A stretch of 44,698 nt of DNA from a virus: the IMG/VR virus record IMGVR_UViG_3300043395_000523, positions 1 through 44,698 of that record; one strand, 5' to 3'. Both the position numbers and the translations under genes were made by a program. Of this stretch, positions 1 through 44,698 are shown piece by piece. Under the pieces are notes generated by a model. The model was given only the letters and a program-made list of their open reading frames with translations, searched no databases and had not been told where the DNA came from. Positions within the stretch are counted from its first letter, which is position 1. Each line of letters begins with the position of its first letter.

Positions 1-1210
1 CTGGTTCACAAAATGTTTTATCTTTTGCTTCTTCGTTCTTTTTCAACTCTTCTTCGGAATATCTTTCTTCATCACCCTCTATAATCATTCCTGCACCTGC
101 AGAACCCGGCCTTTTCGCCATTTCCATACCTAAACACCCCTCGTAGTGTGCACCGTCTAAAGTACCAATAAAATCGTTCATAGGATTAGTGATTTCTTGT
201 TGTCCTTTACCATCACCTTTTGATGAAGCATATACATCTGCAATGTTTACTGCTAAATAACCACCTCTCTTAATCGTAGGCCAAACATTAGCTATAGTCT
301 TATGTAAAAAGTTAGTATTCCAATCATCAATTGTCTTATATCTTACCCAACTTTGAGTATCATCATATGAATACCTTTCTACATTAAAATATGGAGGCGA
401 ACTGAATACAATATCAAAGTATTCTTTATATTCACTTAAATCCAAATCCTCTGCCGGTGATTCATAAAATGTTGATTTCTTTTCTGTTTCAAAGAATCCA
501 TTATTCTTTTCATAGAAATCTGCTTGTTGTCTATAAATTGGATGATTTTCTTTACGAGGGTCAATACCTACATAATGTTCACCATATTCTGATGCATAAA
601 ATCCACACAATCTATCACCCCATCCAGCAGAAATATCTAATACATTCTTTGCTTGAACGAAGTCATATAATGCCTTTGCAACGTTTGGTTTAAATTGGGA
701 ACAAATGTATTTTCGTAAGGATAGACAAGTTCTTAATGTAGTATTACTCACTTCATCAAATTTTAAAGTGTACATACCACCCATAAGTGAGAACATAAAA
801 TCAGGATTATTCCAAGTTCTATAAGGCCCAGGTGAAACTGTGCCATCTACACTCCATCGATTTGCTTGTTGAAAATAATTTGAGGCAGGATTGCCAGTGT
901 TTAATCTTCTAACGAATTGTTGTTTACCTTGAAACTCAAAAGGATAACGAGATTCAGATGCCTTTCGTGGCACCCACGGACCTTCGGTAAATAATTCGTG
1001 CCATCGAATACCTTTTAGTTTAAGATATTCATTTCTTGCTTCTTCTTCGGAAATTGGAGCATATGGGATTTCGTATGTTGCGGCAACCTTTGCAAGAGAT
1101 TCTTTTACATCTTCTCTATCGAAAGTTTTCTTAATATACTCCCATTCTTCATTACCGATAAAGAGATACGGAGTCATTCCGTAAAACTTATCAAAGTATT
1201 CTAAATACAT
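1..1210 (-). CDS. DNA methyltransferase (C-terminus runs off the window)
   Basis: Open from an ATG at 1210 to the window edge with no stop, so at least 403 residues and incomplete at the C-terminus. Around residues 190-205 it reads VLDISAGWGDRLCGFYAS, the glycine-rich SAM-binding motif I, followed by GIDP as the acidic motif II. Near residues 268-274 FSSPPYF is the catalytic motif IV; an SPPY core is classically found in N4-cytosine amino-methyltransferases, so target base N4-cytosine is inferred, N6-adenine is possible. The first ~150 residues show no domain I recognise and may be for target recognition or a phage-specific extension. A Bacteroidota-type promoter (1235-1266) sits just upstream, so the gene probably has its own transcript. 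No restriction endonuclease is seen beside it, consistent with an orphan phage enzyme. Confidence 0.85.
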   Translation of the reverse strand, partial: MYLEYFDKFYGMTPYLFIGNEEWEYIKKTFDREDVKESLAKVAATYEIPYAPISEEEARNEYLKLKGIRWHELFTEGPWVPRKASESRYPFEFQGKQQFVRRLNTGNPASNYFQQANRWSVDGTVSPGPYRTWNNPDFMFSLMGGMYTLKFDEVSNTTLRTCLSLRKYICSQFKPNVAKALYDFVQAKNVLDISAGWGDRLCGFYASEYGEHYVGIDPRKENHPIYRQQADFYEKNNGFFETEKKSTFYESPAEDLDLSEYKEYFDIVFSSPPYFNVERYSYDDTQSWVRYKTIDDWNTNFLHKTIANVWPTIKRGGYLAVNIADVYASSKGDGKGQQEITNPMNDFIGTLDGAHYEGCLGMEMAKRPGSAGAGMIIEGDEERYSEEELKKNEEAKDKTFCEP

Positions 1211-1234
1211 AACCTTTTATTCTTTTATATTTTA

Positions 1235-1266
1235 CAAATATACGAAAAATATTTCGTATTTCCAAA
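1235..1266 (-). promoter_or_regulatory. Bacteroidota-type promoter P1 (before methyltransferase)
   Basis: On the minus strand TTTG (1266-1263) is followed by exactly 20 nt and TATATTTG (1242-1235), matching the known Bacteroidota sigma-70 consensus (-33 TTTG, -7 TAnnTTTG). It lies between the stop of the HTH gene and the ATG at 1210. Confidence 0.75.
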
Positions 1267-1452
1267 TTAAATATGTGTCCATGTGTGACGTTTTACAATT
1301 TCTTCAACATTCCACTTACTTACTTTGAAATTTCTAGCTATAACGTTAGTAGAGAACCCCTGTTTAAAGAGTTCTCTTATTATCCTAACTTGTTCGTTTG
1401 TGAGTTTTGCTTTTGGATGGTTTTCACCACACCTTTTATTTGATACACTCAT
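1267..1452 (-). CDS. Small helix-turn-helix protein resembling the C-terminal part of HNH homing endonucleases
   Basis: A 61-residue protein. After a CGENHPKAKLT segment it has a helix-turn-helix pattern (IIRELFKQGFSTNVIARNF, then VSKWNVEEIVKR) ending HTWTHI. This architecture is typical of the DNA-binding tail following the nuclease in phage HNH/NUMOD homing endonucleases, but no HNH nuclease residues are present. It is therefore either a free-standing DNA-binding protein or the remnant of a homing endonuclease. Its ATG lies inside the 3' end of the thioredoxin gene (17 nt overlap), which suggests translational coupling. The DNA-binding assignment is a family inference; the target is unknown. 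Confidence 0.7.
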   Translation of the reverse strand: MSVSNKRCGENHPKAKLTNEQVRIIRELFKQGFSTNVIARNFKVSKWNVEEIVKRHTWTHI

Positions 1453-1699
1453 TTAATGCGTTTACATATGCCATTTTTGAAGATGCTCCGGTAAATCTTT
1501 CAACCTCCTTACCATCTTTTTCAATTATAACTGTCGGTACTGAACGTATTCCGTATTGTGTTGCTTCGTTGAATGCAACATCCACATCATAATCTATAAA
1601 ACTAACACTTGGGAATTGTCCCTTAATTTCATTTATCACCGGTGCCAATGCTCTACATGGACCACACCATGCTGCTGAAAATTTCTTTACTGTTACCAT
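1436..1699 (-). CDS. Thioredoxin
   Basis: An 87-residue thioredoxin-fold protein, shorter than the usual ~105 residues. The active site WCGPC occurs at residues 11-15 and the cis-proline loop SVPT around residue 54. It follows the ribonucleotide reductase large subunit by about 24 nt, so its likely role is to re-reduce the C-terminal cysteine pair of NrdA after each catalytic cycle, as phage T4 NrdC does. The protein is cytoplasmic (no signal peptide). The WCGPC motif favours thioredoxin over glutaredoxin (CPYC-type). Its 3' end overlaps the next gene's start by 17 nt. Confidence 0.92.
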   Translation of the reverse strand: MVTVKKFSAAWCGPCRALAPVINEIKGQFPSVSFIDYDVDVAFNEATQYGIRSVPTVIIEKDGKEVERFTGASSKMAYVNALNECIK

Positions 1700-1723
1700 T
1701 TTGTTGTTTTCCTTTTTGTTTGT

Positions 1724-3505
1724 TTATCCTTCGCAACTTAAACATTCTGGGTCCATTGCTTTTGTTGCAATATCACCTCTTAATACTGATTCGGTTCTCA
1801 TATAATATAGAGTTTTAACACCTTGTTTCCAAGCCTCTAATGTTACTTGATTTATCCATTTTGGTTCTGCGATTGCAGGGAATGCTAAGTTTAACGAAAC
1901 TGCTTGGTCAATATATTGTTGTCTGATACCTGCTTGTCTTACTAAATCTAATTGATTGATTTCTTTGAATGTTTTGAATACATCTTTAACAGCAAATGTT
2001 TTATGTCTATCTTCATCGATTACCTCTGAACATAATACTACTTTACCATTTACGAAACACCAATTATCTAATTCAGATATATCTTGTATAGAACCACCAT
2101 CTGCAAGAATCTTATCCCAAGTTTCTTTTGTGTTGATTCCGGCTTTCTTTAATACCTTTTCCAATTCAGCGTTTCTTCTAATGAAAGTACCTTTTGATGT
2201 TTGTTCCGTAAATACGTTGGCTGCCCAAGGCTCAATACCAGAACTTACATCACCACTTAATTTAGAGTTAGAAACTGTTGGTGCGATTGCTCTTAGGTGA
2301 GTATTACGGAATCCACTATCTTTACACCATAATGGTTCACCCAATTCAGATGCCATATCTCTACTTGCTTGTTCCGATTCGATTTTCATTTGAGAGAAAA
2401 TCTTACGAGTTTCAAATTGAGCGGTCATACCTTCAAATGGAATACCTCTTTGTTGTAAATAAGTGTGCCATCCTAATACACCTAATCCTAATGCTCTACC
2501 TTTTTCTGCTGCACGAACTGAATTTTCAAATCCTTTCATATTCTTAGCCTTTTGGATGAACTCTGAAAGAACTCCATCTAAGAACCAAGTTGATGTATAA
2601 ATTAAATCCGTATCTTTCCACTCATCATATTTTGCTAAGTTTAAAGAACTTAAACAACAAACAAATGAATGTGATTCATCGGTATGTAAAACAATTTCAG
2701 AACAGATATTGGTCATAAACACCTTCAATCCATTTTGTTTATACATTGGTGGATTTTGTTTGTTTACATTCCCCTTAAACATAATATAAGGTTCACCTGT
2801 TGCTTTTCTTTTTTGTAAAAGTTTACCCCACTTTCTTCTTGCTTCTTCATCACCATCTTGTAACTTTCTCATAAACTTATCACCAACCACTGCACATTGG
2901 TGCATATTCAAACATTGACGATTAACATCACCTTTCGGTTCTCTAATCTCTAACCATTGTTCAAAATCTTTATGTTCGATGTTTAAGTTTACTGATGCTG
3001 CTCCTCTTCTAACTGAACCCTGATTTGTTGCAAGGATAGTAGAATCGTATATCTTAGCAAATGGTATTACACCATCTGATGTTCCATTACCTGTAATTGG
3101 TGAACCTGCTGGTCTGATTTGGTTTATACCAATACCAACACCACCACCATGTTTTGCAAGTAACATCAACTCTAAGTTTTTGTTACCAATATCGAAAATG
3201 GAATCCGCTACATCAATACCAAAACAAGATATAGGTAAACCTCTATCCGTACCTGTATTTGATAATACCGGAGTTGCCAAACATAACCAACCACGCCAGA
3301 TGTAATCGAAAAATTTTGATGCTAATTGTGGTTTATTCAAACGTTGTGCTACTTTTGTAGATACTCTCCAATATGCATCTTTGGGAGTTTCACCAGGAAG
3401 TAAGTAACCTTTGGATATAGTTTTAACATATACCTCCGTATTACCCCATTCTGGGAAATCAACACCCAATTCCCAACCTAAGTCTTCTGCGTAATTTTTT
3501 GCCAT
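1724..3505 (-). CDS. nrdA: Ribonucleoside-diphosphate reductase, large (alpha) subunit, class I
   Basis: Reduces ribonucleoside diphosphates to deoxyribonucleotides with NrdB, supplying dNTPs for phage replication. Residues visible at expected places: Cys94 in ISCFG, then Asn266/Cys268/Glu270 in NICSEI (radical cysteine and its acid/base partners), Cys283 in VCCLSSLNL (second redox cysteine), a YYMRT tyrosine pair for radical transfer near the C-terminus, and a terminal CLSC that shuttles electrons to thioredoxin. At 593 residues it is much shorter than E. coli NrdA (761) and begins right at the catalytic core, so it lacks an N-terminal ATP cone and probably escapes dATP feedback inhibition (inference). 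It sits 16 nt after nrdB and 24 nt before thioredoxin: one operon. Confidence 0.96.
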   Translation of the reverse strand: MAKNYAEDLGWELGVDFPEWGNTEVYVKTISKGYLLPGETPKDAYWRVSTKVAQRLNKPQLASKFFDYIWRGWLCLATPVLSNTGTDRGLPISCFGIDVADSIFDIGNKNLELMLLAKHGGGVGIGINQIRPAGSPITGNGTSDGVIPFAKIYDSTILATNQGSVRRGAASVNLNIEHKDFEQWLEIREPKGDVNRQCLNMHQCAVVGDKFMRKLQDGDEEARRKWGKLLQKRKATGEPYIMFKGNVNKQNPPMYKQNGLKVFMTNICSEIVLHTDESHSFVCCLSSLNLAKYDEWKDTDLIYTSTWFLDGVLSEFIQKAKNMKGFENSVRAAEKGRALGLGVLGWHTYLQQRGIPFEGMTAQFETRKIFSQMKIESEQASRDMASELGEPLWCKDSGFRNTHLRAIAPTVSNSKLSGDVSSGIEPWAANVFTEQTSKGTFIRRNAELEKVLKKAGINTKETWDKILADGGSIQDISELDNWCFVNGKVVLCSEVIDEDRHKTFAVKDVFKTFKEINQLDLVRQAGIRQQYIDQAVSLNLAFPAIAEPKWINQVTLEAWKQGVKTLYYMRTESVLRGDIATKAMDPECLSCEG

Positions 3506-3521
3506 AATTTTTTTCTAATTT

Positions 3522-4535
3522 TTAAAATATATCACCCCAATCTTCACCTTCTCCGGCTTTTGAATAATCAGTTGGTCTGATTGCGAAGAAGTCGGTGTGT
3601 GTAACACCTCCAGTTAGGTGATAGAACCAATCTAATTCAGATGCTTTTGTATCATCAAACTCAAAATAGTCATCACCACCAGGAATTGGATTGTATCCCA
3701 ATTCTCCTAATTTTTCATTAACTCTTTTTGTAATAAATTCTTTTAGGTCATCTTTTTTAAGATTTTCCAAATCACCCATTTCAAAAATTTTATCAATGTA
3801 TTTGTGTTCTAAATCTATAATGATTTTAGCTGCTGTGTAAATATCCTCTTTTGCTTCTTCTAACAATTCAGGAAACTCTTCACACATATGTCTGAATAAT
3901 TGACATCCCATTTTTGAATGTAGAGATTCATCTCTTACACTCCATTTCATTTGTTGTCCAATTCCTTTCAATAAGTTTCTCATTTGGAATGAGTAAAGAA
4001 CTGCAAATGATGAATATAGTGCAACTCCCTCTGCGAATGCAGAAAAGATTGCCAAACTTCTTGCTACTTCGATTCTGGCTTTATGATTTTTATCTAAATC
4101 ATTTGGAGTCCAATCGGCAGTTGTGTTAGTTAGAAGTTCGAAACGTGCTTTCATTGTTTCATCATGTAAGAACCCTTCGAAATCTTCTAATCCTAACGTT
4201 TCATTTAAATAAGAGTATGCGATTGAATGTATAGTTTCTTGAGAACCAAACGCCATAGCCATTTGTCTGATTTCATGTTTCGGAAACCATTTTGTAACCA
4301 TACCAGTCCAATAATCAGATACTGCACATTCGGTTTGAGCGAAACCTAAAAGAATATTACCTACTAAATGTTTTTCAGATTCAGTAAGATTTTCGTTCCA
4401 ATCCTTAACATCACCTTGCATTGGTATTTCAGTATGTAACCAAAATGCTTGCATTTGTTTTAACCAACCTTCGGTATAATATTCTGGATATTCAAATGGT
4501 TTGAAAGGAACTCTTTCAGTAAATAATTTGCTCAT
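3522..4535 (-). CDS. nrdB: Ribonucleoside-diphosphate reductase, small (beta) subunit, class I
   Basis: Carries the metal centre and tyrosyl radical for NrdA. By motif alignment the metal ligands are Glu69 (TEC), Glu100 and His103 (in SQETIHS), Glu169 (FAEGVALYSSF), and Glu203 and His206 (RDESLHS); Tyr107 occupies the radical tyrosine position (ETIHSIAY). The first ligand is Asp in E. coli (Asp84) but appears to be Glu here, as in some other class I subgroups. Length 337 is normal. It is followed by nrdA after 16 nt and preceded by the histone-like gene after 13 nt. Cytoplasmic; forms the alpha/beta complex. Confidence 0.95.
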   Translation of the reverse strand: MSKLFTERVPFKPFEYPEYYTEGWLKQMQAFWLHTEIPMQGDVKDWNENLTESEKHLVGNILLGFAQTECAVSDYWTGMVTKWFPKHEIRQMAMAFGSQETIHSIAYSYLNETLGLEDFEGFLHDETMKARFELLTNTTADWTPNDLDKNHKARIEVARSLAIFSAFAEGVALYSSFAVLYSFQMRNLLKGIGQQMKWSVRDESLHSKMGCQLFRHMCEEFPELLEEAKEDIYTAAKIIIDLEHKYIDKIFEMGDLENLKKDDLKEFITKRVNEKLGELGYNPIPGGDDYFEFDDTKASELDWFYHLTGGVTHTDFFAIRPTDYSKAGEGEDWGDIF

Positions 4536-4548
4536 CTTTCGTAACTTT

Positions 4549-4719
4549 TTATTTATTTTCTTCTACTGATTGTTTTCTATATTCTGTAATTAATTTTTTT
4601 AATTCACCGATTGCTTTTCTTGCTCTCGATTTTGCTGCCTTAGTTGACCCGTTGTGTTCTGCTTCGAATTGAGTGAATAAATCTTTCATTTGTTCGAATA
4701 AATCTTGTGAATTTGCCAT
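4549..4719 (-). CDS. Histone H1-like (Hc1-type) DNA-binding protein
   Basis: A 56-residue, lysine-rich, helical protein. The core GSTKAAKSRARKAIGELKKL, followed by an EYRK segment, closely resembles the small histone H1/Hc1-like proteins common in Bacteroidota chromosomes, which have a GTRARKAS..LEKL..EFRK pattern. Those bind DNA non-specifically and compact it. I chose the ATG at 4719; the frame also extends to a TTG at 4749, but that start would lie inside the leader stem-loop. It heads the RNR operon (13 nt before nrdB). A role in compacting phage or host DNA, or in regulation, is inferred. Probably acquired from a host. Confidence 0.72.
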   Translation of the reverse strand: MANSQDLFEQMKDLFTQFEAEHNGSTKAAKSRARKAIGELKKLITEYRKQSVEENK

Positions 4720-4740
4720 AAAATGTTTTTGGTTTAAAAT

Positions 4741-4783
4741 GTTATACAAAATACCAACCTAAAGATGTGTTGGTGAGTATAAC
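4741..4783 (-). promoter_or_regulatory. Interrupted inverted repeat in leader of histone-like/RNR operon
   Basis: Two nested inverted repeats: gttatac (4741-4747) with gtataac (4777-4783), and inside it accaac (4753-4758) with gttggt (4769-4774), enclosing a 10-nt loop. It ends 22 nt before the ATG at 4719, so it could be an operator or an RNA stem-loop in the 5' leader. There is no T-run, so a terminator is unlikely. Confidence 0.45.
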
Positions 4784-4882
4784 TATTGTATATATTAAAA
4801 AACGAAATGGAAAATTCAAACTTTTTTTTTCTTTTTTCATTATCCCATACTAACCAAAACGGAACACTTTATTATAATAGAT

Positions 4883-6241
4883 TTAGCCCATATTTTCCAC
4901 ATACTTCTTGTGGAGAAGTTGTTTTTGAACTAATTGTCCACTTGCTGCTTCTTTTGTTGCCATAATACCATCTGATGATTGAGCATCATATACTTCAATC
5001 CATCCAGTATTAGTATCCATCTTACAAGGGAACGTTAAACCATCTGGTCCAAATCGATTTTTCATAATATGAGCCCTTGCAGTATTATTCAATTTATCTT
5101 TTGATTTTCTACTCCAACTCATAATAAAATCCGCATTCATTACCTTTGCATATGAATCCGCAATCTTATCTGCTTCAATTACATCTGAATCAATCGCAGA
5201 ACGATTCGTTTGTGATGCTGTCCATACGGGAATTCCTAATTCACCACCCATACCTCTCAAATCGATATACACCCCACCTTGTTCGGCGTAAGTAGAATCG
5301 GTTTTGTTGGAATGTGATAATAATAAATCCGCGTAATCAACAATAATCAAATCAGGTTTATTACCTGCTGCTATCATTTTCTCAATATGTAATTGTAATT
5401 TTTTAACTGTCACACCTTTTGGTGGATAGTATTTGATAAGAAGTTTTCCCGATAAGGATTTGATTTTATGTCTAACTTCATCTCTTCTATCTTTTAAATC
5501 GGCAGAAGGAATATGTGAAAAGACAGTATCATATCGAGCACCTACATAGTGTTCTGATAATTCCATTGTATAATGGACAACACTCAATCCTTGTTTTACT
5601 GCGGCTGCACCTAATGCTGTTAAAATCCAAGTCTTACCAACACCTGATGGTGCAACTACCACTCCCAATTCACCAGGGCCTAAACCTCCATCCATTAAAT
5701 CGGTGATAGGTTTCCAATCCGTTGGGACAGTATCACGTTTAACATCCGTTGCACGGTCTTCGTAATCCAATATGTAATCGTGTCCTAAATCATTTTCAAC
5801 CCCAACTTTCATAGCCTTATCAACCAAATCTTTGATTTTATCAAAGTTACCTGCCTTTAATAAATCAACTGATTGTAAGATTACTTGTTTTAAGTTTTGG
5901 TTTTTACAAAATGATGAAAATTCATTTTTAATGTAATCTGAATCCGTATTACCTACTTGTGTGTAAACGTGTCTTAATTGGTCAATAATAGTGGTTTGTA
6001 ACCCTTTATTTTCTAATTTTGATATCTTTACCTTAAACACATCTAATGATGGGGATTTTCGGTATTCAGCGTGGTGATTAAGTATTTCACTTACTATCCA
6101 CTTATTAGCATCAGACTCAAAAAACTTCGGTGTAATTATTTCCGAAATTTGGTCTAAGAATTTTTCATCAGTTAATAATGCAGATACAACTTTTGATTGA
6201 AAGGATTGACCATACTTCGCTAAGTTGTCTATCTCTTGCAT
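4883..6241 (-). CDS. Replicative DNA helicase (DnaB / T4 gp41-like)
   Basis: Ring helicase that unwinds DNA ahead of the replication fork using NTP hydrolysis. The first ~150 residues are an alpha-helical N-terminal domain; the RecA-like core follows. Walker A is APSGVGKT (197-204), Walker B LIIVDYADLL (about 298-307), motif H3/H4 TASQTNR (341-347), and MKNRFG near residue 396 supplies the arginine finger typical of the DnaB family. Length 452 matches DnaB/gp41. Its ATG overlaps the stop of the preceding 56-residue gene (TAATG), so translation is probably coupled. It closes the recombination/replication gene group; the histone-like gene follows after a 163-nt gap. Confidence 0.93.
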   Translation of the reverse strand: MQEIDNLAKYGQSFQSKVVSALLTDEKFLDQISEIITPKFFESDANKWIVSEILNHHAEYRKSPSLDVFKVKISKLENKGLQTTIIDQLRHVYTQVGNTDSDYIKNEFSSFCKNQNLKQVILQSVDLLKAGNFDKIKDLVDKAMKVGVENDLGHDYILDYEDRATDVKRDTVPTDWKPITDLMDGGLGPGELGVVVAPSGVGKTWILTALGAAAVKQGLSVVHYTMELSEHYVGARYDTVFSHIPSADLKDRRDEVRHKIKSLSGKLLIKYYPPKGVTVKKLQLHIEKMIAAGNKPDLIIVDYADLLLSHSNKTDSTYAEQGGVYIDLRGMGGELGIPVWTASQTNRSAIDSDVIEADKIADSYAKVMNADFIMSWSRKSKDKLNNTARAHIMKNRFGPDGLTFPCKMDTNTGWIEVYDAQSSDGIMATKEAASGQLVQKQLLHKKYVENMG

Positions 6242-6411
6242 TATTCTTCTCCTTTAATTTTAGGTTTACGAGTTGCTAATTTCCACTCTGATTTTGGAAT
6301 GAATTTCCAATAACCACCATTTACTCTTTCATCCGCTTCAATATTGTTTACTCTACGGATTTCATCTAATTCGTAACCTTTGGCCACTTTGATACACTTA
6401 ATACACTTCAT
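6241..6411 (-). CDS. Small CxxC protein, unknown function
   Basis: A 56-residue open frame (ATG at 6411, TAA at 6241-6243) between the 5' nuclease and the helicase. It begins MKCIKCIK, so it has one CxxC pair near the N-terminus, followed by a mixed charged region and a basic C-terminus (KLATRKPKIKGEE). One CxxC is not enough for a zinc ribbon on its own; it might bind metal as a dimer. The stop overlaps the helicase ATG as TAATG, which supports it being a translated gene. No function can be assigned; the context suggests a helper in replication. Confidence 0.65.
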   Translation of the reverse strand: MKCIKCIKVAKGYELDEIRRVNNIEADERVNGGYWKFIPKSEWKLATRKPKIKGEE

Positions 6412-6434
6412 AGTTTTTCTCCATGTTTAAATTG

Positions 6435-7478
6435 TTATTTAATAATAATATTACCGAATGTTCCTTTTAACCAATCATTCAAATCACCAAATGCGTTCGT
6501 TACTTTATATTTCAAACAAACTTTCATAAAATCTAATTTGTTAAGTGGATTTACGGGCTCGTTAAATTTTTCTAATATTTGCATCTTAATGATTCCACTA
6601 ATATCGGGGTCTTTTAGTTGCATAAGTTCGTGATTCATTCGAACCTGTTTTTCTGATTCTAAAATATCGTTGTATATTTTGATTTTACCCTTCTTTTCTT
6701 CACATAGTCGTAGTAAATCATCAACATCCAATTCGACATCCTCAGCGAGTTCAGGAAACCTCTTTACAAGGGTTTTAATACCACACCCATTAACACCAGG
6801 AATATTATCTGATTTATCACCATCTAATATACGATACATTAATAAGTTTTTGGATTCTAAACCAAACTCTTCTTTGATTGCTTTTTTATTATAAATTTTC
6901 TTCTTAGTAGGAGACCAAACGATGGTCTTGTCATTTACCAATTGTAGGAAATCCTTATCGGTTGACATTACCACCGCTTGTTCATCCTCTTTAAGAAGTT
7001 GAGTGGTGATATAAGCCATAACATCATCTGCTTCAACACCATCATAAATCATAGTGGTTACTGGTAGTTGATGTAACATTTCTGCTAACCAAACGAATTG
7101 TCTCTTCATTGATTCACGTTCATCTTCAACGTTCATCATTTCAGCGTATTGACGATTCACTCTTAATTTGTTAGGGTCTCTATCTGCCTTATATCCACTA
7201 AATCGTTTTTTACGATTAGCCGAACCACCCTTACCATCGAAAACTACAATAACACGAGTTGGTTGAGTTTGACGTATTGCGTAACCTATTGATTTTAATA
7301 CACCCGTTACACCAGCAACGTGGTCACCGTCATCATTCATTGTGGGAATAGATGACCAGCAACGGATGAATGTGTTTAATCCATCAATTATAAGAACTCT
7401 CGAGTTTTTCGTTTTGGTAGAATTACTCGTATGTTCTTGCTCTACCGATTCTAAAATGTTTTTGTATATTGCTTTCAA
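6435..7478 (-). CDS. 5'-3' exonuclease / flap endonuclease (T4 RNase H-like, FEN family)
   Basis: Removes RNA primers and 5' flaps during lagging-strand synthesis. The family acidic residues are visible: Asp32 (LIIDGLN), Asp81 (VVFDGKGG), Glu149/Asp151/Asp152 (GVEADDVMA), Asp174/Asp176 (STDKDFLQL), then the helix-3-turn-helix DNA-binding region GDKSDNIPGVNGCGIKTL (about 220-237). Length 347 is normal for the group. There is no ATG before the first catalytic motif; the frame starts at a TTG (7478) with an in-frame TGA upstream, so the start must be TTG or another non-ATG codon. It follows the recombinase gene by 11 nt. Confidence 0.9.
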   Translation of the reverse strand: MKAIYKNILESVEQEHTSNSTKTKNSRVLIIDGLNTFIRCWSSIPTMNDDGDHVAGVTGVLKSIGYAIRQTQPTRVIVVFDGKGGSANRKKRFSGYKADRDPNKLRVNRQYAEMMNVEDERESMKRQFVWLAEMLHQLPVTTMIYDGVEADDVMAYITTQLLKEDEQAVVMSTDKDFLQLVNDKTIVWSPTKKKIYNKKAIKEEFGLESKNLLMYRILDGDKSDNIPGVNGCGIKTLVKRFPELAEDVELDVDDLLRLCEEKKGKIKIYNDILESEKQVRMNHELMQLKDPDISGIIKMQILEKFNEPVNPLNKLDFMKVCLKYKVTNAFGDLNDWLKGTFGNIIIK

Positions 7479-7489
7479 TGCCTTTGTTT

Positions 7490-8614
7490 TTAATCATCCA
7501 TGCCAGGACCTGAAACATCTATTTCTAAATCTTCCATGTCAATACCATCGGATTTATATTGTAAAATTGTAGATTCACAAATCTTTTTATAAATTTGTTC
7601 TCTAACTTCTTCTCGTTCCGTCATCAAAGGAATGAAATCCTTAGATTGGAATTTGATAATTTCACCAGTATCAGTATCGGTATATTCATACCATGCACCG
7701 GCTTGTTTTACGATTTTATTGTCTTTCATTACGGACAACCATGAACCATAATTATCAATACCTCTATCGAAGAAAATATCGAAATCTGCTGCTCTTAATG
7801 GTGGACCCATTCGGTTTTTCACAACTTGTGCTCTAACCTTCATTCCAACAATTCTATCACTACCACCAACTTTTGATTTGATTTGTCCCATCCCTTTCAA
7901 ACGTAATCTTACGGATGCGTGGAATGCCAATGCTTTACCGCCCGATGTTGTCCAAGGGTCACCAAATGGCATTGCGTTTAATTTTTGTCTTAATTGGTTG
8001 GTATATACTAATAAGATTTTTTGTCTACCAATCATATTAGTAATCTTTCTCATCGCCTTAGAGATGATGATTGCTTTATCGGTTGCGTAACCATCTTTAC
8101 CATAATCTGCTGCTAATTCCGTTTTTGTTGATGCGGCTGCAACTGAATCGGTTACGATTGTTACTAATCGATTTTTGTCAGTTTGTCTAACTTTTTCAAT
8201 AATGGTTTCAGTAAAATCAAAGATTTGTTCTACCGAATCTGCTGATACATAAAGTAATTTTTTCACATCCACACCGATTGCTTCTAAAAATTCTCTACTT
8301 ACTGCAGTTTCAGTATCAATCAATACTGCAACACCACCTTGTTTCTGCGTTTCCGCAAGTAAGTGTGCCGAAAGTAATGATTTACCACTTTGTTCTAATC
8401 CCGTTACTTCTACAATTCTACCCACTGGCAATCCACCATAAGGACGATTTGAAATCGCTACATCTAACATTGCACATCCGGTTGAAACCCAACCCTCAAC
8501 GTTTGTTGGAGTTGAATCATCATCCAAAAAGAATGCTACCTTTTGGTCTTTTGATTGTTTATTTAGCTCACCCGCTAGAATATCGGCTAAATCCAATTCT
8601 TCTTTTTTTGCCAT
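7490..8614 (-). CDS. uvsX: RecA/UvsX-like recombinase
   Basis: ATP-dependent strand-exchange protein for recombination-dependent replication and repair. Walker A is GLEQSGKS (72-79), Walker B LVTIVTDS (150-157), and the NQLRQK...TTSGGKALAFHASVRL stretch (about 206-238) matches the RecA DNA-binding loop 2 and its following strand. Length 374 lies between RecA (~350) and T4 UvsX (391). The glycine-leucine-proline-rich GGLPVGRIVEVTG before Walker A is family-typical. It is 13 nt downstream of the SSB gene and 11 nt before the 5' nuclease, forming a compact replication/recombination operon. Confidence 0.93.
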   Translation of the reverse strand: MAKKEELDLADILAGELNKQSKDQKVAFFLDDDSTPTNVEGWVSTGCAMLDVAISNRPYGGLPVGRIVEVTGLEQSGKSLLSAHLLAETQKQGGVAVLIDTETAVSREFLEAIGVDVKKLLYVSADSVEQIFDFTETIIEKVRQTDKNRLVTIVTDSVAAASTKTELAADYGKDGYATDKAIIISKAMRKITNMIGRQKILLVYTNQLRQKLNAMPFGDPWTTSGGKALAFHASVRLRLKGMGQIKSKVGGSDRIVGMKVRAQVVKNRMGPPLRAADFDIFFDRGIDNYGSWLSVMKDNKIVKQAGAWYEYTDTDTGEIIKFQSKDFIPLMTEREEVREQIYKKICESTILQYKSDGIDMEDLEIDVSGPGMDD

Positions 8615-8627
8615 AAAATGGGTTTAA

Positions 8628-9458
8628 TTAGTTGTTGAATAAATCATCAAATGCTGCTGCTACATCATCAGTTTTCTTAGATACTGCTGGAGCTGATTGA
8701 TTTGGAGTTTCTACTGGTCCACCCATATCATGCGATACTGATGGTGTTGGGTTTGAAGAAAGTGTTTCTTCTGCTACCGAACCTTCCGATTCATCATCAG
8801 ATGTTGCAGATGGGTTCAACCAACCTTCCAATACATTTTTCAATTCTGCATAAGATAATTCTTGATACAATTCAGTAATTTCAGTTTGATTCTCTAAGAA
8901 TTTAGCAATATCTCCACCTTCTGCTAAAGGAGTTTGATTTGGTTTTACTCTAAGAGTAGTTGTTGGATATGAAGTTCCAGCATCTTCTGCTGAAATATAT
9001 TCAACTGTCAAATCTCTACCCGCCATTGGGTCAGTAATATCACCATAATCGGGGTCTGCGATATACCCTAAGATTTCTTGATAAACTGTCTTACCGAATC
9101 CCCAAAACTTAACACCTTCATTTTCTTGACCGCGTACGATTACCGGAACAAAGGTTCTCAACTTAGGCTCCATTGCCTTTGCTGCTTTCCAATCTTCCTT
9201 ATCACCCATTCTTTTAAGTTTATCTGCAAACTCAACAATTGGGTCAGGTCTACCGAATGATGCCGGAGATAAATAAGTTTTGTTGTTTACGTTGTAGTGA
9301 AAATACAATTCAATGAACGGATTGTCTTTATTGAATTTGTAAGGTACGATACGGACTTGTGATTTACCAGGAGTTGGTTTCCATAATGCATCCGTTTTCT
9401 TTTGTGTGTTTTGTAGTTTGTTTAGTCTACCTCTAATTGCGTTAATGTCTAATGCCAT
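8628..9458 (-). CDS. Single-stranded DNA-binding protein (T4 gp32-like)
   Basis: Coats ssDNA and coordinates replication and recombination proteins. It starts with a basic N-terminal segment (LDINAIRGRLNKLQ) like the gp32 cooperativity region. The OB-fold core contains the KSQVRIVPYKF and FIELYFHYNV strands and the KFWGFGKTVYQEI segment characteristic of gp32-like proteins. A low-complexity Ser/Thr/Pro-rich linker (about 215-260) then leads to an acidic tail DDVAAAFDDLFNN, the typical partner-interaction tip. I see no clear zinc-binding Cys/His set, unlike T4 gp32. Length 276 is near gp32 (301). First gene of the SSB-recombinase-nuclease-helicase group. Confidence 0.88.
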   Translation of the reverse strand: MALDINAIRGRLNKLQNTQKKTDALWKPTPGKSQVRIVPYKFNKDNPFIELYFHYNVNNKTYLSPASFGRPDPIVEFADKLKRMGDKEDWKAAKAMEPKLRTFVPVIVRGQENEGVKFWGFGKTVYQEILGYIADPDYGDITDPMAGRDLTVEYISAEDAGTSYPTTTLRVKPNQTPLAEGGDIAKFLENQTEITELYQELSYAELKNVLEGWLNPSATSDDESEGSVAEETLSSNPTPSVSHDMGGPVETPNQSAPAVSKKTDDVAAAFDDLFNN

Positions 9459-9536
9459 TGTTTTGTCCTTTTAAGTTTAAAAAATTAATGTTTATGGTTT
9501 TATTTACGAGTCTTTCCTACTCGCGGTGTGTACTTA

Positions 9537-9568
9537 TAAATATACGAATTTCCGATTTTCGTATAAAG
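9537..9568 (-). promoter_or_regulatory. Weak candidate promoter before SSB operon
   Basis: On the minus strand TATATTTA (9544-9537) is preceded by CG and 20 nt upstream by CTTT instead of TTTG. The -7-like box agrees with the other promoters of the window but the -33 element is degenerate. It lies in the 118-nt gap between the Nmad1-like gene and SSB, about 80 nt before the SSB start. Confidence 0.4.
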
Positions 9569-9576
9569 ATTTTTTA

Positions 9577-10035
9577 TTATTTTGCCCACTTTCCGTTAGA
9601 AACAATTTGGGCTATAATTCCATATACTGATAGGTCTTGAAATGTATCTTCTACTGCTTCACCAACATTATCTTCTTTACCCAAAACTACCAATTGTTTC
9701 AAACGCTGGATTTTGTCATTGATTCTAAACCATAGACCTGTAAGAGATAATTTCATATCATCTTCGGTTTCCAATGATGTTCCTACTGCAATGTTTCCTG
9801 GTCCGTAATTAGATTGTTTTAGACAAAATAATTCATATTGAGTAAACATAATACGTTTAAACTCATCAGTCATTTCTGGATATTGTTTTTCGATTTCTTC
9901 TACGATTTTAGGATTATCGTATTTAATGAACGCAACCTCATCTTCGGTTTGTTCTATTTTAGGAGCAATGTTAAGTTCTAATTTATTCTTAGCTTCTTGC
10001 TTAATAATTCGTGGAGTTTGAGTACTCTTAGCCAT
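9577..10035 (-). CDS. Nucleotide modification associated domain 1 (DUF1599)-like protein
   Basis: A 152-residue protein whose centre matches the Nmad1/DUF1599 pattern: FCLKQSNYGPGNIAVG (about 90-105), DDMKLSLTGLWFRINDKIQRL (about 112-132, interrupted here), and a C-terminal DTFQDLSVYGIIAQI. This family is all-alpha, common in phages, and was named for its genomic association with base-modification enzymes; its biochemical role is not settled. The window also encodes a DNA methyltransferase, which fits a link to DNA modification, but it is not adjacent. An early-type promoter (10060-10091) lies directly upstream. Confidence 0.75.
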   Translation of the reverse strand: MAKSTQTPRIIKQEAKNKLELNIAPKIEQTEDEVAFIKYDNPKIVEEIEKQYPEMTDEFKRIMFTQYELFCLKQSNYGPGNIAVGTSLETEDDMKLSLTGLWFRINDKIQRLKQLVVLGKEDNVGEAVEDTFQDLSVYGIIAQIVSNGKWAK

Positions 10036-10059
10036 ATAACCTTTATTTATTTTACTTTA

Positions 10060-10091
10060 CAAATATACGAAATATATTTGATAATACCAAA
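10060..10091 (-). promoter_or_regulatory. Bacteroidota-type promoter P2 (before Nmad1-like gene)
   Basis: Minus strand TTTG (10091-10088), 20-nt spacer, TATATTTG (10067-10060) extended as CGTATATTTGTA. It lies 25 nt before the ATG at 10035. Confidence 0.78.
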
Positions 10092-10094
10092 TAT

Positions 10095-10120
10095 AAAGGG
10101 GTGATAAAATACCACCCCCT
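10095..10120 (-). terminator. Possible terminator after the small lipoprotein gene
   Basis: A GC-only-type stem ggggtg (10098-10103) with cacccc (10113-10118) and a 9-nt loop, followed on the minus strand by a T-rich but interrupted tract. It lies just downstream of the lipoprotein stop and upstream of promoter P2, the position expected for a terminator. Confidence 0.5.
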
Positions 10121-10128
10121 ATATAATT

Positions 10129-10293
10129 TTACTTTACTTCTGCAGAATCTACTTTTACTGCTACTGAATCAGTTGCAACTGCTGCTGTGTCTACTGCCAC
10201 TGCTGTTGAATCTGATGCTACTTCTGTTTGTGAGTTTGAACCACATGATGTAATCGTTAAAGCGATTACTGCTACTGCGAATAATTTTTTCAT
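10129..10293 (-). CDS. Small lipoprotein
   Basis: A 54-residue protein starting MKKLFAVAVIALTITSC: a basic N-terminus, a hydrophobic stretch and a lipobox with the lipidated Cys at residue 17. The mature ~38 residues are low-complexity, rich in Ala, Val, Asp and Thr with no aromatic residues, so a short flexible chain anchored in a membrane is expected. I chose the ATG at 10293; an upstream TTG at 10332 overlaps the promoter. It has its own early-type promoter and a possible terminator, so it is a one-gene unit. The function is unknown; small phage lipoproteins are known superinfection-exclusion or lysis-related factors elsewhere. Confidence 0.78.
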   Translation of the reverse strand: MKKLFAVAVIALTITSCGSNSQTEVASDSTAVAVDTAAVATDSVAVKVDSAEVK

Positions 10294-10329
10294 TTGTTTG
10301 TGTTTTTTGTTTAAATTATTAATTGAATA

Positions 10330-10361
10330 CAAATATACGAAAAAATTTCGAACTTTCCAAA
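10330..10361 (-). promoter_or_regulatory. Bacteroidota-type promoter P3 (before lipoprotein)
   Basis: Minus strand TTTG (10361-10358), 20-nt spacer, TATATTTG (10337-10330), extended CGTATATTTGTA replaced at the first base by the same A/T-rich context. It overlaps the end of the previous gene, whose stop is at 10363. Confidence 0.75.
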
Positions 10362-10362
10362 T

Positions 10363-10764
10363 TTATTTTTGAGAATATTCAATTACTTCAAAAATTCTTG
10401 TACTAATCTTCTTAGTTCCTTCGGTATTTGTAACGATTATGGTGTTACGGAACTTATCCCAATCTACTATAAAATCTTTATCTGCTTTACCACCATTTTC
10501 CTCTTTAACTAATTCATTTAAAGCGTTGATTGTATATAGGGTATTCGATTGTTTCTTTCTATGAACCAATATTGTATCTTTTAACGGAATAGTTGGTTTA
10601 TATTGAGTATCTATATTATATGTTATATATAATTCTTCTAAATTACCTTTATTTTGTAAGACGTAAATGTAGTTGTAAACTATATAGTAAGTTTGTTTTA
10701 TCGTTTCTAATGTTGCTTGTAACTCATCCTTTGTTGTAAATGTGCACAATAACTGTGTTTGCAT
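10363..10764 (-). CDS. Conserved-looking phage protein of unknown function
   Basis: A 133-residue soluble protein without a signal peptide or membrane segment. It opens with LLCTFTTKDELQATLETIKQ, an alpha/beta pattern, then has aromatic-rich strands (YYIVYNYIYVL) and the segment VHRKKQSNTLYTINALNELV. The style recalls small uncharacterised proteins of T4-like phages, but I cannot name a family. A strong ribosome binding site (GAGGAG) and an ATAYTTAT-class promoter motif precede it, which points to late expression, unlike its early-promoter neighbours. Confidence 0.65.
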   Translation of the reverse strand: MQTQLLCTFTTKDELQATLETIKQTYYIVYNYIYVLQNKGNLEELYITYNIDTQYKPTIPLKDTILVHRKKQSNTLYTINALNELVKEENGGKADKDFIVDWDKFRNTIIVTNTEGTKKISTRIFEVIEYSQK

Positions 10765-10790
10765 TCTTTCTCCTCTATTTTTATACCTAA

Positions 10791-10804
10791 TAATAAGTAT
10801 AAAA
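10791..10804 (-). promoter_or_regulatory. ATAYTTAT-class (late-type) promoter candidate L8
   Basis: Minus strand reads TTTTATACTTATTA, containing the ATACTTAT core shared by nine upstream regions in the window, 27 nt before the ATG at 10764, and followed by a GAGGAG ribosome binding site. Confidence 0.45.
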
Positions 10805-10825
10805 AATCAAATCGAAAGACTTTTT

Positions 10826-13024
10826 TTACGATTCCATCGGTAATAATTCACCATTAGGTCTTTCACCATCACCAGTGAATGACATTTGGATACCGCCACC
10901 ATTTCTACCTGCAGTTCTTTCGTTACGAATAGTTAATGAGTAATCATCTGGATTATCAGTTCCTTTATCAGTTTTTGAGTGAGGTAATTTATTTTCATCA
11001 TAATATTGTTTATTATGTGAAAGTCCATATCCACCACCTGTTCTAATGTTTTCAGTTAATAAAACAGCAGAAAGGAATACATCTGGTGTCATTCTTGTTT
11101 TAAAATTAGGAACATTATTTTTACCAACAATTTTTTCTAACTTATCGGTAGTTACATATTTTTGAATTTGAGTTGCATATTCTTTTTTGAACTTACTCAA
11201 TTCTTTTTGATATTCACCCCAGAAAGTATCTGCAGAAACATTTCCTAATTCGGTTTCTAATTTTGTTCTAAGTTGATTTAGTTTATAGTAGTATTCTGAA
11301 CATACATTAGCAACTTCATTTAATTCATCAGTTTCAAATATATTTGAAAGATTTTGATTTGAAAGTGATTTCTTAATTGTATCGTGAGTTTTCTTAGTAG
11401 TTTCTTCCTTAGTGTTACCTGCGATTAAATCATCTTTAACCATCATAGTAAATCCTTTTTCGCCTACATATTGTCCAAATATATCTCTTTTAGTTTCATC
11501 AGGATGTAATTGAGTTACTGCTTTCATATTTGCAGGACATCCATAAATTCTACCCTCTTTACCAAATTTACAACTAACTAATGAAACGGTCTCCACCCCA
11601 TCATTTGTACCACCAACTCTAATCATATCACCACCAGGAAACGAACCATTTGATGGTAAATAAACTTCTTCACCTTTTGCAAGTGCTTCTTCGTATAATC
11701 TATTTTCAGCCAATTGTTTCATTACTGCCGATGCTGCTTCAGAATCTGCTAGGTTCAAATCAATCATTAAATCGTTATATGAATCTGCAATTGCATCTGC
11801 AACTTCTTCACTTGGAACTTCATATACTCCAATTATACCAGCCAAACGATTTTGATGTTTTAATAAAGCATCAACATATTCTTTTGATAATTGTCCTTTA
11901 TCTGCATATTCCTGTGCAAGTTTTATTGTGTTTTTAAGTGCAGGATTGTCAAATGATTGTCTTAGGTATTCACGAGTATGTTTATTTGATGGAAATAAAA
12001 TATTACCATCTTTATCTTTTGGTGCAAATACACCATGAACACTTTCTCTAATTCTACTTAATACAGGAGATGAACGGAAAAGGTCTTTTACTCTTTCATC
12101 ATCTTTTGGTTTAACCTCTGATTCTTTACCTAAATCCGGTTTTGCTGCTGCAGTTAAATTCTTTTTAATACCTGAAAAATCAACTTGGTCTAATTGTGTA
12201 TATTTTTTAAGTTGATTTACCAATTTTTCAGTAGATGATGTTCCATCACCAAAAATCTTTCTCTTACCACCCAATACGTTGATGTAATATTTAGTTCCAC
12301 CTGCGTTTGTAGTAATTTTATATTTATCTCTTAATTCAGTTGCAATAGAAGCCTTTTCATCTTCCGAAATAGTATCATCGAATAACTTTTGTGTTAAATC
12401 ATAACAATCATTAGCTATTTGTTTTTGTTCTTCACTTAATGTTACTGAATTTTTTTCAATTTGGTCTTTAACTCTTTTCAAAGTTACACCATCTTCTCTA
12501 CTAATTTGAGATTGACCTTTTGTAGATGTAGGTTGTTGAGATTGTGTTGCCGCATCAGCTTCTTTCTTAAATCTCTTTTGAGTTTCTTTATCTAACAACG
12601 CAGTTCCCTTTGGTGCCTCTTGAGGTTGTTCACCTCCACCTTGTGGTGTATCTTGCTTAGGTTCTGCGTTTGGATTATTAGTTGGGCCACCCTCTTCACC
12701 TGCTTTTGCTTTTTGTTTTTCGTATTCATCTTGAGATACTACATTATACTTACCATTATCATCTTTGGTAAATTTCATAGCATCAGGTTTCTTTTCTTCA
12801 CCTTTTTTAACATAATAACCCTGACCTACGTGGGTATATTTTGCATCTTCTTCTGGACTTTCGGTTAAATTTTTAATTAAATCACGTTTAATTTCACCCA
12901 TACCCCATTCGGTAAGAATATCTGAAATTATTTCGATGTGTTCTTTCTTAGACAAGATAGGATAACCCTCCTTACTTCTATAAGAAAGTTCTCTCAATAA
13001 TTTGTTAATGAATCTTTTTTGCAT
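10826..13024 (-). CDS. Large phage protein of unknown function (732 aa)
   Basis: The N-terminal ~60 residues are helical and basic (RFINKLLRELSYRSKEGY). Residues about 75-185 are low-complexity, rich in Lys, Glu, Gln, Gly and Pro, suggesting a flexible linker. The remaining ~500 residues form a folded region with recognisable but unassigned segments such as LVSCKFGKEGRIYGCPANMK and ENIRTGGGYGLSHNKQYY. There is no signal peptide, membrane segment or nucleotide-binding loop that I can see. The Bacteroidota-type promoter P4 sits directly upstream, suggesting early or middle expression rather than a virion protein. It lies between the fibre cluster and the lipoprotein. Confidence 0.7.
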   Translation of the reverse strand: MQKRFINKLLRELSYRSKEGYPILSKKEHIEIISDILTEWGMGEIKRDLIKNLTESPEEDAKYTHVGQGYYVKKGEEKKPDAMKFTKDDNGKYNVVSQDEYEKQKAKAGEEGGPTNNPNAEPKQDTPQGGGEQPQEAPKGTALLDKETQKRFKKEADAATQSQQPTSTKGQSQISREDGVTLKRVKDQIEKNSVTLSEEQKQIANDCYDLTQKLFDDTISEDEKASIATELRDKYKITTNAGGTKYYINVLGGKRKIFGDGTSSTEKLVNQLKKYTQLDQVDFSGIKKNLTAAAKPDLGKESEVKPKDDERVKDLFRSSPVLSRIRESVHGVFAPKDKDGNILFPSNKHTREYLRQSFDNPALKNTIKLAQEYADKGQLSKEYVDALLKHQNRLAGIIGVYEVPSEEVADAIADSYNDLMIDLNLADSEAASAVMKQLAENRLYEEALAKGEEVYLPSNGSFPGGDMIRVGGTNDGVETVSLVSCKFGKEGRIYGCPANMKAVTQLHPDETKRDIFGQYVGEKGFTMMVKDDLIAGNTKEETTKKTHDTIKKSLSNQNLSNIFETDELNEVANVCSEYYYKLNQLRTKLETELGNVSADTFWGEYQKELSKFKKEYATQIQKYVTTDKLEKIVGKNNVPNFKTRMTPDVFLSAVLLTENIRTGGGYGLSHNKQYYDENKLPHSKTDKGTDNPDDYSLTIRNERTAGRNGGGIQMSFTGDGERPNGELLPMES

Positions 13025-13044
13025 TTCTTTACTAATTTATTTTA

Positions 13045-13076
13045 CAAATATACGAAATATATTTGAATTATCCAAA
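13045..13076 (-). promoter_or_regulatory. Bacteroidota-type promoter P4 (before 732-aa protein)
   Basis: Minus strand TTTG (13076-13073), 20-nt spacer, TATATTTG (13052-13045). The -7 region and half of the spacer are identical to P2. It fills the 52-nt gap after the glycine-rich adhesin gene. Confidence 0.78.
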
Positions 13077-14174
13077 TTATATCTTAGTTATTTTTATATA
13101 TCCGCTACCACTATTATAAGTATTCAGATTTGTAATTGCACTTCCACTAAATGTAGATGAACCATCATAATTTCCATCTGATGTTGATATTATAGTTGCA
13201 GTTGATAGAATATAAGAACTACCACCACCACCTCCATCAGCAACGGGGCTTGTAGTAGCATATGAACCACCTCCACCTGAATATCCTCCTCCTCCACCAC
13301 CAGCGATAGGACCTCCTCCACCACCACCGCCAAATCCACCTTGTGTTGCACTTGTTGGTGTATAGGATGTTGATGCTCCACCACCTACCGAACCACTAAC
13401 AAATGACATACCACCTCCACCTGTTGCTGCACCTGGTGTTGGAGATGTTGCTGCCGTTGCGTTTACTCCCTGAAATCCATTTCCGATAAAACCACCACCA
13501 CCTCCACCATCATATCCATTTAATGATGTAGTTGAACCAGTTATGTGAGATTTACCACCCAAACTATCTGTACCACCAGCTGCACCTCTGAATGAATTTG
13601 AACCCGATGTTGATGTAGAACCATTTCCATTTAATGAACCGCTTCGTAGAATACCAGCACCTTGTGGGTCACCACTATACGCACCTTGTCCACCTGCACC
13701 ACCTGCTACTAAATAAGGAGTATTTGAACCTGATAAAACAAAGAATGAACCACCACCTCCACCTACACCAACATATGCTAAACCAGATGTTGCTGTATTT
13801 GAACTTCGTTGTCCTACGACCATTGTAAATTTCTGTCCTTGTGTTAGAGGAACTCTTGCTTTAACAATTGCTCCCATAGAACCAGAATATACTCTTGGAT
13901 ATGAACTTACACCACTTGCTGCACCTGCTATTTCAATTTCGTATGTAGCGGTTTGAGGAACTGTCCATATCTGATAACCTTGAAATGAACCCGTTGTAAA
14001 ATATGTTGGATTTGAAAAATAACTTCCAGATGAAGAACCAGTGTATGCAATCAATAAAGCATTTAATGTTGGGCCTACTGAACCTGTTATTCCTGCAGTT
14101 GTAAATGTAAACGATGTAAATGGATACAAAGCAGTTGAACCAATTGTAAATCCATTTGTAAATTGTATTGCCAT
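13077..14174 (-). CDS. Glycine-rich tail adhesin (ALK-type Gly-rich domain)
   Basis: Probable receptor-binding tip protein. Residues about 60-130 form a beta-rich domain (YQIWTVPQTATYEIEIAG, later FTMVVGQ), and from 138 on there are repeated poly-glycine tracts (138-142, 223-228, 282-288, 292-297, 299-303, 314-318) separated by short beta segments, ending GSGYIKITKI. This order matches the glycine-rich domain first described in ALK/LTK receptors; in phages poly-glycine type II helical bundles occur at the tip of gp38-like adhesins. The start is 4 nt downstream of the large fibre gene's stop, so the two proteins are probably co-expressed and assembled together. The receptor is unknown. Confidence 0.8.
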   Translation of the reverse strand: MAIQFTNGFTIGSTALYPFTSFTFTTAGITGSVGPTLNALLIAYTGSSSGSYFSNPTYFTTGSFQGYQIWTVPQTATYEIEIAGAASGVSSYPRVYSGSMGAIVKARVPLTQGQKFTMVVGQRSSNTATSGLAYVGVGGGGGSFFVLSGSNTPYLVAGGAGGQGAYSGDPQGAGILRSGSLNGNGSTSTSGSNSFRGAAGGTDSLGGKSHITGSTTSLNGYDGGGGGGFIGNGFQGVNATAATSPTPGAATGGGGMSFVSGSVGGGASTSYTPTSATQGGFGGGGGGGPIAGGGGGGYSGGGGSYATTSPVADGGGGGSSYILSTATIISTSDGNYDGSSTFSGSAITNLNTYNSGSGYIKITKI

Positions 14175-14178
14175 AACT

Positions 14179-16491
14179 TTATCCTATATATGCTACTGAA
14201 AAATTATCGTTTCCATCAAATGAGGCAGTTCCAACTGTCACTACAGCTTTAAGTGTATCACCGATTGCCAATTTAGAAATGGTAGAACCACCAATATGAT
14301 TTGCAGTTGTATTTGCTGCCCATTCTAACATTATTTGTGGAGTTCCAGTTGCTCCACCCGTGTTATTTTTATAAACAATAACTTGAACCGATTGTGCACT
14401 ACTATTTGAATTTGTTCTACAAACCAAATTTACTTGATATAATCCTGCAATTGGTGCGGTAAATGTACCAGTTGTATTATCCCACCCACCTTGATTATAA
14501 TCAACGATTGTCATACTACCTGATAATACATTTGTTGCCGTAGTTGCACCACCCAATCCATATACTCTAAATCCAGGTCTATTCGGCATTGTGATTGAGC
14601 CACTTGTTATGGTTACTGAACCACTTAATTTTAATGAACCAGTAATTTCTGCTATACTATTATTTTGAATATATAAATTACTACCACTTGTCAAATAAAG
14701 TGATGATGTATTTGCAGTTATTTGTGATGCTACTACTGTTCCACTTGTTACTGTCAATGAACCAGTGATATTCTGATTTCCATTAAATGAGTTAGAACCG
14801 GTTGTTGCAATTGAACTACTCCAACTATTATGAGATGCCGTAAATGAGTTTATACTTGCAGTATATGAGTTATATGAACCAGTCTGAACATATCTACCAT
14901 CGTATGAAGCGGTTAATTGTGATGAACCACTAATAGTACCAGCCGGAATTGTTCCACCACCACTTCCACTCAATGCATATCTTGTATCAAATGATGCAGT
15001 TAGTTGTGAAGAACCACTAATAGTTCCTGCAGGTGTTGCTCCTACACTACCACTTAACGTATAACGAGTATCATATGAAGATGTTAATTGTGATGAACCC
15101 GATATTACATTATCCCCACCAATTGTCAAATAACGTGTATCAAATGAAGATGTTAATTGCGAAGAACCACTTATAATTGTGGTTGGAAACATTGCACTAT
15201 TACCATATTCTAAAACAGTAATTGTTAAGTAATCATTTGTATCTGCACTTATATTTGTAAATCCAATTGAATAAGTATGTGACCCCGTTTCAGCATTACT
15301 AACATAAGTTATTGCAGGTAATGTAGTATGTACGTTTGTCTGATTAAAATAGAATGTTTGAGATGCTACTGAAATACCATCTCTATATAATACCGCAGTT
15401 CCTAATCCAGTAGTTGGTTTATATCCGCTAACATCTGCTCTTACTATAATTGCTCCACCACTACCAGTATATGCACCTGTCCAAGATGCTGCACCAGTAT
15501 AAGATGAATTATCTAATATTTTTGTTAATCTTGGTTGTGCAAATGCAAATCCATTTTGAAGAGGAGTTCCATTATAACTAAAACTACCACTTAATAATAA
15601 AGAACCACTAATTGTTTCAGTTCCTATAAATGTATTTGAACCCGTTGTTGCTAGGGTTGGTAATTGTGCCGATGATGAGATAATTCCTCTACCAGTTGTT
15701 TCATATGAACCTGATACTACACCACTACCACCCAACACTTGTATAGAACTACTAACAATTCCAGATGGTTTACTTGTAATATTATCCCAAGTTGTTTGAG
15801 TGATACTTCCACTAATTACATATCTACTATCATATGAAGATGTAAGTTGTGAAGAACCAGAAACAATACCTCTACCCTTTGTTTCATAACTTGCGGTTGC
15901 TGAAATAAGTGAAGATGTTATATTTTGAATTGTTCCCCATTTTGAATCGTTAGAACCAGTGTATGTATTTAATGAACTCAATATACCAACAACTTGTGAA
16001 GAACCGGAAATTACTCCCTTTGTGTTTAAATAAGCAAGGTTGTCGGAATTTGTATAAGATGTTATACCAGTTAAAGAACTGCCATCTCCCACAAATTTAC
16101 TAGCAGATATTTGAGTATTAAATGTTAATTGTGAATTGGAACTATCCCAGCTCATTGTTACATTTGCACCATCAATACGAATACCTGCACCATCAGATGT
16201 TGCAGATGAAATTGAACCACTTGCAACTCTAATAAACTTATCAGTAATTTGTAGTGATGCTTGATTTAACGCGGTTTGAGTTCCTTGTACATTTAAGTTC
16301 CCTAAAATAGTAGCATTAGAACCAGTTAAGTTTAACGCAGTTTTTAACGAAGCAGTATATGCATTAAGATTAGCAATACCTGTATTTGCAGATGATAATT
16401 CCCATACTACACCATTGTATGTGTAAATAGGAGAACTACCACTTTGATAAGTTTGTCCGTTGGTTGGTGATGATGGAAATTGTAATGCCAT
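14179..16491 (-). CDS. Large tail fibre protein with C1q-like C-terminal domain
   Basis: 770 residues. The N-terminus FPSSPTNGQTY...YTYNGVVW is a motif common at the start of phage fibre proteins. The middle consists of many Ser/Gly/Thr-rich repeats with a SGSSQLTSSYDTRY core, consistent with a long trimeric beta-structured shaft. The last ~134 residues (637-770), from NRPGFRVYGL through GTFTAPIAGLYQVNLV and ISKLAIGDTLKAVV to FSVAYIG, have the strand pattern of a C1q/TNF-type jelly roll, a known trimeric binding module. It follows the 1143-aa fibre and precedes the Gly-rich adhesin with tiny gaps, forming one fibre operon. A block is nearly identical to part of the neighbouring fibre. Confidence 0.85.
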   Translation of the reverse strand: MALQFPSSPTNGQTYQSGSSPIYTYNGVVWELSSANTGIANLNAYTASLKTALNLTGSNATILGNLNVQGTQTALNQASLQITDKFIRVASGSISSATSDGAGIRIDGANVTMSWDSSNSQLTFNTQISASKFVGDGSSLTGITSYTNSDNLAYLNTKGVISGSSQVVGILSSLNTYTGSNDSKWGTIQNITSSLISATASYETKGRGIVSGSSQLTSSYDSRYVISGSITQTTWDNITSKPSGIVSSSIQVLGGSGVVSGSYETTGRGIISSSAQLPTLATTGSNTFIGTETISGSLLLSGSFSYNGTPLQNGFAFAQPRLTKILDNSSYTGAASWTGAYTGSGGAIIVRADVSGYKPTTGLGTAVLYRDGISVASQTFYFNQTNVHTTLPAITYVSNAETGSHTYSIGFTNISADTNDYLTITVLEYGNSAMFPTTIISGSSQLTSSFDTRYLTIGGDNVISGSSQLTSSYDTRYTLSGSVGATPAGTISGSSQLTASFDTRYALSGSGGGTIPAGTISGSSQLTASYDGRYVQTGSYNSYTASINSFTASHNSWSSSIATTGSNSFNGNQNITGSLTVTSGTVVASQITANTSSLYLTSGSNLYIQNNSIAEITGSLKLSGSVTITSGSITMPNRPGFRVYGLGGATTATNVLSGSMTIVDYNQGGWDNTTGTFTAPIAGLYQVNLVCRTNSNSSAQSVQVIVYKNNTGGATGTPQIMLEWAANTTANHIGGSTISKLAIGDTLKAVVTVGTASFDGNDNFSVAYIG

Positions 16492-16514
16492 ATTCTTTTA
16501 TATCTCTCTTTATT

Positions 16515-19500
16515 TTATTCTACTGTTACAATTGAGTATAATGTACCAGGTGTTGATGTTGGGTCACAATACACATGAAGTGAATCAAATTGATTTAATG
16601 TTAATCCTGTAAATGTATATGTCTGAATTGTATCAGTTGTCAAACTTAATGATGCAGATGCGATTATTCCCGCAGTTGAAAATGCAGAACCATTTGCGTT
16701 TTTATAAATTGCAATTTGTGTTGAGTTAGGACCTGCACCATCTTGTCTTAAATAAACCGTCACTTTATTCAATAATGCAGTAGTAACCATAAAAGCAGTA
16801 TCCGATGATGGAGATGCCGAATCAGATGCAGTTCTTGTATTAGCGTTGAAATAAAATGCAGTACCATTACTACGTTGGGTTGCCATATACAATCTAATAG
16901 AACCCTTTGCAGTTGCACCTGCAGTTGGCTCCCATAGTGATGTTGAACTATTCCAAGCTAACTGATAACCATTTGTTATAGAACCAGAAGCAGTATCATT
17001 TACATCTTGTAATTGCCATAATTTAGCTCCTAATGATGCAGATGGTGATATGTTTAAACTACCACTAATTGAAACTGAACCTGTAAATTGATGTGTATCA
17101 TCTAATGAATTACCAAAGATATGAGAACCAGATGCATAAGATTCGGTTACATAATATACCGAAGAACTTACAATATATTGATTTGCAGTTACACTATTGA
17201 ATGTTGCATTACCACCACTTATCACATATCCTAATGAAGTCAATTGTGCAGAAGAACTTATAATTCCTCTACCGGTTGTTTCATAACTTCCACTTACAAA
17301 TCCAAATGATGTAATTTGTCCAGAACCACTTATAGTTCCAGCGGGAACTGATGCAGTATAACTTGAAGTCCAAGCATTAAATGATGCAGTTGTCAATAAA
17401 GTTCCATCACTTATTATTGATTGAATTACACCATTTGATGTATCTACCCAAGTATTTGTATCATAGTGAAGATACATATTACCATTGTTACTATCATACC
17501 AAAGATTACCAACTCCCGTTGAGGGTTGTGTATCCGATATGGTAACTACTGATTGAGAAATTATTCCTCTACCAGTTGTTTCGTAAGAACCAGTATTGCT
17601 TATTAAAGATGATAATTTGGTATCAATTGTTATTAAGTGAGAATCAACCGATGCACTATCCGTAAAATAAGATGCTGTAAATGCATTTAAAGATGTAATA
17701 TCAGTATGAGAAGAACTTATAAATCCATACGCACTAATTTGTGCAGAAGAAGATATAATATTTCTACCTGTCGTTTCAAATCCTTCAATTTGTGCAGATG
17801 AACTTACTAAATTTGATGGTAGGGGTTGAACACTACCACTTAAAGTATATCTTGTATCATATGAACTTGTCAATTGAGAAGAACCACTCACTGTTCCAGC
17901 AGGAACACCTGCGGAAACTAATGATGAAATTCTAATATCAAATGAAGCACTATCAGTTGAATAAGATGCTGTAAATGTGTTTAGTGAAGATGTAGTTGCA
18001 AATGATGCAGATGAAATTGTTGTTGCTTGATTATTACCATCACCTACCCAAATATATCCACTTTGTAAATTTGGAAGAGTAGCAGGACCAGGATTTAATA
18101 TCATTCCCTTACCACCATTACCTTCTTTTACAATAAGACCTAAAAATTGTTTTATCGATGATGAACCAGATGGTGGATTAATTGTCCAACCACCTCCTTC
18201 TGCTACATAAACTTGTTGACCAGGTATATAACCTGTTAAATCCATTCCATCTATTTGTCCCAATAATAAACCATTACCAGTTGCATGCGTTGATATGTTT
18301 GTACCTACAATATATGTAACTGGCATTTTAGTTGGGTTACTAGCATCAGCTCTATATACTATTGGATTTGCACCTTGTGAACCACTTACATAAACAGGTG
18401 TTCCTTTTACTAATGTAGTTGTTTCACCATTGTATATTGTATCACTTATTATAGTTGCCGAACCTGAATTTGCTGTTATTCTTGCATCAAATGAAGAACT
18501 ATCAGTTTGATATGATTGTGTAAATGTGTTAAATGAAGAAGTTGTTGTATATCCCCAATTTGTTGTTTGTAAAGATGAAGATATGATTCCTCTACCAGTT
18601 GTTTCATACGAACCCGATGTTACACCACTTCCTCCCAATACTTGCACCGAAGAACTTACAATTCCAGATGGTTTGTTTGCTATATTATCCCAAGTTGTTT
18701 GAGTAATACTTCCACTTAAAACATATCGTGTATCATAAGAACTTGTCAATTGAGAAGAACCACTAATTAAACCATTAAAGGATTGTTCGTTGGTTGCTGC
18801 TTTTATTCTTGTATCTAACGAAGAACTAAATTGATTTAAAGTTGATTCTAAATCAGTATAATATACACCACCACTTACATATGAAAACGATGCAGTAGCT
18901 GCGTTGAATGAACCAGTACCCACCAATTGCATACCACCTGCTGAAATTAGAATATTTCCACTCACATTTGAAAGTGTTGTATCTACTACACCAGGTATAT
19001 CTGATTGAATATGGATAGATGCCGATTGAATAAATATATCTTTAAATGGTCTATCTTGTGTTCCTAATGTTGCTCCTCTTGAAGTTTTTGGAACTATATT
19101 TCCACCTAATTCAGTTGTTCCACTTATGAATAAAGAACCACTAATCGTTTCATCACCATTGAATGTATTTGAACCAGTTGTTGCTAAATTAGATATTGAT
19201 GGAATTGAATTAATTATATTAGTTAAATTATCGGTAAGAGTATGACCAGTTGAATTATTAACTGTATTCGTATCTCCAATAATTCCACTTAAATATCCAT
19301 CAGTAACAATTCCGTTTCCTGCATTTGCAGAACCTATATATGCATTACCATCTGGATTAAGAATTATATTTCCATTTTGAGTATGTAAAGTTATATTGTT
19401 AGTTGCATCTAATGTAATATTATTATTTGAAATATTTTCAGATGTAAATGTAAAATCTGCAATATCAACAGAAATTGATATAAATCCTAAATCGGTTATT

Positions 19501-19946
19501 TGTTGAGAACCACTAATTACACCATTCGTAGCTCCAATTGAACCCGTAATTCCTTCCGATAATTCAACCGGTGATACAATTGTAATTGTTGTATCTGCAA
19601 TACCACTAATACTTCTTAAATTAGCAACTGAATTTGCCGTTAAAGTATCGGCCGTAAATCCTAATGCAGTTTGATAACCAGTGAAATCGTTTGATGATGT
19701 TACTGCATATCTACTTAAATCTTGTTCGTTTGTTGCTTGAGTAATTCTTTCATCAAATGAGGCAGAATCCACAATATAAGATGCGGAAAAATCATTCAAT
19801 AACGTATTATCACTATTGAATACAATAGAATCTTTTAGGGCATCATAAGTAATCTTCTTAGTTTCGTTGTTATTTACGATTACTAAAAGGTCACTTCCAC
19901 TTGGGGATGTATGTGAGTTAAGTTGGGAAATTCTTTTATCCGCCAT
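16515..19946 (-). CDS. Very large tail fibre protein (1143 aa)
   Basis: Starts ADKRISQLNSHTSPSGSDLL, a typical phage fibre N-terminus that would attach to the tail. The shaft contains repeated SGSSQLTSSYDTRY and DSASFDxRI units and several repeats of SGSYETTGRGIISSS. An internal region (about residues 505-620) with TLVKGTPVYVSG and GLLLGQIDGMDLTGYIPGQQ resembles a structured insert common in fibre shafts. The C-terminal ~150 residues are a different beta-rich domain (FMVTTALLNKVTVYLRQDG..., SLHVYCDPTSTPG), plausibly a tip or trimerisation domain. No chaperone signature is seen. Co-oriented with the nuclease upstream and second fibre downstream. Confidence 0.86.
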   Translation of the reverse strand: MADKRISQLNSHTSPSGSDLLVIVNNNETKKITYDALKDSIVFNSDNTLLNDFSASYIVDSASFDERITQATNEQDLSRYAVTSSNDFTGYQTALGFTADTLTANSVANLRSISGIADTTITIVSPVELSEGITGSIGATNGVISGSQQITDLGFISISVDIADFTFTSENISNNNITLDATNNITLHTQNGNIILNPDGNAYIGSANAGNGIVTDGYLSGIIGDTNTVNNSTGHTLTDNLTNIINSIPSISNLATTGSNTFNGDETISGSLFISGTTELGGNIVPKTSRGATLGTQDRPFKDIFIQSASIHIQSDIPGVVDTTLSNVSGNILISAGGMQLVGTGSFNAATASFSYVSGGVYYTDLESTLNQFSSSLDTRIKAATNEQSFNGLISGSSQLTSSYDTRYVLSGSITQTTWDNIANKPSGIVSSSVQVLGGSGVTSGSYETTGRGIISSSLQTTNWGYTTTSSFNTFTQSYQTDSSSFDARITANSGSATIISDTIYNGETTTLVKGTPVYVSGSQGANPIVYRADASNPTKMPVTYIVGTNISTHATGNGLLLGQIDGMDLTGYIPGQQVYVAEGGGWTINPPSGSSSIKQFLGLIVKEGNGGKGMILNPGPATLPNLQSGYIWVGDGNNQATTISSASFATTSSLNTFTASYSTDSASFDIRISSLVSAGVPAGTVSGSSQLTSSYDTRYTLSGSVQPLPSNLVSSSAQIEGFETTGRNIISSSAQISAYGFISSSHTDITSLNAFTASYFTDSASVDSHLITIDTKLSSLISNTGSYETTGRGIISQSVVTISDTQPSTGVGNLWYDSNNGNMYLHYDTNTWVDTSNGVIQSIISDGTLLTTASFNAWTSSYTASVPAGTISGSGQITSFGFVSGSYETTGRGIISSSAQLTSLGYVISGGNATFNSVTANQYIVSSSVYYVTESYASGSHIFGNSLDDTHQFTGSVSISGSLNISPSASLGAKLWQLQDVNDTASGSITNGYQLAWNSSTSLWEPTAGATAKGSIRLYMATQRSNGTAFYFNANTRTASDSASPSSDTAFMVTTALLNKVTVYLRQDGAGPNSTQIAIYKNANGSAFSTAGIIASASLSLTTDTIQTYTFTGLTLNQFDSLHVYCDPTSTPGTLYSIVTVE

Positions 19947-19965
19947 AATGATATATCCTTTGAAA

Positions 19966-20601
19966 TTATTTAAATTTCAAACCTGTTAATTTTTCAATAT
20001 CCGAAACTAAAACTTTGTTATTATTTAAACCATCTGGTTTAGAAGTGTTATTATCAAATAAATATGCGAACCACTCTTTTGTTTTCGCAATATAAACCAC
20101 TTTCCAACATTTTGTCGGAACTGCAACTTTTCCAATTCTTTTTGCTTCACCAACATTTCCAGCCCAGATATGTACTGAATCATTTATCACAGCCCATTCT
20201 CTTGTAAGGGTTTCTAATGATTTCCAATCACCTGCATTCAAACTATGATATTGTGCAGCCATATTAGAATAATAGAAACATTCATCTTGTACCGCAGGAG
20301 TTTGACATTGATTTGATTTTGCAGGCATTAAATGACCTCTATCAGTTCCACTATTTACATAATCCGCACCAATATTTGTTTCATTAGGTAAAAGAGGGTC
20401 GGGCTTGAAATTATCTTTACGAGGTAAAGGATTTGGACATCCTACCTTCGCCTTAGTTTCCCACCATTCTACCAATACCGGGTATTTTTTTGATTTTGAA
20501 AAATGTGATGTGTAGTTTGTGTGTTTAAGTACTACAACATCTTGTGCTTTTAGACCCAAAGCTAGGAATAACACTACAATTAGTGTAAAAAATTTTTTCA
20601 T
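19966..20601 (-). CDS. Secreted DNA/RNA non-specific endonuclease (NucA/EndA-like)
   Basis: 211 residues with an N-terminal signal peptide (MKKFFTLIVVLFLALGLKAQ, cleavage probably after AQ), so the mature enzyme acts in the periplasm or outside the cell. The beta-beta-alpha-metal nuclease motif TDRGH (86-90, catalytic His90) is followed by YYSNMAAQ (Asn113) and WKSLE (Glu130), the residues that bind the catalytic metal in Serratia nuclease/NucA. It therefore should cut DNA and RNA without sequence preference. It lies just before the two giant fibre genes. The signal peptide style suggests origin from a Bacteroidota host. Possible roles (inference): degrading DNA of competing phage, DNA released on lysis, or extracellular DNA in biofilm. 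Confidence 0.88.
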   Translation of the reverse strand: MKKFFTLIVVLFLALGLKAQDVVVLKHTNYTSHFSKSKKYPVLVEWWETKAKVGCPNPLPRKDNFKPDPLLPNETNIGADYVNSGTDRGHLMPAKSNQCQTPAVQDECFYYSNMAAQYHSLNAGDWKSLETLTREWAVINDSVHIWAGNVGEAKRIGKVAVPTKCWKVVYIAKTKEWFAYLFDNNTSKPDGLNNNKVLVSDIEKLTGLKFK

Positions 20602-20626
20602 ATACTAAATCCTCTCGTTTAGTATA
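20599..20626 (-). promoter_or_regulatory. Leader hairpin with Shine-Dalgarno in its loop, at nuclease start
   Basis: A 9-bp perfect stem (20601-20609 with 20618-20626) encloses an 8-nt loop that reads CGAGAGGA on the minus strand. The ribosome binding site is thus in the loop and the ATG begins at the last base of the stem. It could affect translation initiation of the nuclease. Confidence 0.45.
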
Positions 20627-20636
20627 TAAATATTAA
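20621..20636 (-). promoter_or_regulatory. ATAYTTAT-class promoter candidate L7 (before nuclease)
   Basis: Minus strand TTAATATTTATATACT, 20 nt before the nuclease ATG, overlapping the stop of the polymerase gene and the leader hairpin. Confidence 0.42.
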
Positions 20637-21910
20637 ATTTTTGAGTAATCCATACCCCAACTCGCCTTAATTGGAAAACCAAAACTTTCGAGCACGGATT
20701 TAATCCCTTTTGCCCTTTCAGTATCCCAGCTTAAATGATATTCAAATAAAAACGAATCGTATGTATATAAGATAGGTAAATCGAACCCATCTCTTTTTAA
20801 TTTCCACAACACCTCCATATTAAACTCCGTTTCCGTTGCTTGTAGAAGATAGTTGAAAACCTTTTGTGGATTTTCCCCTTCAATCCAACTTAGAGGGATT
20901 TTTCTACCTTTTGGAGTAGTTAGATACCCATTCCCTTGAGTTTGGGTATAGACACGTTGTATGAACTTATCTACCTCATTAAAGAACGGAATCTCCTTAT
21001 CTTCTTCACTCACACCCCCATAAAGAATTCGGAACGTTCTACCTTTGGATTCATCATAAGGACATCCATATTGGTCTGCTAACCATTGGTGAACGGAAGT
21101 TGTCGGTAATTCGTATCCAATCAATTTACCGATAATTCGTACGTGATACGCATCATAGTCAAATTGTAAGAACATCGTATTTTCTCTCGGAATGAAAACT
21201 TCTCTCGAACCATCCTTTTTATTAAGTGCACCAAAGTTGATTCCCCCGTGACGATTGGAGGGACGTGACGTAAGGGTATAGGGGTTATACTCTGTCCAAA
21301 TCGTATTATTAACTAAATGTTTTCCATTCGCAGGCCATCTATCAAAAAATTTTTCCGTATCGACTCGGAGGCCTCGTTTCTCGACGTCTGAAAGAATGGG
21401 AATCATCACATCATCAATCCACTCCATTTTACCACTTTTCTCAAATAATGGTAAAAATGAGTATTTCTTAATAATACCATTTAATACCTCAATCCACTTC
21501 ATTATAGGGAGTGATTTACCTAAATTATCTCGTAATCCCAAACGAGTATAAAAGTTCGTTATGGGTTCTATTTCGGTGTTTAAATCGATTAAAGTATTAT
21601 GTATAAAGAATGATTCCGCTTGTATATCTCTAACGGATTGTAATCCTAAGTTTGTTTGTAAAATTCCTTTCTTATTCCATACCCATTTTATTTGAGTAGA
21701 TTGAGAAAGGTCTATTTGAATGTTCTCACAATCATTATGGTCAAATGGAATAATATAATCACCATCTTTGAAATGGACATAGAGAAATGATAAATGAGTA
21801 TTCATCGGATGTAAATCCAAATCAGCCCAAATAGGAATGACCATTGAGGATTGATTACCCCAACGGTCTATAAATTCATTTATCTCATTTTGAGATTCTA
21901 CTATAACCAT
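20633..21910 (-). CDS. Compact family A DNA polymerase
   Basis: 425 residues, far shorter than T7 DNA polymerase (704) or Klenow (~605). Polymerase motifs are in order: template-binding TLTSRPSNRHGGINFGALN (about 212-230), motif A FLQFDYDAYHVR with catalytic Asp251, motif B KGRTFRILYGG (Lys289, Phe293, Tyr297), and motif C LYTYDSFLF with Asp385. Compared with Pol I, the Glu after motif A Asp is His256, and the HDE of motif C is YDS. The N-terminal ~170 residues sit where a 3'-5' exonuclease would be, but I find no DxE exonuclease motif. Both metal-binding Asp residues are kept, so it may be active. It has its own promoter P5. Confidence 0.85.
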   Translation of the reverse strand: MVIVESQNEINEFIDRWGNQSSMVIPIWADLDLHPMNTHLSFLYVHFKDGDYIIPFDHNDCENIQIDLSQSTQIKWVWNKKGILQTNLGLQSVRDIQAESFFIHNTLIDLNTEIEPITNFYTRLGLRDNLGKSLPIMKWIEVLNGIIKKYSFLPLFEKSGKMEWIDDVMIPILSDVEKRGLRVDTEKFFDRWPANGKHLVNNTIWTEYNPYTLTSRPSNRHGGINFGALNKKDGSREVFIPRENTMFLQFDYDAYHVRIIGKLIGYELPTTSVHQWLADQYGCPYDESKGRTFRILYGGVSEEDKEIPFFNEVDKFIQRVYTQTQGNGYLTTPKGRKIPLSWIEGENPQKVFNYLLQATETEFNMEVLWKLKRDGFDLPILYTYDSFLFEYHLSWDTERAKGIKSVLESFGFPIKASWGMDYSKI

Positions 21911-21914
21911 TATG

Positions 21915-21946
21915 TAAAGATACGAAATTTATTTTGTATTTCCAAA
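21915..21946 (-). promoter_or_regulatory. Bacteroidota-type promoter P5 (before DNA polymerase)
   Basis: Minus strand TTTG (21946-21943), 20-nt spacer, TATCTTTA (21922-21915), close to TAnnTTTG. Only a few nucleotides separate the -7 box from the ATG at 21910, so the transcript may be leaderless or nearly so. Confidence 0.65.
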
Positions 21947-22327
21947 TTAAAATTGAGCACTACCAGATAAGATGTTAGTCTTAATTGAGTGTAATAACTC
22001 TACTTCATTTTGAAAGACGGTTTCTTCGAATTCATTTCGGTTTTTTTCAATTGATTCTTCTACCATTTTTAATAACATTTGATGATAGGTGGTAGTAAAT
22101 GAATTACTAAGAGTAAATTTGTGATTTGTAATCGTTACTCCAAACTCATCTAAACGAACCCAATATAATAATCTCTTATTTACCATAAAGTATTTATGGC
22201 TTAGAGGTGCAACTTTCAAATCAGTATCTTCTTGTGCACATAAGTTTTTTACAACATCGTAAATAAGTTGCTCTTTCTCATTCATTTCATACTCTGGAAA
22301 GAATTTCTTTTTAATTGCGTTGAACAT
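21947..22327 (-). CDS. Small protein of unknown function (126 aa)
   Basis: No family recognised. It is soluble, with alpha/beta character: a basic N-terminus (MFNAIKKKFFPEY), strands around YFMVNKRLLYWVRL and GVTITNHKFTL, and a long C-terminal helix rich in Glu and Asn. Its 5' end overlaps the end of the 63-aa gene by 17 nt, so translation is probably coupled. It is the last gene of the accessory row before the polymerase promoter P5. Confidence 0.6.
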   Translation of the reverse strand: MFNAIKKKFFPEYEMNEKEQLIYDVVKNLCAQEDTDLKVAPLSHKYFMVNKRLLYWVRLDEFGVTITNHKFTLSNSFTTTYHQMLLKMVEESIEKNRNEFEETVFQNEVELLHSIKTNILSGSAQF

Positions 22328-22502
22328 TTTCTTCTTGTTTATCGTTTACCTTTTCTTCTATTACTAAATATTTGTAACCTGTTTTAGTTTCTTTGATTGT
22401 ACCAGATTCTACTAATCGTTGAACATTCATCACAGCATCTTCACCCTTTTCCATTGCTTGTTGAAACATCAATCCAATTGTATGTTCGATATAAATTACC
22501 AT
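22311..22502 (-). CDS. Small protein of unknown function (63 aa)
   Basis: Not recognised. The pattern AVMNVQRLVESGTIKETKTGYKYLVIEE suggests a helix followed by a beta hairpin, similar to the wing of a winged-helix fold, so DNA binding is possible but unproven. It overlaps the 159-aa gene by 7 nt (ATATGGTAA junction) and the 126-aa gene by 17 nt, typical of tightly packed coupled phage genes. Confidence 0.55.
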   Translation of the reverse strand: MVIYIEHTIGLMFQQAMEKGEDAVMNVQRLVESGTIKETKTGYKYLVIEEKVNDKQEENVQRN

Positions 22503-22975
22503 ATTTCAAATCCTCCACAATTTCGTAAGAATTCTATAAATTGTTTAACTCTACCAATTGAGATGGAATGTGCAGATTCTACTAACATACCACTTTCCGT
22601 TACGATTGGAGTGTAATGAATACTACCATATTCATATTGTTGATTTAAACTATGGTCTACTTCACCACTAACCATTCGACCAGTTCCTGCTTCACACCAA
22701 CTACCTAAGCATAAATATAATCTTTCATCATCATCTTTAGCTGGAATTGTTTCTCCTAAGTATTCTTCTAATGCATCTGCAAGTTCATTACATTGTTCAA
22801 AATTATCCAATCCTTTACCATCGTTTGAACCCCAATGCTCAAAATCAATTTGAAGTTTTGAATCATATGCGGCTAATTGACAAAGATAGTTGATTGGTCT
22901 CCAACCCCACCAATTTGCTCCAAAATAATCACCAGTTTCTTTTATTGGGTTTTTACCCGAAATATCTACTCCCAT
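22496..22975 (-). CDS. Conserved phage protein of unknown function (159 aa)
   Basis: Begins MGVDISGKNP and continues GDYFGANWWGWRPINYLC; this opening recurs in uncharacterised phage proteins, but no function is established that I know of. It is acidic, rich in Trp and Gly, and has a central helical segment (NFEQCNELADALEEYL). There is no signal peptide or membrane segment. Its ATG overlaps the stop of the upstream 82-aa gene as TAATG, so the two are probably translated together. Confidence 0.68.
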   Translation of the reverse strand: MGVDISGKNPIKETGDYFGANWWGWRPINYLCQLAAYDSKLQIDFEHWGSNDGKGLDNFEQCNELADALEEYLGETIPAKDDDERLYLCLGSWCEAGTGRMVSGEVDHSLNQQYEYGSIHYTPIVTESGMLVESAHSISIGRVKQFIEFLRNCGGFEIW

Positions 22976-23223
22976 TATCCTATGATTTTATTTGTGATTC
23001 GTAAAATTGTTTCTTCATCTTCTTTGGATAATCTCCAACTATTTCCCATTAGTTTACTAACTTCTTTATCGAATTCGCCAGTTGGTATATCATTCGGATG
23101 AACTCCACCCATTTGCTCTGGTACAAATCCATCTTCATAAAGTGCATCTGCTAATTCTTGCTTATCATAATCGGACATGCTCCATATGATATCATCAATA
23201 TCTACATCAATTGAAATACTCAT
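22975..23223 (-). CDS. Small acidic protein of unknown function (82 aa)
   Basis: Starts SISIDVDIDDIIWSMSDYDKQ with a run of acidic residues, then a helical part (ELADALYEDGF) and a C-terminal SKEDEETILRITNKI. Not recognised. Coupled by TAATG to the downstream 159-aa gene, suggesting the two proteins act together. Confidence 0.6.
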   Translation of the reverse strand: MSISIDVDIDDIIWSMSDYDKQELADALYEDGFVPEQMGGVHPNDIPTGEFDKEVSKLMGNSWRLSKEDEETILRITNKIIG

Positions 23224-23253
23224 AATTTTAATTTTTATTTGTTTTATAATTTA

Positions 23254-23448
23254 TTATCTATTTTTTGTTGGTGTTCTTATACTTGCAACCTGAACTTTAC
23301 CTATACTCAATAAGTTTTTACTACTAAGTACCTCTGAACATTGATTACATTTAACTTTGGTGTTTTCTAAATCATTTTCCCAAACATACTCTTTGATTAC
23401 TGCACCACATTTACATTCAAATGCTCGTTGTTTAAATACGTTCCCCAT
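23254..23448 (-). CDS. Zinc-ribbon protein (64 aa)
   Basis: Four cysteines in CxC (Cys12, Cys14) and CxxC (Cys34, Cys37), separated by a 19-residue loop, form a classic zinc-ribbon pattern (FECKCGAVIK and VKCNQCSEVL). Such small ribbons usually bind nucleic acid or proteins. Its ATG lies within the end of the SWIM-finger gene (17-nt overlap), so translation coupling is likely. No specific function can be assigned. Confidence 0.68.
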   Translation of the reverse strand: MGNVFKQRAFECKCGAVIKEYVWENDLENTKVKCNQCSEVLSSKNLLSIGKVQVASIRTPTKNR

Positions 23449-23785
23449 CTTTAATTTGTTTTATATGTTTACAATCTCTACCTCTACTAAATCCATATGC
23501 CGGACAAGAACAACTCCATCTACCACTATTATTTATTACCTCGTATGTCTTACCTTTGCTACCCTCTACTGAAAAGGTTTGTTTTTCTACTTTTTTTGGT
23601 AGTGATACTACTTCTTTTTCAGTATTTTTAAACTCTTTTTGTACCCACATTTTGGATAACTCTTCCCAACTATATTTTCTATCTACCACAATCCAACCTA
23701 ATTTTGGGTCGGTTGTTACAATATACCATTGGCCAGATATTACTGATTGAAACGATGTTGGTGGTAAAAGTGAATTGATTATCAT
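23432..23785 (-). CDS. SWIM zinc-finger protein (117 aa)
   Basis: The C-terminal segment WSCSCPAYGFSRGRDCKHIK holds the CxC...CxH signature of SWIM zinc fingers (Cys92, Cys94, Cys105, His107), which bind DNA or proteins. The N-terminal half has a WYIVTTDPKLGWIVVDRKYSW beta segment and a lysine/glutamate-rich linker. SWIM domains occur in recombination mediators and in transposases of the MuDR type, but nothing else here supports a transposase. It overlaps the zinc-ribbon gene by 17 nt and follows the 126-aa gene by 2 nt. Confidence 0.72.
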   Translation of the reverse strand: MIINSLLPPTSFQSVISGQWYIVTTDPKLGWIVVDRKYSWEELSKMWVQKEFKNTEKEVVSLPKKVEKQTFSVEGSKGKTYEVINNSGRWSCSCPAYGFSRGRDCKHIKQIKDGERI

Positions 23786-23787
23786 AA

Positions 23788-24168
23788 TTATACAATTGGA
23801 AACCCAGCAGGTGAGTTTGTTGTTGAAGGTTTCATATAACTAGAATACCTAGTAAGTGATTGTCTACCATACGGACTCATTTTGACTGGATTTGTTGAGA
23901 TTGAATCCCAAGCAGATTCCCACTTATCAGGTAGTTTACCATCTTTTAATATCAATAACCCAATAGCGTTAAAATACTCCTCAATATCACTATATTTTAT
24001 CTTAAAGAAGGTATTTACCCTATTCGGTTTATCAACGTGAATAAAAAGGACTGAGCGAGGTTTAATCTTACATACTTTAAGATTACGGGTCTTAATTTTT
24101 CCGTTAAGTGAAACGGTCACATCTAAGAATGAACCAGCGGAGAGATTTTCAAAAATGGAAGAATTCAT
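23788..24168 (-). CDS. Protein of unknown function (126 aa)
   Basis: Not recognised. The N-terminal ~70 residues look like a small beta barrel (GSFLDVTVSLNGKIKTRNLK, RSVLFIHVDKP), then a helix-rich part and a disordered, Ser/Thr/Pro-rich tail. It is the first gene after promoter P6 and the lead gene of the row of overlapping small genes down to 21947. Confidence 0.58.
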   Translation of the reverse strand: MNSSIFENLSAGSFLDVTVSLNGKIKTRNLKVCKIKPRSVLFIHVDKPNRVNTFFKIKYSDIEEYFNAIGLLILKDGKLPDKWESAWDSISTNPVKMSPYGRQSLTRYSSYMKPSTTNSPAGFPIV

Positions 24169-24199
24169 ATCGTTTATAGTTTAATCAATTATTACAAAG

Positions 24200-24231
24200 C
24201 TAATATAAGAAATATTTTCCACATTTCCAAA
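24200..24231 (-). promoter_or_regulatory. Bacteroidota-type promoter P6 (before small-gene row)
   Basis: Minus strand TTTG (24231-24228), 20-nt spacer, TATATTAG (24207-24200), then CTTTGTAAT. The spacing equals that of the other promoters. The ATG at 24168 is about 30 nt downstream. Confidence 0.68.
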
Positions 24232-24233
24232 TT

Positions 24234-24446
24234 TTATCGGTATAAAGTTACGAAATGCCCAAAATATTTATCGAAGGTCTGAACTAAATGTTCGTAATCA
24301 CCCTCTTTCATCTTTTCACACACCTCTTCGGAATTTAACCCCGTTTGTCTAGCCAAATTCACTGCAGTTCCCAATAAGAAGAATGCGTTACCTTGTGGGC
24401 CAGTTAAATCAATTTCAATACCTGTGTTTTTCTTAGTCTTTATCAT
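24234..24446 (-). CDS. Small conserved-type phage protein (70 aa)
   Basis: Contains IDLTGPQGNAFFLLGTAVNL and a C-terminal DKYFGHFVTLYR; this combination of a DLTGPxGNAF opening and FDKYFG..VTLY ending recurs in small uncharacterised phage proteins. It is probably a two-helix protein. No function is known to me. It follows the 80-aa gene by 12 nt and probably shares promoter P7. Confidence 0.65.
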   Translation of the reverse strand: MIKTKKNTGIEIDLTGPQGNAFFLLGTAVNLARQTGLNSEEVCEKMKEGDYEHLVQTFDKYFGHFVTLYR

Positions 24447-24458
24447 ATCTTTTAAATT

Positions 24459-24701
24459 TTACCAACACATCATATTACCAGCATTATCCCAACTCCTAGC
24501 ACCACTTTTGGTTGCTTTGTGGAGTGTATTGTAATCCACATTTAAATTGGATTTACCAAACTGGCGTTTAAGTTCTGATTTGAATTCTTTAAGGTTCTTA
24601 GCCCAAATATCGTTGAACCCACCACCAATCCAATTAAATTGGTATCGGTATTGACCTTTTGAATTTTTTAACAATTTCTCAACTTTTGGTTTATGTATCA
24701 T
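24459..24701 (-). CDS. Small basic protein of unknown function (80 aa)
   Basis: Lysine-rich and basic: starts IHKPKVEKLLKNSKGQYRY, with a central FNDIWAKNLKEFKSELKRQF and an odd C-terminus GARSWDNAGNMMCW. Basic charge would suit nucleic acid binding but no motif supports it. First gene after promoter P7; the leader just before ATG reads like the one before the 25069 gene (aaaaatATG). Confidence 0.58.
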   Translation of the reverse strand: MIHKPKVEKLLKNSKGQYRYQFNWIGGGFNDIWAKNLKEFKSELKRQFGKSNLNVDYNTLHKATKSGARSWDNAGNMMCW

Positions 24702-24737
24702 ATTTTTACGTTTTAATGTTTATCTCTTATTACAAAG

Positions 24738-24769
24738 CCAATATAGGGCTTTTTATTGGATTTTCCAAA
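24738..24769 (-). promoter_or_regulatory. Bacteroidota-type promoter P7
   Basis: Minus strand TTTG (24769-24766), 20-nt spacer, TATATTGG (24745-24738), then CTTTGTAAT as in P6 and P8. It drives the 24701 and 24446 genes. Confidence 0.68.
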
Positions 24770-24778
24770 TTTTTTTAC

Positions 24779-25069
24779 CTATATTTTTGGATATTTTTCA
24801 ACTATTTTTACTACGTTGGTTAATCGTTCTAATAACTCCGAATTTAAAAGGTTTTTACCCAAAACTAACAGGTCATCGTATAAATACCCATCATATAACC
24901 CATATAACTCATTTATTAAGTTAAACCCATCATCGGAGTGTCTATCTACTCCGTCATCACCATTTGGCCCGAATTGAACCATATCGATAAGAGAACCAAC
25001 CTCTCTTAACATTTCACCATCCATATTTTTGTGGCGATTAAAATTTGTGTAACCTAACATATTTTCCAT
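24779..25069 (-). CDS. Small acidic protein of unknown function (96 aa)
   Basis: The open frame extends to a TTG at 25120, but the ATG at 25069 is preferred: it has the same aaaaatATG leader as its neighbour and lies about 100 nt below promoter P8. The protein is Asp- and Leu-rich (FGPNGDDGVDRHSDDGFN, LYGLYDGYLYDDLLVLGK) and ends with a helix. No family recognised. Confidence 0.58.
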   Translation of the reverse strand: MENMLGYTNFNRHKNMDGEMLREVGSLIDMVQFGPNGDDGVDRHSDDGFNLINELYGLYDGYLYDDLLVLGKNLLNSELLERLTNVVKIVEKYPKI

Positions 25070-25165
25070 ATTTTTAAAGTTTAATATCCCAATAGTTTTA
25101 AAATTCTCAATCCGAACCAAATAACGTCTATAATGTTTAATTTCATATCTCTCTCAATTACAAAG

Positions 25166-25197
25166 CTAACATACGAAGAATTTTTCACATTTCCAAA
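25166..25197 (-). promoter_or_regulatory. Bacteroidota-type promoter P8
   Basis: Minus strand TTTG (25197-25194), 20-nt spacer, TATGTTAG (25173-25166), then CTTTGTAAT. It lies between the terminator at 25221-25253 and the ATG at 25069, as expected for a new transcription unit. Confidence 0.65.
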
Positions 25198-25220
25198 CAT
25201 TTTATCAATTATTTTTTGAC

Positions 25221-25253
25221 AAAAAAATAACCCATTGGTTATCAATGGGTTAT
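25221..25253 (-). terminator. Rho-independent terminator after SGNH hydrolase gene
   Basis: An 11-bp perfect stem (25227-25237 with 25243-25253) with a 5-nt loop, followed on the minus strand by seven T (25227-25221). It lies 14 nt below the hydrolase stop. Confidence 0.88.
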
Positions 25254-25266
25254 AAAGTATTGGTTA

Positions 25267-26010
25267 TTAATGAGTTATATGATTCATCAGATATTCTGCA
25301 AATTCTTCATTTCCTTCGGGTGATAAATGCATATCATCATTAAATAATTTAAAATGACATGACCACCTATTTTCAATAGATATATGTTGAATATTTGTTA
25401 GTTCTTTATGTATATAATTTTGAATATTATCATCCATCACTCTATCCCAAGCCATCAATATTGTTGAAACATTATTTTTTTCCGAAGAAATTGTTTTAAG
25501 AGTGTGATATATTGGTAATATAGAATTTCGTTGTAGATACTCTGAATTTGATAATTTTTTATAATATGTTTCGTTTAATTTTGTAATATCTATATCATCA
25601 TATTCTCTATGAGGAGATAATGGTATCAATTCATATTCATTACCTTCTTTATGGATAGTGTGTTGAAATACATTTCTACCCCAATATGTGAGTTGAAAAA
25701 TAATTAATGAATTATCATAAATTTTATTAGGTAATTTACTACCTAAAAGAGTATGTCTTCTATCATTAAATGAATGATAATATGATAATTCCGAATTAAT
25801 ACAATTTAAATAATACAAATTTTGAAAATTTGAACTACCATTTATAGAATAGTTATAAACATTCGTATATGATATTCCTAATTTATCTGCAATTATTTCC
25901 GAATATGTTTTACAAGTATTATCAATCGAATTTGTATTTAACGAATGAGAACATCCAAAAACATATATGTGTTCGTATTTATTCTCCCCAATGTTGTTTT
26001 CTAAGTTCAT
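25267..26010 (-). CDS. SGNH/GDSL-type hydrolase-like protein
   Basis: Near residue 18-23 YVFGCSHS is the nucleophile block of SGNH hydrolases (GxSxS variant seen in phage and capsule-associated members), NGSSN around residue 58 fits the later Gly/Asn blocks, and NDDMHLSPEGNEEF near the C-terminus is the DxxH catalytic pair. These enzymes remove or transfer acyl groups on sugars or lipids. The frame can start at a GTG (26028); I chose the ATG at 26010. It overlaps the 3' end of the dioxygenase gene by 32 nt, so both are one unit, closed by a strong terminator. The substrate is unknown; surface glycan deacetylation is a guess. Confidence 0.68.
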   Translation of the reverse strand: MNLENNIGENKYEHIYVFGCSHSLNTNSIDNTCKTYSEIIADKLGISYTNVYNYSINGSSNFQNLYYLNCINSELSYYHSFNDRRHTLLGSKLPNKIYDNSLIIFQLTYWGRNVFQHTIHKEGNEYELIPLSPHREYDDIDITKLNETYYKKLSNSEYLQRNSILPIYHTLKTISSEKNNVSTILMAWDRVMDDNIQNYIHKELTNIQHISIENRWSCHFKLFNDDMHLSPEGNEEFAEYLMNHITH

Positions 26011-26752
26011 ACATATCGATTGCTTCACGTTTCATTTGATTACCAGGATTAAAATATGCACCTTTCTTTAAGTACCCACCTAAGAAATTTCTTCTCATTC
26101 TATTTGGGTCTCTATTTGGTTCTGAACCATGTACAACGTGTGAGTGTAATAATGCAACTTGTCCTTTTTTCAAATATCCTTCTACCTTACGGAAATCATG
26201 TCCTTCTGGCATTACACAACTAATTCCTCTTTCACTTCTCCAGTTATCAGTATTTGTTGCTTTTCTTTCCTCATTATCTTCTACCGGTAATACAGGTAAT
26301 CTATGTGAACCTTCATAATTCCAAACTGCACCATTTTCAGGGTCGTGATTATCCAATGCCAAGGCAGTGTTGATAATTTCATTATGTCCACACCCAGTAT
26401 AAAAAGCATTTTGATGTTGGTCTCTACCCAATTCACCTTTTGGTTTGTAATAACCCCAAGTTTGTAATCCAACTACTTCACCTTCCATTAGGAATTCTGC
26501 TGCTTCTAAAATCTTTGGATGTGCAAATAATTTAGCGATTTTTTCTGATTCTTTATGTGGATACATAATTGGTTCGAACTCTTGCCATTTTCCTGGTTCT
26601 CTTTCATTACGCTCTAAACGCAATTTATCCAATTCTGCATTAATTTCATCAACTTCTTTTTCGGTAAGTAATTCTAAAACTGTAAATCCGCGGTATCTCC
26701 AATCAAAAGACATTTGTTGAAGTTCTTCTTGTGTAAGATGTTTGTATGCCAT
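25979..26752 (-). CDS. PhyH-type 2-oxoglutarate/Fe(II)-dependent dioxygenase-like protein
   Basis: 257 residues with the phytanoyl-CoA dioxygenase layout: a helical N-terminus (YRGFTVLELLTEKEVDEI), KGELGRDQHQNAFYTG with the proximal histidine (His113), GAVWNYEGSHRLPVLP in the middle, and LLHSHVVHGSEPN...MRRN with distal His208 and the arginine that binds 2-oxoglutarate. The second metal ligand, Asp in HxD of the family, appears to be Asn115, which could weaken or change iron binding. Substrates of phage PhyH proteins are mostly unknown. A late-type promoter motif precedes it and the SGNH hydrolase overlaps its end. Confidence 0.82.
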   Translation of the reverse strand: MAYKHLTQEELQQMSFDWRYRGFTVLELLTEKEVDEINAELDKLRLERNEREPGKWQEFEPIMYPHKESEKIAKLFAHPKILEAAEFLMEGEVVGLQTWGYYKPKGELGRDQHQNAFYTGCGHNEIINTALALDNHDPENGAVWNYEGSHRLPVLPVEDNEERKATNTDNWRSERGISCVMPEGHDFRKVEGYLKKGQVALLHSHVVHGSEPNRDPNRMRRNFLGGYLKKGAYFNPGNQMKREAIDMYELRKQHWGE

Positions 26753-26770
26753 AACTTATTTGTTTATTTT

Positions 26771-26783
26771 ATATAAATATATA
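26771..26783 (-). promoter_or_regulatory. ATAYTTAT-class promoter candidate L6
   Basis: Minus strand TATATATTTATAT, with the ATATTTAT core, 19 nt before the dioxygenase ATG at 26752. Confidence 0.42.
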
Positions 26784-26812
26784 TTATTTAGAAAAACCGA
26801 TTATGATTTTCG

Positions 26813-27199
26813 TCATTTCCAAAATTGTAGTAAATTTGGTAAATACATTTTTAAATTAGGTATTTTATCATAATGTAATAAAATTGCTCTTCTATTAGAT
26901 TCAGAAACATTCATATCCAATACCTGTCCATCTTCTCTATATGTAGTTTCCTTTGGACCAGTTATTCGCCATTTAAGTGAAACCGAAACATACATAGGAT
27001 TATTTTGTATATTAGTAAATGTATTTGCACTAATTTCAAATATTGCTGAATTTGTATCCGTTGCGTTTTGTGTAAAATATCTAGTTATATATCCTTTTTC
27101 ATAATCACGAGTATTAGGATTTGGTATATGCGTAGTTATTGAGTTAGTGGGTATTACACTATTTCTTGTTAATTTTTTATATGATTCTAATATACCCAT
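26813..27199 (-). CDS. Small structural-module protein, unknown (128 aa)
   Basis: Starts GILESYKKLTRNSVIPTN, then ITTHIPNPNTRDYEKGYITR and a beta-rich remainder (NPMYVSVSLKWRITGPKET). The ATG overlaps the stop of the 825-aa hub-like gene (TAATG), and it lies at the end of the tail module, so a minor tail or baseplate protein is likely from context. I do not recognise a named family. Confidence 0.65.
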   Translation of the reverse strand: MGILESYKKLTRNSVIPTNSITTHIPNPNTRDYEKGYITRYFTQNATDTNSAIFEISANTFTNIQNNPMYVSVSLKWRITGPKETTYREDGQVLDMNVSESNRRAILLHYDKIPNLKMYLPNLLQFWK

Positions 27200-29676
27200 T
27201 ATTTTTCGTCTCCGATTATTCTTAATTGTCCTTCAATATCAGTCCACCAATTCATACCATCAATTGTATGGTCTACCTTAACTACTTGGAAAAAATTGGG
27301 AGCTCCAAATTGTTTCGGTAATCCATCAATTCTAAATTTATCACCAACTTTAAATCCACTTACACCATGTACTCTAAAATTAAATGTTGCTAAACCAAAG
27401 GGTGGATTTTGTTTATTATTTTTATCATTTGAACGACCAACACCTCCACCTTTTGCAATACCTTTATCAACTAAGAATACCTGTCTTAGGGCTGCACTAT
27501 CATTCCATGCACCAACCATAAATAATTCTTCAATGGTTACATCATTTGATGATTTAAAATCTAAAAGTGTTTTTGTTATGTCTAACTTACCATTTCTATC
27601 TTGAATTTTTGGTAGTACTGCACCTGTTTTTGTGTAATATTCATAGTTTAATGTTCTTGCTTCATCTTCCAATTCATCTTTAGATTTACTAGGTGCAGGT
27701 GCGTTAGCATCCTTTGTTACTTCTTGTTCTTTATCTTCAACTTTTAATCCTTGCAAGATTGTACCGACCATATCTTCTCTATTACTCCACACATTACCCT
27801 TCATAGGACGTGGATTTAATTCTGGACTATGTTCGAACTTACTATTTAGTTTCTTTTGAACTTGCGATGACATCATAGCTTGAGGAACTTCTACACTAAA
27901 ATCACAACTTACAAATGGTGATTCTACACCTCTAGCTTGTAATTCAGTAACCCCATCAGTCATTACTTGACCTGAAAAATTCAAATCTACTACACTCAAT
28001 TCTAAATCACCATTTCTTAAATTTGGATTTTCTAATATTTGAAAACGCCAAATAGAATTACACGCTGCTGACATACCATTCAACATTTCGTATAACACAT
28101 CTCTAATCACAAAGTTTGGTTTAGATATACATTCTATAAAAAAATCAAAATTAATATATAAGTTTTTTAAATAACCCCAAAAATATGGTTCTTCTATTAT
28201 AGTATCAAATGATGAATCTACTTTACTACGATTTACCTCTAATGCATATGTTGCAGGAAATGCATATGGAACTGGTCTATTAGTTTTCATAGCAAAATCC
28301 TTTTTAGAACCATTTGGCCAAAGTTTTTCATCATATGTATTAATATCCGTAAGTGGATGTAAATTTGCTAAATTAGCCTCATTATTTAAATCCGAATAAA
28401 TTATAAAATCTTTCAATTCTGTTGTTGATGAAAGTGCATCTAATAATTTAAAATTTGGTGCTGTTGTGTTTGGGATAAATAATTTAGATTTATCCGTTGA
28501 AAACATATGTGGAAATCCACTACAAAGTGTTTGTTGAATTTTAATTCGTTGGTCACGTGATTTCTTATTACAACCTGAACTTTGTGGTTTTAAATTTATT
28601 GGATATGTGTTAATTATTTCACACGCAAGTTCAAAACGAATATATCTATCCTCCGTTACTAATGGAATATCTTTTGGAATTTTAGCTTCTTTTGTTGCAT
28701 CTTGAGATTTTAATTCAGGTGCATCCGATAATGTATCTGCTAATTCTTCCCTAACCACTTTATCCATATTTACATAGTTAGCTGCTGCTGACCAATATGG
28801 ATTATCTACTAATTTTTTAACTAATTGTGTTCTTTTTTGACCAGGTAATTCATTAAACATTTGCATAAAAAGAGCTCTACCTAAATTTTTAGAACCCAAT
28901 GCAGAATCAATATCTTGTGAACTAAATGTAAGACTTGAATCTTTTGTAGGTTGGTCTTTTTTATTTGCATCTCTATGAGTTTGCATATATTCGGCAACAT
29001 TACCTACTGATGTTATTTTTATTTCTAATTCATAAGTTTCGTTATCACCAAATGATATACCACCACCAGTTACAATTCCTAAAAATGCATCATATGTAAA
29101 TCCAGAATTTTGTCTTTTGGTTTTTATAACACCCCAATTATCATATGCTACAATATCACATTTATCTATCGTCTTACCACCACCACTACATTTTTGACTA
29201 ACCGATTCTTTTACATTCCAACCCCATTCACACAATATATGAAATCCACCTTCTAAAAAATATTCAGAAAGTACTTCCGCTTGTTTTAAAGTAAATGCAG
29301 TTATTTTAACAGTTGCAAGACGTGAACCAGCTTCTGCTTTTTCATCCATTGTCATACTTGTGATGATTGGAGATGGTCTTAATGCTCTATCCATTCCGTT
29401 TTTCACCATTACTTCATCACCAGAAAAATTGTGACCTAAAATACCACTACCTTTGTATGTACCATTACTACCATAATTTGTGTTGAAATCGCCACCACTA
29501 TCATGAATACTTTCCATTATCAATCCATTTGGTGATACTGCAGATACTAAACGTATCCATGTAGACAAACCACTAACACCCCCCATAGAAAGAGGATTAT
29601 TATTTCCAGCTCGAGATTTTAATAGAGCATCCAATTCTGGATATAAATTAGAACAATTTGGATATGAACCTGGCAT
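27199..29676 (-). CDS. Large baseplate hub-like protein (825 aa)
   Basis: The segment after residue ~100 (SMTMDEKAEAGSRLATVKITAF, then EILSEYF-like helix and CEWGWN) and the C-terminal FKVGDKFRIDGLPKQF...VVKVDHTIDGMNWWTDIEG match the style of T4 gp27/late-control-D baseplate hub proteins, where the C-terminal strand closes a beta domain. The middle is long and phage-specific. Position between the gp53-like LysM protein and the 128-aa protein supports a baseplate role. It would form the central hub through which DNA passes. Whether it includes a lysozyme-like part is not visible. Coupled at its 3' end by TAATG. Confidence 0.7.
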   Translation of the reverse strand: MPGSYPNCSNLYPELDALLKSRAGNNNPLSMGGVSGLSTWIRLVSAVSPNGLIMESIHDSGGDFNTNYGSNGTYKGSGILGHNFSGDEVMVKNGMDRALRPSPIITSMTMDEKAEAGSRLATVKITAFTLKQAEVLSEYFLEGGFHILCEWGWNVKESVSQKCSGGGKTIDKCDIVAYDNWGVIKTKRQNSGFTYDAFLGIVTGGGISFGDNETYELEIKITSVGNVAEYMQTHRDANKKDQPTKDSSLTFSSQDIDSALGSKNLGRALFMQMFNELPGQKRTQLVKKLVDNPYWSAAANYVNMDKVVREELADTLSDAPELKSQDATKEAKIPKDIPLVTEDRYIRFELACEIINTYPINLKPQSSGCNKKSRDQRIKIQQTLCSGFPHMFSTDKSKLFIPNTTAPNFKLLDALSSTTELKDFIIYSDLNNEANLANLHPLTDINTYDEKLWPNGSKKDFAMKTNRPVPYAFPATYALEVNRSKVDSSFDTIIEEPYFWGYLKNLYINFDFFIECISKPNFVIRDVLYEMLNGMSAACNSIWRFQILENPNLRNGDLELSVVDLNFSGQVMTDGVTELQARGVESPFVSCDFSVEVPQAMMSSQVQKKLNSKFEHSPELNPRPMKGNVWSNREDMVGTILQGLKVEDKEQEVTKDANAPAPSKSKDELEDEARTLNYEYYTKTGAVLPKIQDRNGKLDITKTLLDFKSSNDVTIEELFMVGAWNDSAALRQVFLVDKGIAKGGGVGRSNDKNNKQNPPFGLATFNFRVHGVSGFKVGDKFRIDGLPKQFGAPNFFQVVKVDHTIDGMNWWTDIEGQLRIIGDEK

Positions 29677-29682
29677 TGATTG

Positions 29683-29973
29683 TTATTTTGTAAAATTATT
29701 AATAATAGCTGTGTAATTCTTTGGTATTCGTAGAATAGTTCCATCTGCGATTGCAAATGGTGCATCGTGAATATTATTAGCAGTTGCTATAATCCACCAT
29801 AAGGATGCATCTCCAAAGAATTGATGTGCAAGTGTATCCAATCGGTCACCCGTCTGGGTCACTGCATAAATATCACTATCTGAAAGAGGTATGTTTGGGT
29901 ATATTTTTGTTCTATATACCATTCTACCATCTTTTAGTTTTTGAATCTTATTATTTGTATATCTACTTGCCAT
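29683..29973 (-). CDS. gp53-like baseplate wedge protein with LysM-like fold
   Basis: 96 residues. YPNIPLSDSDIYAVTQTGDRL (interrupted) followed by LDTLAHQFFGDASLWWIIATANN and GTILRIPKN is the LysM-type beta-alpha-alpha-beta pattern of T4 gp53 and related small tail proteins. In T4 the protein joins wedges of the baseplate into a ring. It sits between the gp48/54-like gene and the hub-like gene with gaps of 23 and 6 nt. Length suits a minimal LysM tail protein. Peptidoglycan binding is possible but structural use is more likely. Confidence 0.82.
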   Translation of the reverse strand: MASRYTNNKIQKLKDGRMVYRTKIYPNIPLSDSDIYAVTQTGDRLDTLAHQFFGDASLWWIIATANNIHDAPFAIADGTILRIPKNYTAIINNFTK

Positions 29974-29996
29974 ACTATATTAAATATTAGATTTTA

Positions 29997-32618
29997 TTAA
30001 AATGGTGATGAGGTTTGTAATTTACCAGATGATTGTATAGTATCCATTTGGTCTTTACTAAAAAATTTATTCATAGGGTCTTTACCACCATTATCACTTA
30101 CCCATTTAGCATATTCAACATACGAACTTAAATTATTTTCTAACAAAAATACACGTTCAACTATATCACCATCAGATTTACTAACTTCTGCGTAATATGC
30201 TTCTTCTTCTAATTTTGTTATATTACTAATAGTTCGTTTAGCACCTTCATATGAAGCAAATCTCTGTGCTAACCAATCTGGATACCCAATACCTTTATAT
30301 TTTTTCAATGCTTTTTCCCTAACCACCATATATGAACTCTCAACTACTTTTGCACTTTCAGTTGTAGATGCAGGTTTAGAATCTCCCTGTGGTGTGTCCG
30401 TAGGTTTACCAGTATCTAATGATTTAGGAGTTGATGTTGATGTTTGAGCAGGTGGTGCTTGAGTTTGTTCAACACCAGTAGAATCTACTTTTGGTGGTTG
30501 TGTTGGTTTTTTAGTTTGAACTTGTTTGAAATTTGAATCTCCAGCTACTTGTGGTTGTGTTATTGGGTCAGTTCCTACTACATTACCTTTTTGTTCCGCA
30601 CGTTTGTTATTGATTCCTTTAACTGCATCTGCAGACATTTCGTAGTTATATAATGATTTTGTTTCAACACCTGCACTTTCTACTAATTTAAATTCAATTT
30701 GGACATCTACCACTTTTGGTAAATAAAAATCTTCTATGGTTGTTTCCCATGTAATATCATCTGCAATTGTATATGAAAGTGAATTAATAAATCCAACTCT
30801 TTGTTTATAGATACTACCAATTGTCATTTGTATAAATGGTGCCTCAATCATTTTATCTACAATTTTTGGATACACCTTACTACTTAACCAACTTATCTTT
30901 TCCCACATAAGTGCAAGTTCATCTGCACTCATACAATACATTCTTAATGTAAAACTAGCACTACGTTCTACTCCACTATAAGTCCAAAATGGATATGGAT
31001 TCCCAACAAATTTAGATGAATCCCATGAAGGTGAAATTGTTTCAGTAAACCCAGTTATAAGTGTTCTAAAATGTACTACTTTACCACCATCGTTTACACT
31101 ACCAATTTGAAGTGGTATAAAATCACCAAGTTTATCGGTAGAATTACCAACTACTATATTATTTAATTGGTCTTTACGACTTGATAATCCATATTTATTT
31201 TCTAACGTTGGTGTTTTAGCATTTCCTGCTACACCAGTATATGGACGAGTTGGGTCATTTGGTGAAAACTTACCAGTTGTATTTTTAGGGTCAAACAGAG
31301 CATATTCAGTTGTACCAAATCTACCTTTTGTTTTTCTTCTATCTATACCTTTAATCGGTGATACAAGGGATAAATCAATACGTGTGGTTACATCTTCATT
31401 TTTATAATCACCTAACGTTTCAGTATATGTTTTAGGAGTATTGGTTGTTTCTTTTGTTTGAGATTGAGTTACATTATCAATTTCAGCTTTTGATTCAGTT
31501 CCTTTTAATTTTGGTTTTGTGAATCCTTCTGGTAATCCTAATGGCTTTTTACTTTCTTCTTTATCTTTTACATCTTTTTTTAGTTCCGTTATATTACCTA
31601 TATCCGGAAGTTGTAAATTAGTTTCAACACTATCTCTTTCAACTAATTTATTATATTTTTCTTCATATGTATTTGCAGTTGCAGAAGTTTCCTTTGTTTG
31701 CGACGCTACAACTTTATCAATTTCTGGTTTGGATTCCTTACCGGTTAAATTCTTTTTTAACGCGTTAGTTGCATTTGATGCTGCTTTACCTAATTTCTCT
31801 TTAGCATCTAATTGTAATTGAGTTATTTTTTTGGTGATATCAGTTCTTGCTTTTTCTGCTAAAACATCTATTTTCTTATCACCAAATTTTGCATCACTTA
31901 TTTGTTTAGAATATGGATAAGTTGAACTATATTCGTATGAACCATTAGCTTTTGTATTATTTGCACCTAATGATGTTTGGTCTCCAAAAAGGTAACTTCT
32001 TAATTTATTTTTACCTAACGTTATACCTTGTCCTAATATTTGTTTACCGATTGTTTGAGGAGTTCCTCCACCACTTTGCTTTAAGAATCTACCAAGTAAT
32101 GTTCCCTTACCATCATTTTGAATTTTTGAAAGGGTAATCATCGTATCCGGTTCTAATCCTTTTTGCAATTCACCTGTATTTTTTACATAAGTTGGAATTA
32201 ATAAACTTGGAATACCTAAACGAGTATTTATACCATCTCTTGCTTGATTTAAAGATGTTACTTTACCACCAAATATAAATTTACCGAATTTACCACCTGT
32301 GATTGCACCCAATCCTTTGCCAATCAACCCACCATCACCTGCAGAACCACCAGTACCACTTTTCATCAATTCTACTGCAGATGTTGAACGTGTTGCAATA
32401 CGAATTGCTTGATTTCCATAAAGTAATGGGTTATTTAATTCAACTGCACTTCTAATACGAATACCTTTAACTTCTTCTTCAATTAAAGTTTCAGTATTAG
32501 CTTTAACAGCTTTTTCTTGTGAAGAACCTCTAAATTTATCTTGCACAGGAAATTGATTTGGTATCTTCGGTGATATATCTTTGTTTGAACCCTTAAATAA
32601 TTCTAATATTGTTGGCAT
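29997..32618 (-). CDS. gp48/gp54-like baseplate-tube junction protein (873 aa)
   Basis: A long, partly disordered protein. The folded part near residues 500-660 (FRTLITGFTETISPSWDSSK, then WTYSGVERSASFTLRMYC, KISWLSSKVYPKIV, IEAPFIQMTIGSIYKQRVGF, DDITWETTIEDFYLPK) has the pattern of baseplate/tail-tube initiator proteins: paired beta layers with an SPSWDS loop and a TIGxxY strand. The N-terminal half carries Gly-rich and Lys/Thr-rich low-complexity sequence with several near-repeats of SKPEID...QTKET, and the C-terminal ~200 residues have a Pro/Thr/Gln-rich linker. It follows the tape measure gene by 3 nt. The gp48/54 equivalence is an inference from pattern and place. Confidence 0.68.
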   Translation of the reverse strand: MPTILELFKGSNKDISPKIPNQFPVQDKFRGSSQEKAVKANTETLIEEEVKGIRIRSAVELNNPLLYGNQAIRIATRSTSAVELMKSGTGGSAGDGGLIGKGLGAITGGKFGKFIFGGKVTSLNQARDGINTRLGIPSLLIPTYVKNTGELQKGLEPDTMITLSKIQNDGKGTLLGRFLKQSGGGTPQTIGKQILGQGITLGKNKLRSYLFGDQTSLGANNTKANGSYEYSSTYPYSKQISDAKFGDKKIDVLAEKARTDITKKITQLQLDAKEKLGKAASNATNALKKNLTGKESKPEIDKVVASQTKETSATANTYEEKYNKLVERDSVETNLQLPDIGNITELKKDVKDKEESKKPLGLPEGFTKPKLKGTESKAEIDNVTQSQTKETTNTPKTYTETLGDYKNEDVTTRIDLSLVSPIKGIDRRKTKGRFGTTEYALFDPKNTTGKFSPNDPTRPYTGVAGNAKTPTLENKYGLSSRKDQLNNIVVGNSTDKLGDFIPLQIGSVNDGGKVVHFRTLITGFTETISPSWDSSKFVGNPYPFWTYSGVERSASFTLRMYCMSADELALMWEKISWLSSKVYPKIVDKMIEAPFIQMTIGSIYKQRVGFINSLSYTIADDITWETTIEDFYLPKVVDVQIEFKLVESAGVETKSLYNYEMSADAVKGINNKRAEQKGNVVGTDPITQPQVAGDSNFKQVQTKKPTQPPKVDSTGVEQTQAPPAQTSTSTPKSLDTGKPTDTPQGDSKPASTTESAKVVESSYMVVREKALKKYKGIGYPDWLAQRFASYEGAKRTISNITKLEEEAYYAEVSKSDGDIVERVFLLENNLSSYVEYAKWVSDNGGKDPMNKFFSKDQMDTIQSSGKLQTSSPF

Positions 32619-32621
32619 AGT

Positions 32622-35201
32622 TTACGCTCCCATTAATCCAAATCTATTTTGTGAACTTTTTTCTGATGAATTTACTACTGCAGATGAAACCTTTTCTCTA
32701 TCCATATATATGTTCTTACCACCTGCTGTAACTGCTATCAATTCATCCAATTTTTCTATAATTCGATTACTACCATTAATAGTACCCATAGCACTACCCG
32801 CTGCGTTACTTATTGTATTTAAAAGTCCACCCAACCCACCATCGGTAGCAACTGAATTAGCTAATGCCGATGGATTTTTTGTTGCTATTAAAGTATCTGA
32901 TGGATTCGTTGTTATTACTTTACCATTTTGTATCACACCATCATTAACCGAATCAGTTGGTGGAGTTTGACCAGCAGATTCCGGTGCACCACCTCCTAAA
33001 ACTGAACCTATGCTCTGAATAACACTTCCGATACCGCCTACAAAATTATTTATAGGGTCTATTAGGTATTTATGCATCCATACACCTAAATCTGAAAATA
33101 TAGTAAAGAACCCTTCTAAATAATCCATTACCGCATTAAATCCTGCAATCCACGGTTTAAACATTAATGATACGATACCATCACCAATTTGTGATAATCC
33201 ACCTATAAAATCACCTTTAAATAATTTAATAAGACCTCCGAAAATATCAACAAATCCACTAAGTACTGCTATACTCGTTTCTATTGCTACCACAATCCCA
33301 GTATAAAATAATGATGTAATAAAACCAACAACTTCACCAATTTTTTCAAATATTTTAAATAATCCATTAGATGAACCCATCATTTTAGATAATGGTGCAA
33401 AAGCTTTAGATAAGTGGTCAAATATACTATTTATGATTGCCATAAATGGTTTTAAGAATCCACTAATCAATCCACCAACTATTTGCATAATTGGTCCTAA
33501 TGCTTTCATTATTGTAATTCCAACTGGCATAAACGCCATTAACAATTCATTTCCAATAGCTGCAAGTTGATTACCTGCAGTATCAAAATCCGATTGCATT
33601 TCCTGTTGTAAAGCCAATTCTTTGGTTTTTGCTGCCAAATCTGCTTTATTCATTTTATTAATATCACCACCAGTCTTTAACACCTGCATTGCAGTTGCTA
33701 ATTCTTCTTCTCCCAATTTACCAAAACGTTCTCTGATTCTTTGTTGATTTATTAAAGATTCTAATGACATGCCAGTTGCGTTGGTAAGTGCATCTTGTTC
33801 GAATTTGTTTAATTTTGTTAAATCTCCTAATGATGCAACCTGGTCTACAACTGCTTGTTGTGATTCTAATATCTTTCCATTAGCTGCTAAATATCTTGCT
33901 TGACCTAAATTGATATTAGTACCTAATATTGCACTTGCTTCTAATTCAGAAGTAATACTATTTTGAAAATCTAATAAATTATCAGCTACTTTACCTGCTT
34001 CACCAATTGATGTTCCTAATTTAGCTGCTTGAACTGCTGCTTTAGCAAGTTGTTCTGGAGAACCCTGAAAATATCTATACGCATATTCAGAATTATCCGC
34101 CATATCTTTAATAACTTGACTAGGAGCTACCTTAGCAAGTCTTGCCATAGATACAGTTTGTGAAATTAGATATTGTGATTGTTCCGCAGATAATCCACCA
34201 ATATTTTGGAATATTTTATTTAATTTAGCACCTTCTTCAACCCCAACACCAAAGTTTTTATTCAATGTTACCATTGATGTTAAAACTTCATCCGATGCCA
34301 TTTCTATATTGTTAAATTCACCAGTAAATGTAGATGCTGCTTCTGAAATATCGTCTAATGATGCACCTAATGCAGAAGTTTTACCCAACACACTAACCAT
34401 TTGTTTATCTAATCCAGCAGTTTGTGAATTTAATAAACCAGTTTCCTCTCTAAACGCTTTAGCTGCAGATGATACTTTGTAAAATGCAATTACACCAGCT
34501 GCTGCAGTTGCAACTATTGCTGCTCCAATTAAAACATATGGATTTGCAAGTATTGCTAATGATTCTGCTAATCCTGCAGATGCACCGGATAAAGATTGCA
34601 TTACAGTTTTACCTTCACGCAATCCACTAGCAAATTGTGTAGTAAAATTCTTAGCTGCATTAGATAATTTTTCTTTTAATAGTTTAGTTCCAATATCACC
34701 CAACCCACCCAACAGTTTACCAATTACTGGTATTTCTTTTACATCTTCTACTAATCCATCAAATATACCACCCATAGTTTCAGATAATTTGGTTGCTGCC
34801 TCATTTACTTTTTCTATGGTATGTAATCTACCTTGTTCTATATTTAAACCATCTCTAGTTCGTTGTAATTGTTCTAATAAAATAGCATTTGCTCTATCTG
34901 AAAGGTTGTAAAAATTACTACTTAATTTTTCCTTTTCTTTATCAATATCTACTAATTTTTTACTAATTTCTTCTGATGATTCTAATTCTGATACCGATGA
35001 TTTTAAATTAGTTAAATAATCTTTAGCCTTTTCGCTTAAACGTGAATGACCTTTAATGGTATCATCGATACCATCGGTAAGATTTTTACTCATAGATGAA
35101 GACAATTTAAGAGCTTCATTATATTCAGTTTGTAATCTAATGTTCTCTTTTTGTTGTTCAGCTAATTGTCTAGCTATTTTATCTGGTCTTGATTCAGCCA
35201 T
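32622..35201 (-). CDS. Tail tape measure protein (859 aa)
   Basis: Long helical protein: N-terminal coiled coils (residues 1-140, heptad-like Leu/Lys/Glu), a glycine/alanine-rich hydrophobic segment around 210-240 (LIGAAIVATAAAGVIAFY), and more hydrophobic helices around 560-680 (ITIMKALGPIMQIVGGLISG, VAIETSIAVLSGFVDIFGGL). This mix is diagnostic of tape measure proteins, which set tail length and insert into the host membrane at DNA injection. The position after the chaperone-like genes and before the baseplate genes is the usual one. If ~1.5 angstrom per residue holds, the tail would be about 130 nm (inference). Confidence 0.86.
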   Translation of the reverse strand: MAESRPDKIARQLAEQQKENIRLQTEYNEALKLSSSMSKNLTDGIDDTIKGHSRLSEKAKDYLTNLKSSVSELESSEEISKKLVDIDKEKEKLSSNFYNLSDRANAILLEQLQRTRDGLNIEQGRLHTIEKVNEAATKLSETMGGIFDGLVEDVKEIPVIGKLLGGLGDIGTKLLKEKLSNAAKNFTTQFASGLREGKTVMQSLSGASAGLAESLAILANPYVLIGAAIVATAAAGVIAFYKVSSAAKAFREETGLLNSQTAGLDKQMVSVLGKTSALGASLDDISEAASTFTGEFNNIEMASDEVLTSMVTLNKNFGVGVEEGAKLNKIFQNIGGLSAEQSQYLISQTVSMARLAKVAPSQVIKDMADNSEYAYRYFQGSPEQLAKAAVQAAKLGTSIGEAGKVADNLLDFQNSITSELEASAILGTNINLGQARYLAANGKILESQQAVVDQVASLGDLTKLNKFEQDALTNATGMSLESLINQQRIRERFGKLGEEELATAMQVLKTGGDINKMNKADLAAKTKELALQQEMQSDFDTAGNQLAAIGNELLMAFMPVGITIMKALGPIMQIVGGLISGFLKPFMAIINSIFDHLSKAFAPLSKMMGSSNGLFKIFEKIGEVVGFITSLFYTGIVVAIETSIAVLSGFVDIFGGLIKLFKGDFIGGLSQIGDGIVSLMFKPWIAGFNAVMDYLEGFFTIFSDLGVWMHKYLIDPINNFVGGIGSVIQSIGSVLGGGAPESAGQTPPTDSVNDGVIQNGKVITTNPSDTLIATKNPSALANSVATDGGLGGLLNTISNAAGSAMGTINGSNRIIEKLDELIAVTAGGKNIYMDREKVSSAVVNSSEKSSQNRFGLMGA

Positions 35202-35210
35202 TTACTTAAA

Positions 35211-35462
35211 TTATTTTATATTTAAAATTGCTTTGTATTCGCGTGGAATTGGTTTTCCATCTTGTTTTAACTTTTCAACTTTATCGCGAATTTGTTGCAT
35301 ATCATCATCTAATTTATTTGCTAAAGCTACAAATTCAGAATCATTTTTTAATTTATGTGCAAGTAATTTTCCAAATATATAATCAAGAACACCTTCTTTT
35401 ATAGAATGTTTTTTTGTTATAAATTCTTTTATGGATTTTTTCTTTGCTTCGGTTAATTTCAT
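35211..35462 (-). CDS. Small Lys-rich protein before tape measure (83 aa)
   Basis: The frame has ATGs at 35474 and 35462. I prefer 35462 (MKLTEAKKKSIKEF), because the earlier ATG lies only 7 nt below the promoter motif L5. The protein is helical and charged (KHSIKEGVLDYIFGKLLAHK, then a coiled-coil-like DDDMQQIRDKVEKL). Not recognised. It lies between the terminator/promoter pair at 35481-35527 and the tape measure gene, so a tail assembly role is inferred from place only. Confidence 0.65.
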   Translation of the reverse strand: MKLTEAKKKSIKEFITKKHSIKEGVLDYIFGKLLAHKLKNDSEFVALANKLDDDMQQIRDKVEKLKQDGKPIPREYKAILNIK

Positions 35463-35480
35463 AGTATTTCCCATTTATAC

Positions 35481-35495
35481 TACTATAAATATAAA
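35481..35495 (-). promoter_or_regulatory. ATAYTTAT-class promoter candidate L5
   Basis: Minus strand TTTATATTTATAGTA, directly below the terminator at 35501-35527 and 19 nt before the ATG at 35462. A promoter right after a terminator makes sense as the start of a tape-measure/baseplate transcript. Confidence 0.5.
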
Positions 35496-35500
35496 GCATA

Positions 35501-35527
35501 AAAAAAGTGAGGAAATTATTTCCTCAC
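35501..35527 (-). terminator. Rho-independent terminator overlapping the frameshift ORF stop
   Basis: A 9-bp perfect stem (35507-35515 with 35519-35527) with a 3-nt loop, followed on the minus strand by seven T (35506-35500). The loop is the TAA stop codon (35518-35516) of the frameshift extension, so coding sequence and terminator overlap. Confidence 0.88.
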
Positions 35528-35749
35528 ATTTATATTTGGACCTTTCGGTGTGTTTGATGCCTTTTGAGATTTTTTAATATTCTCTTGTTCTATTTTTTTA
35601 GCTTCAACTAATTGATTGTAGTAAAAATTCCTAAGATGAACCGGTAATTTATACACATCCATTTGAGTAAATCCATTTCCATAATAACATAATTCAAAAA
35701 TTTGTTTATGTAAAAGGACTCCATAATTAGTCGGCAGGCCAAAAAAAGT
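35516..35749 (-). CDS. Probable +1 frameshift extension of the gp26-like tail assembly protein
   Basis: A 77-codon frame, +1 relative to the 35727-36479 gene. It is closed by TGA (35752-35750) immediately before a run of seven T (35747-35741), and open from there past the zero-frame TAA (35729-35727) to 35516. There is no ATG near its beginning; the first is at codon 30. The sequence is clearly protein-like (HKQIFELCYYGNGF, then VYKLPVHLRNFYYNQLVEAK and a Lys-rich tail). Ribosomes slipping +1 on UUU UUU U before UGG would fuse it to residue ~246 of the upstream protein, giving ~320 residues. The arrangement mirrors the gpG/gpGT tail chaperones made by frameshifting upstream of tape measure genes. 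A sequencing error in the T run or an independent 48-aa gene are alternatives. Confidence 0.7.
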   Translation of the reverse strand, partial: TFFGLPTNYGVLLHKQIFELCYYGNGFTQMDVYKLPVHLRNFYYNQLVEAKKIEQENIKKSQKASNTPKGPNINVRK

Positions 35750-36479
35750 TCACGCCCATTGGTATTGAGCGTACCTCCATTTCCCCAGTTATTGGATTTT
35801 CATAATCAAATTCCATATTAACATCTGGAGTGATTTGTTTAATGGCATCTCTGAATGCTTTCGTATCTCTTGTAATGAACTTATTATTGATAAAATCGGT
35901 AATTGATTTAGTATCATCTTTACCATCAACCGATTGAATCATATAACGATAACGAGTTGTCAATTCAGATGATGTACCATTTTTATTTAATCTTTGCATT
36001 GCTTTAACATCTGCATCAATTGCTTTTTCATCACCATGTGTAAGAATTTTGAATTCCAATTCACTACCTGTTGATGTTTTAAATTTATAACGATTATTTC
36101 TATTTAATTTAGTTAAATCAATTTCTTTTGTTTTAACTTTACCTAAATCAATTGAAATTTCTTCTTTTTCCTCTTCGGTTGCAATTTCAATTTTATATTC
36201 TGGTCCATATCCTAAAATACGTGTTGCTAACATAATAGCATTCTTATCACCTAATATAATATCATCAGGGTTGATGTTTTTATCCACGATAATCGACTCA
36301 AATAATTTATCTAACACAATACCTTTCTTAATCAAATTTTGTGATGTAAGGATTTCTTCTTCCTTAGCTGTCATATATTTGATTTCAATTGTACCTTTTG
36401 ATAATGGATTTGTTTCTGGATAACATTTACCTTCGGATGGTAATGTTATAACTTCGGTTGGAAATGTATTCTCACTCAT
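35727..36479 (-). CDS. T4 gp26-like baseplate/tail assembly protein (zero-frame product)
   Basis: 250 residues. The N-terminus FPTEVITLPSEGKCYPETNP with IEIKYMTAKEEEILTSQNLI is the conserved opening of T4 gp26-type baseplate assembly proteins, followed by DKLFESIIVD and RYKFKTSTGSELEFKILTHG. It ends VNFFWPAD. Gene order (tube, this gene, then tape measure) is that of tail assembly chaperones. The last codons contain a T7 run after which a +1 frame stays open for 74 further codons, so two products may be made. A late-type promoter motif L4 and a terminator for the upstream tube gene lie just before it. Confidence 0.78.
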   Translation of the reverse strand: MSENTFPTEVITLPSEGKCYPETNPLSKGTIEIKYMTAKEEEILTSQNLIKKGIVLDKLFESIIVDKNINPDDIILGDKNAIMLATRILGYGPEYKIEIATEEEKEEISIDLGKVKTKEIDLTKLNRNNRYKFKTSTGSELEFKILTHGDEKAIDADVKAMQRLNKNGTSSELTTRYRYMIQSVDGKDDTKSITDFINNKFITRDTKAFRDAIKQITPDVNMEFDYENPITGEMEVRSIPMGVNFFWPAD

Positions 36480-36505
36480 AATTATTAACCTTTATTTTGT
36501 TATTT

Positions 36506-36518
36506 GTATATAAATATA
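36506..36518 (-). promoter_or_regulatory. ATAYTTAT-class promoter candidate L4
   Basis: Minus strand TATATTTATATAC, 27 nt before the ATG at 36479 and just below the terminator at 36537-36563. Confidence 0.48.
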
Positions 36519-36536
36519 TAATTTCAAAAAAGTTAT

Positions 36537-36563
36537 AAAAAAAGGAGATATTTCTATCTCCTT
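36537..36563 (-). terminator. Rho-independent terminator after tail tube gene
   Basis: A 9-bp perfect stem (36542-36550 with 36555-36563) closed by a GAAA loop on the minus strand and followed by seven T (36543-36537, partly in the stem). It lies 26 nt below the tube stop. Confidence 0.88.
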
Positions 36564-36588
36564 CTTTTGTTGTATTCTTAACTTTATA

Positions 36589-37080
36589 TTAGAATTCTAA
36601 GATTGCGTAATCATATGCTAATGTTAAAGTAATATCAGCAGGGTCTGTTGCATTTGACCAATCTAAGTCATTAAATGTTGCATTTGTGATAAACGCACCT
36701 TTCAATGTCCATTGTTCGATTTTATCACCTACTGGCCCTAACATATAAATTTGAATATCTTTTTTGTAGAACTCAGCGTAACCATCACGACCTGTTAAAG
36801 ATTCGTGTGATAAACGTACCCACTCCATTACTGCTTGAGCACCTGATGGAACGATTGGGTCAAATAGAGTGATTTCAATATCTTGCCACTCACCTTTACC
36901 TTTCAACTTTCTTTTTACGTTGATATGGTCTAATGTTACAGTTTCAAATTGAATTGAAGGTCTATTTGCTGCTTTTACAAGATATGATGGAATACCAGCG
37001 ATGTCCAAAATGAAACGATGTTTCATCTTTGGTTCAAAATTGGTATAGAACATGTCGTTAAACTCTAATACTTCTGCCAT
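36589..37080 (-). CDS. Tail tube protein (T4 gp19-like)
   Basis: 163 residues, the length of T4 gp19. N-terminal EPKMKHRFILDIAGIPSYLV, then the KVKRKLKGKGEWQDIEITLF-like strand-turn region and C-terminal ITNATFNDLDWSNATDPADI...LAYDYAIL are typical of hexameric tube subunits with the central beta barrel. It forms the inner tube through which DNA leaves. It follows the sheath gene and ends at a strong terminator, which suggests a separate and abundant transcript. Confidence 0.93.
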   Translation of the reverse strand: MAEVLEFNDMFYTNFEPKMKHRFILDIAGIPSYLVKAANRPSIQFETVTLDHINVKRKLKGKGEWQDIEITLFDPIVPSGAQAVMEWVRLSHESLTGRDGYAEFYKKDIQIYMLGPVGDKIEQWTLKGAFITNATFNDLDWSNATDPADITLTLAYDYAILEF

Positions 37081-37100
37081 TTTATTTTTTCTCCTATTAT

Positions 37101-37114
37101 ACTAATAAATATAA
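37101..37114 (-). promoter_or_regulatory. ATAYTTAT-class promoter candidate L3 (before tail tube)
   Basis: Minus strand TTATATTTATTAGT, 21 nt before the tube ATG at 37080, followed by a TAGGAG ribosome binding site. Confidence 0.48.
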
Positions 37115-37136
37115 TGTTTCTATTTTTTTTATTTTT

Positions 37137-39425
37137 TTACGCTGAGAATGATGCTCCTGTTGGTAAGATGTTGAAATCTAATACGATAAATTCAGCCGTT
37201 TTAGTTGGTTGTAAGAAAATCTGACCAGCTAAGATGTTTCTATCGATTACATCAGGTGTGTTATTGCTCTCATCCATTACTACTCTAAACGCATATAAAC
37301 CTTGTCTTTGTTGAATTGCTTCTAAGTATGGATTTACTGTGTTTAAGAATCTTGAGCGTGTTGTTGCTGTATTTTGTTCGAACACTAAGTATCTTGATGT
37401 AGAAGCGATATACTTCTTAACCTTGATAAGTAATCTTCTTACGTTAATTCTATCTAATGCAGATGATTTTTCTTGTAAAGTCTTTTGACCAAATGCCACG
37501 ATACCCTCACCAGGGAAAGAAGCGATTGGATTTACTTTACCTTCATATAAGTCATCTCTTTCAGAGTGTGTTAATCTATTCAATACTGAAACTGCCCCAA
37601 CAATACCACCTCTATTCAAACCAGCTGGTGCGAACCATTCTGCTGCTGTAGCATCGTTTGCTGCGTATATTCCTGGCATCAATACTGATGGTGGAACTGC
37701 AGTTAATTTGTTTGTGTTTCTATCGATTGTTTTAACCCACGGGTAGTAAGTTCCAACATAGTTAGAATCTACTGAAGCTGCTTGGTCTGTTGCATCTGAA
37801 ATAGTTGCAGATTGACCAACTACATCACCGATGAAGAATACATCTTCTCTATTCTCACACATTTCAGTAATATAATCGAATACATAAGAGTGATATTGTC
37901 TAACAACACCAGGTGCTGCGATTAAGTTAATATCAAAATCATCAGGATTAGATACTGCGTTGATTGCTTTTACATAAGCAACTGAACCACTTGCAAGTGA
38001 ACCATTTAAGTTAAATCCTTGTGAATTACCTTCTGATAAATCACTTCCTTTATAGTTTACTCTTGTTGGAGTTACACCATCAAATCCACCTTGAAAACCT
38101 AATATGAATTGTCTTTTAGCAACATCGTTTGATGTACCTGCAACTAATGTTAATCCTAAATCTTCTAATGAGAATGCGGTATCAGTTGCTGCGTTTGCAG
38201 GGATTGGTTTTAAGTATTGTTTGTTGTTTATTTTAACTACTGCAGTTTCTAAATCAATACCAGAGAACTTAGTCGCTGATGAAGATGTGTTAGCTACTGA
38301 ACCAGTTGAATAAATTACTGATGGGATAGTACCTGTTGTTGTGTAGATTGGTGCATCGTATCCAGCGTGTCCAAAAGGACCAGCAATGATTGGGAATGTA
38401 CCATTTGCTTTAACTTCAACTCTTATAAACTTAGAACGATTAGCGTAATCACCAGTTTCGATTTGTTTACCATTTGCATCGATAGTCAATTGTCTATCAC
38501 CAATTACTTTAGCGATATAATTTGATGATGCAGGGTCTAAGTTTACATTATTATATGTTTCTAATACTATTTTCTTTTTGTCAGTATCACTAAAACCTCT
38601 AACTGTTACTGTGAATGTAGCGTAATCAGTTGCTGCTGATTCACCAGCTGCTTTTACATTTGAAATACCAATTTTATATTCAGTATTGTATGCAGAACCA
38701 TCACCTAACGTATGGAAACGGAAAAGGTCATGAGTTTCACCACTAATTGCTTGTGATTTAACCCACGGAGTAGTTGCGAATGTTACATCAGATGAAAAAT
38801 CTTGTGTTGGTAATTGTATAACTTTCACTACCGAACCAGATGTTAAATCAAATGATACTGCATCAGTTGCTGTTTTTTCAAAGTATGTGTAAGTATATGC
38901 ATTCTTAGTACCTTGTGCACTTTCACCAAACACATCAGATAAATCATTACCTGCTGCAGGGTCGATTGAAGCAGATTGGTTGTATCCTAAGTATGAACCA
39001 CTAATATGGAATGCAGATGCAGAAGGATTAGCAAATATTGCCGAACCAGTTAAACCTACATCTTCGTTATTTTCGTTGGTTACGTGTAATGTACCAATAA
39101 TTTTATTACCAGTTGCAGAACCGCTAACTGCGATTGCGATTGGAGCTACATGTGTATAACCACCGATATGTCCAACACGAACGATAGTTACTGTCCCTGC
39201 TTCTCTTAAATAATTTTGAACTGCGTACCCTGTATAGTATGTTCCATCAGGTGTACCGAATATTTCCTCAAATTCTGATTGTGTATTAACCACAGTTGGT
39301 AAGAACGCCGGTCCTTTAGCAAAAGGTCCTACTATTGCTGCTCCTATTTCTCCAATTCCCTGTGCTAAGAATGAAAGGTCATTTTCTCTTGTGAATACAC
39401 CAGGTGATACAATCTTTTCTGCCAT
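37137..39425 (-). CDS. Tail sheath protein (T4 gp18-like)
   Basis: 762 residues. SPGVFTRENDLSFLAQG at the start and the ending FLQPTKTAEFIVLDFNILPTGASF are hallmarks of contractile sheath proteins; in between lie VNPIASFPGEGIVAFGQKTL and LIKVKKYIASTSRYLVFEQN, the conserved C-terminal domain that holds sheath subunits together by strand exchange. The central region (about 115-500) is a variable insertion, as usual for surface domains. The protein contracts to drive the tube through the cell envelope. A late-type promoter L2 and AGGAG ribosome site precede it. Confidence 0.96.
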   Translation of the reverse strand: MAEKIVSPGVFTRENDLSFLAQGIGEIGAAIVGPFAKGPAFLPTVVNTQSEFEEIFGTPDGTYYTGYAVQNYLREAGTVTIVRVGHIGGYTHVAPIAIAVSGSATGNKIIGTLHVTNENNEDVGLTGSAIFANPSASAFHISGSYLGYNQSASIDPAAGNDLSDVFGESAQGTKNAYTYTYFEKTATDAVSFDLTSGSVVKVIQLPTQDFSSDVTFATTPWVKSQAISGETHDLFRFHTLGDGSAYNTEYKIGISNVKAAGESAATDYATFTVTVRGFSDTDKKKIVLETYNNVNLDPASSNYIAKVIGDRQLTIDANGKQIETGDYANRSKFIRVEVKANGTFPIIAGPFGHAGYDAPIYTTTGTIPSVIYSTGSVANTSSSATKFSGIDLETAVVKINNKQYLKPIPANAATDTAFSLEDLGLTLVAGTSNDVAKRQFILGFQGGFDGVTPTRVNYKGSDLSEGNSQGFNLNGSLASGSVAYVKAINAVSNPDDFDINLIAAPGVVRQYHSYVFDYITEMCENREDVFFIGDVVGQSATISDATDQAASVDSNYVGTYYPWVKTIDRNTNKLTAVPPSVLMPGIYAANDATAAEWFAPAGLNRGGIVGAVSVLNRLTHSERDDLYEGKVNPIASFPGEGIVAFGQKTLQEKSSALDRINVRRLLIKVKKYIASTSRYLVFEQNTATTRSRFLNTVNPYLEAIQQRQGLYAFRVVMDESNNTPDVIDRNILAGQIFLQPTKTAEFIVLDFNILPTGASFSA

Positions 39426-39460
39426 TTTGTTTACTCCTAATTAAAGTTTTGTAATGATAC

Positions 39461-39474
39461 ACATATAAGTATAA
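39461..39474 (-). promoter_or_regulatory. ATAYTTAT-class promoter candidate L2 (before tail sheath)
   Basis: Minus strand TTATACTTATATGT, 36 nt before the sheath ATG at 39425, with AGGAG shortly before the start. Confidence 0.45.
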
Positions 39475-39520
39475 ATTACTTTTTGTAAAGTATTATTTTT
39501 TATTACGCGTAACTATGATA

Positions 39521-39790
39521 TTATTTTTGAATTGGGGTGAATATTCCAGTATTTGGGTCATAATCACCATCTCCGTACTTTTCATTTAACGATTTGAATA
39601 TTGAATCTTCTTTTACAACTAATTCTTTATATTTTGATAATAAAGTGGCTTCAGTTGATTCTAATTCTTCTAAACGTTTTGTTTTTTCAATTTGTAGTTG
39701 TCCTAATTGTGTAAAAACTGAACCTACCTCAAATCGTAAATCATTGATTTCTTTGATTTCTTCTTCCGTAAACTTAATTTGTTCTTCCAT
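39521..39790 (-). CDS. Coiled-coil protein before sheath gene (89 aa)
   Basis: Almost entirely a charged heptad-patterned helix (FTEEEIKEINDLRFEVG, LGQLQIEKTKRLEELESTE, LLSKYKELVVKED), ending YGDGDYDPNTGIFTP. The coiled coil suggests oligomerisation or a structural or scaffold role. Small coiled-coil proteins of this type occur in T4-like phages without known function. It has its own late-type promoter L1. Confidence 0.68.
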   Translation of the reverse strand: MEEQIKFTEEEIKEINDLRFEVGSVFTQLGQLQIEKTKRLEELESTEATLLSKYKELVVKEDSIFKSLNEKYGDGDYDPNTGIFTPIQK

Positions 39791-39820
39791 TTTGATATAT
39801 TATTTTGTTTTTAATAATTG

Positions 39821-39834
39821 TATATATAAATATA
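39821..39834 (-). promoter_or_regulatory. ATAYTTAT-class promoter candidate L1
   Basis: Minus strand TATATTTATATATA, about 31 nt before the ATG at 39790 and between two convergent-free gene ends. Confidence 0.48.
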
Positions 39835-39859
39835 TCAAAAGTTCGGAAACGTAAAATTA

Positions 39860-41131
39860 TTATCTAGTAAATGTTAAAGTTGTAGACCAGTTACTTTTAA
39901 GACCTTGGTCAATTGCTCTTACTCTACAATACCATGTTCCCGCAGATAATAAGGTATTTACCTCTAATCCAGTCGTACTCCATTCAGTATAATCGATTGT
40001 TAAAGTTCCAAATCCACTACTACTTGATATTTGAACATCATATGCTGTAATACCAGTTGTACCTACTGATGATGGTGCTGTCCAATCGATACGAGGTGAT
40101 GAATATGTTAATGCTGTTGGTGCTGCTGGAGCTCCAAAATCAGTAAATGAGTTTCCACCCTTATTGTGGGTAATATATCCGTTTACTAAGTAAGTATCGT
40201 TTTCTTCAACGTCAATTGAAACAATTTCAGTTGTTTCATTTTCTATTACAACCGATGTAACATCAATTTCTTCAATACCACTATCAGATGCTTTAATTAA
40301 TTTATCACCAACTTCTAATAAAAATACTTGTTTAAATTTATATTGTCCAGATTGTAAATCTTTAACTAATAAAGGGTGTTCGGATGTTGCTGTGATTTGT
40401 CCGTTATTAATACTATAATATTTACCTGTAAATGAATATACTACACCTACAACTGTTACATCTTTTTCAGTTGCATCTAATGTAGATGTTTGCCAATCAT
40501 AAAAATTATAATCAGATTCTAATCCTAATCCGTTAAGTGAATATCCTTTTAATACATCTCCTTCTTCAATCATTCCCACTTCTTTTATAGTTCCATCAGC
40601 CATCATAATTGGTGAATCAGATGTTAAACAAAGTGCTACGGAGTTACCATCGTATGAATCTACGGAATAAACTGTTTTATCTTTGTTTGTGTTATATCCA
40701 GTTGCGTGGTCATTAAATCCATCGTTAAATACACATCTAATTGTATGTGATTGAACTGATTGTAATACTGTTTGTGCAGAAGGTGCTTGTGGATTCATTG
40801 TTCCAACACTAAATGTACATGATATACCACTATTAGTTCCTACTGATAAATAAGAACCTGCAGGTACGCTCCAAGTGAAATTTCCTGCTCTGCCACTAAT
40901 TCTACTAAAATTAGCACCATCACCACTAACACCTAATGTATAAGTTTCACTAGTCCCTTCTACTGCGTAAGTATATCCACTAAGAGAACCAACTGAATCA
41001 ATAGCAAATGAAGACATTGCAATTGGACCAGTTGTATTACCTTTTGCTGCAGATAAAGATTTTGTACTTTGTCCTGTAGCAGATGCTAAACCATTTAAAC
41101 TTAATGTATTTCCAGATGTTAATGTTGCCAT
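39860..41131 (-). CDS. Virion-type protein with embedded Hint (intein-like) domain and fibronectin III-like domain
   Basis: 423 residues in three parts. Residues 1-167 are a beta-rich, Ser/Gly/Thr-rich region of fibre type. Residues 168-323 form a Hint domain: Cys168 begins block A (CLTSDSPIMMADGT), Thr249-His252 is the block B TxxH (ATSEHPLLV), and the end is YLVNGYITHN with His322-Asn323. The residue after Asn is Lys324 (KGG), not Cys, Ser or Thr, so normal protein splicing should not occur; bacterial intein-like domains of this kind cleave or cross-link instead. Residues 333-423 resemble a fibronectin type III domain (APAAPTALTYSS...IDWTAP, ITAYDVQISSS, GTWYCRVRAID). The protein lies between fibre genes and sheath, so it is probably a virion surface protein (inference). 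Confidence 0.85.
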   Translation of the reverse strand: MATLTSGNTLSLNGLASATGQSTKSLSAAKGNTTGPIAMSSFAIDSVGSLSGYTYAVEGTSETYTLGVSGDGANFSRISGRAGNFTWSVPAGSYLSVGTNSGISCTFSVGTMNPQAPSAQTVLQSVQSHTIRCVFNDGFNDHATGYNTNKDKTVYSVDSYDGNSVALCLTSDSPIMMADGTIKEVGMIEEGDVLKGYSLNGLGLESDYNFYDWQTSTLDATEKDVTVVGVVYSFTGKYYSINNGQITATSEHPLLVKDLQSGQYKFKQVFLLEVGDKLIKASDSGIEEIDVTSVVIENETTEIVSIDVEENDTYLVNGYITHNKGGNSFTDFGAPAAPTALTYSSPRIDWTAPSSVGTTGITAYDVQISSSSGFGTLTIDYTEWSTTGLEVNTLLSAGTWYCRVRAIDQGLKSNWSTTLTFTR

Positions 41132-41140
41132 ATTTTTTTC

Positions 41141-42139
41141 CTATATGTTATAAATATCTAATAAAGATTGAATCCATTGTTCTTTATTAGTATAACGTTC
41201 TTTCATAAAATCTTTTATCTTATTAAACCAAAATAATTTTGTTTCGTAAGATTGCGTGATAATCTCACTATAAATATCATTAAATTCCTTTTTAGATGAA
41301 GCACGATATGGATAATCAAAATCTTTACACCATGTCTTATGAATTATTGGTAATTTACCCCTATCTACTGCTTCAAATATAGAATAACCAAATGGTTCGG
41401 ATGTAAATGCAGAATGAGATATTCCCCAATTCATATTATAAAATTTATCTTTAAAATCCGAATCGTAATGATATATTTTAGATTTTGATAAATCTAATTT
41501 TACCCCTTGTTTCCAAAATAAATTAAATTCTACTGAATTTGTAAATATTAGAGATTTTAACCCATCTAAGTAATGTGGATTTTTTCTACCCTCACATCTT
41601 GACGCAAATCCTATTTTATTTGATTCTGAAAGAGGTAGATTGTGTGTAAATTCGTAAAAATTTGGTATATTTTTATTAGGAAACAAAATATCATATAATC
41701 CTACCCAAATAGTATGTTTTGACCACTTATTTACCTCTTTTTCCCACTCTGAACTTAAATAAGGATGCCAACCTAATGATGCATCAGTTAGAACTTGCGA
41801 TTTTAGGATATGGTCTACTGAATTATGTAATATGTTTGAATGAATTTTGTCTTTGTTATCTACAATACACTTCATAGGTGTATAATGTCCATGTAAAATG
41901 TTGATTCTTCTTGCACCTTTACATAATTCCTCAAATTTTTGGATATCCTCACCATGCCAGTAAGTTTCTATTGGAAATTGATAATCTTCATGTCCTTTTG
42001 GTTTGTTTCTATGAATTAGAAGAATTGGCTTCACATCTAATTTAGGTGCAACCAATTTCATCCATAAATTTACCCAAATATCAGAACCTGCATTTACCCA
42101 CGGACCTCCTCCAGTGGTATAATAAACATCGTAAACCAT
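41141..42139 (-). CDS. Glycosyltransferase (GT-B type, family 4-like)
   Basis: 332 residues, cytoplasmic, without membrane segment. The C-terminal half has the signatures of GT-B retaining transferases: IGFASRCEGRKNPHYLDGL with the basic residues that hold the nucleotide-sugar phosphate, and SEPFGYSIFEAVDRGKLPII containing the E-x7-E motif for sugar-nucleotide binding. The N-terminal half (YDVYYTTGGGPWVNAGSDIW, INILHGHYTP) is the acceptor domain. It is embedded between fibre genes, 9 nt above the Hint gene and 16 nt below the LamG-FReD gene. Plausible targets are virion proteins or host glycans; DNA modification is less likely from place. Confidence 0.83.
   Translation of the reverse strand: MVYDVYYTTGGGPWVNAGSDIWVNLWMKLVAPKLDVKPILLIHRNKPKGHEDYQFPIETYWHGEDIQKFEELCKGARRINILHGHYTPMKCIVDNKDKIHSNILHNSVDHILKSQVLTDASLGWHPYLSSEWEKEVNKWSKHTIWVGLYDILFPNKNIPNFYEFTHNLPLSESNKIGFASRCEGRKNPHYLDGLKSLIFTNSVEFNLFWKQGVKLDLSKSKIYHYDSDFKDKFYNMNWGISHSAFTSEPFGYSIFEAVDRGKLPIIHKTWCKDFDYPYRASSKKEFNDIYSEIITQSYETKLFWFNKIKDFMKERYTNKEQWIQSLLDIYNI
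41148..41160 (-). promoter_or_regulatory. ATAYTTAT-class promoter candidate L9 (before Hint-domain gene)
   Basis: Minus strand TAGATATTTATAA, 17 nt before the ATG at 41131, overlapping the end of the glycosyltransferase gene, followed by AGGA. Confidence 0.4.
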
Positions 42140-42155
42140 TTATTTTATTATTTTA

Positions 42156-43814
42156 TTATCTAATATACACCTCAACTCGTGCACTTCTATTAATACCAGT
42201 AGTATCTTGACAACACCCAATCATATCACCACCTGAATAATTTCCATATCTACTATCCATACCAATACCACCACTCACATCATCCGAACCTCTATATGGT
42301 CCAACTGCCAACGTAGCTGGAGATGAATATAAACCCTCACCATTTTCATTCCAACCAAATCCCCATCTTACTTTAGCATCAGATGCTCCAAAATATAATG
42401 GGTTATTTCTAAAATTAAATCCATAAAATCTAATATCTACCTGACTTGAGAATACCCCACTTGCCCAACCACTAAAAGTTTTTGCATCTTTAATAAAATA
42501 TCCACCATAAGACCCACCATCACCACTTTCAAATGTACCTGCATTACTAAAAAAATCTACCAAATTTGTTCTCGCAGAACTTCTACCACTATTGAAACTT
42601 TTTTCTAACCAAGTCCATACACCAACACCGGATATACTACCACCTGCACCAATATCAGGCCATCTTGCCATTAAATCCGAACCCTCAAAGTAATTAAATG
42701 CATCATATTTTGCATCACCATCATCTAAATGTAAATTTGTAGGATTTAATGTATTTCTTGTTGTCCAATAACTGGCACCATAATTAAATGTAGTTCCTCT
42801 TGTTGCTTTCATAGTCAACATCCATCCACCACCATCATATGCACTATCCATAATACAATATGTTTTACTTGCACCTGCTGTTGGTAAATTTATATAATAC
42901 ACCCCATCTGGCGCATTTGAATTCATTGCTTTAATAGTTGCTGCTGAATCTGCAGGGTTGAATGCAGAACCCAAAGGTGCATCTACTCCATATCTTCCTC
43001 TTTGTTCATTAAAGACATTTCCAATTTCTTCATCACTTAATGCTCTATTATAAACCATTACTGCACCCAAATATCCAATTAATAATTCACCATCATTTCC
43101 TTCACCAAATCTTAAAGTTTCAGTATTTGTAGTAGAACTAACTGTTCCGGTTACATACGAACAACGAATCGTATTAATAAATGTTGCTTTTGATGAACCA
43201 TCATGTCTAATTACAACGTGTTGCCATTTGCTACCTTCTATTGAACTAGCAGGAGTATTTATTGGGCCTAATGAGTAATTGGTTTCATAGTGTATGTATT
43301 TACTTGGACTATTTAAAGTTGCCGCATATTGTTGTGAGTTTCCTTTACTGATTAATCCATGCCAAGTTCCACCACCTAATGATGGATTTACCCAAATTAA
43401 TGCAGTATATTGTTGAGTAGATGTAAAATCCAATGAACTATGATGTGCAACGTTTGCTCGAGCAGTTCCATCAAAATATAATGAACCACCACTATTTGTA
43501 TTAAAAGTTACACCGGATGCAGGTAAGGTTAAATTATTAGAATTGCCGGATAAATCCGTTAAAGTTGTTCCATTACCACTATAACATTGTGGATTTCCGG
43601 CATCTATAAAACATACTAATCCAGATGTACTATATCTTTCACTTTTCTTTTGTGCACTTATCCACTTACTACCATCATATACTTCCGTTTCCGAACGTGA
43701 AGAATTATATCTTAACATACCAGTAGTTGGAGATGGTCTTTGTGTACCAGTTCCAGATGGCAATGCAATATACCCTGAATTACTTGTTATTTGTGTATTT
43801 TTAAGTGTTGCCAT
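42156..43814 (-). CDS. Fibre protein with LamG-like and fibrinogen-like domains
   Basis: 552 residues. N-terminal ~55 residues share a motif (MATLKN, GYIxLPxG, RPS, LRYN) with the next fibre gene, probably the virion attachment part. Residues ~62-275 are a LamG/concanavalin-like beta sandwich (SLYFDGTARANVAHHSSLDF, then TALIWVNP, WQHVVIRHDG, GYLGAVMVYNRALSDEEI). Residues ~285-552 match a fibrinogen-related domain: DGVYYINLPTAGASKTYCIM, YDGGGWMLTMKAT and a long C-terminal part with CCQDT. Such domains bind sugars in other proteins, so this is probably a host glycan adhesin. Its gene is 1 nt from the preceding fibre gene and followed by the glycosyltransferase. Confidence 0.83.
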   Translation of the reverse strand: MATLKNTQITSNSGYIALPSGTGTQRPSPTTGMLRYNSSRSETEVYDGSKWISAQKKSERYSTSGLVCFIDAGNPQCYSGNGTTLTDLSGNSNNLTLPASGVTFNTNSGGSLYFDGTARANVAHHSSLDFTSTQQYTALIWVNPSLGGGTWHGLISKGNSQQYAATLNSPSKYIHYETNYSLGPINTPASSIEGSKWQHVVIRHDGSSKATFINTIRCSYVTGTVSSTTNTETLRFGEGNDGELLIGYLGAVMVYNRALSDEEIGNVFNEQRGRYGVDAPLGSAFNPADSAATIKAMNSNAPDGVYYINLPTAGASKTYCIMDSAYDGGGWMLTMKATRGTTFNYGASYWTTRNTLNPTNLHLDDGDAKYDAFNYFEGSDLMARWPDIGAGGSISGVGVWTWLEKSFNSGRSSARTNLVDFFSNAGTFESGDGGSYGGYFIKDAKTFSGWASGVFSSQVDIRFYGFNFRNNPLYFGASDAKVRWGFGWNENGEGLYSSPATLAVGPYRGSDDVSGGIGMDSRYGNYSGGDMIGCCQDTTGINRSARVEVYIR

Positions 43815-43815
43815 A

Positions 43816-44523
43816 TTATCTTATCCATAATTGAACGTGTGAAAGATATTCCGCTTCATCGGCTTGTGCTTGGTCTGCACCTAATACATGTCTTGCTGTA
43901 AATGATGTAGATGTATGGTCATAATACCCACTATCAAAAACTACATAACCATCTTTATTATATGCTCCATTTGCCCATGGTCTATAAGTATATGATTTTG
44001 GGCCACTCCATGTTGCAGTTGCACCTGATTGTAATACGGAAGTTGCTGGGTCACTATTATATGTTTTTGTAAATCTCCAAAATTCAGTTTCAGTTCCGGA
44101 TGAATTCATTAAATATAAATTATTTGTTTCTGTATCCAATGAATCAACTAAGTGCCAAAATACAACATATCTAACTTGAGTGTGAGTTGGAATTGAATTT
44201 AATGTTAGTGTATATGTTGCGGGACCAGTGGACCAACCATGTGCAGATACATGTCCTAACCCACCAAAATTTAACATTGAATATGTTGTGGTATTATTCC
44301 AGTTTGCTGTATATGAACTAGCATCTCTACCTTCATAATAATATAAATAACTTTCATTTCGTTGTGCGGGGTTTACCCAACTACCTACATATATTTCTGG
44401 TCTATTTAATGTTGTATTATATCTTAAATAACCATTAGATGCAGATGGTCTTTCAGCGGTACTTCCAGTAGGTAATCCGATGTATCCAGTATCATTTATT
44501 ATTAAATTTTTAAGTGTAGCCAT
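43816..44523 (-). CDS. Fibre/adhesin protein (235 aa)
   Basis: Same N-terminal attachment motif as its neighbour (MATLKN, GYIGLPTG, RPSASNGYLRYN), followed by a beta-rich domain unlike LamG or the fibrinogen fold (THTQVRYVVFWHLVDSL, TEFWRFTKTYN, GYVVFDSGYYDHTS) and ending EYLSHVQLWIR. Likely a small tip or side fibre binding protein; the domain is not recognised. The ATG overlaps the previous stop (TAATG), indicating coupled translation of consecutive fibre genes. Confidence 0.72.
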   Translation of the reverse strand: MATLKNLIINDTGYIGLPTGSTAERPSASNGYLRYNTTLNRPEIYVGSWVNPAQRNESYLYYYEGRDASSYTANWNNTTTYSMLNFGGLGHVSAHGWSTGPATYTLTLNSIPTHTQVRYVVFWHLVDSLDTETNNLYLMNSSGTETEFWRFTKTYNSDPATSVLQSGATATWSGPKSYTYRPWANGAYNKDGYVVFDSGYYDHTSTSFTARHVLGADQAQADEAEYLSHVQLWIR

Positions 44524-44698
44524 TATAAATTATATCTACTTCTTTGTGCGTTAAAATTTTGTAATACATCATTAGAAGATAATACTGTATTATATCCTCT
44601 AGCAATTGAAATTCTACCTTGCATATTTGCTAATGCTCCACTATAAATACTACCTATATTAAATTGTCCAGAACCTGCATATGCTGCAGTTCCTGTTG
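44523..44698 (-). CDS. End of a LamG-type fibre protein (partial, N-terminus outside window)
   Basis: The last 57 codons of a gene entering from the window edge. The sequence FNIGSIYSGALANMQGRISI followed by ARGYNTVLSSNDVLQNFN and RSRYNL is the typical last strands and helix of phage LamG/concanavalin-like domains (compare YNRALSDEEIGNVFNEQRGRY in the neighbour). Its stop overlaps the next ATG as TAATG. Confidence 0.72.
   Translation of the reverse strand, partial: TGTAAYAGSGQFNIGSIYSGALANMQGRISIARGYNTVLSSNDVLQNFNAQRSRYNL

Follow-up and report, generated by a model that had tools for sequence, protein, structure and literature searches.

Probable +1 frameshifting at a conserved U7 tract in a T4 gp26/gp51-like tail assembly chaperone gene and its relatives

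INTRODUCTION

In phage lambda, the tail assembly chaperone genes G and GT are linked by a −1 frameshift at a slippery site other than the one described here, and this direction is usual but not defining for the type, as phage Mu uses −2 and HSTV-2 apparently +1 (PMC5009743). The review that collects these cases regards the HSTV-2 shift as very likely +1 and T4 as the exception to G/GT frameshifting; it also lists the Listeria phages PSA, A118, and A500, which use +1 shifts in capsid or tail-shaft genes, the PSA site being the proline codon CCC (PMC5009743). The T4 gp26/gp51 arrangement is already published. As cited in later papers, Vladimirov, Gautam, and Davidson (2022) named gp26 and gp51 (PF12322, PHROG_150) as T4-like chaperones (PMC10885494, PMC12846349), with separate short and long chaperone genes in some T4-like phages (PMC10885494) and poly-T −1 signals in T4-like phages (PMC12846349). 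Poly-T −1 frameshifts are also described in TAC genes of other myoviruses, the Vandenendeviridae and Andersonviridae (PMC12846349). No report of +1 frameshifting in this chaperone family was found in the literature searched, in which Vladimirov et al. 2022 is represented by the papers that cite it.

Outside these genes, UUU_CGN is the +1 motif of influenza A PA-X and of plant amalgaviruses (PMC5052127). In experiments with 70S ribosomes, duplexes placed upstream raised +1 and lowered −1 frameshifting, and downstream pseudoknots can have the opposite effects (PMC6321510).

RESULTS

Overlapping reading frames between the tail tube and tape measure genes

The window analyzed here is a 44,698-nt viral DNA (IMG/VR record IMGVR_UViG_3300043395_000523). 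Its zero-frame gene (36479..35727, minus strand, stop included) encodes a product of 250 aa and 28.5 kDa and ends GTG AAC TTT TTT TGG CCT GCC GAC TAA. The proposed slip site is the U7 tract at 35741..35747 (minus strand), read in the zero frame as UUU UUU U(GG), and the zero-frame UAA (35727..35729, minus strand) lies four codons past U6 of the tract. In the +1 frame, a UGA directly 5' of the slip site (35750..35752, minus strand) bars separate upstream initiation, and the ORF that follows (35516..35749, minus strand), proposed to encode a C-terminal domain entered by frameshifting, is open for 77 codons up to a TAA at 35518..35516, with its earliest ATG, GTG, or TTG at codon 30. The +1 fusion was calculated to be 320 aa and 36.7 kDa. 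The preliminary description of this locus had given the frames, the stop codons, and the U7 exactly to the single base; its UGA, its 77 open codons, and its first start at codon 30 were all found again, and its estimates of about 36 kDa for the fusion and 28 kDa for the shorter product are close to the calculated masses.

The gene order is tail sheath, tail tube (36589..37080, minus strand; Pfam Phage_T4_gp19, E value of 9.8e-10), zero-frame gene, an 87-aa ORF (35211-35474), and tape measure gene (32622..35201, minus strand; PHROG_58, E value of 9.8e-6). The locus occupies the interval from tail tube to tape measure, as genes of the lambda G/GT type do, with the 87-aa ORF separating the chaperone frames from the tape measure gene. 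The lambda-like position claimed earlier holds as to nearness to the tape measure gene but had left out this intervening ORF. Elsewhere in the window, a 423-aa structural-looking protein (39860-41131, minus strand) has a seeming Hint/intein-like segment (CLTSDSPIMMADGTIKEV...ITATSEHPLLV...TYLVNGYITHNKGG).

Relation of the predicted products to T4 gp26 and gp51

The zero-frame product matched PHROG_150, baseplate hub (E value of 1.6e-8), and its AlphaFold2 model (pLDDT 92) matched predicted hub and hub-assembly proteins of T4-like type, including a Bacillus phage SP-15 protein (E value of 1.5e-16) and Aeromonas phage gp26 (E value of 1.9e-4), in agreement with the gp26 assignment made earlier. 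Pfam PF12322 gave no match in the window and passed its cutoff in L084, L085, SP-15, LIS04, and BRock. Both T4 gp26 and T4 gp51 matched PHROG_150; since gp51 spans profile positions 13-280 and gp26 only 14-235, gp51 amounts to a gp26-like protein extended at its C terminus. The whole +1 fusion aligned to T4 gp51 including the C terminus (E value of 7e-5, with a probability of only 63%), and the C domain by itself had no significant match to gp51 (E value of 0.6). The HK97 chaperone structure (2OB9) was a weak match (rank 15, E value of 1.6, probability of 0.25, TM score of 0.39 on target), and no sequence relatives with solved structures were found. Homology and gene position together suggest that the short form is a T4 gp26-like, and the fusion a T4 gp51-like, tail assembly chaperone. 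The T4 proteins belong to the same family and likewise come in two lengths, the longer one having additional sequence at its C terminus, but T4 uses two separate genes whereas the window combines one gene with a +1 overlap, and a single N copy was found in the window and in the records of 11 of 13 relatives.

Conservation and selection of the +1 frame in relatives

When IMG/VR and GTDB genomes were scanned together with phage records, 254 loci with a complete gene end were obtained, of which 215 were unique, these and the following counts covering related sequences and not independent events. The unique loci comprised 163 in a +1 group, 51 in a −1 group, and 1 that was truncated. The C domain was in the +1 frame in 161/163 unique relatives of the +1 group, both exceptions being the duplication lineages described below, and likewise in the isolates SP-15, LIS04, GXN1, and BRock. 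Across 479 pairs from 108 loci, dN/dS was 0.11 for the +1 ORF compared with 1.11 and 1.95 for the other two frames, values that are descriptive because pairs share branches. The +1 ORF, which had been called protein-like from its appearance, is thus under purifying selection. As in the lambda G/GT type, the C-terminal part is encoded in an overlapping frame that is out of phase with the first, and the slippery site is conserved.

A conserved site at which tRNA-Phe could re-pair one base forward

Within the +1 group, the T run was exactly 7 in 145/163 sites, 8 in 2/163, and 2 to 5 in 16/163, and was never 9; elsewhere, T7 occurred once in 117,587 nt of the relatives' zero-frame sequence. The codons at the site were typically TTT TTT, then TGG (117) or TAC (42), then CCT (156). 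TTT was codon one in 159/163 and codon two in 151/163, whereas it makes up 75% of the Phe codons at other positions of these genes. All sites (163/163) have, in the zero frame, a UUU whose next base is U or C, which is the least that re-pairing of tRNA-Phe after a +1 slip requires. They include all 15 non-U7 sites (TTT CTT TGG, TTT CTA TGG, TTT CTA TTC, TTC TTT TGG, TTC TTT TAC, and TTC TTT CGT), so that at each of them tRNA-Phe can re-pair perfectly after a +1 slip. TTT CTA needs the first codon as slip codon and TTC TTT the second, and U7 allows either, the A-site codon in the window being UGG or UUU; no obvious slow A-site codon was seen at the site. The isolates read TTT TTT CAC (SP-15), TTT TTT AGT (LIS04), TTC TTT CGT (GXN1), and CTG TTT CGC (BRock).

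These data support the P-site Phe-tRNA re-pairing envisaged in the preliminary description, and it is probable that one chaperone gene is read in two ways through a +1 slip of P-site tRNA-Phe at U7. Three other triggers were rejected. The single Trp codon UGG proposed earlier is not general, because some relatives have TAC, TTC, or CGT at this position and some isolates CAC or AGT. Slippage on the Pro codon CCU was ruled out as a general mechanism, given that some sites have CCA or CCC instead and that re-pairing from CCA to CAG is impossible, as was stalling at the zero-frame stop, whose identity and distance (5 to 12 codons) vary freely.

A −2 ribosomal frameshift, in which the P-site tRNA moves back two bases on U7 and the product gains one extra Phe, would enter the same frame, and Mu makes its chaperone in this way (PMC5009743). 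Perfect −2 re-pairing is possible at 148/163 sites, and at U7 itself the sequence cannot separate −2 from +1. It is, however, impossible at the remaining 15 (for example TTT CTT TGG, TTT CTA TGG, and TTC TTT CGT), which can re-pair by +1, and in natural in-frame fusions the junction Gly is preceded by two residues, matching +1; a −2 shift is accordingly unlikely.

Transcriptional slippage, with RNA polymerase dropping one U or adding two on the T7 tract, appears more improbable still. A homopolymer does lie at the junction, but seven T is short for efficient polymerase slippage, and the run length is pinned at 7. The frame relation is unchanged at the sites with just 2 to 5 T, and T is selected against immediately before the run (see below), which matters for codon phase and not for polymerase. 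With 15 relatives unable to re-pair by −2 and carrying U runs that are too short for the polymerase to slip, the best fit is slippage of the ribosome by +1.

It is very improbable that the downstream ORF is a separate gene with an internal or nonstandard start of its own. Some +1-frame ATG, GTG, or TTG precedes the tract in 85/163 relatives, and the phage Mel-JY01 is annotated in this way; against this, no such start exists in the other 78/163 or in the window, and the conserved part starts at the tract. None of the relatives found had the downstream ORF as an independent gene with a start codon of its own, the outcome that the preliminary description had named as one that would overturn its proposal; the natural alternatives to the overlap are in-frame fusions. 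Mel-JY01 (L083, Microcystis phage), whose annotation gives the C domain as a gene of its own that begins at a TTG, has a recorded cyanobacterial host, and its chaperone groups with those of environmental-sample and Flavobacterium phages.

A sequencing or assembly error at U7, or a decayed gene whose two frames are really one, is effectively refuted by the relatives: homopolymers are a classic error site, but the frame relation is shared by well over 100 separate contigs and by isolate genomes, the zero-frame stop is kept 5 to 12 codons past the tract start, and the count of seven T in the window, flagged earlier as a possible error, is not one because 145/163 relatives have exactly seven with the same frame relation.

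Relatives with the C domain in the −1 frame

The C domains of the +1 and −1 groups are homologous (HHalign E value of 1.8e-10). Among representatives of the +1 group, the base just ahead of the run, which is the third of the preceding codon, was T in only 2/138, compared with 68 expected from the amino acids and codon usage, and G or C in 118/138, compared with 28 expected. A T at this position would make U UUU UUU, the −1 heptamer, and in the −1 group the base was T in 51/51. By sequence comparison, the two groups share a homologous U tract whose phase is one base apart, with predicted shifts in opposite directions. The +1 group also prefers G or C over A before U7, a bias against A for which avoidance of the −1 heptamer gives no explanation. 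Three large phages, XacN1 (L273, Xanthomonas phage), Atu_ph07 (L275, Agrobacterium phage), and LR756511 (L272), have the C domain, unannotated as such, in the −1 frame, where it follows U UUU UUU or U UUU UUC (XacN1 and Atu_ph07).

In a tree of 108 proteins rooted on T4, the +1 group was one clade (97/97) inside a paraphyletic −1 group. With SP-15, LIS04, BRock, XacN1, Atu_ph07, and LR756511 added, the tree showed three direction changes with a weak node (83/59), and the single +1 origin backed by the first tree was lost once these six divergent phages were included. The trees suggest that the direction of frameshifting changed at least once in this chaperone family.

Sequence elements flanking the tract

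Two putative stimulators lie upstream of U7 in the window, namely, an internal Shine-Dalgarno (SD)-like GGAGGU 26 nt 5' of U7 (35773..35778, minus strand) and a predicted hairpin, UACGCUCA-AUACCAA-UGGGCGUG, 3 nt from U7 (35751..35773, minus strand; −9.3 kcal/mol). An SD-like 5-mer was present within positions −48 to −3 in 108/138 representatives of the +1 group compared with 4/138 in a control stretch, anti-SD pairing was maximal at −31, and at codon −10, GAG made up 63/75 Glu codons, the background being 0.21. For the 32 nt 5' of U7, the mean folding energy was −7.4 kcal/mol, with 65% at or below −6 compared with 3 to 15% in control windows, and the mean z relative to synonymous shuffles with matched G and C content was −0.74 (SEM 0.09); control windows and the −1 group both had z close to 0. 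RNAalifold over all representatives gave no single consensus upstream hairpin, so the structure is a family-wide trend and not a proven helix: its stability is conserved, its register is not. No known Rfam element at the site scored above chance.

The 30 representatives without the SD had stronger downstream structure (mean of −8.1 compared with −3.1). In eight SD-less loci, one downstream helix covaries, with 97.9% of cells paired and 3/6 pairs changed on both sides, compared with at most 50% paired in slid controls. In the −1 group, structure was found downstream of the tract.

Two lineages with a duplicated chaperone gene

The two exceptional loci, L148 and L252, branch together as sisters within the +1 group (100/98). 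Their U7 is degraded, to TTCTTTT and TTTTTCT, and the first gene copy lacks the C domain, while a second, downstream gene (L148, 3253-4170; L252, 4039-4950) holds the N and C domains in one frame. The L148 second copy aligned with the predicted +1 fusion over its full length (E value of 1.4e-40); its junction reads DIFGI, where a +1 slip predicts NFFGL, and its structure model has three C-terminal helices in the C domain. Searches of whole records found a second N copy only in these two lineages, the others having one N copy with an overlapping or adjoining C domain. L148 and L252 have apparently lost the frameshift site and independently reinvented the two-gene solution of T4. Between and around its two chaperone copies, L252 also carries a 278-aa ORF with an HExxH-like motif (3207-4040, plus strand) and a GIY-YIG-like homing endonuclease ORF (about 1494-2276 in plus-strand coordinates, minus strand). 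The duplication may be connected with an invading element.

DISCUSSION

We infer that ribosomes slip at U7, in the +1 rather than the −2 direction, with an efficiency such that most would end at the zero-frame UAA and yield the 28.5-kDa short form. In the remaining fraction, the P-site tRNA-Phe on a UUU of U7 would re-pair one base forward on UUU, or on UUC in some relatives, and these ribosomes would read on in the +1 frame, so that the resulting 36.7-kDa long form would end in a helical domain. On the model of lambda G/GT, the short form may bind the tape measure protein and the C domain of the long form may recruit the tail tube.

The locus resembles lambda G/GT in its position near the tape measure gene, its overlapping frames, and two predicted products from one gene, but lambda shifts by −1 whereas here the C domain is in the +1 frame. 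HSTV-2, Mu, and the PSA/A118/A500 group likewise have frameshifts other than −1 in phage genes, but at other sites and in other gene families, and those of the PSA type are not chaperone genes. The −1 TAC sites of Vandenendeviridae and Andersonviridae differ in direction from the window; the 51 −1 relatives look like them and form a separate branch of the window's family. The proposed movement of P-site tRNA-Phe from UUU to UUY is that of UUU_CGN systems and is possible in 163/163 relatives, although CGN occupies the A site in those systems and UGG comes next in the window, inside the U7 run. Exact UUU_CGN does occur in GXN1 (L084, vB_SagM-GXN1; UUU CGU) and BRock (L274, Streptomyces phage; UUU CGC), both annotated for Gram-positive hosts.

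Escherichia coli prfB and engineered upstream hairpins (PMC6321510) share with the window a duplex-forming element 5' of the +1 site, but the window differs from prfB in that its SD is 26 nt upstream, a predicted hairpin lies between, and no stop codon is involved. The published 70S duplex results (PMC6321510) make the arrangement of upstream SD and hairpin plausible, and both may act here as stimulators. We offer the following as one tentative proposal, possible rather than probable when its parts are taken jointly. Direction would be set by the phase of the U tract relative to the codons together with the side that is structured, a 5' SD together with a hairpin whose end is about 3 nt from U7 favoring +1, and 3' structure plus a tract one base earlier favoring −1; direction would have switched at least once, and frameshifting would have been escaped by gene duplication more than once. 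If phase and structured side do set direction, the family would offer a parallel in nature to the upstream hairpins that were engineered to stimulate +1 shifts.

The −1 relatives, the duplication lineages, and the upstream SD and hairpin go beyond the preliminary description. The annotation of these genes is affected: in Immutovirus, SP-15, LIS04, and Mel-JY01, the conserved C domain is unannotated, shortened, or listed as a hypothetical gene by itself. More than 200 unique natural sites are now available for testing what decides direction on a homologous U tract. T4, held to be the exception to lambda-type G/GT frameshifting, now stands beside +1 and −1 relatives, and the chaperone family includes a second two-gene lineage that is apparently independent of that of T4.

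Follow-up and report, generated by a model that had tools for sequence, protein, structure and literature searches.

A BIL-like Hint domain followed by an invariant lysine in a probable tail or adsorption protein of aquatic T4-like phages

Hint domains without a canonical splicing nucleophile

In established Hint chemistry, an intact cysteine at position 1 (Cys1), the histidine of block B and a terminal His-Asn (HN) pair imply an N-to-S acyl shift and asparagine cyclisation. All of these residues are found in a Hint domain encoded by a 44,698-nucleotide stretch of viral DNA (IMG/VR record IMGVR_UViG_3300043395_000523, positions 1 to 44,698), referred to here as the window, but the residue that follows the HN pair (+1) is a lysine. 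The absence of Cys, Ser or Thr at this position rules out class 1 splicing through the +1 side chain.

The A-type bacterial intein-like (BIL) domains, for example that of Clostridium thermocellum (2lwy), share the Hint fold, Cys1, TxxH motif and HN pair of the window domain, and they also lack Cys, Ser or Thr at +1. Cleavage is their main outcome, and minor splicing occurs when the freed amine attacks the thioester (aminolysis) (PMC4031507). A-type BILs occur in bacterial proteins that are not conserved, within their hypervariable regions, whereas the window Hint belongs to a conserved phage tail cluster and its family, unlike A-type BILs, has +1 fixed as Lys throughout. The domain is therefore called A-type-BIL-like here, and is not filed as an A-type BIL.

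The closest fold is that of BIL2 from the Tetrahymena BUBL1 locus (6y75, 6tmm), which splices without a canonical nucleophile by forming an isopeptide bond to a lysine, and which also transfers its donor to different substrates (PMC8616854). BIL2 is zinc-activated, has ubiquitin-like flanks and carries Met at +1 in the crystallised construct, whereas the window Hint is flanked by Ig-like and fibronectin III (FnIII)-like domains and lacks the ubiquitin-like flanks of the BUBL/BIL2 type. The Hedgehog autoprocessing domain (1at0) has the same fold and the same Cys1 thioester chemistry, but it is a C-terminal Hint with a sterol-recognition region. The window Hint has an HN pair, and a Hedgehog (Hog) identity was rejected because the domain is internal and an FnIII-like domain follows it. 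Identity as a class 1 intein was likewise rejected, +1 being Lys and not a nucleophile in 86 of 86 relatives.

Among phages, the virion Hints of several jumbo phages (Erwinia phages Alexandra, Yoloswag and Y3, Yersinia phage fHe-Yen9-02 and Phage NCTB) fall in the same tree clade as the window Hint, have an intact HN pair and share its tail/virion gene neighbourhood. They differ in being C-terminal, with a tail of 7-10 residues, and in having T, V or A at +1.

The protein and its Hint domain

The open reading frame at 39860-41131 (minus strand, as are all features below) encodes a 423-aa protein which, judged from its sequence and from full-length relatives, consists of an Ig-like domain, a Hint domain and an FnIII-like domain. 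Profile and predicted-structure matches assign residues 168-323 (40163-40630) to the Hint domain, which is 156 aa long and has no endonuclease insert. Cys168 (40628-40630) is Hint position 1 and by analogy would form the thioester. The block B motif, T249-S-E-H252, lies at 40376-40387; H252 is invariant in the 78 full-length relatives, and T249 reaches at least 90% in 15. His322-Asn323 of block G (40163-40168) is by analogy the site of asparagine cyclisation, and the AAG codon of Lys324 (+1) follows at 40160-40162. These residues and boundaries had been proposed in a sequence-only reading of the window, and all of them match the sequence exactly.

The same reading had called the domain intein-like, and several lines of evidence agree that the resemblance is more than chance. 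Pfam matches of the window Hint to PT-HINT (0.016) and Intein_splicing (0.025) are below the curated cut-offs, but the Hints of relatives score better (3e-7 and 3e-6), and NCBIfam TIGR01445 (intein_Nterm) matches the region at 4e-4, just under its cut-off. A seven-member Hint profile searched against solved structures retrieved the BIL domain 2lwy (6e-6), BIL2 (6y75, ~4e-5 to 5e-5) and the KlbA intein (2e-4). The AlphaFold model has a mean pLDDT of 74, with most Hint blocks at 77-93 and a few at 59-66. The best structural match of the modelled Hint (residues 165-326 or 163-328) is BIL2 (6y75; Z 18.9, rmsd 2.1 Å, 141 residues aligned), followed by 2lwy (Z 18.3), inteins (Z 17-18) and Hedgehog (Z 17.2). 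Searches of PHROGs with the 423-aa protein and of PADLOC gave no match. Because the endonuclease insert and the +1 nucleophile are both absent, the domain is no canonical intein; the fold, the motifs and the 86 relatives instead support the proposed BIL-like Hint with an intact catalytic set.

The N-terminal part (residues 1-167; 40631-41131) is predicted to comprise a helical lead (1-42), an Ig-like beta-sandwich (~43-158) and a flexible linker up to Cys168. Folded alone (AlphaFold, 55 sequences), it reaches a mean pLDDT of 90 and a pTM of 0.84, and pLDDT drops to 55 at residues 161-167. The N-domain therefore appears to fold independently and to end in a flexible linker, which would place the Hint at a domain boundary. 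Foldseek found nothing for the N-domain at E under 0.001, and its VIA Z scores do not exceed 7.0, a value shared by many Ig-like folds and by unrelated proteins; the Ig-like domains of lambda gpV and T5 pb6 are among these best matches (Z 7.0). The C-terminal part (residues 325-423; 39863-40159) consists of a glycine-rich linker and a beta-sandwich predicted with mean pLDDT values of 76-92 in the ten-residue blocks from residue 341 onwards. Together with Pfam matches to fn3 (2e-3) and Ig_Rha78A (6e-5), both below cut-off, this fits the earlier description of the C-terminal part as FnIII-like. In the models, then, the Hint lies between two separate domains, neither of which is interrupted.

Gene neighbourhood

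The Hint gene family is found in aquatic T4-like phages, next to the tail sheath gene. In the 102 loci compared, some of which share a contig and some of which are cut by contig ends, the conserved order is a glycosyltransferase-like gene (90 loci), the Hint protein, an 89-aa gene (100), the tail sheath gene (101) and the tube gene (98). In the window, the glycosyltransferase-like gene (332 aa; 41141-42139) is directly upstream of the Hint gene, although it is only weakly assigned (the best Pfam match, to RgpF, is 7e-3). The 89-aa protein (39521-39790) is probably a coiled coil, and the sheath protein (37137-39425) matches phrog_23 at 1e-69. Microcystis phage Mel-JY01 and Flavobacterium phage immuto lack the glycosyltransferase-like and Hint genes but keep the 89-aa gene, sheath and tube, so the two upstream genes look like an added module.

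The neighbourhood points to a location of the Hint protein in the virion, where it is probably a tail or adsorption decoration protein. The earlier label "fibre-type" was loosely right, in that the gene belongs to an adsorption/tail cluster, but the N-terminal part is predicted to be an Ig-like beta-sandwich and not a trimeric fibre.

The adsorption genes further upstream differ among relatives. At 42156-43814 the window encodes a protein of 552 aa that has a Laminin_G_3 domain and whose C-terminal part looks fibrinogen-like by eye; its gene is present in 5 of the 102 loci.

Conservation among relatives

Scans of viral contigs yielded a family of 86 distinct Hints, none of which departs from Cys1, the HN pair or Lys+1. 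Loss of the Cys, His and Asn residues in homologues, which the sequence-only reading had named as evidence against an active domain, is thus seen in none of the 86. The lysine codon is AAA in 77 relatives and AAG in 9; because the codon varies, it is the residue and not the DNA that selection keeps. At +2, 81 relatives have Gly and the other 5 have E, D or S; the residue before Cys1 (-1) is an invariant Leu. The 78 full-length relatives share 22 invariant positions among the 156 of the Hint, but only 2 among the 98 of the C-terminal part beyond +2. Being fixed amid this variable sequence, Lys+1 behaves as an active-site residue, unlike the C-terminal part to which it belongs.

A comparison of homologues with and without the Hint had also been suggested, and only one side of it was found. 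None of 64 distinct N-domain proteins from viral contigs lacks the Hint (2 break off before HN), in a search that favoured close relatives and reached ~46% N-domain identity or more, and whole-protein searches of isolate phages revealed no Hint-less homologue. Such homologues are possible among more distant relatives. Each of 12 long relatives has one family Hint per record, and this single copy, together with the lack of an endonuclease, argues that the domain is not a spreading selfish intein. The Hint is thus present, intact and under selection jointly with Lys+1.

Lysine at +1 in other Hint domains

The frequency of Lys+1 was assessed with pattern scans that placed no condition on this residue, two on viral contigs and one on cellular genomes. 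At 50% identity, the 281 distinct Hints compared form 141 clusters. Mostly inteins make up the clusters with C (58), S (11) or T (3) at +1. In the remaining clusters with HN, Lys is by far the commonest +1 residue (19 clusters), followed by A (5). When each +1 state is counted once per cluster and loci from queries containing the +1 residue are left out, Lys+1 occurs in 17 of 47 non-nucleophilic clusters, against a background of 8% Lys over positions +2 to +8 (p ~1e-8 by a binomial test, ignoring relatedness among the Hints). Lys is thus the leading non-nucleophilic +1 residue in Hints of phages and some bacteria. On a tree of 116 Hints, Lys+1 takes 11 changes, and well-supported branches force at least 3. 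The window family sits in a supported clade (98) of virion-type Hints that mostly have a variable non-nucleophilic +1; in C-terminal virion Hints, +1 drifts among A, V, I, F, P, S, T, R and N.

If Lys+1 served mainly to join two large parts, one might expect it to be commoner in internal Hints. No such enrichment was found (10 of 25 internal clusters and 7 of 24 terminal ones with a tail of at most 33 residues; Fisher p 0.55), and some Lys+1 Hints have tiny tails: one residue in L410, where the protein ends in HNK, two in L042, three in L318 and five in L323. The result speaks against Lys acting mainly to join large parts and favours a local function at the junction on the C-terminal side. About 1040 tests for covariation of Lys+1 with other Hint positions gave a best p of 0.001, and nothing holds.

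Tandem arrangements also occur. A single Lys separates two Hints in L375 (HN/K/C), both Hints of L262 end in HNK, and L338, with four Hints or more, has HNK as its last residues. In L375, L374, L336, L302 and L326, an HNK Hint is followed by K, KG or KGGPSG and then by a second Hint-like domain, which lacks HN, ends the protein and resembles a Hedgehog-type domain. Poly-Hint proteins with three or four Hints in a row were seen in viral contigs (L338, L363, L361/L352), with linkers of two residues (AP, RF, KF, RA, KA) or poly-Pro; the N-terminal part of L363 is, by our own reading, putatively ATP-grasp-like.

Two further phage Hints lack parts of the catalytic set. A 289-kb relative of the window phage (L599) carries an additional Hint that is degenerate and lacks Cys1; the 509-aa protein in which it lies has a cysteine-rich end (HNTCWCPW...). 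The cultured Achromobacter phage 2-1 (L612, 1583-3025) has a tail-fibre-like protein with a C-terminal Hint without HN, near a radical SAM gene.

Proposed reaction and alternatives

We consider it likely that the Hint is an active A-type-BIL-like module between two beta-sandwich domains of a probable tail or adsorption decoration protein, which probably cuts itself and perhaps re-joins itself. By analogy with characterised Hints, an N-to-S acyl shift at Cys168 would first produce a thioester at the end of the Ig-like part (Ala166-Leu167). Asn323, aided by His322, would then cyclise and free the FnIII part, whose N-terminus would now be Lys324; autocleavage on the Asn side is very likely. The thioester could finally be resolved in one of three ways: by water, giving cleavage; by the nearest amine, the alpha- or epsilon-amine of Lys324, ligating the Ig-like to the FnIII part; or by a lysine on another protein. 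Plain cleavage appears to be somewhat ahead of lysine-mediated ligation, with transfer to another protein behind.

Simple double cleavage, in which the Ig-like and FnIII parts would be released separately and Lys+1 would favour Asn cyclisation or fit the site, is the form of this reaction that we regard as a serious possibility, if still short of probable. Characterised BILs yield mostly cleavage products (PMC7664689), and Lys+1 is frequent even where almost nothing follows the Hint (L410, L042, L318 and L323). However, if cleavage were the only outcome, one might expect the +1 residue to vary, as in virion Hints at protein C-termini, and in the window family it is Lys in 86 of 86.

Lysine-dependent splicing would instead have an amine of Lys324 attack the Cys168 thioester, joining the Ig-like part to the FnIII part through a peptide or isopeptide bond. 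Because A-type BILs splice by aminolysis and BIL2 forms a bond to a lysine, Lys+1 may itself be the ligating amine; Lys324 provides both an alpha- and an epsilon-amine, rightly placed in the sequence. The invariance of Lys beside the catalytic residues, the retention of both flanks throughout the family and the tandem Hints with one Lys between them (L375) also fit such a reaction. Against it, Lys+1 is no commoner in internal than in terminal Hints, and in BIL2 the construct has Met at +1 and the acceptor lysine is elsewhere. Amine-mediated joining is thus a real but minority possibility, and in the specific form just described it is rather unlikely. A broader proposal would make HNK-type Hints a class of lysine-dependent self-ligases, in which Lys+1 replaces Cys, Ser or Thr and leaves a peptide or isopeptide joint between the flanks; this new mode of splicing would be common among phage virion proteins, at times in tandem arrays with single-Lys linkers, but it seems to us improbable.

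The sequence-only reading had also raised the transfer of the N-terminal part to another nucleophile on the virion or the host surface. The Cys168 thioester would then pass the Ig-like domain to a third-party amine, in the manner of a ubiquitin-type ligase. BIL2 does hand its donor to different substrates, and in related phage Hints at protein C-termini a poly-Gly run, resembling the end of an acyl donor, often comes before the domain: 16 of 28 non-Lys clusters have Gly at -1. The window family, however, has an invariant Leu and not Gly at -1 and retains a C-terminal part of its own, and no acceptor is known, so that transfer is improbable here. As a separate observation, many C-terminal Hints of phage structural proteins (L041, L173, L193, L223, L236, L309, L321, L342, L343 and others) have a Gly-rich stretch directly before Cys1, reminiscent of the terminal glycines of a ubiquitin-type donor.

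The last alternative, a selfish intein, whether ordinary or degenerate, would belong to the same superfamily, but with no endonuclease, no Cys, Ser or Thr at +1, no intein-free allele in 64 N-domain proteins, no motif decay in 86 relatives and one family copy per genome record, this explanation is very improbable.

Significance

Finding a Hint in a structural gene of a phage is not in itself new: Hint domains are already annotated in uncultured tailed phages, and the record of one Erwinia phage mentions an intein domain in a tail protein. Phage structural proteins are, to our knowledge, rarely known to undergo intein-type processing, and a search of the open-access literature for phage virion Hints found descriptions only of inteins in terminases, reductases and other enzymes. 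No description of a fixed Lys after HN was found in that literature, and the recurrence of this residue in phage Hints, the syntenic module and the tandem arrays with a single Lys likewise appear to be undescribed there. Self-cutting or re-joining in the way proposed here appears not to have been described for phages in the same literature.

The window family provides a clean set for testing the role of the +1 residue. If the lysine takes part in the reaction, it would offer BIL domains a new way around their missing nucleophile and might serve as a tool for joining proteins without an enzyme. Even with cleavage as its only outcome, the domain suggests that large groups of aquatic phages depend on the self-processing of a tail-region protein.
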